This document shows, piece by piece, positions 1-39,855 of a stretch of 39,855 nucleotides of DNA. The stretch covers positions 1 through 39,855 of IMG/VR virus record IMGVR_UViG_3300028490_000015; one strand, given 5' to 3'. The position numbers were made by a program, and so were the translations under genes. The number at the start of each line of letters is the position of its first letter. Position 1 is the first letter of the stretch. The stretch is from a virus. The notes beneath the pieces were generated by a model. The model made no database searches, was not told the origin of the DNA, and saw nothing but the letters and a program-made list of their open reading frames with translations.

Positions 1-255
1 TGACATGTTGAATTTAAGTTTGACGAAGGAGATGATGTCCCCCCCGCCAAATCTAAAATCATTAAAAAGTAGCTCGCCGTTCTTCTCAAAAAGAGAGAAA
101 GAAGGTTCCTTCTCTGCTTCTATAGGAGATAGAAACGGTTTCCCTACTGTAAAACTGCCAATATAGTATGTAAACATGTCGTAAGAATTTACATAGCGAC
201 GTACGTCTTCTGCAGTCGCCATTGGTAATAAATCTTTATCACTAAAGTTAAACAT
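1..255 (-). CDS. DnaG-type primase, N-terminal fragment (cut by window edge)
   Basis: An open frame of 85 codons starts with ATG at 255 and runs off the left edge. The region around residues 26-80 matches the layout of the DnaG zinc-binding (CHC2) domain: a PSFSLF-like strand, then a GGGDIISFVKLKF segment like the GDVIDFV signature. The Cys/His zinc ligands expected there are absent. A primase is expected beside the SSB-like, helicase and polymerase genes. The catalytic TOPRIM part would lie outside the window. It is separated by 13 bases from the next gene upstream on the same strand. Confidence 0.7.
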   Translation of the reverse strand, partial: MFNFSDKDLLPMATAEDVRRYVNSYDMFTYYIGSFTVGKPFLSPIEAEKEPSFSLFEKNGELLFNDFRFGGGDIISFVKLKFNMS

Positions 256-268
256 ACTATATTAGTTA

Positions 269-844
269 CTAGAACAACGGATCCTCATCAGAGTCAGCAT
301 CTTCAGCATCTGGTGCTAAATATGTCATCTGATCAAGGTTTGCAGCTTTTAACTTAGTATCTTCCGCAGAAGTACCAGCTGGCTCCACTGCAGGCAACCA
401 TTTTCTAATCTCTAATCTGTCCTTAGGACTAGATGTTGAACCAAAGTTCACAAAGATATTGATACTATCAGCACCAACGCCATTAGTATACATCTTATCA
501 AACAGCTCATTTGCATTAGCAAATGCCATTGGCTTAGTACCTCCGGTGTGTTCAGAAATCTTGGCTAAATAAGCCCATTCCTTCTTCATCGTCTCCTCAT
601 AGGTCTTACCCCATTGGTTTGGATAATCAGCAGGTTCGATCCCGAAGCATGCTCTATTAATCTTTGCTCCATTCCCATCTTCGAATATAACTCGATATTT
701 AGGAGCTTTAGGACTGTCTGATTGATAATCAGTACCTAATTTCTCCACTCTTACCGCTACATTCTCTACTCTTCCAGCTTTTCCACCATTAAATTCTTTA
801 CTTGAACTGGCTTTTACTAGATCCTCTTCATTAAAATTAAACAT
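269..844 (-). CDS. Putative single-stranded DNA-binding protein
   Basis: 191 residues. The C terminus is strongly acidic and ends in DSDEDPLF, which resembles the acidic tip by which SSB proteins recruit replication partners (DDDIPF in E. coli). The N-terminal 150 residues look like a mixed beta protein, compatible with an OB fold but without a motif I can name. It lies between the primase and Sak4-like ATPase genes, as expected for an SSB. The family call rests on the tail and context, not on a recognised fold. Confidence 0.6.
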   Translation of the reverse strand: MFNFNEEDLVKASSSKEFNGGKAGRVENVAVRVEKLGTDYQSDSPKAPKYRVIFEDGNGAKINRACFGIEPADYPNQWGKTYEETMKKEWAYLAKISEHTGGTKPMAFANANELFDKMYTNGVGADSINIFVNFGSTSSPKDRLEIRKWLPAVEPAGTSAEDTKLKAANLDQMTYLAPDAEDADSDEDPLF

Positions 845-863
845 TTATTTCGAAATTTAAAAA

Positions 864-1625
864 TTATTTGAATACTTTATCCCAGAAAAATGTTAAGTCT
901 AGATTCTCATCTGACTCACACATTACGAACTCTTGTTCTTTTAGGTGCTTGGGTCTTGCACCGGATACCACAAATTGGTCTCCTTTAAAACTAAACATAG
1001 TCTTATTGTCTTTTCGATACACTAAAGCAATAGCTTCTGCTTTCGCAGCAAGCATTTGACTCATTTTACCGCTAACATCTATATCTGTAACTTCCAACTC
1101 TTGGCCACCTTTGTTGATAGTTTTGGCCTTAGTGTGAGCTACGATGATCAATGTGTCGCAGTATAACTGAAACATTGCTAAAGTATTGAAGAATCCATCT
1201 CGGATATATGCCCATCCTGCACCATTAGGAACTGTCTTCAGGTTCTTACCTTGATAGTTCTTGTTCCTAGGTTCAGCTTTATACAATCCAATTGCATAAG
1301 GCATAGTCATGTCTTCTAATACTCCTGCTGTATCTAAAGTAATACGCTTATATTTGTTCTTACCGTGTTTTTTCTTGTATTCTTTTAGATCAAGCACGAT
1401 ATCCTTAATTACACTCCATGGGGTTACTTCGTTTTTAGCTGCAACGCCTGGGACGTCGATAGCCATACATTCGTAGTATCGTGTACCACCCTCTAGGTCT
1501 ATAATTAAGTTGTCTTCAAGGTTTGCTACCATAGTAGTCTTCCCTTGCTTTGTTCCACCAAACAACACTAAGGTTGTTGGATTGACCACAGTTACTGTGG
1601 AATTTTTGTCAGGCAATAAACTCAT
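864..1625 (-). CDS. RecA-fold ATPase, Sak4-like (single-strand annealing / recombination)
   Basis: 253 residues. A Walker A motif (GGTKQGKT) covers residues 23-30, and a Walker B-like strand YKRITLDT has Asp98. This compact single-domain P-loop form, with a downstream IIVAHTKAK strand, fits the phage Sak4/AAA_24 family. Its members act with SSB in annealing and recombination of single-stranded DNA. Its position next to the SSB-like gene agrees. The start is the first ATG, 17 bases into the upstream gene's end. Confidence is high for the ATPase fold, moderate for the exact family. Confidence 0.75.
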   Translation of the reverse strand: MSLLPDKNSTVTVVNPTTLVLFGGTKQGKTTMVANLEDNLIIDLEGGTRYYECMAIDVPGVAAKNEVTPWSVIKDIVLDLKEYKKKHGKNKYKRITLDTAGVLEDMTMPYAIGLYKAEPRNKNYQGKNLKTVPNGAGWAYIRDGFFNTLAMFQLYCDTLIIVAHTKAKTINKGGQELEVTDIDVSGKMSQMLAAKAEAIALVYRKDNKTMFSFKGDQFVVSGARPKHLKEQEFVMCESDENLDLTFFWDKVFK

Positions 1626-1947
1626 TATCTTCTGCTTTTTTTAAATTGTCTTTAGCTTTCTCATAGAAAGCAGTGTAAATGACTTGCTCCTGCATTGGGA
1701 CAATATATGTCTCATACGGGAATAACTTGTCTATTAACTCTTGTACTATTAGTGGTGCATCTAGCCCTTTTACTACTTCAATACTAGAATTACTCTGCAT
1801 CGATAAGGGTGATTTATCACTATCTATTACTGTAATCAGTCCGTCCTTACCAGGGTACAACCTTAAGGTTATAGCCGGGGAGATTAACTCTACATGTAAA
1901 TACTCGTACAATGTAGGCTCAGTAATTAAACTTATTCTCGCGTACAT
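1609..1947 (-). CDS. Hypothetical protein in replication operon
   Basis: 112 residues with no motif I recognise. It overlaps the Sak4-like gene by 17 bases and the next gene upstream by 16 bases, which is typical of translational coupling in this block. No signal peptide, membrane segment or zinc motif is visible. Confidence 0.6.
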   Translation of the reverse strand: MYARISLITEPTLYEYLHVELISPAITLRLYPGKDGLITVIDSDKSPLSMQSNSSIEVVKGLDAPLIVQELIDKLFPYETYIVPMQEQVIYTAFYEKAKDNLKKAEDNEFIA

Positions 1948-2336
1948 AGTGCTTGTAATTTATAGAAGAAGGCTGTTAGGATTACTGCTTCAGCGTCAGT
2001 TACTCTCACTAAAGTCTGCTTTACTGCCATTGCAGATTGCCTACCTAGTCCAGAATGCTTACTAGGTCTATAAGGCCTACCATGTTTATATAGTAATTCC
2101 TTTACAACCTCGTCAATAACCTTAGGACTAATCCTAGCCATGCTCTCATTCATAGGTGAGAAATTTCTAATATTGCGACGCTTAATACCCATATTTATTA
2201 AATCTTTACCTAAGTAGTATTTAACATATTGGTATTCATTGTCACTATCCTTTATCTTCACATAGAATACTTCAACTCGTTTTACAGTACGTTTTCTTAA
2301 AGTGTTATATCCAACACCAACTTCTAAAAATAACAT
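1932..2336 (-). CDS. Hypothetical protein in replication operon
   Basis: 134 residues, basic, with a central patch rich in Arg and Lys (GIKRRNIRNF and RPYRPSKHSG) that could bind nucleic acid. It directly abuts the ligase gene, whose stop is at 2337. No family is recognised. The start follows immediately after the ligase stop, which leaves no room for a separate promoter. Confidence 0.6.
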   Translation of the reverse strand: MLFLEVGVGYNTLRKRTVKRVEVFYVKIKDSDNEYQYVKYYLGKDLINMGIKRRNIRNFSPMNESMARISPKVIDEVVKELLYKHGRPYRPSKHSGLGRQSAMAVKQTLVRVTDAEAVILTAFFYKLQALCTRE

Positions 2337-3416
2337 TTATTTATCTATTCTGATACCGTGATAGACTGGGAAACGCATCTTACCGTCGTCAGTTTCCTCA
2401 AAGTATCTAATTTCTGCCATCAAACCAATCATACTGTCCCTGTTAGTTAACAGTTCTTCACGATCTGCGTGACTTAATTTAGCTCCGGTCTTTTGTAGTT
2501 TACCTTTAAAGGTAACCCACACTGTGCCATGCTTAGCATTACTGTCATTAGGTGTAATATCTTGTATAGGCAATGATATGTCAATAAACTTCTTGTACTT
2601 TAAGAGTCTATCACTTCTACCACTAACCTTATACATGGATGTTTTATCCCTAACCATCATACCCTCATACCCTTCGTCTATGTAACCTACATAGAAATCA
2701 TCAAGATCTGCTGTTACTGATAAGGTAGTAGGTACTATTTTTACATAAATACCATCCCAACCTAATAAAGCTTCTATTTTAGAGATTCTATCAACAAACT
2801 TTGCTTTAGTATCGATCATATCATAGATATGGTACTCAATAAACTCACTAGTTGGCTTATTATTCAACAACTTAGTGTTCTCCTGAAAGGTATTACCATG
2901 TACATACAATTCACCATCTAATACAATATCAGACAACTCATAGTATAACTTAGCCAACAACTCATGTCTAATGTGATCAACATACTTGATAGGTACATTG
3001 GTCCTAGATACAGCTGTTAGTGTCTTATGCTCAGCATTATAAAACATTAAACATCTAACACCGTCTAACTTTGGCTGCAACGCCATGTTCTTACGTTGTA
3101 TCTTATTACGATGTTTAAAGAAATCGTATGCTAACATAGGGAGGATTATGTCTTCAGTCTCTGCCTTCTCGGCGGTAACAAAATAACCCTCTCTAAGTTT
3201 CTTAATAATTAATGCCCCCATTTGGAGCGATGCTTGGGCAGTTGAGTTTCGAAAGTTAGCCTTACCTATATTCTTAGGCTTACACAACTTTGAATGTGTA
3301 ATTAACTTACCTCCCACTAAGCCTGACTCTTGGTATAACATACCAGAATCACACCAAATACTTAATTGTCGTATTCTACCCTTTGTATCCTTCTTATAAA
3401 TCGTCGTCGTACTCAT
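2337..3416 (-). CDS. ATP-dependent DNA ligase
   Basis: 359 residues. All nucleotidyltransferase motifs are visible: motif I KLDGVR with the adenylated Lys116, motif III DGELYVHG (Asp167-Glu169), motif IV YEGMMVR (Glu251) and motif V LLKYKK (Lys273/Lys275). The first ~80 residues resemble a WGR-type N-terminal domain found in several phage ligases, and the end fits an OB domain. It would seal nicks during phage replication. KxDGxR with a DNA-ligase-like OB end favours DNA over RNA ligase, but this was not tested. It overlaps the next upstream gene by 23 bases. Confidence 0.9.
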   Translation of the reverse strand: MSTTTIYKKDTKGRIRQLSIWCDSGMLYQESGLVGGKLITHSKLCKPKNIGKANFRNSTAQASLQMGALIIKKLREGYFVTAEKAETEDIILPMLAYDFFKHRNKIQRKNMALQPKLDGVRCLMFYNAEHKTLTAVSRTNVPIKYVDHIRHELLAKLYYELSDIVLDGELYVHGNTFQENTKLLNNKPTSEFIEYHIYDMIDTKAKFVDRISKIEALLGWDGIYVKIVPTTLSVTADLDDFYVGYIDEGYEGMMVRDKTSMYKVSGRSDRLLKYKKFIDISLPIQDITPNDSNAKHGTVWVTFKGKLQKTGAKLSHADREELLTNRDSMIGLMAEIRYFEETDDGKMRFPVYHGIRIDK

Positions 3417-3753
3417 CTAATTTGTTCAAAACATCATCCTCTGCATCTTTATCAGATAAGGACTCATCATCTTTAACCACTTTAAAAGAGAAATTCTTAT
3501 CCTCTAGTGACTTTAAGAACAGTGCCTTAATACCTTTTTCAGCATAAGCTTTGTCCTCCGGAATTCGACCGGGCCATTGAAATACAAATGACTGAATCAT
3601 ATCATCAGCTTCAGGATTGTTATACTCCCTATAAGTAAATCGCCATTTAATACCCTCGTACTTCCCTAATACATTTAGACTTAACCATACAGGTTCCTTC
3701 TTAAATGTTACTTTGTGTACCTTGCGGTCCAAAGATTTTTTCTTTTTTGCCAT
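3394..3753 (-). CDS. Hypothetical basic/acidic protein
   Basis: 119 residues from the chosen ATG at 3753, which begins MAKKKKSLDR. An upstream in-frame ATG at 3774 would add only seven residues. The start is lysine-rich and the end (about 30 residues) is strongly acidic, finishing DEYDDDL. The charged tail may mediate binding to replication proteins. No family is recognised. It overlaps both neighbours. Confidence 0.6.
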   Translation of the reverse strand: MAKKKKSLDRKVHKVTFKKEPVWLSLNVLGKYEGIKWRFTYREYNNPEADDMIQSFVFQWPGRIPEDKAYAEKGIKALFLKSLEDKNFSFKVVKDDESLSDKDAEDDVLNKLDEYDDDL

Positions 3754-4147
3754 ATAATTTACAATTTTTCTCAATTAATCTGAAAAATAGATTTTCCTCA
3801 ACTATGATTGAGGAAGCTGGGCTTCTGTTCCTCTTCCAGCTAACATTGTTCGCTATTACCTTTTCTGCGTAAATATTAAAGTCTGTCCCTTTGATATCTA
3901 TAGTGCCTGCGACGCTATAAAATACTCTAACTACTTCCTTTAATACTCTAGAATTGATAATATCATTTAGTTTATTGAAATGTGTAAGCCTTATGTTAAT
4001 AATAGTGAATACATCTTCCTCTAACCTCCCTGTGAATACAACATTATCTGATTCAGTGTTGTTATACAAAGCAATTACTATATCCCTGTGAGGGAATAGA
4101 GTAGCCTCCCTAAACCATATCTTGATTTTATACCTATTTGATTTCAT
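3701..4147 (-). CDS. Hypothetical protein
   Basis: 148 residues, probably mainly beta sheet with alternating hydrophobic strands, with no recognised motif. It overlaps the upstream helicase gene by 14 bases and the downstream gene by 53 bases, so it is almost certainly co-translated with the replication genes. Confidence 0.6.
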   Translation of the reverse strand: MKSNRYKIKIWFREATLFPHRDIVIALYNNTESDNVVFTGRLEEDVFTIINIRLTHFNKLNDIINSRVLKEVVRVFYSVAGTIDIKGTDFNIYAEKVIANNVSWKRNRSPASSIIVEENLFFRLIEKNCKLYGKKEKIFGPQGTQSNI

Positions 4148-5249
4148 TTTTTCTAAGTTGTGTTATTTTCTTATACATTGCAGCCTCCTCCTTTGAATTA
4201 CGTATAGGTAATTCATTAAAGTAATTAACTGCCCCATTAAAATATAATGCAGCTTTAGTACCTAAACCACCATGCCTAGATAATAGCACACTTACAAATC
4301 TAATGTTATCCTTGTAATATTTAATATCGTAGTCCTCATAGTCCGGGATCTTGTTATAGAATGGACTATATATACCAAACGATATATCAATAGCTCTTGA
4401 AGTTAACTTCGAATCACCTAAACCAGCAATCGTTGGCTCACCTTGATTAAACTTAATACCTTCAATACTAGTCTGAGCCAACGCTTGTTGCTGAACAATT
4501 ACACTGCTGTATCCATACTTGTTCCTAAGAACTATCAGGAAGCCAGACAATTGTGTTATTGCATCTTGTAGTGACGCATTCTTGTGACTTAGTAATGATA
4601 CATGGTCTACTACAGTTAAAACGAGTTCCTCTGGGTCACTTGGGATAAAGACATCATCTACCTCTTGCTCTTTGTCGCCGTACATAACTTTCTTCTTAGT
4701 CTGTGTACCGTTTGCTTCAGCATGATCTAGTAAATTCTTGTATATCCCAAACGGGTGATAAACATCTTCAATATACTCAACTGACTCTAAGAATCCTTTT
4801 ATATATTCACTATGTTTTTCTAACTCCGTTATAACGGCCTCAGGTAACTCTTTTTTGGTGCTCATTAGTGCCTCTTGTGAGACAATTATCTTCCCCTTAC
4901 TTTTTGTGAAAAGTACATAACTCATAAACTGAGCAATTAAGGATTCCTTACTCTCTTCTAAGCAAAAATACTTAACTATCAATTTGGTGGGGAGTTGGTG
5001 TGTTATAATGTAGTCATATACGCTATACACAAACATAAAATTTGTAAACTTACTCTTACCGGCTTTAGGGCCGGCTGTCACTTGGTAAATCTTACCTTTT
5101 TCCAATCCCACTACTTCTTCTCCAAATCTTGCAAAGGGCCATGGTATAGAATTAACTAAACCACTTGCTACTCTGCTCTTACGCGTTTTGATTTTATCAA
5201 GTACCCTCTCATAAAGATGGTCCTTCATAGTATCCAACGACTCTTCCAT
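4134..5249 (-). CDS. DnaB-like replicative helicase ATPase (RecA fold)
   Basis: 371 residues. Walker A GPKAGKS covers residues 60-66, an acidic residue sits after strand 2 (CLEES, Glu98), and Walker B-like LTVVDHVS has Asp215. A VIVQQQALAQ segment fits the Gln sensor of SF4 helicases. It lacks the long N-terminal domain of bacterial DnaB, as many phage helicases do. It would unwind the fork with the primase and polymerase encoded in the same operon. A non-helicase RecA-fold ATPase cannot be excluded. Confidence 0.75.
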   Translation of the reverse strand: MEESLDTMKDHLYERVLDKIKTRKSRVASGLVNSIPWPFARFGEEVVGLEKGKIYQVTAGPKAGKSKFTNFMFVYSVYDYIITHQLPTKLIVKYFCLEESKESLIAQFMSYVLFTKSKGKIIVSQEALMSTKKELPEAVITELEKHSEYIKGFLESVEYIEDVYHPFGIYKNLLDHAEANGTQTKKKVMYGDKEQEVDDVFIPSDPEELVLTVVDHVSLLSHKNASLQDAITQLSGFLIVLRNKYGYSSVIVQQQALAQTSIEGIKFNQGEPTIAGLGDSKLTSRAIDISFGIYSPFYNKIPDYEDYDIKYYKDNIRFVSVLLSRHGGLGTKAALYFNGAVNYFNELPIRNSKEEAAMYKKITQLRKNEIK

Positions 5250-5490
5250 GAATCTTTACTTTTAATGTTTGCTCTAGAAGGGAAATACCGTTTTCTGGAT
5301 CTCCCTCCTTATCAGAAGATAACAATGTTAATATATTTGCAAAATGATTGTTGTTACCAACATTCTTTCGCATCCATCGTATGTTAGTTATCTTAGGGGC
5401 TCGTAATGCATCTTCATACTCCATGAATATTACATCTTGTTCATACACCATTAGGTGAAATTTACACTCGTTCTCTAAATATACTATCAT
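5209..5490 (-). CDS. Hypothetical protein
   Basis: 93 residues if translation starts at the ATG at 5490, chosen because it forms an ATGA overlap with the stop of the upstream gene. An ATG 18 bases further up is possible. No motif is recognised. It overlaps the helicase gene start by 41 bases. Confidence 0.6.
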   Translation of the reverse strand: MIVYLENECKFHLMVYEQDVIFMEYEDALRAPKITNIRWMRKNVGNNNHFANILTLLSSDKEGDPENGISLLEQTLKVKIHGRVVGYYEGPSL

Positions 5491-6074
5491 ACCATTGCTG
5501 TTGACCAATCACTTTCTTCTTCGAGATTGGTATCTGTTTTAAGTTCTTCTAAAATAATTTCATACTCTTTTTGTTGTAGCCAAGCTGCAGATGCTTTCAT
5601 ATAAGTCATCCTATTACTTGTCGTAGACTTATCACGTCTATCTTTAATATCCCACTTAAGGGCCCTTAACAAGTCTTCATGTGCTACACCACCAGTTATT
5701 GCCCTCTGATATAGTGTCTTTGAGCGAGCTTTATCACTCCTAAGAGTCCTCTGTCTCAACCAGACACCATGTTTATCAGAAGAGGGATATAAATCCCAGA
5801 ACTCATCAAAGTTCATCTTTACTGTAGTACTACTTTCCGTTGCCACACTGATTATACTCATAATCAGTTTCCTCCCATTACCAGTTAACCTAACACCATT
5901 GGTTGTAGAGGCTAAATACCCCTCATCAATCATCTTAGTTATCTGGTCATTAGTTGTGCTTGTATAAGGGAGCACTTTCCCTATTCTTGCTGCTTCTATA
6001 TGAAGAATAGCAAGTACATTCTCTAAGCTTACTTCACTTTTCCCTACTTCATCTAAATCTATCGTCATTTTCAT
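5487..6074 (-). CDS. Replication initiator / helicase-loader-like protein
   Basis: 195 residues. The first ~80 look like a winged-helix region. Then follows FDEFWDLYPSSDKHG with a downstream basic helical region and a conserved-looking W at about residue 170. The FW-x-x-YP pattern followed by K/R-rich helices is typical of phage replisome organisers and DnaT/DnaD-like helicase loaders. Its position directly upstream of the helicase module supports this. Assignment is by motif only. Confidence 0.55.
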   Translation of the reverse strand: MKMTIDLDEVGKSEVSLENVLAILHIEAARIGKVLPYTSTTNDQITKMIDEGYLASTTNGVRLTGNGRKLIMSIISVATESSTTVKMNFDEFWDLYPSSDKHGVWLRQRTLRSDKARSKTLYQRAITGGVAHEDLLRALKWDIKDRRDKSTTSNRMTYMKASAAWLQQKEYEIILEELKTDTNLEEESDWSTAMV

Positions 6075-6085
6075 TAAAGTGTTAG

Positions 6086-6304
6086 TTAATTATAGACTAC
6101 ACACTGTTTGCCCTGATAATCAGGGTGAACATTGCCATGTTCTATCACTCTACTCATTCTTTCATAATCCTCTTGGATTACATTATGTACCTCCTCTGCA
6201 GTATATACTTCTGCGTCAGGTACTGCCTGTCGTATAACATCAGCGTCTAACGTCTGATAGTCATAAGCAAACTGTACAATTCTTTTTGTTACTTCATTAT
6301 TCAT
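6086..6304 (-). CDS. Hypothetical small protein
   Basis: 72 residues, acidic, probably helical. It starts at the base where the upstream gene stops (shared base 6304). No motif is recognised. Confidence 0.55.
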   Translation of the reverse strand: MNNEVTKRIVQFAYDYQTLDADVIRQAVPDAEVYTAEEVHNVIQEDYERMSRVIEHGNVHPDYQGKQCVVYN

Positions 6305-6879
6305 TATTTTCTATGTCTAAATGATTTCTTTTTATCGAAACCGTGGGACAATAATTTCTCCATATTTGTTTGATTGTTCTTAATGGCCGGATGGTCCACT
6401 AAGTACCCTAAGAATAGGGATATGTTAGTAAACATTGTCTCTGCTGGTATAATCTTAGCAAATCCAAAGTCACCTAATAAGAAATTGGTAGTGATACTAT
6501 TGTACTCCTTAATCAGGATAGGTACCCTATGCTTAATGTTCTCATCAGAGATACTATTTTGTTTATCATATAGTTCCGTACTGAAATACGGCTCAAACAT
6601 ATATATTCTTTTTGGGTTCTCTACAGCGCGTACGTGTCTATAAAGGGCCTTTCTCTCAGAGAGAGTGTAGTAAGGTTTACCCATATAGTAGCTAATTTGG
6701 TATCTTCTACCGGCTATATGAAAGGCAACCTCCTTAATACTCTCTGTTATAGACCTAAGTTTGTCTTCTTTTCTCAAGAAAGGGGAATTAGACCTACGAT
6801 CTAACACTAATTTCTCATCTATGCCATATATACCTTGTACATAGTCATAATAGTCTTTGTTTTTTGATATAATCTTCAT
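6304..6879 (-). CDS. Hypothetical protein
   Basis: 191 residues ending in a basic tail (KKKSFRHRK), which suggests nucleic-acid contact. No membrane segment, signal peptide or known motif is visible. It lies between the zinc-ribbon gene and the small gene downstream, inside the replication operon. Confidence 0.6.
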   Translation of the reverse strand: MKIISKNKDYYDYVQGIYGIDEKLVLDRRSNSPFLRKEDKLRSITESIKEVAFHIAGRRYQISYYMGKPYYTLSERKALYRHVRAVENPKRIYMFEPYFSTELYDKQNSISDENIKHRVPILIKEYNSITTNFLLGDFGFAKIIPAETMFTNISLFLGYLVDHPAIKNNQTNMEKLLSHGFDKKKSFRHRK

Positions 6880-6889
6880 AGTTTTGATT

Positions 6890-7093
6890 TTAATGTTTAT
6901 AATCTAACCCACATAGTTGACATTTAAAGTAGTCAGCATGTGAGTCACTTCCTTTGTAATCAAAAGCGTCGTCACCATTAGGCATAACATGATTACATAC
7001 AGCTCTCAAATTGAGAATTGCTGTATCTATCTCATCTATACGCTTCTCTAGTTCCCACTTCTCCTTAATTAACTTAGTTACTGCTTCTCTCAT
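6890..7093 (-). CDS. Small zinc-ribbon protein
   Basis: 67 residues. An N-terminal helix or coiled coil (residues 5-30) is followed by Cys33-x-His35 and, near the end, Cys58-x-x-Cys61, which can form one zinc site. It sits one base from the polymerase stop. It is possibly a small replication or transcription cofactor, but the partner is unknown. Confidence 0.6.
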   Translation of the reverse strand: MREAVTKLIKEKWELEKRIDEIDTAILNLRAVCNHVMPNGDDAFDYKGSDSHADYFKCQLCGLDYKH

Positions 7094-7094
7094 A

Positions 7095-9113
7095 TTAATG
7101 GGCCCAATAGTCTCCTATTACAGCGTCTGCTTTTAATGGTACGTCTTTACACCAGATTGCTCCGGCCTCAACCATAGCTTCTTCTAATGCTACTGCAGCA
7201 ATTGAAGCTAAATCTTCTACAACTTCCACATTGATCTCGTCATGGATGATATTTGTTATAAAACATATATCCTCATACTCGTTATCATATATCCATTGTC
7301 TAAATTTAATAGCTGCACTCTTAGTGACATCTCCAGCTGTACCTTGTACCGGATAGTTTAATGCTAATCTACCTATTGCTCCTTTAATAGTTTCATAGGC
7401 TTTCTTTTTAGATGGAATCTTTTTGTATGCCATCATCTTATCATAATCCTTTAATTCGAATGTACGGTTACTGACCTCATTAACGAGGATATAGCCACGT
7501 TTAAGAGTTTCTGCTATGACTTTATCAAAGTATTGTTTAAGTGCAGGAAACGCTTTAAAATAGGCCTCATATACGATGTCACCCTCTTCTACCTCTACTC
7601 CTAGATTCATTGCAATAGTAAACCCTGTTCCACCATAGTTAATGGCAAATCCAGCTGCTTTTGCAACACCTCTCTCACTTAATAATTCCTTCTCAAATGC
7701 ATTAAGCTTGCCTCCGCCATCTTTCTTGGCTTTAGCTTTAAGATACTCCTCATAGACCTTCTTATAAAGATGGGATGCAACGAAACTGTGCATATCTCCT
7801 CCTTCCATTATCAACTTCACCATGTTAGGCTCCATTGATTTATTAGCTAGAATAACTGTCTCCTGACCACTGTAATCTGCGTTCACTATTTTATACCCGA
7901 TCGGGGCTGTGAAACACTCTCGATACCTTGGATCTGATGGTATATTCTGTAAATTAGGTGCACTACTACTCATACGACCCGTATTAATGATCTGATTGTA
8001 ACTACTATGTAGTCTACCAGTCACTGGGTTGACATGCTTAAAGAACTTGATACCAAAGGTTGTAACTCTTTGCTCATATTCTTTAAATGCAATATACTCC
8101 TTTATAAACTGCTTATGCAATGGATCAGCTTCTTTATTAGTTGTTAATAAGGATACTTTCAATACTTTAGCCTCTACAGTGTAAGCCATCTTCTTGGTTG
8201 TCTTACTCTTAGCCTTAGGACATACCCCTAATGATCTAAATAGTGAGATAACTTGCTTTGGACTCGACCAGCTTATAGACACTTTTTGAGATGTGTCAAA
8301 CATATCAGCTTGCTTCTCTATAAACTCAGTGATATTGTTATTGAATATAAAATCATTAAGCGGTTGCTTCCTAACTTCATACTCTAACAGGTTAAGGGTA
8401 TACAAATGTTCCCACTTACTTTTATCAAAGAATAATCCTCGATACTCCATATCACCTAATACTTTAACCATTTGATGCTCTAAATCAACTAATCTTTGCT
8501 TTTCTCTTGCTTTTATCTCAATCTCTTGCTTAGCATTAATTAGCATTGGTAAAATAACATCATAGGCACCATATATAATTTCGTCCTTAGAAAACTTCTT
8601 ATCACCTATCTCTAGGAAGCGCATACGAATAGTCTTATCCGCCTCATAGTTCAAGTAACGCTTTGCTAGGGCCTTTAAACTGTATGAATTGTATAATCCA
8701 TTGTACAGGCATTTCTCTTGAATCAAAGTATCTTTAATCTTATCTAGTAATATACCATGGTTATGGCGTAAGAACTTGTATTCAAACTTTAGATTCTGAC
8801 CTATAATAGTCCTACCCTCTAAATAAGGGATAATTCCGGTTATGTCAACCACTCTTGTGTCAATTACAAACTGACGGAATTGATCTCCAAATTGGAACAT
8901 TATGAGCTCATGTTGGTGAGGGTCTAATCCTCTTGTCTCAATATCTACTGCAATCTCTGTTTGATTATACTTCAACCATTCAATAGCTTTGCTTAGTCCT
9001 CTTTGGTAATCTATAAATGTTACGTTTAACTCTATTCCATTACTCTCCTCTACATCATCTAACGTAAAAGTTGTCTGCCTTTTAACATCAAACTCTAAAC
9101 TAGTCTGACTCAT
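7095..9113 (-). CDS. Family A DNA polymerase with 3'-5' exonuclease
   Basis: 672 residues. Exonuclease motifs: ExoI DIET (Asp57, Glu59), ExoII NLKFEY (about 106-112) and ExoIII YGAYD (181-185). Polymerase motifs: TGR and NLQNIP (378-392), motif A NADYSGQE (Asp413), motif B with Arg481, Lys485 and Tyr493, and motif C HDE (624-626). No 5'-3' nuclease domain is present. Motif A reads DYSGQE instead of the common DYSQIE, a modest deviation. This is the main replicative polymerase of the phage. Family A polymerases occur in several crAss-like lineages. Confidence 0.95.
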   Translation of the reverse strand: MSQTSLEFDVKRQTTFTLDDVEESNGIELNVTFIDYQRGLSKAIEWLKYNQTEIAVDIETRGLDPHQHELIMFQFGDQFRQFVIDTRVVDITGIIPYLEGRTIIGQNLKFEYKFLRHNHGILLDKIKDTLIQEKCLYNGLYNSYSLKALAKRYLNYEADKTIRMRFLEIGDKKFSKDEIIYGAYDVILPMLINAKQEIEIKAREKQRLVDLEHQMVKVLGDMEYRGLFFDKSKWEHLYTLNLLEYEVRKQPLNDFIFNNNITEFIEKQADMFDTSQKVSISWSSPKQVISLFRSLGVCPKAKSKTTKKMAYTVEAKVLKVSLLTTNKEADPLHKQFIKEYIAFKEYEQRVTTFGIKFFKHVNPVTGRLHSSYNQIINTGRMSSSAPNLQNIPSDPRYRECFTAPIGYKIVNADYSGQETVILANKSMEPNMVKLIMEGGDMHSFVASHLYKKVYEEYLKAKAKKDGGGKLNAFEKELLSERGVAKAAGFAINYGGTGFTIAMNLGVEVEEGDIVYEAYFKAFPALKQYFDKVIAETLKRGYILVNEVSNRTFELKDYDKMMAYKKIPSKKKAYETIKGAIGRLALNYPVQGTAGDVTKSAAIKFRQWIYDNEYEDICFITNIIHDEINVEVVEDLASIAAVALEEAMVEAGAIWCKDVPLKADAVIGDYWAH

Positions 9114-9243
9114 CTTGCCTATCCAGCAATACGTTGTTCAGCGTAACAATGAACAATGCTTTAATCTGGTCTTTACCCCAGCTTGGTTTAGAGTCAAGCT
9201 CCTTAAAGAAGGCTTCTCTAAACTTAATCATGAACTTTCTCAT
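9100..9243 (-). CDS. Small hypothetical protein upstream of polymerase
   Basis: 47 residues from ATG at 9243, beginning MRKFMIKFRE. Its stop overlaps the polymerase start by 14 bases, the same coupling style as its neighbours. It begins just after an intrinsic terminator that ends the preceding unit, so it is the first gene of the polymerase transcript. Confidence 0.55.
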   Translation of the reverse strand: MRKFMIKFREAFFKELDSKPSWGKDQIKALFIVTLNNVLLDRQDESD

Positions 9244-9246
9244 CTA

Positions 9247-9283
9247 CTTAAAAATTTAACAAGGGGGCTTTTACACCCCCTTA
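9247..9283 (-). terminator. Intrinsic terminator between accessory and replication units
   Basis: A perfect 7-bp stem (AAGGGGG/CCCCCTT) with an 8-base loop is followed on the minus strand by a T-rich run ending in five T residues. It lies directly after the stop of the gene ending at 9288. Confidence 0.7.
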
Positions 9284-9287
9284 AGGT

Positions 9288-9623
9288 TTACCTAAAGATC
9301 ATATCAACCATGGCAATTTTAGAGGCATCATCCATCTCTGTGATGTTGATAGGCTCATTCCATAATTTCAATGTTCGCTTAGTTGCTTTCTTCACCGGGG
9401 TACGTTTGGTGTTAATCATGATACCCTTTGGTGATTGTGTAATGAAACAAGGAACAGAGTCTCTAATTGACTTGTTATCCTTCATCCCGTAGTACTGATA
9501 CTGTGCTGCCCCGTAAGTTGTACGGTGTTGCCCTGCACTTAGTGTCAATGCTGCGTGAATGTTTGTTGGAAATTCCTTTACATTACTAATAATCGTTTTT
9601 CTCAGCGTTTCTTGCTTTGCCAT
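9288..9623 (-). CDS. Hypothetical protein
   Basis: 111 residues, basic, no recognised motif. It is the last gene before the terminator at 9247-9283 and is separated by only four bases from the gene upstream. Confidence 0.6.
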   Translation of the reverse strand: MAKQETLRKTIISNVKEFPTNIHAALTLSAGQHRTTYGAAQYQYYGMKDNKSIRDSVPCFITQSPKGIMINTKRTPVKKATKRTLKLWNEPINITEMDDASKIAMVDMIFR

Positions 9624-9627
9624 GGTG

Positions 9628-9876
9628 TTAATCGTTTAAAAATGAATAAATCTTGTTTGCAATCTTAGAGTTCTTACCCTTAGTTGCTACTGCTGCAGTT
9701 ACTGCATGCTGGAGTTGATCAATTTGGTCATTGATAGAATCTACATGCCCATCAATTTCCTTGTTCAAATCCTCATAAGATACAGCCATCCCAATGAATA
9801 CTTTATTAAGTTTTTCTGCTTTCTCATTTGCTTTAGCTAAAGCTAATACCGGTGTGGTTTTTGTTAAAATTCCCAT
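9628..9876 (-). CDS. Hypothetical helical protein
   Basis: 82 residues, nearly all predicted helix, with heptad-like hydrophobic spacing (residues 20-70) that could form a coiled coil. It is preceded on the minus strand by AAACAATAAT just before ATG, a start context seen at several genes here in place of a Shine-Dalgarno site. Confidence 0.6.
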   Translation of the reverse strand: MGILTKTTPVLALAKANEKAEKLNKVFIGMAVSYEDLNKEIDGHVDSINDQIDQLQHAVTAAVATKGKNSKIANKIYSFLND

Positions 9877-9877
9877 A

Positions 9878-10090
9878 TTATTGTTTTATGGTTTTAATAA
9901 TTTTGTCCGCATCTACTACTAGCCTAGTATCTCCTAAATCGAGAACTAATGAGCCGGGATGCTTACGAACAACTGTTCCCTTTACTGTTTTGCCGTAGGT
10001 TCTAGCCACAACTTCATCCCCGATCTGGGCATCTTGATATGCCTTCATACTTGGGCGTTTACGTTTTGGTTTACTTACTACTTTCGTCAT
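9878..10090 (-). CDS. Hypothetical basic protein, small beta-barrel type
   Basis: 70 residues. The first 15 are Lys/Arg-rich. The rest (IGDEVVARTYGKTVKGTV and following strands) looks like a small beta barrel of KOW/SH3 style. It could bind nucleic acid, but the family is not certain. Confidence 0.55.
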   Translation of the reverse strand: MTKVVSKPKRKRPSMKAYQDAQIGDEVVARTYGKTVKGTVVRKHPGSLVLDLGDTRLVVDADKIIKTIKQ

Positions 10091-10219
10091 TTATTAATTA
10101 TTTAAAGTTAGTTATTAAAAATCATCTACCCGGTTCTATATGTCCAAGATGGAAACTCTTATTGGTACAGGGAAGCGTGAGGCGGTTTTATCCTCGCATA
10201 TCTTAAAGATAATTTTATA

Positions 10220-10385
10220 GTGCAACGTCTAGATTCGAACTAGAATTACTTTCCTCACCAAGAAACAACAACATACCCTTACCACTCGAACGAGGGTAGG
10301 AATACATACATCACTACTAGCTATGAACTTGTAGGATAGATTCTATTCTATGAGTAGGTAGTTTTGCCATTTAAACTACGTTACG
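10220..10385 (-). tRNA. Interrupted tRNA-like gene (CAT-like anticodon loop), 166 bases
   Basis: The 5' acceptor CGTAACG pairs with CGTTGCA at the 3' end (6 of 7). The D arm is GTTT/AAAC with a GG-containing loop, and the T arm is TCTAG-TTCGAAT-CTAGA. After the D arm comes ACCTA-CTCATAG, which looks like the 5' half of a CAT anticodon arm. The best 3' partner (TTGGT, one mismatch) lies about 75 bases downstream. Roughly 80 to 90 extra bases with their own hairpins interrupt the anticodon domain. It is either an intron-like insertion or a decayed tRNA. Confidence 0.5.
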
Positions 10386-10402
10386 CTCTGACTCATTACG
10401 TA

Positions 10403-10546
10403 CTAAGTCAGAGGATTTAAAGGAGTGACCTCATTCATCTTAAAAGACGAATGCAACTCATCAATTCTTGCGAACTCCTTTAGGTCGTTAGGCTCTAATG
10501 TGGTTAAAAATACATTAAGCGGTAATTCTTTAGGTGTTTGTGTCAT
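10403..10546 (-). CDS. Small hypothetical protein
   Basis: 47 residues from ATG at 10546 (MTQTPKELPL). It overlaps the stop of the upstream gene by 17 bases, matching the overlaps elsewhere. No motif is recognised. Confidence 0.45.
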   Translation of the reverse strand: MTQTPKELPLNVFLTTLEPNDLKEFARIDELHSSFKMNEVTPLNPLT

Positions 10547-10748
10547 CTTCTTTGGTTTTAAGTTCATTTAATATAGATAATATTACTGATACTCTCTCCT
10601 CTTCTGCAGGACTCCATGTGTCCACCTCTTTGAGGTTAGCAATCATTCTTTGCTTATGCTCCTCGGTAATACGAGGTAGAGGCCTTGTTGAATTTAGTAG
10701 GAACATCTCCTGGTTCCTTAATTCTAATAATCTTAATGGGTCTTTCAT
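10530..10748 (-). CDS. Hypothetical small protein
   Basis: 72 residues, predicted helical and charged, with no recognised motif. It follows the structured non-coding stretch at 10775-10948 and precedes the 47-residue gene. Confidence 0.55.
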   Translation of the reverse strand: MKDPLRLLELRNQEMFLLNSTRPLPRITEEHKQRMIANLKEVDTWSPAEEERVSVILSILNELKTKEDDTNT

Positions 10749-10774
10749 TTGTTTTGTTTTAGTTGTTAAATTAA

Positions 10775-10948
10775 ATTACCCTACTGTTAGTAGATTTTAG
10801 ACTGGGTTTGTTCCCCCAGACCTGTTACGATGCATCGTAGAGCAGGCATCATATCTGAGTCCTAGACGCCGTTACCGCTTTGATTAACCGGGCGATATTA
10901 TCTAGTGCCTTTCAACTCGCATTTGAGTCTTCAGAAAGGTAGGGTAAT
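10775..10948 (-). ncRNA. Candidate structured RNA closed by a 10-bp stem
   Basis: There is no gene in this stretch. The ends ATTACCCTAC and GTAGGGTAAT are perfectly complementary. Inside, in minus-strand order, are CCTTTC/GAAAGG, CTAGA/TCTAG enclosing CGCC/GGCG and GTTA/TAAC around a D-arm-like loop, the palindrome TACGATGCATCGTA, and CTGGG/CCCAG. Such nested pairing is unlikely by chance. The RNA family is not recognised. It lies between tRNA-like genes, so a degenerate tRNA relative is possible. Confidence 0.45.
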
Positions 10949-10962
10949 TATGTTGTAATTAG

Positions 10963-11051
10963 TGGCAAGGTTTGGATTCGAACCAAACTCTGGCTCCTCA
11001 TTACTGGAAGCGTAAGTGTTGTAGCCGCCTAACTGCTACAGCTAACTTGCC
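10963..11051 (-). tRNA. tRNA-like gene with remodelled anticodon domain (89 bases)
   Basis: Acceptor GGCAAGT/CCTTGCC (6 of 7), D stem GCTG/CGGC with a normal loop and T arm TTTGG-TTCGAAT-CCAAA are good. Between D and T arms are 36 bases instead of about 23. The best-placed anticodon stem is GCTTC/GGAGC with a nine-base loop lacking T33, and eleven extra bases precede it. The segment TTAC-GCTTCCA-GTAA forms a hairpin almost identical to one in the tRNA-like gene at 14448-14551. Confidence 0.5.
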
Positions 11052-11059
11052 TTATATTG

Positions 11060-11188
11060 TGCGTGGAGCAGGACTCGAACCTGCAAGACCTAGTGCCATA
11101 TATCTAGGATGGCACATCAACGGCCAGGGCTCTTAACCCCAAGGACATCTTCAAACGATATTGTGTATACCAATTCCACCATCCACGC
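11060..11188 (-). tRNA. Leu-type tRNA-like gene with ~45-base insertion in the anticodon loop
   Basis: Acceptor GCGTGGA/TCCACGC (7/7), a D-loop region GTGGAATTGGTATACAC close to bacterial leucine tRNAs, A73, and T arm GCAGG-TTCGAGT-CCTGC. The anticodon stem ATATC (11157-11161) pairs perfectly with GATAT (11100-11104), which is followed by a 15-base class II variable arm. The 52 bases between them should be seven. The insert contains GTTTGAA and GGTTAAGA loops and a GTGCCAT/ATGGCAC stem. The final anticodon is undetermined; TAA in the insert would suit leucine. Confidence 0.6.
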
Positions 11189-11201
11189 ATTTTATTATTA
11201 G

Positions 11202-11264
11202 AACAAGGGGCGGAAGTCGAGTCCGCTTCGTGTGCACTTGCTTTAGCTTATAAGCTACCCTTGT
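11202..11264 (-). tRNA. Minimal tRNA-like gene lacking most of the anticodon arm
   Basis: 63 bases. Acceptor ACAAGGG/CCCTTGT (7/7), D stem GCTT/AAGC with an atypical loop lacking GG, T arm GCGGA-CTCGACT-TCCGC. Only 13 bases join the D and T arms where about 23 are expected, so no normal anticodon stem can form. It is either a remnant or a deliberately shortened tRNA-like RNA. The intact stems argue against simple decay. Confidence 0.45.
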
Positions 11265-11269
11265 ATTGT

Positions 11270-11365
11270 ATGTAGAAGCCGGACTCGAACCGGCGCTTCC
11301 CCTGGAAACGAGGTGTAAGACGGGACTTACGAAGTCCCCGCTCTATCCAGCTGAGCTATTCTACA
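11270..11365 (-). tRNA. tRNA-like gene, anticodon CGT (Thr by position), extra 27-base variable region
   Basis: Acceptor TGTAGAA/TTCTACA (7/7), D stem GCTC/GAGC, anticodon arm GGGAC-TTCGTAA-GTCCC, T arm GCCGG-TTCGAGT-CCGGC. CGT would read ACG (Thr). The variable region has 27 bases in place of about 5 and folds as CTT-ACA-CCTC/GGGG-AAG around a second anticodon-like loop (GTTTCCA). Threonine tRNAs are not class II, so the extra hairpin is unusual. Confidence 0.65.
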
Positions 11366-11370
11366 AGTCT

Positions 11371-11616
11371 TTATAACTTATCTACCTCTGCTGCAATTAC
11401 AGCAGTGTCTTGGCTTCCACCAACTAGGTCATCTAATTTCTCTAAAGATTCACCTATTCTATCTGCTACTCCTTTTGCTCCACCATATGTGGTTGCACTC
11501 TTGAAGTTTGTTATTTCTCTTTCAAAGTAATTACACATTGAGTCTAAGAATAGTTTGTCCTCAACTGATAGTAATTCATTTGCTTGTTTCTCATCTTCAA
11601 AATCTGATAATGCCAT
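11371..11616 (-). CDS. Hypothetical protein
   Basis: 81 residues from ATG at 11616 (MALSDFEDEK). The same frame stays open to 11838, but that extension crosses a strong terminator and the permuted tRNA. The ATG at 11616 also sits after an A/T-rich leader like other starts. The protein is acidic and helical, with no known motif. Confidence 0.6.
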   Translation of the reverse strand: MALSDFEDEKQANELLSVEDKLFLDSMCNYFEREITNFKSATTYGGAKGVADRIGESLEKLDDLVGGSQDTAVIAAEVDKL

Positions 11617-11647
11617 TTTATATAATTTAATTGTTAATATTCTGTTT

Positions 11648-11691
11648 AAAAAATGCACCTCTCCGTTCAATATCCTTCGGAGGAGAGGTGC
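11648..11691 (-). terminator. Strong intrinsic terminator after the permuted tRNA
   Basis: A perfect 10-bp stem, GCACCTCTCC (655-664) with GGAGAGGTGC (682-691), is followed on the minus strand by ATTTTTT. It closes the transcript carrying the permuted tRNA. Confidence 0.75.
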
Positions 11692-11740
11692 TTCTGATGT
11701 GTGTATAGCTTTCAGGGAACTGAAGCTAAGGCTGTTTATA

Positions 11741-11868
11741 AACGAGTGAGGTTGCCGCTTCTCTAATGGGCCGTATACGTAGTTTCCTCGTACATACTGT
11801 GTAACTACAAAACCGCTCCTATGTTTATGGAGGCCCATCCCGGATTCGAACCGGGGATCTCTCGTGTC
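11741..11868 (-). tRNA. Circularly permuted tRNA gene (3' half precedes 5' half)
   Basis: Read on the minus strand, the order is: anticodon stem 3' strand ACGAG (11865-11861), variable AGATC, T arm CCCGG-TTCGAAT-CCGGG, 3' acceptor ATGGGCC (11838-11832), T73 and encoded CCA, a 55-base spacer, 5' acceptor GGCCCAT (11772-11766), TA, D arm GAG-AAGCGGCAAC-CTC, and anticodon stem 5' strand CTCGT (11746-11742). Acceptor 7/7 and anticodon stem 5/5 pair perfectly across the permutation. Flanks also pair (GTATAGC/GCTATAC and GTTTA/TAAAC). The joined loop is uncertain; several joints give TTATGAC (anticodon ATG). Confidence 0.8.
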
Positions 11869-11989
11869 ATATATAGTTAAACCTGGCTATACCACTGATA
11901 ATACTAATGCTTAAGCTATGACTCAACAAAAAAGCTAATTACCTAGAATGGGTAATGCTAATGTTCATGCTAAAGCTATTAGTCAATTG

Positions 11990-12772
11990 TTACTGGCCGT
12001 CAAAAATGTAGCCAAATATCTTATCTCCTGTTAAATTAGATGGAATTGCCTCTACGTTATTACACACTTTAAGAGCCTCTAAGACACCTATTGATAATGC
12101 ATGCTTACGTCTGGCTGCCTCAGCTCTTTTACGCTGTGTCCATTGCCCTGAGAACCTCTGATGAGTATAATCACCTAATACTACAGTAGTTGTTTTCTGT
12201 GCAACAACTGCATTGTAATTAGGAGAGTCTTCACTCACATTAGGGTCTTTAAGGATGTAATCCTCTTTAACAGTAGTGTTGTTTGTTCCTTCTTGTAATG
12301 GGCTTTCATATACACCTCGTCCGGCATATAGCTCACTCTCTGATTTATCCCACTCTTCCGCATCACTACGAACCGGGATTGCTGCAATAACTTGACCAAT
12401 ACCTGAGTTCTCAAGTAATGATTTAAGTCTTAGCAATTCTAAAGATGAGTAATCACCCCATGATTTACCCTCTACGATCAACTCAGCACGTGCAATACCT
12501 GCTGCATTAGTTGCTTCTTGAGAGAATAAAGCATCAATGTACTCCTTAGTTGATTCAATGAACCAATTAATCTTCTCTTTCACTGTTGTTTGTATGATGA
12601 TGTTACCTCTCATTCGTGGTTCATCAACTGTACCTTCTTTAGGTGAGTATGTTCTCTTCTCTCCTAAGAAAGCTCCTTGATTCTTAGTGAAGAATCTACC
12701 ATAATCTTGAATTCCTGCTTTAAAGGCTTTACCTAAAGCATCTGTTACTGCTAATAATACGTTTAATTTCAT
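11990..12772 (-). CDS. Conserved-looking phage protein of unknown function
   Basis: 260 residues. It begins MKLNVLLAVTDALGKAF and has an N-terminal helical part, then a polar middle (residues 145-200) and a basic C-terminal part with QRKRAEAARRKHAL. No catalytic motif is recognisable. Its composition is that of a soluble globular protein. It sits alone between the permuted tRNA transcript and a 55-residue gene. Confidence 0.65.
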   Translation of the reverse strand: MKLNVLLAVTDALGKAFKAGIQDYGRFFTKNQGAFLGEKRTYSPKEGTVDEPRMRGNIIIQTTVKEKINWFIESTKEYIDALFSQEATNAAGIARAELIVEGKSWGDYSSLELLRLKSLLENSGIGQVIAAIPVRSDAEEWDKSESELYAGRGVYESPLQEGTNNTTVKEDYILKDPNVSEDSPNYNAVVAQKTTTVVLGDYTHQRFSGQWTQRKRAEAARRKHALSIGVLEALKVCNNVEAIPSNLTGDKIFGYIFDGQ

Positions 12773-12797
12773 GCTAATAATTTATAATGTTAATTAC

Positions 12798-12965
12798 TTA
12801 ATACCCCCAGCCTAATGACCTAGATATATTATTTTTTCGTTCGTTTGTCATCTGGTCGAACCTACCACGTGATGTTCTAAGAGTAGGTGGTGTTTCATTC
12901 CAACGTTTCTCTGCATCTATTTCACATCTAAGATGTTTTATCTCAATTTCTAATGCTTTACTCAT
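12798..12965 (-). CDS. Small hypothetical protein
   Basis: 55 residues from ATG at 12965 (MSKALEIEIK), with a helical N-terminal half and a basic Arg-rich second half. It lies 25 bases from the next gene downstream. No family is recognised. Confidence 0.5.
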   Translation of the reverse strand: MSKALEIEIKHLRCEIDAEKRWNETPPTLRTSRGRFDQMTNERKNNISRSLGWGY

Positions 12966-13026
12966 CTCATTATAGTTTGATTGCAGTTAGACCCCAATTT
13001 ATGGGGTTTAAGTACTGTTAATGTAT

Positions 13027-13165
13027 AATAAATAGTTGATAGGACCAAATAGCCGTGTGCTGATATTACGAGGATGCGATCCTCCAACCTATCATCCTTG
13101 ATGGTCTCTCACCTCTCGCTAAACGGCACATATAGCCGTATACACTAACTTGATAACTATTTATT
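13027..13165 (-). ncRNA. Candidate structured RNA closed by an 11-bp stem
   Basis: The gene-free stretch 12966-13281 contains this element. AATAAATAGTT at 13027 and AACTATTTATT at 13155 are perfectly complementary. Inside are GATAGG/CCTATC, GAGGAT-GCG-ATCCTC and ACGGC/GCCGT around a seven-base loop. No ORF or normal tRNA fits. The strand is inferred from the neighbours. The rest of the gap (13166-13281) shows only A/T-rich imperfect palindromes. Confidence 0.4.
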
Positions 13166-13281
13166 GGTATGCTATTTTATATGTTACCATACATATAATT
13201 TTATTTATATATACCATAAGGCTACCTCACACCGCTAAGTGCAAGGCGCCACATGGCATAAACAAAACAAAACCAAATTCT

Positions 13282-13590
13282 TTAAGGTAAATCCATATAG
13301 TCCTCAACAAAGAAGTCCATAATTAATAACAATACTTCTAAATTAGGTACTATAATAGTTGACCTGATTGTTTTACCCTTCTTTGAAGCCCTAATTAACC
13401 TACATTTACCAGTAGTCTGATCCCAGTCTAGTGATACAGTAGATGTTAACTCCTTTGTGATTATCTTATATGGATAACCATGTTCTTCAAAGAATACATC
13501 GTCATTCTCCACTATAACCTCAAAACCAAGATTTAATATATCTTGGTATTTGATAGTTTTAAGTGGGTATGCGTGTTCTAATACTTTCAT
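13282..13590 (-). CDS. Hypothetical protein
   Basis: 102 residues from ATG at 13590, chosen because it forms an ATGA overlap with the stop of the membrane-protein gene upstream. Mixed alpha/beta composition, no known motif. Confidence 0.6.
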   Translation of the reverse strand: MKVLEHAYPLKTIKYQDILNLGFEVIVENDDVFFEEHGYPYKIITKELTSTVSLDWDQTTGKCRLIRASKKGKTIRSTIIVPNLEVLLLIMDFFVEDYMDLP

Positions 13591-13838
13591 AAAGCAGCTG
13601 ATGTGGCTACAGCTGCTGCAGTTAGAGTCCATAGTATGATGAAACTTACTAAGGATACTACTAAACCAGCAATTGCTAGTCCTTTAGGCTTATTCTTCAA
13701 GCCTACTGCTGAGAATATTAACCCTAATACCCAGATAATCCATCCAAAGAATGGGATCCATCCAAAAAATACTCCTACTATTGCTAGTACAAACCCTGTT
13801 GTACCTAAACCGTTTGTTTGTTTTACTTGTACTTCCAT
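13587..13838 (-). CDS. DUF4190-like two-segment membrane protein
   Basis: 83 residues. Gly-rich membrane segments cover about residues 11-46 and 53-80, separated by a short basic turn (KNKPKG). The pattern TxGFVLAIVGxxFG...GLIFSAVGLKNKPKGLAIAGLVVS fits the DUF4190 family. It would sit in the host inner membrane. Its function in phages is unknown. Confidence 0.65.
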   Translation of the reverse strand: MEVQVKQTNGLGTTGFVLAIVGVFFGWIPFFGWIIWVLGLIFSAVGLKNKPKGLAIAGLVVSLVSFIILWTLTAAAVATSAAL

Positions 13839-13854
13839 AATTTCTTATATTTTA

Positions 13855-14100
13855 CTAATTAGTGAATGAGAATTTTCCACCACCTTCTGATGTGAAGGCA
13901 ATTTGAAGATGCTCCATTTGTGCTTTTGCCAAGGCTAATTCAACCACTGCCTTAAGAAACTCTGCTCCTCCAGTCTTTTGTGGTTGCTTAATAATGTCTT
14001 GGTACTTCTTCTCAGCTGTATCGATTGAATCCAATGCTGATACGTAAGCCTTCATAAATAAAGACTTTACTGGTTTACTGATTGATTGTTTTAATGCCAT
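13855..14100 (-). CDS. Hypothetical helical protein
   Basis: 81 residues, mostly helix, ending GGGKFSFTN. No recognised motif. It overlaps the upstream gene by 26 bases. Confidence 0.55.
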   Translation of the reverse strand: MALKQSISKPVKSLFMKAYVSALDSIDTAEKKYQDIIKQPQKTGGAEFLKAVVELALAKAQMEHLQIAFTSEGGGKFSFTN

Positions 14101-14422
14101 GTTTAAATGATTTAAGTATTAATAATTGATTTATTTTATTCATGAGGTCCTCATCCTCTATTGGTTCTCGCTTAGTCGAGGCAATTCCTGTCATTTCATA
14201 CACCTTATCCTCTAATGGATCATAAGGCATTGGTATGAAGTTATCAAGAAATACACCTGAATCTAATTCAACACCAAGGAGCATATGTGAATTTGGGTCT
14301 TCCACTCTAATTGTTAGAGGGCTAATTATATAACCTACATAAACACCACTCTCTTTGAATGTTACTTCTGACAATGCATCTTTATTAAAGATTGCAGTGC
14401 TTGTACATATTAAATTGAACAT
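14075..14422 (-). CDS. Hypothetical protein
   Basis: 115 residues from ATG at 14422. An ATG 54 bases further upstream is in frame, but it would lie within the tRNA-like gene at 14448-14551, so the downstream start is preferred. Predicted beta-rich N-terminal part, helical end. No known family. Confidence 0.55.
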   Translation of the reverse strand: MFNLICTSTAIFNKDALSEVTFKESGVYVGYIISPLTIRVEDPNSHMLLGVELDSGVFLDNFIPMPYDPLEDKVYEMTGIASTKREPIEDEDLMNKINQLLILKSFKHGIKTINQ

Positions 14423-14447
14423 ATTTAGTATATTATAGTTAATATTG

Positions 14448-14551
14448 CAGTACAGGCAGGATTCGAACCGGCTCAATGCTGTTTACTGTAAGCGTAAGAG
14501 CATGTCTACACACTCCCATGAGTGCAGCTCTACCGTTTGAGCTACTGTACT
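14448..14551 (-). tRNA. tRNA-like gene with two extra hairpins in the anticodon domain
   Basis: Acceptor AGTACAG/CTGTACT (7/7), D stem GCTC/GAGC with GG in the loop, T arm GCCGG-TTCGAAT-CCTGC (4/5). Between D and T arms are 54 bases. A first hairpin GCACT-CATGGG-AGTGT (no T33) directly follows base 26. A second has stem ATGCT/AGCAT around an 18-base loop that itself folds as TTAC-GCTTACA-GTAA. If the second is the anticodon arm, TAC (Val) stands at 34-36. If the first is, the second is a giant variable arm. Confidence 0.55.
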
Positions 14552-14556
14552 ATTTG

Positions 14557-14659
14557 TAATGCAGGTTGGACTCGAACCAACGCAATTCTTGCGGGAAGTG
14601 CAGAGAATCCTGTAACGAGGCGTCTCTGGCCCCCGCTCTACCAACTGAGCTACTGCATA
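14557..14659 (-). tRNA. tRNA-like gene with two extra hairpins in the anticodon domain
   Basis: Acceptor TATGCAG/CTGCATT (6/7), D stem GCTC/GAGC, T arm GTTGG-TTCGAGT-CCAAC. After base 26 comes GGGGC-CAGAGAC-GCCTC (GAG at 34-36 but A33). A second hairpin follows, ATTCT/AGAAT around a 14-base loop containing TGC/GCA. The plan (hairpin 1, linker, AT-N-CT/AG-N-AT hairpin, 3-base joint, T arm) matches its neighbour at 14448-14551, so the two share an origin or a function. Confidence 0.55.
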
Positions 14660-14672
14660 ATGTAACTGAAGA

Positions 14673-15023
14673 CTACTTATCTTCAGTTGTATCACTCTCT
14701 TCCTCTTCCTCTTCTTCAGAAGCCTCATGGTCATGGTAATTCTCATAATTACAATTTCCACATTTGTACTTGAAGACAGTTTTGTTTCTATCTCTGATCT
14801 TAGATGCTATACTTGCAATAAAGATAATAATTATCAATATTCCAGGTATCATTGTAAAACCTGTTATAGATGCTACAACTGCTAATATTGCTGCAGCAAG
14901 AAATGCTACTGCGATTGGGCTGTTATCATACCAATCTAATTTGTAACTGTATTCGCCACAGTTTGGGCATTGATGCATTGTTGCATGGTCACTGTCTGGT
15001 TGTTCACCTTTGTAATTTGCCAT
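14673..15023 (-). CDS. Zinc-ribbon membrane protein
   Basis: 116 residues. Cys19-x-x-Cys22 and Cys88-x-x-Cys91 (CGNC) form a split zinc site. Between them lie two membrane segments (about 36-55 and 58-76). The C terminus is very acidic. This resembles bacterial zinc-ribbon membrane proteins of unknown role. Confidence 0.6.
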   Translation of the reverse strand: MANYKGEQPDSDHATMHQCPNCGEYSYKLDWYDNSPIAVAFLAAAILAVVASITGFTMIPGILIIIIFIASIASKIRDRNKTVFKYKCGNCNYENYHDHEASEEEEEEESDTTEDK

Positions 15024-15052
15024 TTGTTCTAGTTTAAATTAAGTTTATATTG

Positions 15053-15125
15053 TGGGAGAGAAAGGACTCGAACCTCTGTATCACCGCCTCACCGGCAGCT
15101 GCTGTACCATCTTAGCTACACACCC
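15053..15125 (-). tRNA. tRNA-like gene of normal length, G at position 33
   Basis: 73 bases with a regular cloverleaf: acceptor GGGTGTG/CTCTCCC (two T-T mismatches), D stem GCT/AGC with GG, anticodon stem GCTGC/GCGGT, variable GATAC, T arm AGAGG-TTCGAGT-CCTTT. The anticodon loop reads CGGTGAG, which puts GTG at 34-36 but G at 33, where T is almost universal. A73 and no G-1 argue against a histidine tRNA. Decoding function is doubtful. Confidence 0.6.
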
Positions 15126-15138
15126 AAAGCATATCATC

Positions 15139-15423
15139 TTAGAAGACGTGAGTCCTCTGAGATGTTATACTATATCTGGTATTTCTACCAATTACTTTAT
15201 AGGAATACTTATATCTACTCCATCTACTGATGGTTAGATGATGTGGTGTTCCCTTATTTAATACAACTCTCCCAAGAGAAATGTATTTACCATTGCTGTC
15301 AAAGAATAACTCAATAACTACATCTGTCTGGAGATTGCTAGTAAATATAAGTACCTCTTTATCTTGCCCCCAACCTGTAAATACAAAGAAGTTTAGGAGC
15401 ATTGTTATTAGTAGTGCTTTCAT
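15139..15423 (-). CDS. Exported hypothetical protein
   Basis: 94 residues. An N-terminal signal peptide (MKALLITMLLNFFVFTGWGQ) is followed by a beta-rich domain. No lipobox cysteine. The stop of the protease-like gene upstream overlaps its start by four bases. It would act in the periplasm or cell envelope. Confidence 0.6.
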   Translation of the reverse strand: MKALLITMLLNFFVFTGWGQDKEVLIFTSNLQTDVVIELFFDSNGKYISLGRVVLNKGTPHHLTISRWSRYKYSYKVIGRNTRYSITSQRTHVF

Positions 15424-15965
15424 TGAAATAAAGTAGCTGTTAATTCCTTACTAAATTTATTTTGCATTGAGAATGCTTCCATTTCCCACGGTCTTTGTGT
15501 GTATGGTGGTATGTTATCAATAGTATAGAATTTCCTTAACCATCTGACTCGCCCATCCCTTACTGAAAGTTTACCTGTTTCATATTGCCTAATGTGTATT
15601 AACTCATGTGCTAGTACCTTTACCATCTCACGCCTATCCATATGTGTAACGTAAAGTACATACATACCCTTACTACCGTATACAAATGCCTTAACGTCAA
15701 ACTCTTTGTCTTTATCCATTAATGTGGCGCTCTTTAAGTACCTAACGTTAATACCAATAGGGTTTAAATCAAGTCTTTGCAATCCAACACGTAATATAGT
15801 GTCAATATATGACATATCAGTGTTGTTTCTAATCTTGATTTCAGATTGTGGTAGTTCTATCCTATTGAAATATTCCTCCTTAACTGTTAGTAAGTAAGTT
15901 ACTATCCCAATTAATACACCAAGAGCGATGATTAATGCTATTATCGCATTTTTATTATGCTTCAT
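15420..15965 (-). CDS. Membrane-anchored zinc-metallopeptidase-like protein
   Basis: 181 residues. A membrane segment covers about residues 8-27. The motif HELIH (120-124) gives the HExxH zinc site, and RPWEMEAF has Glu161/Glu163 as a plausible third ligand, as in many gluzincin-like peptidases. The catalytic domain would face the periplasm. It is coupled to the exported protein downstream. A role in envelope modification or host takeover is inference. Confidence 0.65.
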   Translation of the reverse strand: MKHNKNAIIALIIALGVLIGIVTYLLTVKEEYFNRIELPQSEIKIRNNTDMSYIDTILRVGLQRLDLNPIGINVRYLKSATLMDKDKEFDVKAFVYGSKGMYVLYVTHMDRREMVKVLAHELIHIRQYETGKLSVRDGRVRWLRKFYTIDNIPPYTQRPWEMEAFSMQNKFSKELTATLFQ

Positions 15966-15982
15966 AGTTATTTATTTAATTA

Positions 15983-16102
15983 TTAAAAGTCTTCATCTCT
16001 TGTATGAATGTTTGGATCCTTAATTTCAGTCACTATAATAGTTACTATTGCACCTATTATTGCTCCGATTACTGCTAATATAATTGTTATTGCTAAAGTC
16101 AT
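15983..16102 (-). CDS. Small single-span membrane protein
   Basis: 39 residues from ATG at 16102. One hydrophobic segment (residues 3-25), then a polar tail ending TRDEDF. It is too short for family assignment. Confidence 0.45.
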   Translation of the reverse strand: MTLAITIILAVIGAIIGAIVTIIVTEIKDPNIHTRDEDF

Positions 16103-16104
16103 TG

Positions 16105-16272
16105 TTAAAGTTTCTCTCCGGTTACCAACGCAGTTGCTACTACTGCTGGGAACCATGTTATTAATATTAATAGATAGAACGCATAAAATCCGGTTATGAA
16201 GTATAATAGATGTGGCACACCTATCCAGAATGCCACAAATATTATATCATTTTTTACATCTTTAATCGTCAT
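16105..16272 (-). CDS. Small membrane protein
   Basis: 55 residues from ATG at 16272, with two hydrophobic segments (about 10-28 and 30-48). It overlaps the stop of the upstream gene by 11 bases and lies two bases from the next small membrane-protein gene, so the pair is likely co-expressed. Confidence 0.5.
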   Translation of the reverse strand: MTIKDVKNDIIFVAFWIGVPHLLYFITGFYAFYLLILITWFPAVVATALVTGEKL

Positions 16273-16672
16273 CTTCTTTTACTACTTCTAACTTCGTTAA
16301 TTTAAAGTTATTAGCAACCCAAGAAGAAGAGTGATGCCCTACTGGCATTAATGGAGAACTGGTTACTATCAATGTACCAGTAAACTCATCATCAGTTGGC
16401 AGCTTAGTTTCAGTTACTATAACTGTGCTAACTTCTGACTGTACTAAGTCTCCTCTCTTAAATTGGATACCTAGTACAAGATCATGTACTGATTGTGCAC
16501 CATGACCAGATCTGAATTTTCCTTTCTTTGTGAATGTAATTGGTTGACCCAACTTACGTACTCCAATTATAGGAAATTCTGTGTGAAATTCTGATGGCAA
16601 TACTGCCACTATTGTTATTTCATTTCCATCGTTGTTTAGGTATCTATCACCTGCTTTAATTTTTCTTAACAT
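16262..16672 (-). CDS. Paralogous accessory protein, copy 1 of 3
   Basis: 136 residues, probably all beta. It shares a layout with the products at 16954-17379 and 18547-18939: an opening GxxYxNxxGNxIxIxxVLP segment, a PIIGVR strand, FxxGD in the middle, then a FTGTLIV strand and a Trp near VGxxxxSW. No known family. The triplication suggests an accessory role under diversifying pressure. Confidence 0.6.
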   Translation of the reverse strand: MLRKIKAGDRYLNNDGNEITIVAVLPSEFHTEFPIIGVRKLGQPITFTKKGKFRSGHGAQSVHDLVLGIQFKRGDLVQSEVSTVIVTETKLPTDDEFTGTLIVTSSPLMPVGHHSSSWVANNFKLTKLEVVKEDDD

Positions 16673-16681
16673 ATTATTGTT

Positions 16682-16963
16682 TTATAATTGAATTAATCTT
16701 ACTAATCTTACTTGAAATCTATATGCTTCATCAGCTGTATACAGATAATTATTGAATATATCTGCATTATCTCCCTTTGTATTATAACCTACCACTAACT
16801 TCTGTGCTTCTTCAAAAGATTGGAAAAATGATGCTTCTTCAAAAGAGTGCACAGTTGTATACTGTACACTCTCTTCGTCTTCATCCCAAAGCATTGCAGC
16901 ACGACGTGCTAAATAAATATTAGCACTCTTACGTCTTATTACATACTTGTAAATTATCTGCAT
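16682..16963 (-). CDS. Hypothetical protein
   Basis: 93 residues with a YTVHSFEEASFFQSFEEAQ segment (an internal FEEA duplication) and no known family. Its start follows AAACAATAAT-like sequence and overlaps the upstream paralogue gene by ten bases. Confidence 0.55.
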   Translation of the reverse strand: MQIIYKYVIRRKSANIYLARRAAMLWDEDEESVQYTTVHSFEEASFFQSFEEAQKLVVGYNTKGDNADIFNNYLYTADEAYRFQVRLVRLIQL

Positions 16964-17379
16964 GGATTAATTGGCCATTCCTTATTACTGTAAGCTAAGT
17001 TTGGATCTGATGTGAACCTATCTATAGCCCAGTTTCTAGCATGCTCACCTACTCTGTAGTTGTTATGTGCTGAAGCTGTTACAACTCCTTCAAATACTAC
17101 TGACTCAATGCCTGTGCATTCAGTAACTATCATAGTAAAGGGTTTGTGCAAACTATAAATTGTTTGACCTCTTGTAAATGGAACAGTTAACTCTTCAAGA
17201 TCAAATGTGCACTCAATGTCTGGATCATACTTACCTGCGGGTGTGTATTCCTCGATCTTCTTATTATCCACAACACCTATAACACAGTATTTAACTCTTA
17301 TAGGTAGTATATGGATTATTTTAACACTGTTTCCTCTTTTATTCTTATAGGTCTTACCTACTTCATATGTTTTTTGCAT
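16954..17379 (-). CDS. Paralogous accessory protein, copy 2 of 3
   Basis: 141 residues. EVGKTYKNKRGNSVKIIHIL at the start, a CVIGVVDNKKI strand, FTRGQTIYSL and VFEGVV with a following VGEHARNW align with the other two copies. It is preceded by AAAACAATATT before ATG, the start context common in this arm. Confidence 0.6.
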   Translation of the reverse strand: MQKTYEVGKTYKNKRGNSVKIIHILPIRVKYCVIGVVDNKKIEEYTPAGKYDPDIECTFDLEELTVPFTRGQTIYSLHKPFTMIVTECTGIESVVFEGVVTASAHNNYRVGEHARNWAIDRFTSDPNLAYSNKEWPINPCR

Positions 17380-17394
17380 AATATTGTTTTATTT

Positions 17395-17426
17395 ATTAAT
17401 AAAACTCTCGTTACCACCATAGAGAG
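17395..17426 (-). terminator. Likely intrinsic terminator
   Basis: CTCTC/GAGAG stem with a 12-base loop, followed on the minus strand by TTTTATT. It ends the unit whose last gene stops at 17481. The intervening 17427-17480 holds only short palindromes. Confidence 0.5.
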
Positions 17427-17480
17427 GGAAGCATGTCATTTACGTGGTACCACAAAGGGCTGACAATGCTGTTAGCATTA

Positions 17481-17729
17481 CTATTGCTCAATCTTTAAGT
17501 ACCGTGTTACAGCCTTATATAATTCTATTACATTGGTACTAATCGTCTTATCGTTTGATCTAGATCTCTCTATTTCAAAGGTTGTTGCGATTGCACCTCT
17601 GTATACATCGTTTGTTGCTACATTAAATAATGAAGCAAGTATACGCAGCTCTAGTTCTGAATTTATATCTATCTCTAACTTGATAGGATTAAATTTCTCA
17701 GCTTTTCTTCCTGTGCTTATGGTCATCAT
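17481..17729 (-). CDS. Hypothetical protein
   Basis: 82 residues, soluble, no recognised motif. ATGA overlap with the exported-protein gene upstream. Confidence 0.55.
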   Translation of the reverse strand: MMTISTGRKAEKFNPIKLEIDINSELELRILASLFNVATNDVYRGAIATTFEIERSRSNDKTISTNVIELYKAVTRYLKIEQ

Positions 17730-18127
17730 ATATCCTCACTTTTATTTGCGAATCTCCATAGACCATCACCCATTGCGACTAGTATAACTTCTTCATCAAG
17801 AAATATTTTAAGGACTACTTTACCACCTCCTGGTGTATCTCCAAAGAGAACTATAAACTTATCTGTTTTCCTATCTAAATGTAGGTTACTGAAATGTAAG
17901 TTCTCACCATTATCAACTAGGAAGTCTACTACAACTTGTGCGTTGTCTGTAGTACCTGTGAATGTGAAAGTTGTTCTTTCATACTGTGGTCTAGAGAAAT
18001 ATGAGAATTCTTTTCCTTCAAATACTGCTTGTGATATGTAAGTAAGATGTAATACTGACTCATCTTGAGCGAATACCTTTGTACTCAAGCTCATAAATAC
18101 GATTATTATTAATAAATACTTTTTCAT
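17726..18127 (-). CDS. Exported hypothetical protein
   Basis: 133 residues. A clear signal peptide (residues 1-21, cleavage near KVFA-QDE) is followed by a beta-rich domain. No lipobox cysteine, no enzyme motif. A second exported product in this arm points to envelope-directed accessory functions. Confidence 0.65.
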   Translation of the reverse strand: MKKYLLIIIVFMSLSTKVFAQDESVLHLTYISQAVFEGKEFSYFSRPQYERTTFTFTGTTDNAQVVVDFLVDNGENLHFSNLHLDRKTDKFIVLFGDTPGGGKVVLKIFLDEEVILVAMGDGLWRFANKSEDI

Positions 18128-18151
18128 GGTTGTTTTGTTTAATTGTTTATA

Positions 18152-18436
18152 TTATTTATTTTCATATTGCCATAATACTGCATTACAATATGCATGCACT
18201 GCTCCTTCAGTCATACCTGAAGAGTGGTCATGTTGTAAATGTATTGGATATCTAAGGAAATTAGGTGGAAAGAACTTCCAATTGATTTGCTTATTTATAA
18301 TACGTTTAGGTGGGTCTTTAAATAAAGATTCTTTACAATATATACAAATACCTTCTTGTTCTTTAATATATTGCTCTCTAACCTCCTTACGCTCTGTCCA
18401 GTGAAGGACAGTGTAATTAACAGGTAAATTATACAT
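18152..18436 (-). CDS. HNH endonuclease of the endonuclease VII type
   Basis: 94 residues. Cys31-x-x-Cys34 (CIYC), then HDH (69-71) with the metal-binding His/Asp, and YCN (Cys84, Asn85) match the Cys4 ββα-metal fold of recombination endonuclease VII. Such enzymes resolve branched DNA before packaging or act as homing nucleases. The compact size and isolated position fit either role. Confidence 0.75.
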   Translation of the reverse strand: MYNLPVNYTVLHWTERKEVREQYIKEQEGICIYCKESLFKDPPKRIINKQINWKFFPPNFLRYPIHLQHDHSSGMTEGAVHAYCNAVLWQYENK

Positions 18437-18471
18437 AGTTTAATTGTTAATACTTATTTAAAATATATAAC

Positions 18472-18541
18472 AGCAGTAGAGCTTTCACTTGGATTAGCTT
18501 CTTTAACCTCCTTACCACGGAGGGGCTCACTGCTGTTAAGT
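18472..18541 (-). ncRNA. Candidate three-way-junction RNA
   Basis: Directly after the stop at 18547, AACAGCAGT/ACTGCTGTT (9 bp) encloses GAGC/GCTC, a CCTCC/GGAGG hairpin and an AGCT/AGCT-closed loop. No T-run makes it a weak terminator. It could be a 3' stabiliser or a regulator for the HNH gene downstream. Family unknown. Confidence 0.4.
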
Positions 18542-18546
18542 TGTTA

Positions 18547-18939
18547 CTACATATTGAAATACCTAGACTTTGACCATGAGGTCATGTATGTACCTACTGG
18601 TCTTCCGGAAGTCTTTGGTGTTTCAAGAATTACTCCTTCAAATGTTGAGCTATCTTGGTCAGCATTCCTAGTAATTAGTACTATCAATCTGTTACCTTCT
18701 CTTATATTATCAAGACAAACCTTATCACCTTGATTAAAGTGCTTAGGTAATTTGATGTCATATACTGAGCAACTCTCCGTTGATAGGAAATGTCCTTGAT
18801 TTGAGTATCTAATGATCTCTTTATCATTTAATACTCCTACAATAGGGTAAGCTACATTGTGTTTTGTCACAATATGAATTATTTTAATTGTTTGCCCTAC
18901 ACTGTTTTGGTATGATTTACCTACTTCAAATTTACTCAT
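18547..18939 (-). CDS. Paralogous accessory protein, copy 3 of 3
   Basis: 130 residues. EVGKSYQNSVGQTIKIIHIV, PIVGVLNDKEI, FNQGDKVCL and TFEGVILE with a final VGTYMTSW match copies 1 and 2 along the full length. It overlaps the upstream membrane-protein gene by eight bases. Confidence 0.6.
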   Translation of the reverse strand: MSKFEVGKSYQNSVGQTIKIIHIVTKHNVAYPIVGVLNDKEIIRYSNQGHFLSTESCSVYDIKLPKHFNQGDKVCLDNIREGNRLIVLITRNADQDSSTFEGVILETPKTSGRPVGTYMTSWSKSRYFNM

Positions 18940-19231
18940 TGTCTATTGGGTTTAATTCCGCATAGCGGGTTTGGATTATGGCTTTTAGCCTAATAAATTT
19001 ATTTGATGTTTGATTAGACCTAGGTCCTTGCTTGTATGTGTCCAATGACTTTTCCCATACTTTATTAAACTCTAATTCCGTCTTTGCTTTAAAGGCTTCA
19101 TCTTCGAGCTTATCCATCTTCTTATAGAACTTATCATGCTCTTCTTGTGATTGCTTTGATAGTATGACTAAAGCGTAAGTCATTGCGCTAAACAATAGTA
19201 ATAGCACGACTGATGTTACAATACTACTCAT
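18932..19231 (-). CDS. Membrane-anchored coiled-coil protein
   Basis: 99 residues. An N-terminal membrane segment (about 5-25) is followed by a charged helix (residues 28-65) with coiled-coil character. The topology resembles an inner-membrane spanin, but no partner lipoprotein is adjacent, so this is only a possibility. Confidence 0.55.
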   Translation of the reverse strand: MSSIVTSVVLLLLFSAMTYALVILSKQSQEEHDKFYKKMDKLEDEAFKAKTELEFNKVWEKSLDTYKQGPRSNQTSNKFIRLKAIIQTRYAELNPIDNE

Positions 19232-19259
19232 TTCTTGATTATGTTTTAATTATTAATAA

Positions 19260-19297
19260 CATGAAGCCATACTACCATATGCGTAGTACAGCCTCAT
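19260..19297 (-). other. Stable hairpin between two membrane-protein genes
   Basis: On the minus strand ATGAGGCTGTACTAC pairs with GTAGTATGGCTTCAT (one mismatch), with loop GCATATG. No T-run follows, so it is more likely an mRNA-processing or stability element than a terminator. Confidence 0.4.
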
Positions 19298-19309
19298 TAC
19301 TTGTATCTC

Positions 19310-19576
19310 TTAGTTAGGAGGAGTATTAATATACATACCTTCTCTTAATGAAGCTACTTTAGTTAGAGCTTCTAGCTCTATGATACTAAATGCAGCACTT
19401 CTTGGTTCATATGATACCCCTGAATCAAGTACATATACATTACCATGCTCGTTTAATACATTCAATGCCCCACTAAATGATGACACTGGGTTATTAAAGG
19501 CTTGGTACCCAAGGGTTGCTGCTATTCCTATCATAAATACTAGTAAATACAATGCTGGTTGTTTTAAATCTTTCAT
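19310..19576 (-). CDS. Single-span membrane protein
   Basis: 88 residues. A membrane segment covers about residues 9-27, then a polar periplasmic part of about 60 residues. No motif is recognised. Confidence 0.55.
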   Translation of the reverse strand: MKDLKQPALYLLVFMIGIAATLGYQAFNNPVSSFSGALNVLNEHGNVYVLDSGVSYEPRSAAFSIIELEALTKVASLREGMYINTPPN

Positions 19577-19735
19577 AATTATATATTTAGTTGTTATTTT
19601 CTCTTAAAGCCTCTTTCTAAGCAAGAGGCAGGCTTTATAGTTTACCTCAGAGTCTCCAGGTTATTAAACCCTTGTAGGCGTGACATGACGCCTCGTTGTT
19701 CATTATACTATGTATAACTACACTCTGAGCATACC
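19577..19735 (-). ncRNA. Gene-free stretch with strong hairpins
   Basis: On the minus strand CTCAGAGT/ACTCTGAG (8 bp) closes a multi-branched element containing AGGCGT/ACGCCT and GGTT/AACC. A GCCTCTT/AAGAGGC hairpin follows closer to the gene at 19576. The element overlaps the 3' trailer of the interrupted tRNA-like gene. It is likely RNA structure; no coding potential is seen. Confidence 0.4.
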
Positions 19736-19870
19736 AATCGGGGAATTGAACCCCGGACCCCTCACGACTACATCCAAATGACTTAGCTTTCATCATTGAC
19801 TGCTTCAGGACATTATACTGCAGGTATATCCTACTAGTGTGAGCGCTCTAACCATCTGAGCTAATCGGTA
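19731..19870 (-). tRNA. tRNA-like gene with a 66-base insertion in the anticodon loop
   Basis: Acceptor TACCGAT/ATTGGTA (7 pairs), D stem GCTC/GAGC with GG, variable GGGTC, T arm CGGGG-TTCAATT-CCCCG. The anticodon stem CTCAC (19839-19843) and GTGAG (19761-19765) is perfect and correctly placed, but 73 bases lie between the strands in place of seven. The insert closes with ACTA/TAGT next to the stem and holds a hairpin AGGA-TATAC/GTATA-ATG-TCCT with a three-base bulge. This is the clearest intron-like case. The mature anticodon cannot be read. Confidence 0.65.
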
Positions 19871-19889
19871 ATTTTAATCAGTCCGTAGA

Positions 19890-20440
19890 CTGTAGTTGAT
19901 CAGTATAGTAGGATGAGCGTATCTTATCCGCTAACGGCATCTAACCCTGTCCCCTACTATACTGTTATTCTCAAATGCCGAGGCGGATTCAAACCCACTA
20001 CACCTCATTAGGCTCGACACTTGTATATTTGGAGTCAAGTTAAGGTGTTGCCTTGCTTAACTCCTGTAACATTTGCTGTGTTAGCTGTTACCACTAACCT
20101 TATGGATTAATCACTTACCTTCTTTAGTGCTATAGAACACTCACCCGTAGGGCTACATATTAATAGTAGTCTCCAGTAATCACCTGGCACGTATCTTCAC
20201 AGTAAATACAACTGTATTACTTTGTACTATTATGCTTAGGAAACAAGTCTGATTAATAGTACATTATAGGTTGAGCACAACCATTCTTGAGGATCTTAAC
20301 CTCTTGTGCAGTCTAATTTTCCTTTTAAACCATCAATTGATAGTACCTGCCGTTGTGGTATAATACCTTGCGTTAAATGATTAAAAACAAGGTATTATTG
20401 AACATTACGAGTTAAATAGCTCGTGCTATTATGTTGTAAG
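19890..20440 (-). ncRNA. Candidate large ornate non-coding RNA (about 550 bases)
   Basis: There is no ORF over this stretch. In minus-strand order: AATAATACCTTG/CAAGGTATTAT, TGTACTATTA/TAATAGTACA, CCAG/CTGG, AGTG/CACT, GTTAG/CTAAC, GTTAAG/CTTAAC inside GGAGT/ACTCC, and a 12-bp CAGTATAGTAGG/CCTACTATACTG stem. Position among phage tRNAs and size recall the GOLLD and ROOL classes, but I cannot confirm membership. A possible second permuted tRNA (19911-20005) is embedded near its 3' end. Confidence 0.5.
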
Positions 20441-20441
20441 A

Positions 20442-20477
20442 GTGTAAATTTGTGTTGATTTGTACAACTATTTACAC
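20442..20477. promoter_or_regulatory. Nested inverted repeat, possible operator
   Basis: GTGTAAAT (442-449) and ATTTACAC (470-477) are perfect inverted repeats enclosing a second pair, GTTG/CAAC. It lies between the terminator of the upstream gene and the structured stretch, where a promoter for that RNA would be expected. Confidence 0.35.
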
Positions 20478-20483
20478 AATAAT

Positions 20484-20521
20484 GTATAAAAGCCCTATCA
20501 CCCATTATGAATGATAAGGCT
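20484..20521 (-). terminator. Intrinsic terminator
   Basis: AGCCTTATCA/TGATAGGGCT, a 10-bp stem with one G-T pair, followed by TTTATA on the minus strand. It lies about ten bases after the stop at 20532. Confidence 0.65.
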
Positions 20522-20531
20522 ATTATATCTG

Positions 20532-20885
20532 TTACTTTAATGATGCTAAGAAAGCTGATGCTGCATCTGCATCTGCTTTGACAACTTCAGAGGCTGACGG
20601 TAACGCCAAGTTCCAATGGTTGTTAACACCTGATGCTACCTCAGACGCTAATGCCTCTAACATAACAGTGTCACCTATCTCTGCTACACCGTTGTAGGCT
20701 GAGTGGGTGTTTTGGTAAGCGATGCCGGTCATAAGACCATTATCATTTCTTGCATGGATAAATCCATAACTTTTACCATTGCTGTTAGACTTACTAACAA
20801 CCTCTATACTTTCAATTGTAGCCTCTACTTGGGCTACAGCTTCTACCAAGTTGGTAGATTTGTTCAATCTTGTTGTGAACTTCAT
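20532..20885 (-). CDS. Paralogous small beta protein, copy A
   Basis: 117 residues, about half identical to the product at 21429-21782. Both begin MKF-T/I-S/T-RLNKSTNLVEA, carry a SNGKSYGFIHAR-like strand and a GDTVMLEALASEVASG-like strand, and end AFLAS-L-K/S. The pattern suggests a beta barrel, perhaps OB-like, but nucleic-acid binding is unproven. The promoter-like element at 20936-20982 lies upstream. Confidence 0.65.
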   Translation of the reverse strand: MKFTTRLNKSTNLVEAVAQVEATIESIEVVSKSNSNGKSYGFIHARNDNGLMTGIAYQNTHSAYNGVAEIGDTVMLEALASEVASGVNNHWNLALPSASEVVKADADAASAFLASLK

Positions 20886-20935
20886 ACTTGAATATTTTAA
20901 ATGATTAATAATTTATGCAGATTAAGCACTGCAAG

Positions 20936-20982
20936 CAATGAGTAAATAAGATGTATCCGGACACAGCGAGCGAAGCGAGCGA
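20936..20982 (-). promoter_or_regulatory. Repeated promoter-like element, copy 1 of 4
   Basis: On the minus strand: a GCTCGCTTCGCTCG stretch, then GTGTCC, eight bases, then CTTATTTACTCATTG. The same order recurs at 21358, 21803 and 22055, always just upstream of a transcribed unit. It lies about 50 bases before the gene starting at 20885. Confidence 0.5.
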
Positions 20983-20984
20983 TA

Positions 20985-21355
20985 GATATATAATTCTCTA
21001 AACCGTCACCATCTAATGATTAGAGAGTTCATACTCAGATTACCAGGTATAGCGTGTCGACCCGCCCTTGCAAGTAATACCTGGTAACCATTGTATAGGA
21101 TTTTTGTGGGTTGATTGTAGACAGTGATCCTATGTACCTACAATAATGTCATGAAGCTATGCTTGCCTCACTCCCTCCCTTAGTTAATGAACGAGCATTT
21201 GCACTTAGCTCTTCGTTGTGTTAATTGGACCAGTACTAACCAACGTAGTTCTGCTGTTAACTTCCATACTCATTCGATAAGCAGTCCATACTTAAATCGA
21301 TAAAGAGTCAAGAGATCATGTACTTATAGCTTAATTGCTATGTACACCCTCTCAC
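20985..21355 (-). ncRNA. Candidate large structured RNA (about 400 bases)
   Basis: No gene is found in 20983-21357. Pairings include ACCAGGTAT/ATACCTGGT, ATAGGAT/ATCCTAT, CTCTAA/TTAGAG, AACGA/TCGTT and TATAGC/GCTATA. On the minus strand it begins directly after promoter-like copy 2 (21358-21400), which supports independent transcription. Family not recognised. Confidence 0.45.
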
Positions 21356-21357
21356 TC

Positions 21358-21400
21358 CAATGAATAAATAAGATGTATGTGGACAAGAGGAACGAAGTGA
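21358..21400 (-). promoter_or_regulatory. Repeated promoter-like element, copy 2 of 4
   Basis: Minus-strand order CACTTCGTTCCTC, TTGTCC, eight bases, CTTATTTATTCATTG matches the other copies. Downstream on this strand there is no gene, only the structured stretch 20985-21355, so this copy probably drives an RNA. Confidence 0.5.
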
Positions 21401-21428
21401 CTACCAAACCCTTGCGGGCCTTAGCACC

Positions 21429-21782
21429 CTATGATAGGGATGCTAAGAATGCTGCTGCAGCTTGCTTTGCCGCGTCAGTTACCGCTGTTGCTTGAGGCAG
21501 TGCGAGTTGCCACTTGTTATTAGATCCAGCCGCAACGTCGCTGGCTAGAGCTTCCAACATGATTGTCGTACCAGTTGCAATGTTACCGTGCACATCAGCA
21601 GTCGCCTTGTAGGCGATTCCTGTTAATAGCGCGCCATCCTCCGTACGACCGTGTACGAACCCATAAGGCTTCTGGTTACTGTTTAATCTTGATGTAGTCT
21701 CAATCGTTTCTACTGTCACGCTCTCCTGAGCAATTGCTTCCACCAAGTTGGTGGACTTGTTAAGTCTGCTAATGAATTTCAT
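21429..21782 (-). CDS. Paralogous small beta protein, copy B
   Basis: 117 residues, same length as copy A at 20532-20885 and alignable end to end without gaps of note. Its codons are visibly richer in G and C than those of copy A, so the pair has either diverged for long or one copy was acquired. Promoter-like copy 3 precedes it. A stem just after the stop (CTTAGCA...TGCTAAG) may terminate it. Confidence 0.65.
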   Translation of the reverse strand: MKFISRLNKSTNLVEAIAQESVTVETIETTSRLNSNQKPYGFVHGRTEDGALLTGIAYKATADVHGNIATGTTIMLEALASDVAAGSNNKWQLALPQATAVTDAAKQAAAAFLASLS

Positions 21783-21802
21783 AATGTATATGTTTTAATG
21801 TT

Positions 21803-21849
21803 CAATGAGTAAATAGGTTGTACGCAGACACAGCTAGCGTAGCTAGCCC
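21803..21849 (-). promoter_or_regulatory. Repeated promoter-like element, copy 3 of 4
   Basis: Minus-strand order GGGCTAGCTACGCTAGC, TGTGTC, spacer, CCTATTTACTCATTGAACATTAAAACAT, then the gene start at 21782. The palindromic upstream block differs in sequence from the other copies but keeps its place. Confidence 0.5.
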
Positions 21850-21874
21850 ACACACCCATGAGGGCGCTAGAGCA

Positions 21875-22036
21875 CTACTTGCGTAGTGCCTTAATCCTTG
21901 CGGTCTGCTTATCGATGTTGAATCCGTCCATGTTAGTGCGCACAGAGTGCACATTTCCATATCGGTCCGTGTAGTGAGCGTAGTTCCCAGTTGATAACGT
22001 TTTGTGTAGGCCCACCGGCTTAATTGAGTTATTCAT
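21875..22036 (-). CDS. Small hypothetical protein
   Basis: 53 residues from ATG at 22036. This start is preferred because the leader TCATTGAACATTAAAACAT before it matches the leader of the gene at 21782. An upstream in-frame ATG would overlap the promoter-like element. The product is basic with a HYTDRYGNVHSV segment, no known family. Confidence 0.55.
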   Translation of the reverse strand: MNNSIKPVGLHKTLSTGNYAHYTDRYGNVHSVRTNMDGFNIDKQTARIKALRK

Positions 22037-22054
22037 GTTACATGTTTTAATGTT

Positions 22055-22099
22055 CAATGAATAAATACGATTCACGAGGACAACACGAGCGAAGCGAGT
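22055..22099 (-). promoter_or_regulatory. Repeated promoter-like element, copy 4 of 4
   Basis: Minus-strand order ACTCGCTTCGCTCG, TTGTCC, eight bases, CGTATTTATTCATTGAACATTAAAACAT, then ATG at 22036. It is the outermost leftward promoter, next to the divergent switch region. Confidence 0.5.
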
Positions 22100-22205
22100 A
22101 TCTTTGCCGGGGGTAGTTCCCCTTTTCGAAGTGGACCGGGCCGCTTCCGTTTAATAGTCTCTCCTCACAAGGATGTTCTAAAAATTTTCCAAAAAATTAT
22201 TTTTA

Positions 22206-22352
22206 TGTCGTTCATAGTTTTAGATGTGTCGTTCAGCAGACGTTTTGTGTCATTCATCGTATTTATGGGTAATTGATTTAGATGTTGTTTGTCGAAGGTC
22301 TGTGTCGTTCATAGGTGTTTTTATGTCGTTCGTCGATAAAATCATGTTGTTT
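22206..22352. repeat. Seven phased repeats (TGTCGTTC family) in the divergent region
   Basis: Copies of TGTCGTTC or close variants (TGTCATTC, TGTTGTTT) start at 22206, 22227, 22248, 22283, 22303, 22324 and 22345. Spacings are 21, 21, 35, 20, 21 and 21 bases, two helical turns, so all sites within each group face the same side of the helix. They separate the leftward and rightward arms and lie just before the first rightward promoter. An initiator-binding origin or an operator array fits. 22100-22205 otherwise holds a G+C-rich hairpin and an A/T-rich run. Confidence 0.75.
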
Positions 22353-22383
22353 GTCGAAAAAACTTGACTTTTGTAAAATAATG

Positions 22384-22393
22384 TTGTATATTA
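22384..22393 (+). promoter_or_regulatory. Phage promoter motif TTGTATATTA, copy 1
   Basis: AATG-TTGTATATTA-GGAG lies 44 bases before the lipoprotein start, directly after the phased repeats. The same ten-base core recurs at 23178, 24615, 26069, 26914 and 32982, each just upstream of a gene. Confidence 0.7.
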
Positions 22394-22436
22394 GGAGTGG
22401 AACGTTTAAAGAGAAAAGTGTAAGAGGGGGGAGGCA

Positions 22437-22766
22437 ATGAGTACAGTGAGAGCAATGAGAAGAATACTAGTAATGCTAGCAGTGCTAGCAATGGTAACCA
22501 TACCCACAGGATGTGGAGAGTTACAAGGAGTGACAGGTAACCAGGTGTATACTATTTATAGGGTGGGTAACCCTTATAGCTATTTACCGGGTAGTGAATA
22601 TAGACCTATGTATTACAATAGGGGTAATGTTTATGGTGCTTATAGAATAGCTTCTAAACCTAAGAGGGAAAAGAGGACGTACAATGCCTCTAGGAGGTCA
22701 TATAAGCCTGCTGAGAGCAGTTCTAGAAGAAGGACAGCAACTAATAGAGATAGAAGTAAGCAATGA
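22437..22766 (+). CDS. Lipoprotein
   Basis: 109 residues. A signal peptide with basic start ends in a lipobox (TIPTGC, Cys26). The mature part is Tyr- and Arg-rich, with a very basic C terminus (SSSRRRTATNRDRSKQ). A purine-rich GGGGGGAGG just before ATG is one of the few Shine-Dalgarno-like sites in the window. First gene of the rightward arm. Possibly a spanin-like or superinfection-exclusion lipoprotein; unproven. Confidence 0.65.
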   Translation: MSTVRAMRRILVMLAVLAMVTIPTGCGELQGVTGNQVYTIYRVGNPYSYLPGSEYRPMYYNRGNVYGAYRIASKPKREKRTYNASRRSYKPAESSSRRRTATNRDRSKQ

Positions 22767-23131
22767 GTTACGCGGACTATAAGGAGTATTTGGAGGAGGA
22801 GTTGAAGTACACTGTTGTACAACAAAATGGTAATACTGTGATAGCTGAGAACTCAGTTGATAGTAAAAGGAGAATGAGTGATCTTCTTAACTGGATGTTG
22901 GGGGCAGATGGATTGAAGATTAAGGAGATTGATAATAGTAACTTTTACGGATTGCTATTAAGGTCTACCGCTTCTGCAAATGAAACTATAAGTTATTTAG
23001 ATGAATCACCGGTGTGTAGTAGAGATGATACAGGGATAACTCAATTTAATAACTCTGCTAGGATTTATGCAATGTATATCATGCCTAATGATATGAAGTT
23101 AGTTGTTGGTGTATCAGAGAGTTACACTTAG
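22763..23131 (+). CDS. Hypothetical protein
   Basis: 122 residues, soluble, no known motif. It starts within the stop of the lipoprotein gene (ATGA overlap), so the two are co-translated. Confidence 0.6.
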   Translation: MSYADYKEYLEEELKYTVVQQNGNTVIAENSVDSKRRMSDLLNWMLGADGLKIKEIDNSNFYGLLLRSTASANETISYLDESPVCSRDDTGITQFNNSARIYAMYIMPNDMKLVVGVSESYT

Positions 23132-23177
23132 GCTTATAAAAATAAGTATAGTTTCATTAGGATAGGTCAATTTAATG

Positions 23178-23187
23178 TTGTATATTA
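23178..23187 (+). promoter_or_regulatory. Phage promoter motif TTGTATATTA, copy 2
   Basis: Core plus AAGGAG, 21 bases before a 36-residue ORF. About 50 bases of upstream sequence (from AAATAAGTATAG) are nearly identical to those before copy 4 at 26069. Confidence 0.7.
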
Positions 23188-23207
23188 AGGAGTATAAAAG
23201 AAATAAA

Positions 23208-23318
23208 ATGATTAATAGTTTAACAAAAGGAGGAATAAAAAGTATCTGTAGATCAACGTATAATTACGTGATTAGTATGGGCGATTTTGCGTGGGCCTCT
23301 AAATACGCTAACACATGA
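23208..23318 (+). CDS. Tiny ORF between promoter and terminator
   Basis: 36 residues (MINSLTKGGIKSICRSTYNY and 16 more), the only ORF between promoter copy 2 and the terminator at 23354-23387. It is either a small protein or a leader peptide for the tRNA block behind the terminator. Confidence 0.45.
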   Translation: MINSLTKGGIKSICRSTYNYVISMGDFAWASKYANT

Positions 23319-23353
23319 AGTAAGTAGGAATTGAATTATTTGAATAACAAGGA

Positions 23354-23387
23354 GTCCTCTTACATGTGTAGTAAGAGGACTTTTTTT
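23354..23387 (+). terminator. Intrinsic terminator abutting tRNA block 1
   Basis: Perfect 10-bp stem GTCCTCTTAC/GTAAGAGGAC with seven-base loop, then seven T residues. The first tRNA base is at 23390. Confidence 0.85.
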
Positions 23388-23389
23388 AT

Positions 23390-23462
23390 GGGGTTTTGGC
23401 AGAGCGGCAGATGCACTTCCCTTGCACGGAAGACTAGAGGGTTTCGATTACCCTAGGCTCCA
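23390..23462 (+). tRNA. tRNA-Ala (TGC)
   Basis: Acceptor GGGGTTT/AGGCTCC (with G-T pairs), D stem GCA/TGC, anticodon arm CTTCC-CTTGCAC-GGAAG, T arm AGGGT-TTCGATT-ACCCT, A73. It starts three bases after the terminator T-run. Confidence 0.9.
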
Positions 23463-23554
23463 CATAATTATTAATAACAACAAACATGATTACATCTATT
23501 AAACATAAGAAGAAAAACTATTAAGCACTCGGTGTATACGGAGGGCTTAGCGAC

Positions 23555-23626
23555 GCCCTCGTAGCTTAATGGTAAAGCTTCTGACTTTTAATCAGATGAT
23601 CGCCGGATCAGTACCGGCCGGGGGTA
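23555..23626 (+). tRNA. tRNA-Lys (TTT)
   Basis: Acceptor GCCCTCG/CGGGGGT, D stem GCTT/AAGC, anticodon arm TCTGA-CTTTTAA-TCAGA, T stem GCCGG/CCGGC. The T loop is ATCAGTA where TTCGAAT-type loops are expected; positions 54 and 58 (A, G) cannot form the usual pair. The 92 bases before it hold no gene larger than 12 codons. Confidence 0.85.
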
Positions 23627-23635
23627 CAAGTAAAT

Positions 23636-23709
23636 TGGGATATGGCCAAACTGGTTAAGGCACCTCGCTGATACCGAGACGATTATAGGTTCAACTCCTA
23701 TTATCCCAA
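23636..23709 (+). tRNA. tRNA-Ile (GAT)
   Basis: Acceptor TGGGATA/TATCCCA, D stem GCC/GGC, anticodon loop CTGATAC in a CTCG/CGAG stem (27-43 unpaired), T arm ATAGG-TTCAACT-CCTAT, A73. Confidence 0.9.
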
Positions 23710-23773
23710 CAAGATTAATTAATTACGTCTGTGTAGACCACTTGTGAAGTTTTAAAGTAACTAACAGACAAAC

Positions 23774-23846
23774 GCGAATGAAGTAACAGTGGAGTTACGC
23801 CAGCCTTCCAAGCTGGACCTGGCGAGTTCGAACCTCGTCATTCGCT
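23774..23846 (+). tRNA. tRNA-Gly (TCC)
   Basis: Acceptor GCGAATG/CATTCGC, D stem GTAA/TTAC, anticodon arm CCAGC-CTTCCAA-GCTGG, T arm GCGAG-TTCGAAC-CTCGT, T73. Confidence 0.92.
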
Positions 23847-23848
23847 CT

Positions 23849-23926
23849 AGCGATGTGGTGTAATAATACAACATACCCGCTCTCATAAGCGGGAGCCTTC
23901 CGGTTGGAATCCGGTCATCGCAACCA
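23849..23926 (+). tRNA. tRNA-Met-type (CAT), eight-base anticodon loop, CCA encoded
   Basis: Acceptor GCGATG/CATCGC with an unpaired A1-A72, A73 and encoded CCA. Anticodon stem CCCGC/GCGGG closes an eight-base loop TCTCATAA. The D loop is short and lacks GG. T loop TTGGAAT. It may be Met or, after lysidine modification, Ile for ATA. Confidence 0.75.
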
Positions 23927-23940
23927 ATATGGTAAAAAAT

Positions 23941-24014
23941 TGCGCATTAGTGAAGAGGCCCATCACAGCAGGCTCATAACCTGAAGATCACCAGTTCGAA
24001 TCTGGTATGCGCTA
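23941..24014 (+). tRNA. tRNA-Met-type (CAT)
   Basis: Acceptor GCGCAT/ATGCGC with T1-T72 unpaired, D stem GTG/CAC, anticodon loop CTCATAA in CAGG/CCTG, variable AGATC, T arm ACCAG-TTCGAAT-CTGGT, A73. Confidence 0.88.
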
Positions 24015-24062
24015 CAAGAGGGTTTTAGTATTTTACCTTACGAGGAAATTAAAATACAAACT

Positions 24063-24135
24063 AGTCTGGAGGTGTTATAGGAAACATGCTGGCTTGTCAC
24101 GCCGGAGATTGCGAGTTCGACTCTCGTGCAGACTG
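24063..24135 (+). tRNA. tRNA-Asp (GTC)
   Basis: Acceptor AGTCTGG/GCAGACT (6/7), D stem GTGT/ACAT, anticodon arm CTGGC-TTGTCAC-GCCGG, T arm GCGAG-TTCGACT-CTCGT, G73 as usual for Asp. Confidence 0.9.
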
Positions 24136-24141
24136 CTTAAT

Positions 24142-24219
24142 GCCTTTATAGTTCAGTACGGTTAGAACGTCTCCCTTGTAAGGAGGATGTCGTGGGTTCA
24201 AATCCTACTAAAGGCTCCA
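24142..24219 (+). tRNA. tRNA-Thr (TGT), CCA encoded
   Basis: Acceptor GCCTTTA/TAAAGGC, D stem GTTC/GAAC, anticodon arm TCTCC-CTTGTAA-GGAGG, T arm GTGGG-TTCAAAT-CCTAC, T73 then CCA. Confidence 0.93.
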
Positions 24220-24220
24220 T

Positions 24221-24294
24221 GCTTCTTTAACTCAGTGGTTCAGAGTGTTTCCCTTACACGGAAGAGGTCATAGGTTCGAATCCTATAAGAAGCT
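24221..24294 (+). tRNA. tRNA-Val (TAC)
   Basis: Acceptor GCTTCTT/AAGAAGC, D stem ACTC/GAGT, anticodon arm TTTCC-CTTACAC-GGAAG, T arm ATAGG-TTCGAAT-CCTAT. It starts one base after the CCA of tRNA-Thr. Confidence 0.92.
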
Positions 24295-24295
24295 C

Positions 24296-24395
24296 ATAAG
24301 TGCCTCGGGTTACTAGGTGAAGTTGTACCTGCCCCTTAGATAAGGGAAAAACCTTTACAGCAACAACCACGAGCAGGAATGCACTGCCTGCTTAT
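24296..24395 (+). ncRNA. Candidate structured RNA between tRNA-Val and tRNA-Arg
   Basis: 100 bases fill the gap exactly. CATAAG/CTTATG closes the element. Inside, GTGC/GCAC, CTCG/CGAG and GGTT/AACC stack in series, with CCCTT-AGAT-AAGGG, AGGT/ACCT and AGCAGG/CCTGCT hairpins competing in a pseudoknot-like way. No T-loop motif, so it is not a normal tRNA. Unknown family. Confidence 0.45.
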
Positions 24396-24467
24396 GGGTT
24401 TATAGTTCAACGGACAGAACCACGGTTTTCTAAGCCGTTAATCTGGGTTCGAATCCCGGTAGACCCT
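24396..24467 (+). tRNA. tRNA-Arg (TCT)
   Basis: Acceptor GGGTTTA/TAGACCC, D stem GTTC/GAAC, anticodon arm ACGGT-TTTCTAA-GCCGT, T arm CTGGG-TTCGAAT-CCCGG. Confidence 0.92.
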
Positions 24468-24476
24468 CAAGTATAT

Positions 24477-24551
24477 CGCCTCTTAGCTCAGCTGGTTGGA
24501 AGCACCGCACTCATAATGCGAAGGTCGAGAGTTCGAGTCTCTCAGAGGCAA
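24477..24551 (+). tRNA. tRNA-Met-type (CAT), C1-A72 mismatch
   Basis: Acceptor GCCTCT/AGAGGC with C1 opposite A72, the mismatch that marks bacterial initiators, but without the GGG/CCC anticodon stem of initiators. Anticodon loop CTCATAA in CGCA/TGCG, T arm GAGAG-TTCGAGT-CTCTC, A73. Last gene of block 1. Confidence 0.88.
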
Positions 24552-24614
24552 CTAGTTATATTCATTAGATGTAGTAAAGTTTTTGAGAAATTGCTTGGTA
24601 GTCTAATTTATTTA

Positions 24615-24624
24615 TTGTATATTA
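24615..24624 (+). promoter_or_regulatory. Phage promoter motif TTGTATATTA, copy 3
   Basis: Followed by AGG. Upstream TTGGTAGTCT and downstream ATAAATAA are shared with copy 5 at 26914, forming a subclass. Confidence 0.7.
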
Positions 24625-24660
24625 AGGACATAAATAATTTAATTTAAAACAATAAGTAAG

Positions 24661-24918
24661 ATGAACAGTAAGAGTAAAAGAAAAAGAAAGACAGTACCAG
24701 TAGGTGACTATGATAAGCTTAGACACGAGCTAACAGCCTTAGAGCTATCATACAGCAACTTAAATACTGCAAAGAAGGAACAAGTGATCAAAATGCATAA
24801 CGACTGTATAGGGGCTTCTAAAGAAGCTTTAGACAAGGCATTAGCAGAAGTACGTGCTTTTAATAGCCTACCCTGGTGGAGTAAATTATTAATGTTCAAT
24901 AAAACATTTCACGTGTAA
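24661..24918 (+). CDS. Hypothetical protein with coiled-coil segment
   Basis: 85 residues. Basic start (SKSKRKRKTV), then a long helix (about residues 18-65) with coiled-coil spacing and an aromatic end (WWSKLLMF). Its stop overlaps the next start (TAATG). No family known. Confidence 0.55.
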   Translation: MNSKSKRKRKTVPVGDYDKLRHELTALELSYSNLNTAKKEQVIKMHNDCIGASKEALDKALAEVRAFNSLPWWSKLLMFNKTFHV

Positions 24919-25235
24919 TGGGAGGAAATAAAAAGAATACAAGACTGGACATCGTAAAGGATTTGAAAGATCCGGAAGTAGAGAATTGTGAAGACACAAG
25001 GCAAGCAGAAATGCATGAGGAAATTCTTGAGGAAATGCAAGAAATAATTGAGGGACAAGAGACTCCGATAGGAAATGCTAATCCAGATTTCATAATTGAA
25101 GCATCTGATATGACAAAGTTAATCAGATTATTCAACGGAATCGCTGAGGCTGAGGCAATTGAGTTAATTGCACCAGATGTACCAAGAGCTAAGCTGATGA
25201 CAGCTTTACAAGAATATTTAAAACCTAGCGTATAA
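24918..25235 (+). CDS. Hypothetical acidic protein
   Basis: 105 residues, very acidic, mostly helical. The overlapping start couples it to the gene before. No recognised motif. A 23-codon ORF (25255-25326) follows before the terminator. Confidence 0.55.
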   Translation: MGGNKKNTRLDIVKDLKDPEVENCEDTRQAEMHEEILEEMQEIIEGQETPIGNANPDFIIEASDMTKLIRLFNGIAEAEAIELIAPDVPRAKLMTALQEYLKPSV

Positions 25236-25351
25236 ACGCTTTAATATAAAAAAGATGAGTAATTTTAACCCTAATAGTAATTGTTATTTCTGGTCGTATT
25301 TCGACCACAGGGTTATTATTGTCTAAAAAGTAATTTTTCTTTTTTTCAACA

Positions 25352-25386
25352 AACCCCCTGTGTAGTCAATATGCAGGGGTTTTTTT
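25352..25386 (+). terminator. Intrinsic terminator abutting tRNA block 2
   Basis: CCCCTG/CAGGGG stem with a 13-base loop, then seven T residues. tRNA-Tyr begins four bases later. Confidence 0.82.
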
Positions 25387-25389
25387 ATT

Positions 25390-25457
25390 GGGAGCATTCA
25401 GGATAATGGCCGCGGTTGTAACCCGCTAGCCCGGGGGTTCGAGTCCCTCTGTTCCCA
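25390..25457 (+). tRNA. tRNA-Tyr (GTA), short D arm and short variable region
   Basis: 68 bases. Acceptor GGGAGCA/TGTTCCC, anticodon loop TTGTAAC in GCGG/CCGC, variable AGCCC, T arm GGGGG-TTCGAGT-CCCTC, A73. The D region is about five bases short, and the long variable arm of bacterial tyrosine tRNAs is missing. Confidence 0.8.
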
Positions 25458-25462
25458 CACAC

Positions 25463-25548
25463 GGAAGGTGAAGCAGTGTCATGGAGATGCGACTGGCTTT
25501 GAACACCAGGTTAGGTAACACTACGGGGATCGGGTCCTCCTCCTTCCG
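25463..25548 (+). tRNA. tRNA-Ser (TGA)
   Basis: Acceptor GGAAGG/CCTTCC, D stem GCA/TGC, anticodon loop TTTGAAC in CTGG/CCAG, class II variable arm GTTA-GG-TAAC, T loop ATCGGGT, G73. Confidence 0.88.
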
Positions 25549-25553
25549 CACAA

Positions 25554-25625
25554 GACTTGGTAGCTCAGTGGTAGAGCAGGGTGCTGTTAACACTCAGGTC
25601 GTGGGTTCGAATCCCACCCTTGTCT
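25554..25625 (+). tRNA. tRNA-Asn (GTT)
   Basis: D stem GCTC/GAGC, anticodon arm GGGTG-CTGTTAA-CACTC, T arm GTGGG-TTCGAAT-CCCAC. Acceptor GACTTGG/CCTTGTC has two central T-T mismatches. Confidence 0.9.
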
Positions 25626-25700
25626 CAATATAACTTGTATGAAAAGTAACGCGTAAAGGGCCTTATATGGCCCTAGTGAAGCTTATTTCATACACAAGAT

Positions 25701-25773
25701 GCGCTTAAGACCCTCTGGGAAGGGTACTGGCTTCCAAACCCAGTAGTTGTGAGTTCGAATCTTACTAGGCGTG
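25701..25773 (+). tRNA. tRNA-Trp (CCA)
   Basis: Acceptor GCGCTTA/TAGGCGT (two G-T pairs), D stem ACCC/GGGT, anticodon loop TTCCAAA with a C-C mismatch at 31-39, T arm GTGAG-TTCGAAT-CTTAC, G73. A GGGCC/GGCCC hairpin lies in the 75-base gap before it. Confidence 0.85.
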
Positions 25774-25778
25774 CAATT

Positions 25779-25851
25779 GGCTTGATTACCAACGTGGTCA
25801 AGGTGCTGGCGTGAAGTCCCAGAAATGAAGGTTCGATTCCTTCTCAAGCCA
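25779..25851 (+). tRNA. tRNA-Phe (GAA)
   Basis: Acceptor GGCTTGA/TCAAGCC, D stem ACC/GGT, anticodon loop GTGAAGT (C-C mismatch at 31-39, as in tRNA-Trp), T arm GAAGG-TTCGATT-CCTTC, A73. Confidence 0.9.
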
Positions 25852-25857
25852 CAATAT

Positions 25858-25945
25858 AGAAGATGAACCGGACAGGCGTAGCCGGAGCTCCCTGCTAAGG
25901 AGTGTGAGGTGAAAGAACCTTGGGGATCGATACCTCCTTCTTCTG
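25858..25945 (+). tRNA. tRNA-Ser (GCT)
   Basis: Acceptor AGAAGA/TCTTCT, D stem CCGG/CCGG, anticodon arm GCTCC-CTGCTAA-GGAGT, class II variable arm AGGT/ACCT, T loop ATCGATA, G73. It shares the A/T-C-G T-loop type with tRNA-Ser(TGA). Confidence 0.9.
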
Positions 25946-25949
25946 CCAT

Positions 25950-26021
25950 GACGCTATGTCCGATAGGTAAGGTGAAGGTTTGCAAAGCCGGTTCATGTGG
26001 GTTCGAGTCCCTCTAGCGTCT
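25950..26021 (+). tRNA. tRNA-Cys (GCA)
   Basis: Acceptor GACGCTA/TAGCGTC, anticodon loop TTGCAAA, T arm GTGGG-TTCGAGT-CCCTC. The anticodon stem AAGGT/GCCGG has two mismatches at its outer end. Last gene of block 2. Confidence 0.85.
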
Positions 26022-26068
26022 CTTTTATACAAATAAGTATAGCTTTATTAGGATATATGAATTAAATG

Positions 26069-26078
26069 TTGTATATTA
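26069..26078 (+). promoter_or_regulatory. Phage promoter motif TTGTATATTA, copy 4
   Basis: About 50 bases upstream match those before copy 2. A 26-codon ORF (26100-26180) and a terminator follow. Confidence 0.7.
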
Positions 26079-26099
26079 ATGCTATTAATATTATAATTA

Positions 26100-26180
26100 T
26101 GAACACAAGTTTACTACATACACGTTTAGAGTTACAACCGGAACAGCATTCTGCTCTCGGAGGGATTCTCATTGTGTAAT
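26100..26180 (+). CDS. Tiny ORF between promoter and terminator
   Basis: 26 residues, starting MNTSLLHTRL. It begins about 20 bases after promoter copy 4 and is the only ORF before the terminator at 26211, the same arrangement as at 23208. A leader peptide is possible; coding is unproven. Confidence 0.35.
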
Positions 26181-26210
26181 TTGTAGTAATACATATACAT
26201 CTAAAGAAGA

Positions 26211-26241
26211 AGCCTTCCATTAATTTGGAGGGCTTTTTTTA
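26211..26241 (+). terminator. Intrinsic terminator abutting tRNA block 3
   Basis: AGCCTTCC/GGAGGGCT stem (one G-T pair) with eight-base loop, then a T-run. tRNA-Pro begins four bases later. Confidence 0.82.
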
Positions 26242-26244
26242 TTT

Positions 26245-26317
26245 CGAGGAGTGACAAAATTGGTTACGAGCCCGCTTTGGAAGCGGGAGACTGTAGGTTC
26301 GAGTCCTACCTCTTCGA
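26245..26317 (+). tRNA. tRNA-Pro (TGG)
   Basis: Acceptor CGAGGAG/CTCTTCG with C1-G72 typical of Pro, anticodon arm CCCGC-TTTGGAA-GCGGG, T arm GTAGG-TTCGAGT-CCTAC, A73. Confidence 0.92.
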
Positions 26318-26323
26318 CAATAC

Positions 26324-26396
26324 GTCGCGGTCGTCTAACGGTACAGGACCTTAGGTTTTCAACCTAAAAACCGGAGTTCGATTCTCCGTCGCGATA
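26324..26396 (+). tRNA. tRNA-Glu (TTC)
   Basis: Acceptor GTCGCGG/TCGCGAT, D stem GTC/GAC, anticodon arm TTAGG-TTTTCAA-CCTAA, T arm CGGAG-TTCGATT-CTCCG. The 60 bases after it contain only a CTAATTC/GAATTAG stem. Confidence 0.92.
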
Positions 26397-26456
26397 CGTT
26401 GGAGACTGTTACTAATTCATAGGACGTTAGAATACCGGACGCGTAGAATTAGATTT

Positions 26457-26527
26457 TGAGATATAGTGTAATGGTAACACATTTGGTTTTGAGCCAAACA
26501 TTCTGAGTTCGAGTCTCGGTATCTCAA
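26457..26527 (+). tRNA. tRNA-Gln (TTG)
   Basis: Acceptor TGAGATA/TATCTCA, D stem GTGT/ACAC, anticodon arm TTTGG-TTTTGAG-CCAAA, T arm CTGAG-TTCGAGT-CTCGG. Confidence 0.92.
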
Positions 26528-26534
26528 CAAACAT

Positions 26535-26608
26535 GGTGTTTGTGGACAAGTGGTTAAGTCGTCTGACTGTGAATCAGATCATCGTGGGTTCGATCCCCAC
26601 CCTACACC
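26535..26608 (+). tRNA. tRNA-His (GTG) with encoded G-1
   Basis: The extra 5' G (26535) faces C73, the histidine identity pair. Anticodon arm TCTGA-CTGTGAA-TCAGA, T arm GTGGG-TTCGATC-CCCAC. The acceptor has two mismatches (5-68 and 6-67). Confidence 0.9.
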
Positions 26609-26613
26609 CAAAT

Positions 26614-26687
26614 GCCTGGGTAGCCCAATTGGTAGAGGCGATGGTTTTAGAAGCCATACAGTGTGAGTTCGAATCTCACTCCAGGTA
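26614..26687 (+). tRNA. tRNA-Leu (TAG), short variable region
   Basis: Acceptor GCCTGGG/TCCAGGT, D stem GCC/GGC, anticodon arm ATGGT-TTTAGAA-GCCAT, variable ACAGT, T arm GTGAG-TTCGAAT-CTCAC, A73. Leucine tRNAs normally have a long variable arm; this one does not. Confidence 0.87.
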
Positions 26688-26693
26688 CAACAC

Positions 26694-26767
26694 GCACCAG
26701 TAGCCCAACTGGAAGAGGCATCAGACTTAAACCCTGTTCAGTGACAGTTCGAATCTGTCTTGGTGTA
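26694..26767 (+). tRNA. tRNA-Leu (TAA), short variable region
   Basis: Acceptor GCACCAG/TTGGTGT, D stem GCC/GGC, anticodon loop CTTAAAC in a weak stem (CAG/CTG), variable TCAGT, T arm GACAG-TTCGAAT-CTGTC, A73. Also class I. Confidence 0.85.
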
Positions 26768-26772
26768 CATAA

Positions 26773-26844
26773 GTCTCTGTAGTTCAATGGATAGAACTCT
26801 AGGCTACGAACTTAGAAATACGTGTTCGAATCATGTCAGAGACT
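26773..26844 (+). tRNA. tRNA-Arg (ACG)
   Basis: Acceptor GTCTCTG/CAGAGAC, D stem GTTC/GAAC, anticodon arm CTAGG-CTACGAA-CTTAG, T arm ACGTG-TTCGAAT-CATGT. A34 would need conversion to inosine. Confidence 0.92.
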
Positions 26845-26850
26845 CAATAG

Positions 26851-26882
26851 ACCCATCTAATTAATTTTAGGTGGGTTTTTAA
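26851..26882 (+). terminator. Intrinsic terminator closing the tRNA region
   Basis: ACCCATCTAA/TTAGGTGGGT (one G-T pair) with six-base loop, then five T residues. Confidence 0.8.
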
Positions 26883-26913
26883 ATTATATATATTTGGTAG
26901 TCTCAATAAATTA

Positions 26914-26923
26914 TTGTATATTA
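26914..26923 (+). promoter_or_regulatory. Phage promoter motif TTGTATATTA, copy 5
   Basis: Preceded by TTTGGTAGTCT and followed by AGGTTATAAATAAATAG, as at copy 3. It heads the operon that runs to TerL. Confidence 0.7.
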
Positions 26924-26946
26924 AGGTTATAAATAAATAGATATAT

Positions 26947-27636
26947 ATGAGCTTAATGAATAGACTACAGAGTATGTGGTCACCTAAAAAAGAAAAGAAG
27001 ATGAGTAGTATAAGTAATTTTGATAAAGAAACACTGGGAGGTAGAAACTACCTTGGTGGGATGGGAATAATGGGCATAGACCCTGCAACAAGTAGTTATA
27101 GATCATCTATAGATGCTTCACAGATGTTCGCACACAATCAAACCTTAAGGAGTGCACCGATGATGTATGATGCACCTACAGCTCCCTCAGCATATACGAA
27201 CTTAATGGAGACAGCTAACTTACTAGATGTGTCTGATGATTCTATACATAGAGTAATAGATGAGGAGTTAAGTGAATACTTACGTAGTAGTCAAGTAAGT
27301 GTAACAAAAGCAATTGCTAGGTTGAACATTTTAAAGAATTCCATTGCACTAGCAGTATTAGATCCGGAGGAAGTTGGGAGAATGGAAACAGTTAAAATAA
27401 CAGGGGACAATGACATAGTGTCTTTTCAACATGAAAACGCATTACTAAACAGAGTAATTGGGTCAGTAAATTCCAATGTTTATATTGCTACTACAGGTTA
27501 CTTTCTAGCAACTGATAGAAGTAAGTTCTTTACTACACTTAAAAAAATTAAACCAGCCTTGGATTATTTGAGAGGAGATACTACTAATTTTATTATAGGT
27601 ATAAACCTAATTGCAGAAATGGATGAGCTTACGTAA
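26947..27636 (+). CDS. Hypothetical protein, first gene of packaging operon
   Basis: 229 residues. A polar, Met/Ser-rich first third is followed by a helical region (residues 80-130) and a beta-rich part. No known family. Likely virion- or packaging-related from position only. Confidence 0.6.
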   Translation: MSLMNRLQSMWSPKKEKKMSSISNFDKETLGGRNYLGGMGIMGIDPATSSYRSSIDASQMFAHNQTLRSAPMMYDAPTAPSAYTNLMETANLLDVSDDSIHRVIDEELSEYLRSSQVSVTKAIARLNILKNSIALAVLDPEEVGRMETVKITGDNDIVSFQHENALLNRVIGSVNSNVYIATTGYFLATDRSKFFTTLKKIKPALDYLRGDTTNFIIGINLIAEMDELT

Positions 27637-27640
27637 GGCA

Positions 27641-27871
27641 ATGACAGATCATCAGATGGACGATATAGCTAAAGCGGTGGCATCAGACTTGAATGTTAAG
27701 CTTAATCTAACCTTAGAGATGGTACAACTAGTGTATAAGGTATACCCACACATGGGTACAGTTAAGACATTGTCTCCATCTTACAAGTTAACTGAGGATA
27801 CAAGAGAACATCTAATTACACTACTACTAGAAATACAGTCATTTATTAGTACAATTGAAAAGAAGAAATGA
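27641..27871 (+). CDS. Hypothetical helical protein
   Basis: 76 residues from ATG at 27641, the first ATG after the upstream stop at 27634-27636. Two more upstream in-frame ATGs would overlap that gene. No recognised motif. Confidence 0.55.
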   Translation: MTDHQMDDIAKAVASDLNVKLNLTLEMVQLVYKVYPHMGTVKTLSPSYKLTEDTREHLITLLLEIQSFISTIEKKK

Positions 27872-28089
27872 ACGAAGAAGGATTAAAGGTCTTAATAAGA
27901 GAGCAATACGATTTATTAGGTAGAAAACCTACTCTACTGAGATTAGAAGGTAAGAGTGTAGAAGAGTTAAAAGTAATATTAGAAAAACTAAAAGGAATTA
28001 AATACGCATTAGATCTAGTATTCTCACCTAATCCAGGTGAGGAGTTAGCAACTAGTGTATTAAAAGAACTATTTACAAATGGAAAATAA
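27868..28089 (+). CDS. Hypothetical small protein
   Basis: 73 residues, charged and helical. ATGA overlap with the gene before. No family known. Confidence 0.55.
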   Translation: MNEEGLKVLIREQYDLLGRKPTLLRLEGKSVEELKVILEKLKGIKYALDLVFSPNPGEELATSVLKELFTNGK

Positions 28090-28399
28090 TGAAATAGACA
28101 CAAGCAAAGTGAGAGGAAAAGAGGACTTAGCTGACTTTATTAAGAAAGCAAAAGCGCAACAAAACAATGGGCCATTCCCAACAAGGGACTCAGGTATACT
28201 TAAAGAGCTGGAAGACAAGCTAGAGAGTGGAGAAGTCGAATTTGATGATGATCCAGTAGAGGCTTGCCCTGTGTGCAACAGTCTATATCTAATAGAGGAT
28301 GACGGCAAAGTAGAATGCTATAACTGTGGTAACCTAATAGAGGAGAAGGACATAGTACACTACGAGTCAATATTTGGATATAAAGCAGACACTGAATGA
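28079..28399 (+). CDS. Zinc-ribbon protein
   Basis: 106 residues. Helical first half, then Cys63-x-x-Cys66 and Cys80-x-x-Cys83 forming a four-Cys zinc ribbon in an acidic context. It overlaps both neighbours. Possibly a transcription or packaging cofactor. Confidence 0.6.
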   Translation: MENNEIDTSKVRGKEDLADFIKKAKAQQNNGPFPTRDSGILKELEDKLESGEVEFDDDPVEACPVCNSLYLIEDDGKVECYNCGNLIEEKDIVHYESIFGYKADTE

Positions 28400-28860
28400 G
28401 AATAGCAAAGATAAACACAAGCCTTAGTCACTTCTTTTACCACTGGGTTGAATTTATCGAGCCTTTTCATAAGCTAGGGAAAACAGAGAAGAAGGTTCTT
28501 GCAGAACTATTGTACCATAGATACCTTCTGAGTCAGGAAGTAACGTCAGAACACCTATTAAATAAGCTAGTGTTCGAGTCTGAAGTAAGACAAGCGATAT
28601 GTGATTCAATTGGTATACCTAGAGTACGCCTGGGGTTAGTACTTTCTCAGTTTAGAAAGGCTAAGATATTAGATGGTAAGAAGTTAAATAAGCATTTCAT
28701 ACCTGATATCAAGTTAGGCGATAAAGAGTTTGTACTGGCTTTTAAATTTAAAATAGAAGGGAATGAAGAAGGTATCTATTCGAAAGCGATTCGAGGAAAA
28801 ACTAAGGGAAATAGCAATAGCAGAAGGAGTAGAGGTAAAGGAAGTAAGGGAAGTATTTAG
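28396..28860 (+). CDS. Hypothetical protein, small terminase-like position
   Basis: 154 residues with a helical middle that could be helix-turn-helix (residues 60-100) and a very basic, Gly/Ser/Arg-rich tail. DNA binding is plausible, and the position upstream of TerL would suit a small terminase, but no family match is visible. Its last 98 bases overlap the next gene in another frame. Confidence 0.5.
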   Translation: MRIAKINTSLSHFFYHWVEFIEPFHKLGKTEKKVLAELLYHRYLLSQEVTSEHLLNKLVFESEVRQAICDSIGIPRVRLGLVLSQFRKAKILDGKKLNKHFIPDIKLGDKEFVLAFKFKIEGNEEGIYSKAIRGKTKGNSNSRRSRGKGSKGSI

Positions 28861-29053
28861 ATCCCAGTTCAAGTTTACTAAAGAGAAGATAGAAGCTATT
28901 GATAAGAAGTGGCTGGCAAAGGCCGCAGTAGCAGAGATTAATAAAATAGTATTCAACTATATATATATAGGTAAGGTCCATTCAGGAAATAGACTACAAG
29001 AATACGCTAACAAGAGAAATAAATTAAACGAGGAGAGTAATGAAAACAATTAA
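28763..29053 (+). CDS. Hypothetical basic helical protein
   Basis: 96 residues, mostly charged helix (Lys/Glu/Arg). It shares 98 bases with the end of the gene before in a different frame. No later ATG is available, so the overlap appears real. Function unknown. Confidence 0.5.
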   Translation: MKKVSIRKRFEEKLREIAIAEGVEVKEVREVFRSQFKFTKEKIEAIDKKWLAKAAVAEINKIVFNYIYIGKVHSGNRLQEYANKRNKLNEESNENN

Positions 29054-29579
29054 TTTAGTACCACGTAACGCTGATGTAATCACAACAGCACACGTAATGC
29101 CAATCAAGACATCATTAATTTTAAATGAGAAGCCAACCTTTATGAGTGTACAGCAAGTAGTTGCAGTAGGAGATAGAGCAGATGGTGTAGAAATAGGAGA
29201 CTGGGTATACCTTGATCTTCAACGCTTTGTGAAACATGTGAAGTTTCAGAGCACTATCAAGGCCGGAGTAGGTGGACAAGATATGATTAAGGAGGAGTTC
29301 ATTCCACCAATCTGGGTAGCACCAGGAGAAACAGGCGCATACTTTAAGATCACAGATCGTGAGATTGAAGGAGTTATTGTAGACTACATCAAGCTACCTA
29401 AGGATATGAGAGATCATATGACAGTGGAATCTTATGAGCAGAAGCTTAAAGATGCCAATGTAAGAGCTGAGAAAGAGCGTGCTAGAATGGATGCTAAGGT
29501 GAAGAAGATGACACCAGTACGTGGAAAGAAAGAAGTTAACGCTCCTGCAATATTTGCAGAGGGGAAATTTAGAGGATAA
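29040..29579 (+). CDS. Putative GroES-like co-chaperonin
   Basis: 179 residues. Residues 32-62 (MSVQQVVAVGDRADGVEIGDWVYLDL) follow the GroES pattern VVAVG...VKVGDxVxF, and the preceding KTSLILNEKP could be part of the barrel. The C-terminal 50 residues are a charged helix. A phage co-chaperonin could help fold the capsid protein, as T4 gp31 does. Similarity is by eye only. Confidence 0.4.
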   Translation: MKTINLVPRNADVITTAHVMPIKTSLILNEKPTFMSVQQVVAVGDRADGVEIGDWVYLDLQRFVKHVKFQSTIKAGVGGQDMIKEEFIPPIWVAPGETGAYFKITDREIEGVIVDYIKLPKDMRDHMTVESYEQKLKDANVRAEKERARMDAKVKKMTPVRGKKEVNAPAIFAEGKFRG

Positions 29580-30122
29580 ATGAAACTATTTGAATTAGAT
29601 CGCGATACGTACAGTGTAGTATATGAGCCCCAAACTCTTACACTAAAACCATTCGCGGCCATATTTAAAAGGGATCGTAGTGAGAAGAAGACAAAGGCAG
29701 TTAAAGAACTGTCTTTTGTCTATTTCTATTGTGACATAAAGAGTGATTACATGATCCACATTGACAATAGTATTAGGTTTAAAGCTATAAGAGCTGACCT
29801 ACTTCTAGACAAGAATTGGAAGATTGACAAGGTCATGCAGGAAGCTATAGATTTCTATAACAGTATGAGCACATCTATTACAGCAGAGATATTAGCTGAT
29901 AGTAGGTTCACTGCTAAGACATTATCTAATAAGATGAAGACAGCAGTACAGGAAGATGATTTATCAATTGATGATATGAGTAAGCTAATGGCTAACATCA
30001 CAAAGATACCAACAGTAGTAAAGGCTCTACAGACTGCAGAACAAGCAGTATTGAAGGAGATTGAGGAAGCTAAGGGTAGCATAGGTAGTAAGGAGAAAGC
30101 AATGTTCGAAGATGGGCTCTAA
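29580..30122 (+). CDS. Hypothetical protein
   Basis: 180 residues. The first 90 contain aromatic-rich strands (ELSFVYFYCD), the rest is helical. It starts directly after the stop of the GroES-like gene. A virion role is likely from context only. Confidence 0.6.
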   Translation: MKLFELDRDTYSVVYEPQTLTLKPFAAIFKRDRSEKKTKAVKELSFVYFYCDIKSDYMIHIDNSIRFKAIRADLLLDKNWKIDKVMQEAIDFYNSMSTSITAEILADSRFTAKTLSNKMKTAVQEDDLSIDDMSKLMANITKIPTVVKALQTAEQAVLKEIEEAKGSIGSKEKAMFEDGL

Positions 30123-30354
30123 GAAAGGAGTAGGGTTAATGGAACAAATGGATTTGAATAATTCCCATGCCTTTAATACAATTGATACTTTTATCCTGGA
30201 GGAGTATATGGCTGAGATGTTTAGTCCTGAAGAGGCTAAGAAAGTAAGGAAGATTAAGCAGATACTGCCTACATTTAATTACTCGGTTTCGTCTAGACCA
30301 TTTACACCTGAGATATTAAAAGCGATTGAAGAGTTTATAAAAGATATAGAATGA
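30112..30354 (+). CDS. Hypothetical small protein
   Basis: 80 residues, helical. Its second half (KIKQILPTFNYSVSSRPFTPEILKAIEEFI) resembles that of the next product (MCKLFPSFKSTDSCVPFDGDIISVLETFL), suggesting tandem duplication. It overlaps both neighbours. Confidence 0.5.
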   Translation: MGSKKGVGLMEQMDLNNSHAFNTIDTFILEEYMAEMFSPEEAKKVRKIKQILPTFNYSVSSRPFTPEILKAIEEFIKDIE

Positions 30355-30674
30355 AAGAGGAGAAGGGTATATTTGAACAGATGAATGTTAGTATAGAGCA
30401 TGACCCAATATATGACAATCTGAATTTGGCAAAATTAGAAGAGGCCATAGGGGATTTAGTAAAGAAGAAAGGACCAACAGAATCACATAGGATGACAATA
30501 ATACATACAGGTGCAGCTGGAGCAAAGATATTCAATCAGAGTATGGAGGACTACATCAACGTATCAAAGATGTGTAAGCTGTTTCCATCATTTAAAAGTA
30601 CTGACAGTTGTGTCCCATTTGATGGTGATATAATTTCTGTACTAGAAACATTTTTAACAGATTTAGAAGAATGA
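30351..30674 (+). CDS. Hypothetical small protein
   Basis: 107 residues with a C-terminal part resembling the gene before. ATGA overlaps on both sides couple it to TerL. It could be a small terminase partner, without direct evidence. Confidence 0.5.
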   Translation: MKEEKGIFEQMNVSIEHDPIYDNLNLAKLEEAIGDLVKKKGPTESHRMTIIHTGAAGAKIFNQSMEDYINVSKMCKLFPSFKSTDSCVPFDGDIISVLETFLTDLEE

Positions 30675-32929
30675 AATTCAACGAATATCAGACAGATATA
30701 AGGGGCCTCGAGAAGAGCGCCCCTAAGTTGTTTAAGGCCATTAATGAATCGATAGCTACTATACCAATGATCAATTGGTTAATAGCCGGAGAGGAAGTTA
30801 GAGGCCTGGCAAAAGATAGACCACGTATGAAGAAAGGACGTGGTATTGTAGTAGATGTGGTTAAGCCCCATCTATTAGAAGATATGGATTACTTTAGAGA
30901 GAGAGCAATATACTTTGACATACATGGCAAGTATACTGACATCTTCCCTTCGAAGAATCCATTTTCTGAATACGCTAAGTTTTGGAGAGAGGAGAAGCGT
31001 AGATTCAAAGAGGGCCTAGTCCGTGAATCAGATGGTGAATGGATTCCGGGGTACTTATACTTCTATTGGAACTACTCACCAATCTGGCAGGTTAAAACAG
31101 TAGGTGAAGTAAATGAAGACGGCCAACAACAAGGAGAGAGAGTTAGAGAATTTCCATTACCATATTTAGGTGATTACTTATTCTTCCACTACTTCGACCA
31201 GGCGCGTAAGGCAGGTAAGCACACTAAGATGCTTAAGTCTAGGGGTATAGGTATGTCATTTAAGGCCGGAGCATTAGGTCCTTGTAATATGATTATTTAC
31301 CCAGGTTCAGGTAACCCTAACTTTTACCTAGCATCAGATAAAGGATTCTTATCAGGAGATAAGGGAGTATTTGGAAAGGTAGTAGATACGTTAGACTGGT
31401 TGTCTGAACATACACCTTTCCCTCGTGTGAGGCTTGTTAACAGCCTTAGGTCGATGGAGATACAATTAGGTTACCAAGATTCAGATGGTAAGAGAAAGGG
31501 CGCCCTAAGCTCTGTATACGGCATATCACTTAAAGATAATCCAGACAAAGCAAGGGGTATTCGTGGGCCTATGATCTTTTATGAAGAAGATGGTTTATTC
31601 CCACACTTAGAGAAAGCATGGAACGTTAACAGGCCAGGTATGGAAGCTGGTAAGGTAGCAACAGGAATGATGTTTGCCGGAGGAACAGGTGGTACAGAGG
31701 GTGCTAGTTTTGAGGGATCAAAGAAATTATTCTACTCTCCATCAGCATATAATATATATGGTGTTAAAGATTACTATAATAAGAACTCTCAAGGATTAAG
31801 TGAATGTGGATTCTTTTGGGGTGCATATTTAAACCGTGAGAACTTCAATAGGAAGAATGGTGAGCCAGACGTACTAGGAGCACTAGCAGAGATACATGAA
31901 GAACGCGTAAAGATTATAGCAGCATCTAATGATCCAGCAGCTATTACTCAAAAGAAAGCAGAGCATCCACTAACACCGGATGAAGCAATCATGCGTACAG
32001 GTGGAAGTATGTTCCCAGTTGCGGATATATCTGAATACTTAGTACAGATCAATGCTAATAGGGATAAGTTCCTTAGCTCACACTATGTGGGGAAGCTTGT
32101 GTATGATACTAATAACTCAGTGAAGTGGTTACCAGATGGCGAGCTTTACCCTATTAGGTCTCTAGATTCTTCTGGATTAAGTAGAGCAGGAGCCATAGAG
32201 ATATTTGAGATGCCTAGATACCAGGATAACAACAGAATACAATCTGGTCGTTACATAGCCGGGATTGACCCTATCGATCAAGATGAGGGAGCGTCGTTAT
32301 TCGCAGTGACTGTAATGGACATCTTTACTGATAGGATTGTAGCACAGTACATAGGTAGACATCCTAAGGCTGAAGAGTGTTACGAAGAGGCAGTGAAGTT
32401 ACTTATATTCTATAATGCTAAAGCTAACTACGAGAATAACCTTAAAGGATTATATAGTTACTTCAAGTTTAAGAATGTACTACATTACTTAGCTGACACT
32501 CCTGAAATCTTAAAGGATATGGAGATGATGAAGCCAACCGCAAATATGGGTAAAGGTACTAGAGCTACAGCTCCTATTAACGCGTGGGGTAGACAGTTAC
32601 AAGTGTCCTGGATGCTTACAACTAATAAGATTATTGAACCTGAGGAAGAGGGAGGAGAGCCAGAGATTGTGCTTAACTTACATAGAATTAGATCATTAAG
32701 ATATTTAGAGGAAGCACAAGTATGGAACCCGGATGGGAATTATGATACAGTGTCAGCGATGGGTATGCTGTTTATATACAGAGAAGAGAAGCTTAGACAG
32801 ATCCAGTCTATTAAAGAGGATGAAGTAGTGCAGTCCGATGAGTGGGCAGACAGCTCCTTCTTTGGTAAAGAGGCGCATGAGACTAGGATGAGTAAAGTTG
32901 AGAAAGCTTTTAAGAGGCCTCGAAATTAA
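30671..32929 (+). CDS. terL: Terminase large subunit
   Basis: 752 residues. The ATPase has a Walker A-like KSRGIGMS (189-196), as in crAss-like and other large-phage TerL proteins, and Walker B MIFYEED (301-307). The nuclease begins with AGIDPIDQDEG (Asp533, Asp536, Asp538). It cuts and pumps the genome into the prohead through the portal encoded next. Length fits the crAss-like family. A terminator and a new promoter follow. Confidence 0.92.
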   Translation: MKFNEYQTDIRGLEKSAPKLFKAINESIATIPMINWLIAGEEVRGLAKDRPRMKKGRGIVVDVVKPHLLEDMDYFRERAIYFDIHGKYTDIFPSKNPFSEYAKFWREEKRRFKEGLVRESDGEWIPGYLYFYWNYSPIWQVKTVGEVNEDGQQQGERVREFPLPYLGDYLFFHYFDQARKAGKHTKMLKSRGIGMSFKAGALGPCNMIIYPGSGNPNFYLASDKGFLSGDKGVFGKVVDTLDWLSEHTPFPRVRLVNSLRSMEIQLGYQDSDGKRKGALSSVYGISLKDNPDKARGIRGPMIFYEEDGLFPHLEKAWNVNRPGMEAGKVATGMMFAGGTGGTEGASFEGSKKLFYSPSAYNIYGVKDYYNKNSQGLSECGFFWGAYLNRENFNRKNGEPDVLGALAEIHEERVKIIAASNDPAAITQKKAEHPLTPDEAIMRTGGSMFPVADISEYLVQINANRDKFLSSHYVGKLVYDTNNSVKWLPDGELYPIRSLDSSGLSRAGAIEIFEMPRYQDNNRIQSGRYIAGIDPIDQDEGASLFAVTVMDIFTDRIVAQYIGRHPKAEECYEEAVKLLIFYNAKANYENNLKGLYSYFKFKNVLHYLADTPEILKDMEMMKPTANMGKGTRATAPINAWGRQLQVSWMLTTNKIIEPEEEGGEPEIVLNLHRIRSLRYLEEAQVWNPDGNYDTVSAMGMLFIYREEKLRQIQSIKEDEVVQSDEWADSSFFGKEAHETRMSKVEKAFKRPRN

Positions 32930-32952
32930 GATTCAGGCTATTTGATACAAAT

Positions 32953-32980
32953 ATACCATGGTTGACTACTATGGTATTTT
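32953..32980 (+). terminator. Intrinsic terminator after terL
   Basis: ATACCAT/ATGGTAT 7-bp stem with 11-base loop followed by TTT and G. The T-run is short, so partial read-through is likely. Confidence 0.55.
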
Positions 32981-32981
32981 G

Positions 32982-32991
32982 TTGTATATTA
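32982..32991 (+). promoter_or_regulatory. Phage promoter motif TTGTATATTA, copy 6
   Basis: Directly after the terminator, 22 bases before the portal ATG. It gives the head genes their own transcript start. Confidence 0.65.
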
Positions 32992-33013
32992 GGATTTAAT
33001 ATCTGAGTTACAT

Positions 33014-35410
33014 ATGAACAAACTAGTAAACAAAGGGCAACCACGTCAAAGGTTGTCATATAAGAAAAAGACAAAAGGATGGAGAAAGGAGAATGTGGAC
33101 CAAGCGGAACGCATGTCTTTTTACCACAACGTGGGTGTTAGGCAGACAATTAGTAATAGAATAAGAAATTCATTACTATACTCTGGATTCCCTAACCCGG
33201 CTGATATGGCTTTAGCACTTAACCCTAATAATGTTAGTGCAGAGTATATACCAGACAGAGTTCCACATCACCCTATTATGGCACCAAAGATTGATGTTCT
33301 ATTAGGTGAAGAAATTAATAGAGACTTCGACTACTCGTTTACGGTAATCTCACCGGATGCTGTTTCAACTAAAGAAAAGGCAAAGGGAGATGTAGTTAAG
33401 AAATCGCTAATGGAGTTAGTGCAGAACAATGCATCACCGGAGCAGGTGGAGGCAGAGATGGCTAACCTTCAAAAATATCTAAAGTATACCTGGCAAGATA
33501 CCAGGGAACGTATGGTAAATCTTCTAATGAATTACTATTACGAATACGAAGAGTTTGACTCTAAATTTAATCAAGGCTTTAAAGATGTTCTTATTCATGG
33601 TGAAGAAATTTACTCATGTGAGATCGTAGGTGGTGAACCTAAATTAGAAGTATTAAATGGTTTAAAAGTAAGAGCTCTACGTAGTGGCCGATCATCTAAG
33701 ATTGAAGACTCAGATATGATAATCATAGAGGATCATTGGTCGCCAGGTAAAATCATAGATTATTACTACGAGGAATTAAAACCAAAGGACATTGACTATG
33801 TCACAGGCTACACTGATAGTGCAACTAATAATGGTGAGTATTCTGATGACTATAATAATCCACTGCTGTTTGATAACGGCACAGGTGATGTTGAATCTAT
33901 ATTTGACAGCTACCAAAGTATAGCGACAATTAACGGGCATGAGTTCTCATCTAATCTAACAGATGATGCCGGTAATATCAGAGTAATAAAATTACTTTGG
34001 AAATCGCAAAAAGCAATCTACAAGGTCAAATACTACGACAGCGTAGGTGAAGAACAATCAAGAATTGAGAGTGAAGAATATATACCATTAACTGAGGAAG
34101 GCGAGGAAATGACTAAGCTGTGGGTTAATGAATGGTGGGAAGCTACTAAGATTGGTAAAGACTTATATGTACAGATGCGCCCTAGGGAGATCCAGTATGT
34201 TAACTTGAGTAACCCATCTAAATGTTACCCGGGTATTATAGGCGAGGTTTATAATACTAACCAAGGTAGAGCAGTGAGTCTTGTTGACAAGATGAAAGAC
34301 TACCAGTACTTATATGATGCTATTTGGGCAAGGCTTAATAAAGCAATTGCTAAGAACTTAGGGAAGATTCTATTATTAGATATCGCAGTAGTACCTAAGG
34401 GATGGGAGCCAGAGAAGTGGATGGAACAAGCTACTAATATGGGTCTTGGTATTGTAGATGGTTTTAAAGAAGGTAATAAAGGTGTAGCGCAAGGTAAGCT
34501 TGCTGGTAACTTAAATGGGGCCACAAACACAAGAGCTATCGATTTAGAAACAGGTAACTATATTCAACAACACATTAGCCTGTTAGAATTTATCAAAGCA
34601 GAAATGGGAGAAATTGCCGGTATCTCTAGACAGAGAGAGGGACAAGTTCAAAACCGTGAAAGCGTTGGTGGAATTGAGAGAGCTGTAACACAATCATCTC
34701 ATATTACTGAGTGGTGGTTTTACAAGCATGATCAGGTTAAGAAGAGAGTTATCGCGACATTCTTAGAGACAGCTAAGTACGCTCTTAAAGGTACAAACAA
34801 GAAGATAGCTTATATTGCTGATGATCTTACTAAACAGACATTAGATGTAGAAGGTGATCTTATTAATGAGAGTGAGTATGGTTTATTAGCCACTGACTCA
34901 TTTAAAGTTCAGAAAGTTAAACAAGCTGCTGAGCAAATGGCTCAAGCCTTTATGCAAAATGGGGGGAGATTCTCCACAGTTCTAGACATATTTAACAGTC
35001 CATCAATGGCTGATATGAGAAATAAGATAGAACAAGCTGAGGATGAGATAGCTGAGAAAGAAGGAGCTGCCCAAGAGCAACAAGCTCAACAAGCACAAGC
35101 TATGTTAGCTCAACAAAAAGAGTTAAACGATATAGAAAACGAGCACAAGAATAAAGATCGTATGTTGAAGAAGTATGAGATAGATACTAAAGCAATGATC
35201 GAACATGATAAATTAGAAAACGACTCACTAAGCGCAGGTGACAATACACTAGAGCAAGGGAAGTTGGAACTTGATTATAAAACACAAGCTGATAACTTGC
35301 TTGTCAAGATGAAAGAGTTAGATCAAGATTGGAAGAAAGCCCAACTTGATAGTAGAACGAAGAAGGATATAGCTAAGAGTAAGCCAAAGCCTTCAGCAAC
35401 TAAAAAATAA
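33014..35410 (+). CDS. Portal protein
   Basis: 798 residues. It follows terL and precedes scaffold- and capsid-like genes. The middle contains YLYDAIWARLNKAIAKNLGK and the segment EIAGISRQREGQVQNRESV, both typical of large portal proteins, and the last 150 residues are a long Gln/Glu/Lys-rich coiled-coil helix. Twelve copies would form the ring at the packaging vertex. Size matches crAss-like portals. Confidence 0.85.
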   Translation: MNKLVNKGQPRQRLSYKKKTKGWRKENVDQAERMSFYHNVGVRQTISNRIRNSLLYSGFPNPADMALALNPNNVSAEYIPDRVPHHPIMAPKIDVLLGEEINRDFDYSFTVISPDAVSTKEKAKGDVVKKSLMELVQNNASPEQVEAEMANLQKYLKYTWQDTRERMVNLLMNYYYEYEEFDSKFNQGFKDVLIHGEEIYSCEIVGGEPKLEVLNGLKVRALRSGRSSKIEDSDMIIIEDHWSPGKIIDYYYEELKPKDIDYVTGYTDSATNNGEYSDDYNNPLLFDNGTGDVESIFDSYQSIATINGHEFSSNLTDDAGNIRVIKLLWKSQKAIYKVKYYDSVGEEQSRIESEEYIPLTEEGEEMTKLWVNEWWEATKIGKDLYVQMRPREIQYVNLSNPSKCYPGIIGEVYNTNQGRAVSLVDKMKDYQYLYDAIWARLNKAIAKNLGKILLLDIAVVPKGWEPEKWMEQATNMGLGIVDGFKEGNKGVAQGKLAGNLNGATNTRAIDLETGNYIQQHISLLEFIKAEMGEIAGISRQREGQVQNRESVGGIERAVTQSSHITEWWFYKHDQVKKRVIATFLETAKYALKGTNKKIAYIADDLTKQTLDVEGDLINESEYGLLATDSFKVQKVKQAAEQMAQAFMQNGGRFSTVLDIFNSPSMADMRNKIEQAEDEIAEKEGAAQEQQAQQAQAMLAQQKELNDIENEHKNKDRMLKKYEIDTKAMIEHDKLENDSLSAGDNTLEQGKLELDYKTQADNLLVKMKELDQDWKKAQLDSRTKKDIAKSKPKPSATKK

Positions 35411-35416
35411 AAGATT

Positions 35417-36574
35417 ATGCCAGATTTGGGAGAGGTAGGTATAGATCTAAGTTTTGAAGACTTAGAATTTATAGACGAATTAAATGAAGCAGAGGGAACT
35501 AACCCTAACGAAGAGAGTACAGAAGGAGAAAGTGAAGCGAGCACTGAAAGTGCAGCCACTGAAGGATCTGAAGAAAGTGAACAAGAAGCCTCGCAAGAGG
35601 TTGAAAATAATGACGATACCACTGAGGGCGAAAGCTCAGAGAGCGTAAGTGGTGATTCTACTGAAGGAGATGCGGAACAGCAGACCTCTCCCCAGTTGTA
35701 CGAATCATTGGCCTCAGTTCTCGCAGAGAAAGGAGTACTAACCTCAGTAGATGAGTCGTCTTTAAAAGGTATAAAGGATGTAGATGCACTAGTAGAACTT
35801 GTGAAGAAAGAAATCAAAGCGCAAGAATACAATGATCTTACAGACACACAAAAAACCATCCTAACCGGCATCAGAGAAGGAGCAGCAGAAACTACTGTTA
35901 CTAAGTTCAAAGATGCAATGTCAAAGTTAGATGCTATAGATGATAACCTAATTAACTCCGATGAGAATGTTCAGAAGGATTTAATATACCAAAGCTACCT
36001 CTCTAAGGGGTATGCGAAGGACAAGGCTGCATCTTTAGTTGATAGGAGTATCAAACTAGGGTTAACTCTAGAAGACGCTAAGGAGGCTTATACTGACCTT
36101 AAAGGGGTAGTTAAGACTCGATACGAGACAGAGTTAGAGAAGGAAAAGACTTTAGCAAAAGAGGATGCTAAGACAGAAGCCAAAGATAAAGCCGCTTTAG
36201 AGAAATCAATGCTCGAAAGTAAGGAGGTTATCAAAGGTATTGAAGTACCAGAGAATACGAGAAAAGAAGTGTACGCGGAAATGATGAATCATGTATCAAT
36301 CAATCCAGTCACTAAAGAACCGGAAAACTCATTAATGAAGTTCCAACGAGAGAACCCAACAGAGTTCACACAGAAATTATATTACTTATGGAAAATGAGT
36401 AATGGCTTTGAGAACTTGGATTATTTTAAAGGAAAGAGTGGTACCTCAAGCGTTAAAGCATTGGAAAACGCTATAAAGAATTCTACGCATATTCAGGGTG
36501 GTGGTGATCCATCTTACAGTGACGACGTTAACGCATCAATGCTTAACATAGAAGACATTGTATTCCCGGATTAA
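35417..36574 (+). CDS. Putative scaffolding protein
   Basis: 385 residues. Residues 1-100 are extremely acidic and Ser/Thr-rich (EGESEASTESAATEGSEES-like), followed by long charged helices (130-290). Acidity, helix content and position between portal and capsid genes fit an internal scaffold. It lies six bases after the portal stop. Confidence 0.65.
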   Translation: MPDLGEVGIDLSFEDLEFIDELNEAEGTNPNEESTEGESEASTESAATEGSEESEQEASQEVENNDDTTEGESSESVSGDSTEGDAEQQTSPQLYESLASVLAEKGVLTSVDESSLKGIKDVDALVELVKKEIKAQEYNDLTDTQKTILTGIREGAAETTVTKFKDAMSKLDAIDDNLINSDENVQKDLIYQSYLSKGYAKDKAASLVDRSIKLGLTLEDAKEAYTDLKGVVKTRYETELEKEKTLAKEDAKTEAKDKAALEKSMLESKEVIKGIEVPENTRKEVYAEMMNHVSINPVTKEPENSLMKFQRENPTEFTQKLYYLWKMSNGFENLDYFKGKSGTSSVKALENAIKNSTHIQGGGDPSYSDDVNASMLNIEDIVFPD

Positions 36575-36597
36575 TGTAAGTTAAAAAGAGTTAGGAG

Positions 36598-36633
36598 TAT
36601 GTCCGCCTAATTCTACAAAAGAGATTGGACATA
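36598..36633 (+). other. Hairpin in the capsid-gene leader
   Basis: TATGTCC/GGACATA stem with a 22-base loop in the 79-base gap before the capsid gene. An alternative TTAGG/CCTAA hairpin overlaps it. It could be an RNase site or a stability element for abundant capsid mRNA. No promoter core is visible here. Confidence 0.4.
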
Positions 36634-36653
36634 GTAATTAAATTATTTATAAG

Positions 36654-38174
36654 ATGAGTATTGCAAAGTATGTAATGACAAAGGGTAAGCACTGGTCAGG
36701 ACTAACAACACGAAATCACTTGGGTTCAATCTACCAGACAAAACCTCAAGTGGCTTCTAAAATTACAGGTATACTTTTACAAGCAGCGGGTATGAAGAAC
36801 TTAGACACAGTTCTTAACCAGTTCAAAGTAAACTATATCGATGATGAAGGAGATTTCACATGGAAATTGGTAGGAGCACATGAAAGAAACATTCCTCTAG
36901 TAAGAGCAGAGGATAGCTCAGGGACAGCAGTTACCGATGCATCTACAGCAGTAGGAGCAGGTAGAGCAGTTATTAGCTTAATTTTCCCTGAAAAATGGTT
37001 TACAGATGTACACGTTATTGCTGGTAACAAACCAGATTTATATCAGTACAGAATCTTAGGTGAGCCGGAACAAATCGCAGCTAGTGAGTTTAAGTACGAA
37101 GTAGAGATCTGGGGTGGCTCTGATACGCTTTATGGTGTACCAGGTGCAGAACTTTTAGCAGGGGAGAAATTCTCTATTGAAGGAGCGCCAGTAGAACGAA
37201 CTATGTCTATCAAGGGTGCTGATATTAACTTCAGTTCTCCATTCATATTGAAGAATACAATTTCTCAATTAAGAGTAGAGCACACAATGCCAGGTAACAT
37301 GATCAACTACAAAGCAAACAACAATGATGTTTTCTTTGCAAAGATTGAAAGTGTAGGACCAGACGGTAAGAAACGTCAGTCTGCTGTATGGCAACAAGAA
37401 GTTATGTGGAGATTCGAACAACACATTTCTAGGCTTAAAGCTTACACAACTATGTTTGGTAAGTCTAACAGAGCTGAAGATGGTGAGTTCTTAAACACTG
37501 GTAAGTCAGGATTTAAGATTGAATCTGGATCAGGTATCCGTGAGCAAATGGATGTATCTAACGTAACGTTATACAACACATTTAGCTTAAGCGTATTAGA
37601 AGATATGTTACACAACCTTTCTGAAGGTAAGATCGATTTCTCTGAGAGAAACTTCGTATTACGTACAGGAGAGAGAGGTGCAGCACAATTCTCTAGAGCA
37701 GCTAACGCTGACAACTCAGCATGGGTTCCAGCAAACGCACAAAACCCAGCAACAGTTCGAGGAACTACTTCACAATTGCACTCAAATGCATTGAAAGGTG
37801 GTTACCAATTCACTGAATGGGAATTCGCAAACAGTATTAAGGTATCTATCGAGGTAGACCCTATGTACGACGATAAAGTAAGAAACAAGATCAAGCATCC
37901 GCTTGGTGGAGTTGCTGAATCATATCGTTATGACATTCTATATATGGGATCTCAGGAAGAACCTAACATCCAAAAGATTGCTGTTAAAGGTATGGAGGAT
38001 ATTAGAGACTACCAAGCAGGTTTCAGAAACCCTTTCACAGGCCAAGTTGGTGGTGGAAACATGGGAAGAATGGAAGATAGTGCTACTATCACAGCATACT
38101 GTATGCTAGGAGCGATGGTTAAAGATCCGTCTAGAACGGCTTCTTTAGTGCCAACAATCTTGTACCAATACTAA
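36654..38174 (+). CDS. Major capsid protein
   Basis: 506 residues, with an N terminus reading MSIAKYVMTKGKHWSGL. Size, place after the scaffold and its own strong terminator fit the highly expressed capsid protein of crAss-like phages (HK97 fold). The gene uses a more uniform, optimised-looking codon set than its neighbours (many GTA, GCA, TCT codons). No sequence motif proves the fold. Confidence 0.78.
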   Translation: MSIAKYVMTKGKHWSGLTTRNHLGSIYQTKPQVASKITGILLQAAGMKNLDTVLNQFKVNYIDDEGDFTWKLVGAHERNIPLVRAEDSSGTAVTDASTAVGAGRAVISLIFPEKWFTDVHVIAGNKPDLYQYRILGEPEQIAASEFKYEVEIWGGSDTLYGVPGAELLAGEKFSIEGAPVERTMSIKGADINFSSPFILKNTISQLRVEHTMPGNMINYKANNNDVFFAKIESVGPDGKKRQSAVWQQEVMWRFEQHISRLKAYTTMFGKSNRAEDGEFLNTGKSGFKIESGSGIREQMDVSNVTLYNTFSLSVLEDMLHNLSEGKIDFSERNFVLRTGERGAAQFSRAANADNSAWVPANAQNPATVRGTTSQLHSNALKGGYQFTEWEFANSIKVSIEVDPMYDDKVRNKIKHPLGGVAESYRYDILYMGSQEEPNIQKIAVKGMEDIRDYQAGFRNPFTGQVGGGNMGRMEDSATITAYCMLGAMVKDPSRTASLVPTILYQY

Positions 38175-38184
38175 AAGGTACACT

Positions 38185-38220
38185 AACCGGCTGTGGTAGT
38201 CATGGCCGGTTATATTTTAT
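38185..38220 (+). terminator. Intrinsic terminator after the capsid gene
   Basis: AACCGGC/GCCGGTT 7-bp stem, 13-base loop, followed by TATATTTTATT. It probably reduces transcription into the downstream structural genes. Confidence 0.65.
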
Positions 38221-38242
38221 TAATTTATAACACAACTTCAAA

Positions 38243-39106
38243 ATGGGAGAGACAAAAAAGAAGGTTGGTTTTAAACTACCAGGAGGTACAGTAAAAATCA
38301 AGTTCATAAAAAGAAAACAGGGAATGGCTGCTAATGTGGCAGAAAATCACATTATATCAGGTGGAATGTTAGAAGGTTCCGTAAAAAAGTTTCCAGTACC
38401 AATGCTACGAAGTGGGGCATTAAAAAATGTATTAACAGAAGATGAGAAGGATTTCTTTGAGAAAACCTTTCAAGGACAGAATTTATCAATGTATGGTGAG
38501 TTTTGGAATGACTTCTATGTACACTTGGAGAAGTTAGATACTACATTAGATCTAGGCTTACCAATTGATTATATTAAATACAAAGTACTTCTAGGGTGGA
38601 ATACAGTTATTGCACCATCATTAAAGGTGTTTAAAGAAGCGCCTACAGCAGCTTATATGTTTTACTTAGAAAGAGAAGGTGAAGAAGCTAATATCACAGC
38701 TAAGACCCTTAATCACACTAAGCAAGCATGGAAGAACTTTGCTAAGATTGAGGATAACTCAGATGTATTATCTGCAGTAATATTCTTAATGTCAGGAAAG
38801 ATGACAGCACAGAATGCTAAATTAGAATACTTAAACAACGAAGTTGAGAAGTTAGTAGACATCAAAGCAGAGAAGTTTAACGTATTAATGGCAGATGCGC
38901 AGTTTGAGACAAAAGTATTAATCTCTAATGCAGAGCGTGCTGGAGTTATTAAGCGTGTAAAAGGGCAGTACCAAACTAAAGATGGTTTACCATTGACGGA
39001 GAAAGGGCAGCCAGCTACAGTTGAAAATGTAGTAGCGTTTATTAACAACCCAATTAATAACGAAGTTAAGGAATTGATTTTATCAAGACTTGACAATATA
39101 AAATAA
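38243..39106 (+). CDS. Virion-associated hypothetical protein
   Basis: 287 residues, mostly helical, with basic first 30 residues. No known motif. Directly after the capsid gene, so a structural or assembly protein is likely. Similar-sized genes occur in this place in crAss-like genomes. Confidence 0.6.
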   Translation: MGETKKKVGFKLPGGTVKIKFIKRKQGMAANVAENHIISGGMLEGSVKKFPVPMLRSGALKNVLTEDEKDFFEKTFQGQNLSMYGEFWNDFYVHLEKLDTTLDLGLPIDYIKYKVLLGWNTVIAPSLKVFKEAPTAAYMFYLEREGEEANITAKTLNHTKQAWKNFAKIEDNSDVLSAVIFLMSGKMTAQNAKLEYLNNEVEKLVDIKAEKFNVLMADAQFETKVLISNAERAGVIKRVKGQYQTKDGLPLTEKGQPATVENVVAFINNPINNEVKELILSRLDNIK

Positions 39107-39111
39107 ACTAT

Positions 39112-39840
39112 ATGACTACAGGTGAATTCTCGAATGAGTTTGATATATTATACGATAGTATAGCATCGATGAGTGCCCCGGCACTTGACGATTATGAGAA
39201 GAGTGTTTTTCTTACAAAAGCTCAACTGGAAATCATCAAAGAGTATGTTGGCCCAGTTAATAAGTATAAGCAGTCCTTTGAGGGCTCATCTAAAAGAAGA
39301 GCTGATTTACGTGAGTTAATATTACCATATACTACGACTCCAGACAAGATCAATAATGGTCTTACAACGGAGTCGTATAATGCAAATCTTCCAGGAGATG
39401 TATTCTTAATAGTACATGAACAAGGTACATATAAGAAAGCAGGCTGTAAGGAAGAATTAAAAATGAGTATTACCCCAGTCAAGTACGACGAAATAAGTAA
39501 TACCCTAAGAAACCCATTTAGAAGACCTACAAAAGGTAAGGGAATAAGAATAGATATTGCATCTAAAAATAATAAGAAGATAGTGGAGTTGATCACAGAT
39601 GAATCAATCCTGTCTTATGCTATTAGATACATTAAATATCCTGCTCCAATTGTTTTGACGGATCTCGGGACGGTTTCAACAGCCGCTCTATCAATAGATG
39701 GAGTAAGAGAGAAAACAGAGTGTGCCCTAGATCAGGAAGTACACCGAGAGATTTTGGATCGAGCTGTAGAGTTAGCAATGCTAGCATACAAACCTGAAGG
39801 CTTAAGTGCCCAGGTACAGTTAGACCAAAGAAACAATTAA
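39112..39840 (+). CDS. Putative head-tail connector / ring protein
   Basis: 242 residues. The start TTGEFSNEFDILYDSIASMS with a following FLTKAQLEIIKEYV helix resembles N-terminal helices of connector proteins that dock under the portal. The rest is beta-rich. Position after the capsid genes agrees. The next gene begins with ATG at 39853 at the right edge. Confidence 0.5.
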   Translation: MTTGEFSNEFDILYDSIASMSAPALDDYEKSVFLTKAQLEIIKEYVGPVNKYKQSFEGSSKRRADLRELILPYTTTPDKINNGLTTESYNANLPGDVFLIVHEQGTYKKAGCKEELKMSITPVKYDEISNTLRNPFRRPTKGKGIRIDIASKNNKKIVELITDESILSYAIRYIKYPAPIVLTDLGTVSTAALSIDGVREKTECALDQEVHREILDRAVELAMLAYKPEGLSAQVQLDQRNN

Positions 39841-39855
39841 AATTATATTAAAATG

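Follow-up and report, generated by a model that had tools for sequence, protein, structure and literature searches.

A conserved RNA with a circularly permuted tRNA shape in crAss-like phages and Lak megaphages

Introduction

Circularly permuted tRNA folds are known from tRNA genes of algae and archaea, from two-piece tmRNA, and from the tRNA mimic YrlA. In the algal and archaeal genes the 3' half is encoded before the 5' half, and some of the known junctions lie at the anticodon (PMC3978253). Permuted two-piece tmRNA occurs in alpha, beta, and cyanobacterial types and also in phage Melnitz (PMC9004378); its 3' tRNA half is encoded first, it has a removable spacer, and its tRNA-like head is carried on a non-tRNA body. 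YrlA, a bacterial Y RNA (RF02553), mimics tRNA: its long basal stem bears a T arm, an acceptor hairpin, and a D arm in permuted order. A further permuted tmRNA, from jakobid mitochondria and without an mRNA-like region, is cited in PMC10085705.

The phage RNA family described here has the permuted topology and fits neither the algal and archaeal tRNA genes, nor two-piece tmRNA, nor YrlA. Its starting point is an IMG/VR record of 39,855 nt (IMGVR_UViG_3300028490_000015), analyzed at its full length and referred to here as the window, in which a sequence-only reading had proposed a circularly permuted tRNA gene on the minus strand at 11868-11741. Below we describe the fold, its conservation, and the larger RNA in which it is embedded, and we weigh what the product may do.

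Genomic context

The capsid, portal, and terminase of the window match crAss-like PHROG families, and the capsid shares 53% identity with that of Cellulophaga phage phi14:2, a member of the Crassvirales. Approximately 24 ordinary tRNAs share the window with the permuted locus. The protein encoded upstream of the locus (DUF7873, Table 1) has a confidently predicted fold; structure and PDB searches gave no convincing structural match and no clue to its function, and none was found when DUF7873 was sought in genome contigs.

Some of the other tRNAs are unusual in their own right. A Leu-type tRNA at 11059-11156 (minus strand) has an extra hairpin in its variable region (loop ATCCTAGAYAT), with counterparts in the relatives L003 (9455-9582) and L019 (3914-4055), and the anticodon loops of these Leu-type tRNAs are odd, being read as TTG or TTA. 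Hairpins of about 20 to 30 nt, whose recurring loop resembles CG(C/T)T..CAG, are inserted in the variable or anticodon region of ordinary-type tRNAs at 11270-11365, 14557-14659, and 14448-14551 (all minus strand). In the relative L020, about 120 nt are inserted in a Leu-like tRNA (8796-9008), and this insertion includes CGAAAGGATATTG, which closely resembles the motif of the permuted RNA's terminal hairpin.

A permuted cloverleaf maintained by selection

The minus strand from 11868 to 11741 contains a complete tRNA fold in permuted order, with the T arm followed by the 7-bp acceptor, the D arm, and the 5-bp anticodon-side stem (Table 1). Every position of the acceptor (7/7), T stem (5/5), and anticodon-side stem (5/5) is paired, the D stem has 3 bp, and the hallmarks of tRNA are present in the T loop TTCGAAT, U8-A14, G15-C48, G18-G19, and A21. 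The joining segments are short: AGATC stands between ACGAG (11865-11861) and the T arm (11855-11839), TA precedes the D arm after the acceptor 5' strand, and a single A separates the D arm from CTCGT. The acceptor, T arm, anticodon-side stem, T73-CCA, and 55-nt spacer were all described in the sequence-only reading and are confirmed on the letters.

Neither ARAGORN nor Rfam at its gathering cut-off reported a linear tRNA at the window locus, Rfam at that cut-off found no known family at the member loci, and a permissive Rfam scan of window positions 11640-12000 gave no match. No linear copy was found; a linear tRNA elsewhere containing either half had been named as a finding that would speak against a permuted gene. 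A strict detector of permuted cloverleaves, applied to 0.98 Mb of sequence, hit only the window locus and two relatives. The cloverleaf is not always the minimum free energy structure in single-sequence folding.

Conservation of the fold was assessed in an alignment of ten sequences, assembled through searches for the permuted fold and for DUF7873. Pairing holds in 99.3% of the cells of the acceptor, T, and D stems, versus 69.8% in shuffles and 31% to 49% in controls with slid partners. Double changes occur in 11 of the 15 pairs and amount to 38 double-changed cells, which none of 500 shuffles equaled. For the acceptor, whose covariation in relatives had been proposed as a check, all 7 pairs form in every member, and double changes are extensive over the acceptor, T, and D stems taken together. 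G1-C72, G2-C71, U73, and the encoded C74 are invariant across members, and position 15-48 is G15-C48 in most of them and T15-A48 in L078 and L079. A dead tRNA rearranged through tandem duplication, which easily makes a permuted order, or a chance match was weighed as an alternative. Because pairing is kept at this level together with double changes, we conclude from the alignment that the permuted fold is neither chance nor decay, and that account retains almost no probability. The proposal of a permuted tRNA fold in a phage has therefore held up, with covariation showing selection on it.

Table 1. Coordinates of the permuted RNA, its conserved elements, and the adjacent gene in the window.
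Feature	Position	Strand	Evidence or remark
DUF7873 (PF25283) protein gene, 260 aa	11990..12772	-	Pfam E 3e-40; directly upstream of RNA
Helix A, 5' strand GACT	11981..11984	-	pairs with AGTC 11923-11920
First AGCNTN hexamer-periodic segment	11957..11977	-	AGCNTNA count
5'-domain hairpin, CTAG in loop	11938..11956	-	sequence comparison
Helix A, 3' strand AGTC, conserved GTTG before it	11920..11923	-	sequence comparison
Second AGCNTN segment AGCTTAAGCATT, linker to basal helix	11906..11917	-	sequence comparison
Basal helix, 5' strand GTATAGC-CAGG	11882..11892	-	pairs with 11703-11716
Anticodon-side stem, 3' strand ACGAG	11861..11865	-	49/50 cells pair, ten members
T arm CCCGG-TTCGAAT-CCGGG, loop TTCGAAT	11839..11855	-	100% of cells paired; double changes in 4/5 pairs
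Acceptor 3' strand ATGGGCC (11838-11832), T73 (11831), CCA (11830-11828)	11828..11838	-	7/7 pairs, every member
Spacer separating acceptor strands, 55 nt after CCA	11773..11827	-	length varies among relatives
Acceptor 5' strand GGCCCAT, predicted RNase P site at 5' end	11766..11772	-	G1, G2 invariant
D arm GAG-loop-CTC, loop with G18-G19	11748..11763	-	96.7% of cells paired
Anticodon-side stem, 5' strand CTCGT	11742..11746	-	pairing across ten members
Internal segment TTATAAACAGCCTTAGC..., third AGCNTN cluster, at anticodon-loop place	11717..11741	-	AGC invariant in alignment
Basal helix, 3' strand CCTG-AAA-GCTATAC	11703..11716	-	3-nt AAN bulge 11710-11712
Terminal hairpin, loop GAAGGATATTGA, then T run (terminator and conserved loop)	11655..11691	-	loop comparison

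Distribution in crAss-like and Lak phages

Relatives were sought from the upstream DUF7873 protein, and further contigs were obtained. The permuted fold adjoins the 3' end of DUF7873 in L003, L019, L020, L070, L071, L074, L075, L078, and L079, with one small ORF separating the two in L078; L073 is a near copy of L070. Comparison with related phages, as the sequence-only reading had suggested, thus finds the permuted fold at ten distinct loci, nearly all directly downstream of DUF7873, and in addition in Lak. A covariance model built from the tRNA-like domain (R1) scores 57 to 67 bits in complete Lak genomes, where the copies lie away from DUF7873, and BLAST places the RNA, unannotated, in 15/15 published Lak megaphage genomes. 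The published account of Lak tRNAs (PMC8346664) relied on tRNAscan-SE and makes no mention of tmRNA.

R1 scores in six reference crAss-like genomes stayed at or below 34 bits, a value that tandem-tRNA artefacts also reach; most matches under about 50 bits come from ordinary tRNAs in tandem, read over a boundary. R1 did not retrieve L075, a true member whose spacer measures 244 nt, as a member of the family, and no further one emerged when viral and genome contigs were pattern-scanned with the RNA's 3' half. A second permuted tRNA-like candidate (L222; acceptor 7/7, T73) lies at 28816-28914 in the record of L078 (G011), in the leader of another gene and without the other features of the family. 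A literature search that covered mainly open-access journal papers found no phage RNA of this type described, and a conserved phage RNA of about 300 bases with a permuted tRNA shape is apparently undescribed so far.

Conserved elements outside the cloverleaf

The tRNA-like domain is part of a larger RNA whose other conserved parts are a 5' domain, a basal helix, 3 to 8 copies of AGCNTNA, and a terminal hairpin. In the 5' domain, which was compared largely by eye, helix A appears to covary, with GACC/GGTC in L019, ACCT/AGGT in L070 and L071, and GACTC/GAGTC in L079. The window RNA contains 7 copies of AGCNTNA versus 0.45 expected, and the copies found in every member, versus about 0.4 expected, fall into three clusters. 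Conserved pairing between the first and third AGCNTN segments was considered and rejected, the covariation seen by eye being unconvincing.

Two flank pairings had been suggested at this locus. GTATAGC/GCTATAC is real and conserved and forms part of the basal helix, whose 3' strand has the 3-nt AAN bulge in 10/10 members and whose upper four pairs are formed in 40/40 cells across the ten (0/20,000 permutations match this). GTTTA/TAAAC was not observed among the relatives inspected. The strong terminator reported downstream corresponds to a terminator-like hairpin at 11691-11655, which has a conserved loop in addition: the records of the window, L003, L019, and L020 each contain GAAGGATATTGA a single time, and the downstream hairpin of relatives carries this loop or a variant of it.

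Is the product a decoding tRNA?

If the locus were a true permuted tRNA gene, the precursor would be cut and ligated on the anticodon side and then opened at the acceptor to give a decoding tRNA. The retention of all tRNA arms and tertiary positions and the mature look of the acceptor end are consistent with this, and Lak and two other records carry RNA ligase family genes, with RtcB present in one record; RNA ligases are widespread among large phages, so that this support is weak. Against this reading, no common anticodon was found across the members compared, and none resulted from any joining of the halves that was examined; a closed 7-nt anticodon loop is absent across members. The anticodon-side helix extends past 5 bp in L070, L071, and L078, and its strands run into other helices or into ATAAAY-AGC. 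Unlike algal and archaeal permuted tRNAs, the phage RNA lacks a terminal bulge-helix-bulge, since no such motif of the archaeal type is conserved at its ends and the single 3-nt bulge lies in a basal helix of variable length, and it is surrounded by large conserved parts that are not tRNA.

Because there is no shared anticodon and the stem continues beyond 5 bp in these three members, decoding is unlikely, and the RNA probably acts as a tRNA look-alike instead. We accordingly rate a ligated, decoding tRNA as an unlikely product. The sequence-only reading went further than the comparison allows in taking the locus for a tRNA gene whose transcript is circularized, and the new splicing system that it called for is unsupported; maturation of the acceptor by ordinary tRNA enzymes would need none.

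Relationship to tmRNA and Y RNA

The likeness to permuted two-piece tmRNA outlined above raises the possibility of a strongly diverged tmRNA that still tags stalled proteins. Both follow a permuted, probably two-piece logic, phage examples of two-piece tmRNA exist (PMC9004378), Lak genomes have an SmpB gene (E about 1e-55), and the 5' domain holds, by eye, an AGC-frame stretch of Ser and hydrophobic residues. That frame lacks a start in both L019 and L020, though, and its hexamer pattern appears in three separate parts of the RNA. In contrast to tmRNA, which has A73, G3-U70, and a D loop without a D stem, the phage RNA has U73 in all members, a pair 3-70 that is never G-U, and a canonical D stem. 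It also differs from permuted two-piece tmRNA in apparently having no shared tag frame and in carrying its extra sequence mostly 5' of the 3' half, and Rfam tmRNA models at the member loci matched T-arm fragments only. The record of L075 (G008) contains, alongside the permuted RNA, a conventional tmRNA at 35724-36093 (L243) with the tag GKNNVSFAITSYRVAA, from which it follows that the permuted RNA is a different RNA; a separate tmRNA is probably present in Lak as well. A tagging role is, on balance, unlikely. The jakobid mitochondrial permuted tmRNA, compared here through its citation in PMC10085705, is likewise permuted and tRNA-like and may lack a tag, and it comes from different organisms.

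In Lak genomes MK250016, MK250024, and MK250029 (L228-L230, L240-L242), SmpB is accompanied by a divergent tmRNA candidate that scores over the Rfam cut-off, and the two could possibly form a phage trans-translation kit. As a candidate partner of the permuted RNA, SmpB was found in Lak only, and it fails to identify the partner because Lak has this tmRNA candidate and the L075 record a clear tmRNA.

The phage RNA shares the topology of YrlA; in a YrlA-type scaffold the acceptor would stay a closed hairpin, the domain would mimic tRNA, and the basal stem would tether a Ro60/Rsr ring protein. The best match to the YrlA model RF02553, in L020, covers the T arm, acceptor, and D arm and is weak (19.8 bits, E 0.21, with a gathering threshold of 69). 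No TROVE (Ro60/Rsr) protein was found in three complete Lak genomes or in ten record fragments, although most contigs are fragments in which a missing gene says little, and a host protein could serve. Unlike YrlA, the phage RNA has a long and variable spacer (15 to 244 nt) and a conserved, tRNA-like U73-C74 end, both of which suggest an open acceptor end, and we regard a Y-RNA scaffold as unlikely. A permuted hairpin ribozyme or group I intron was also considered and set aside, Rfam support being absent at the member loci. As judged from these sequence comparisons, the permuted phage RNA fits neither tmRNA, YrlA, nor the algal and archaeal permuted tRNAs.

Proposed maturation and possible function

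The spacers that follow N73 measure 58, 71, 18, 16, 15, 61, 19, 244, 21, and 17 nt in the ten members. The unusually long one, in L075, itself looks folded (GGAAGGAG...CTCCTTCC). C74 is encoded in 12/12 permuted sequences and is mostly followed by AA or TA; in ordinary tRNAs of the same phages C74 is present in 98/102, with CAA and CTA the commonest ends. Because the two patterns agree, the 3' end of the permuted RNA appears to be under real tRNA 3'-end rules, and a tRNA-like 3' end in turn argues for removal of the spacer. Since the ordinary tRNAs of these phages that have U73 are for the most part Gly and Thr tRNAs, which carry C2-G71, and Cys tRNAs, which carry G1, the nearest match for a charging identity would be Cys-like.

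In the maturation that we propose, RNase P would cut before G1, and 3' enzymes would trim to N73 and add CCA, so that the spacer is lost. This would leave a nicked RNA of two pieces held together by the 7-bp acceptor, the anticodon-side stem, and the basal helix and bearing a free, tRNA-like U73-CCA end. The product is probably such an acceptor-matured RNA; alternatively, the spacer might be left uncut. During infection, the tRNA-like domain would bring to the RNA body factors that bind tRNA, namely a synthetase and possibly EF-Tu or enzymes of tRNA processing. We give a probability of about 0.6 to this explanation taken as a whole, that is, to a phage noncoding RNA of approximately 250 to 340 nt with a complete permuted tRNA-like domain as its core, to the proposed maturation and recruitment, and to a working mode most like that of permuted two-piece tmRNA, with a tRNA-like head and a functional body, in what is nevertheless a separate RNA.

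Conclusions

Standard tRNA finders and Rfam miss an RNA that is common to 15/15 Lak megaphage records and also present in crAss-like phages. More tentatively, and at somewhat less than even odds, it may belong to a new phage RNA class, separate from both tmRNA and Y RNA, as an aminoacylated tRNA mimic that is permuted and made of two pieces. The phages would use it to act on host translation or tRNA handling, with its body (the AGCNTN repeats, bulged basal helix, and terminal loop) as a platform for binding protein or RNA. The family offers a defined test bed for whether the product is a two-piece RNA or a ligated tRNA, and whether it is charged and with which amino acid. Given the many tRNAs in these phages and the SmpB of Lak, the permuted RNA bears on how large phages manipulate the translation of their hosts.
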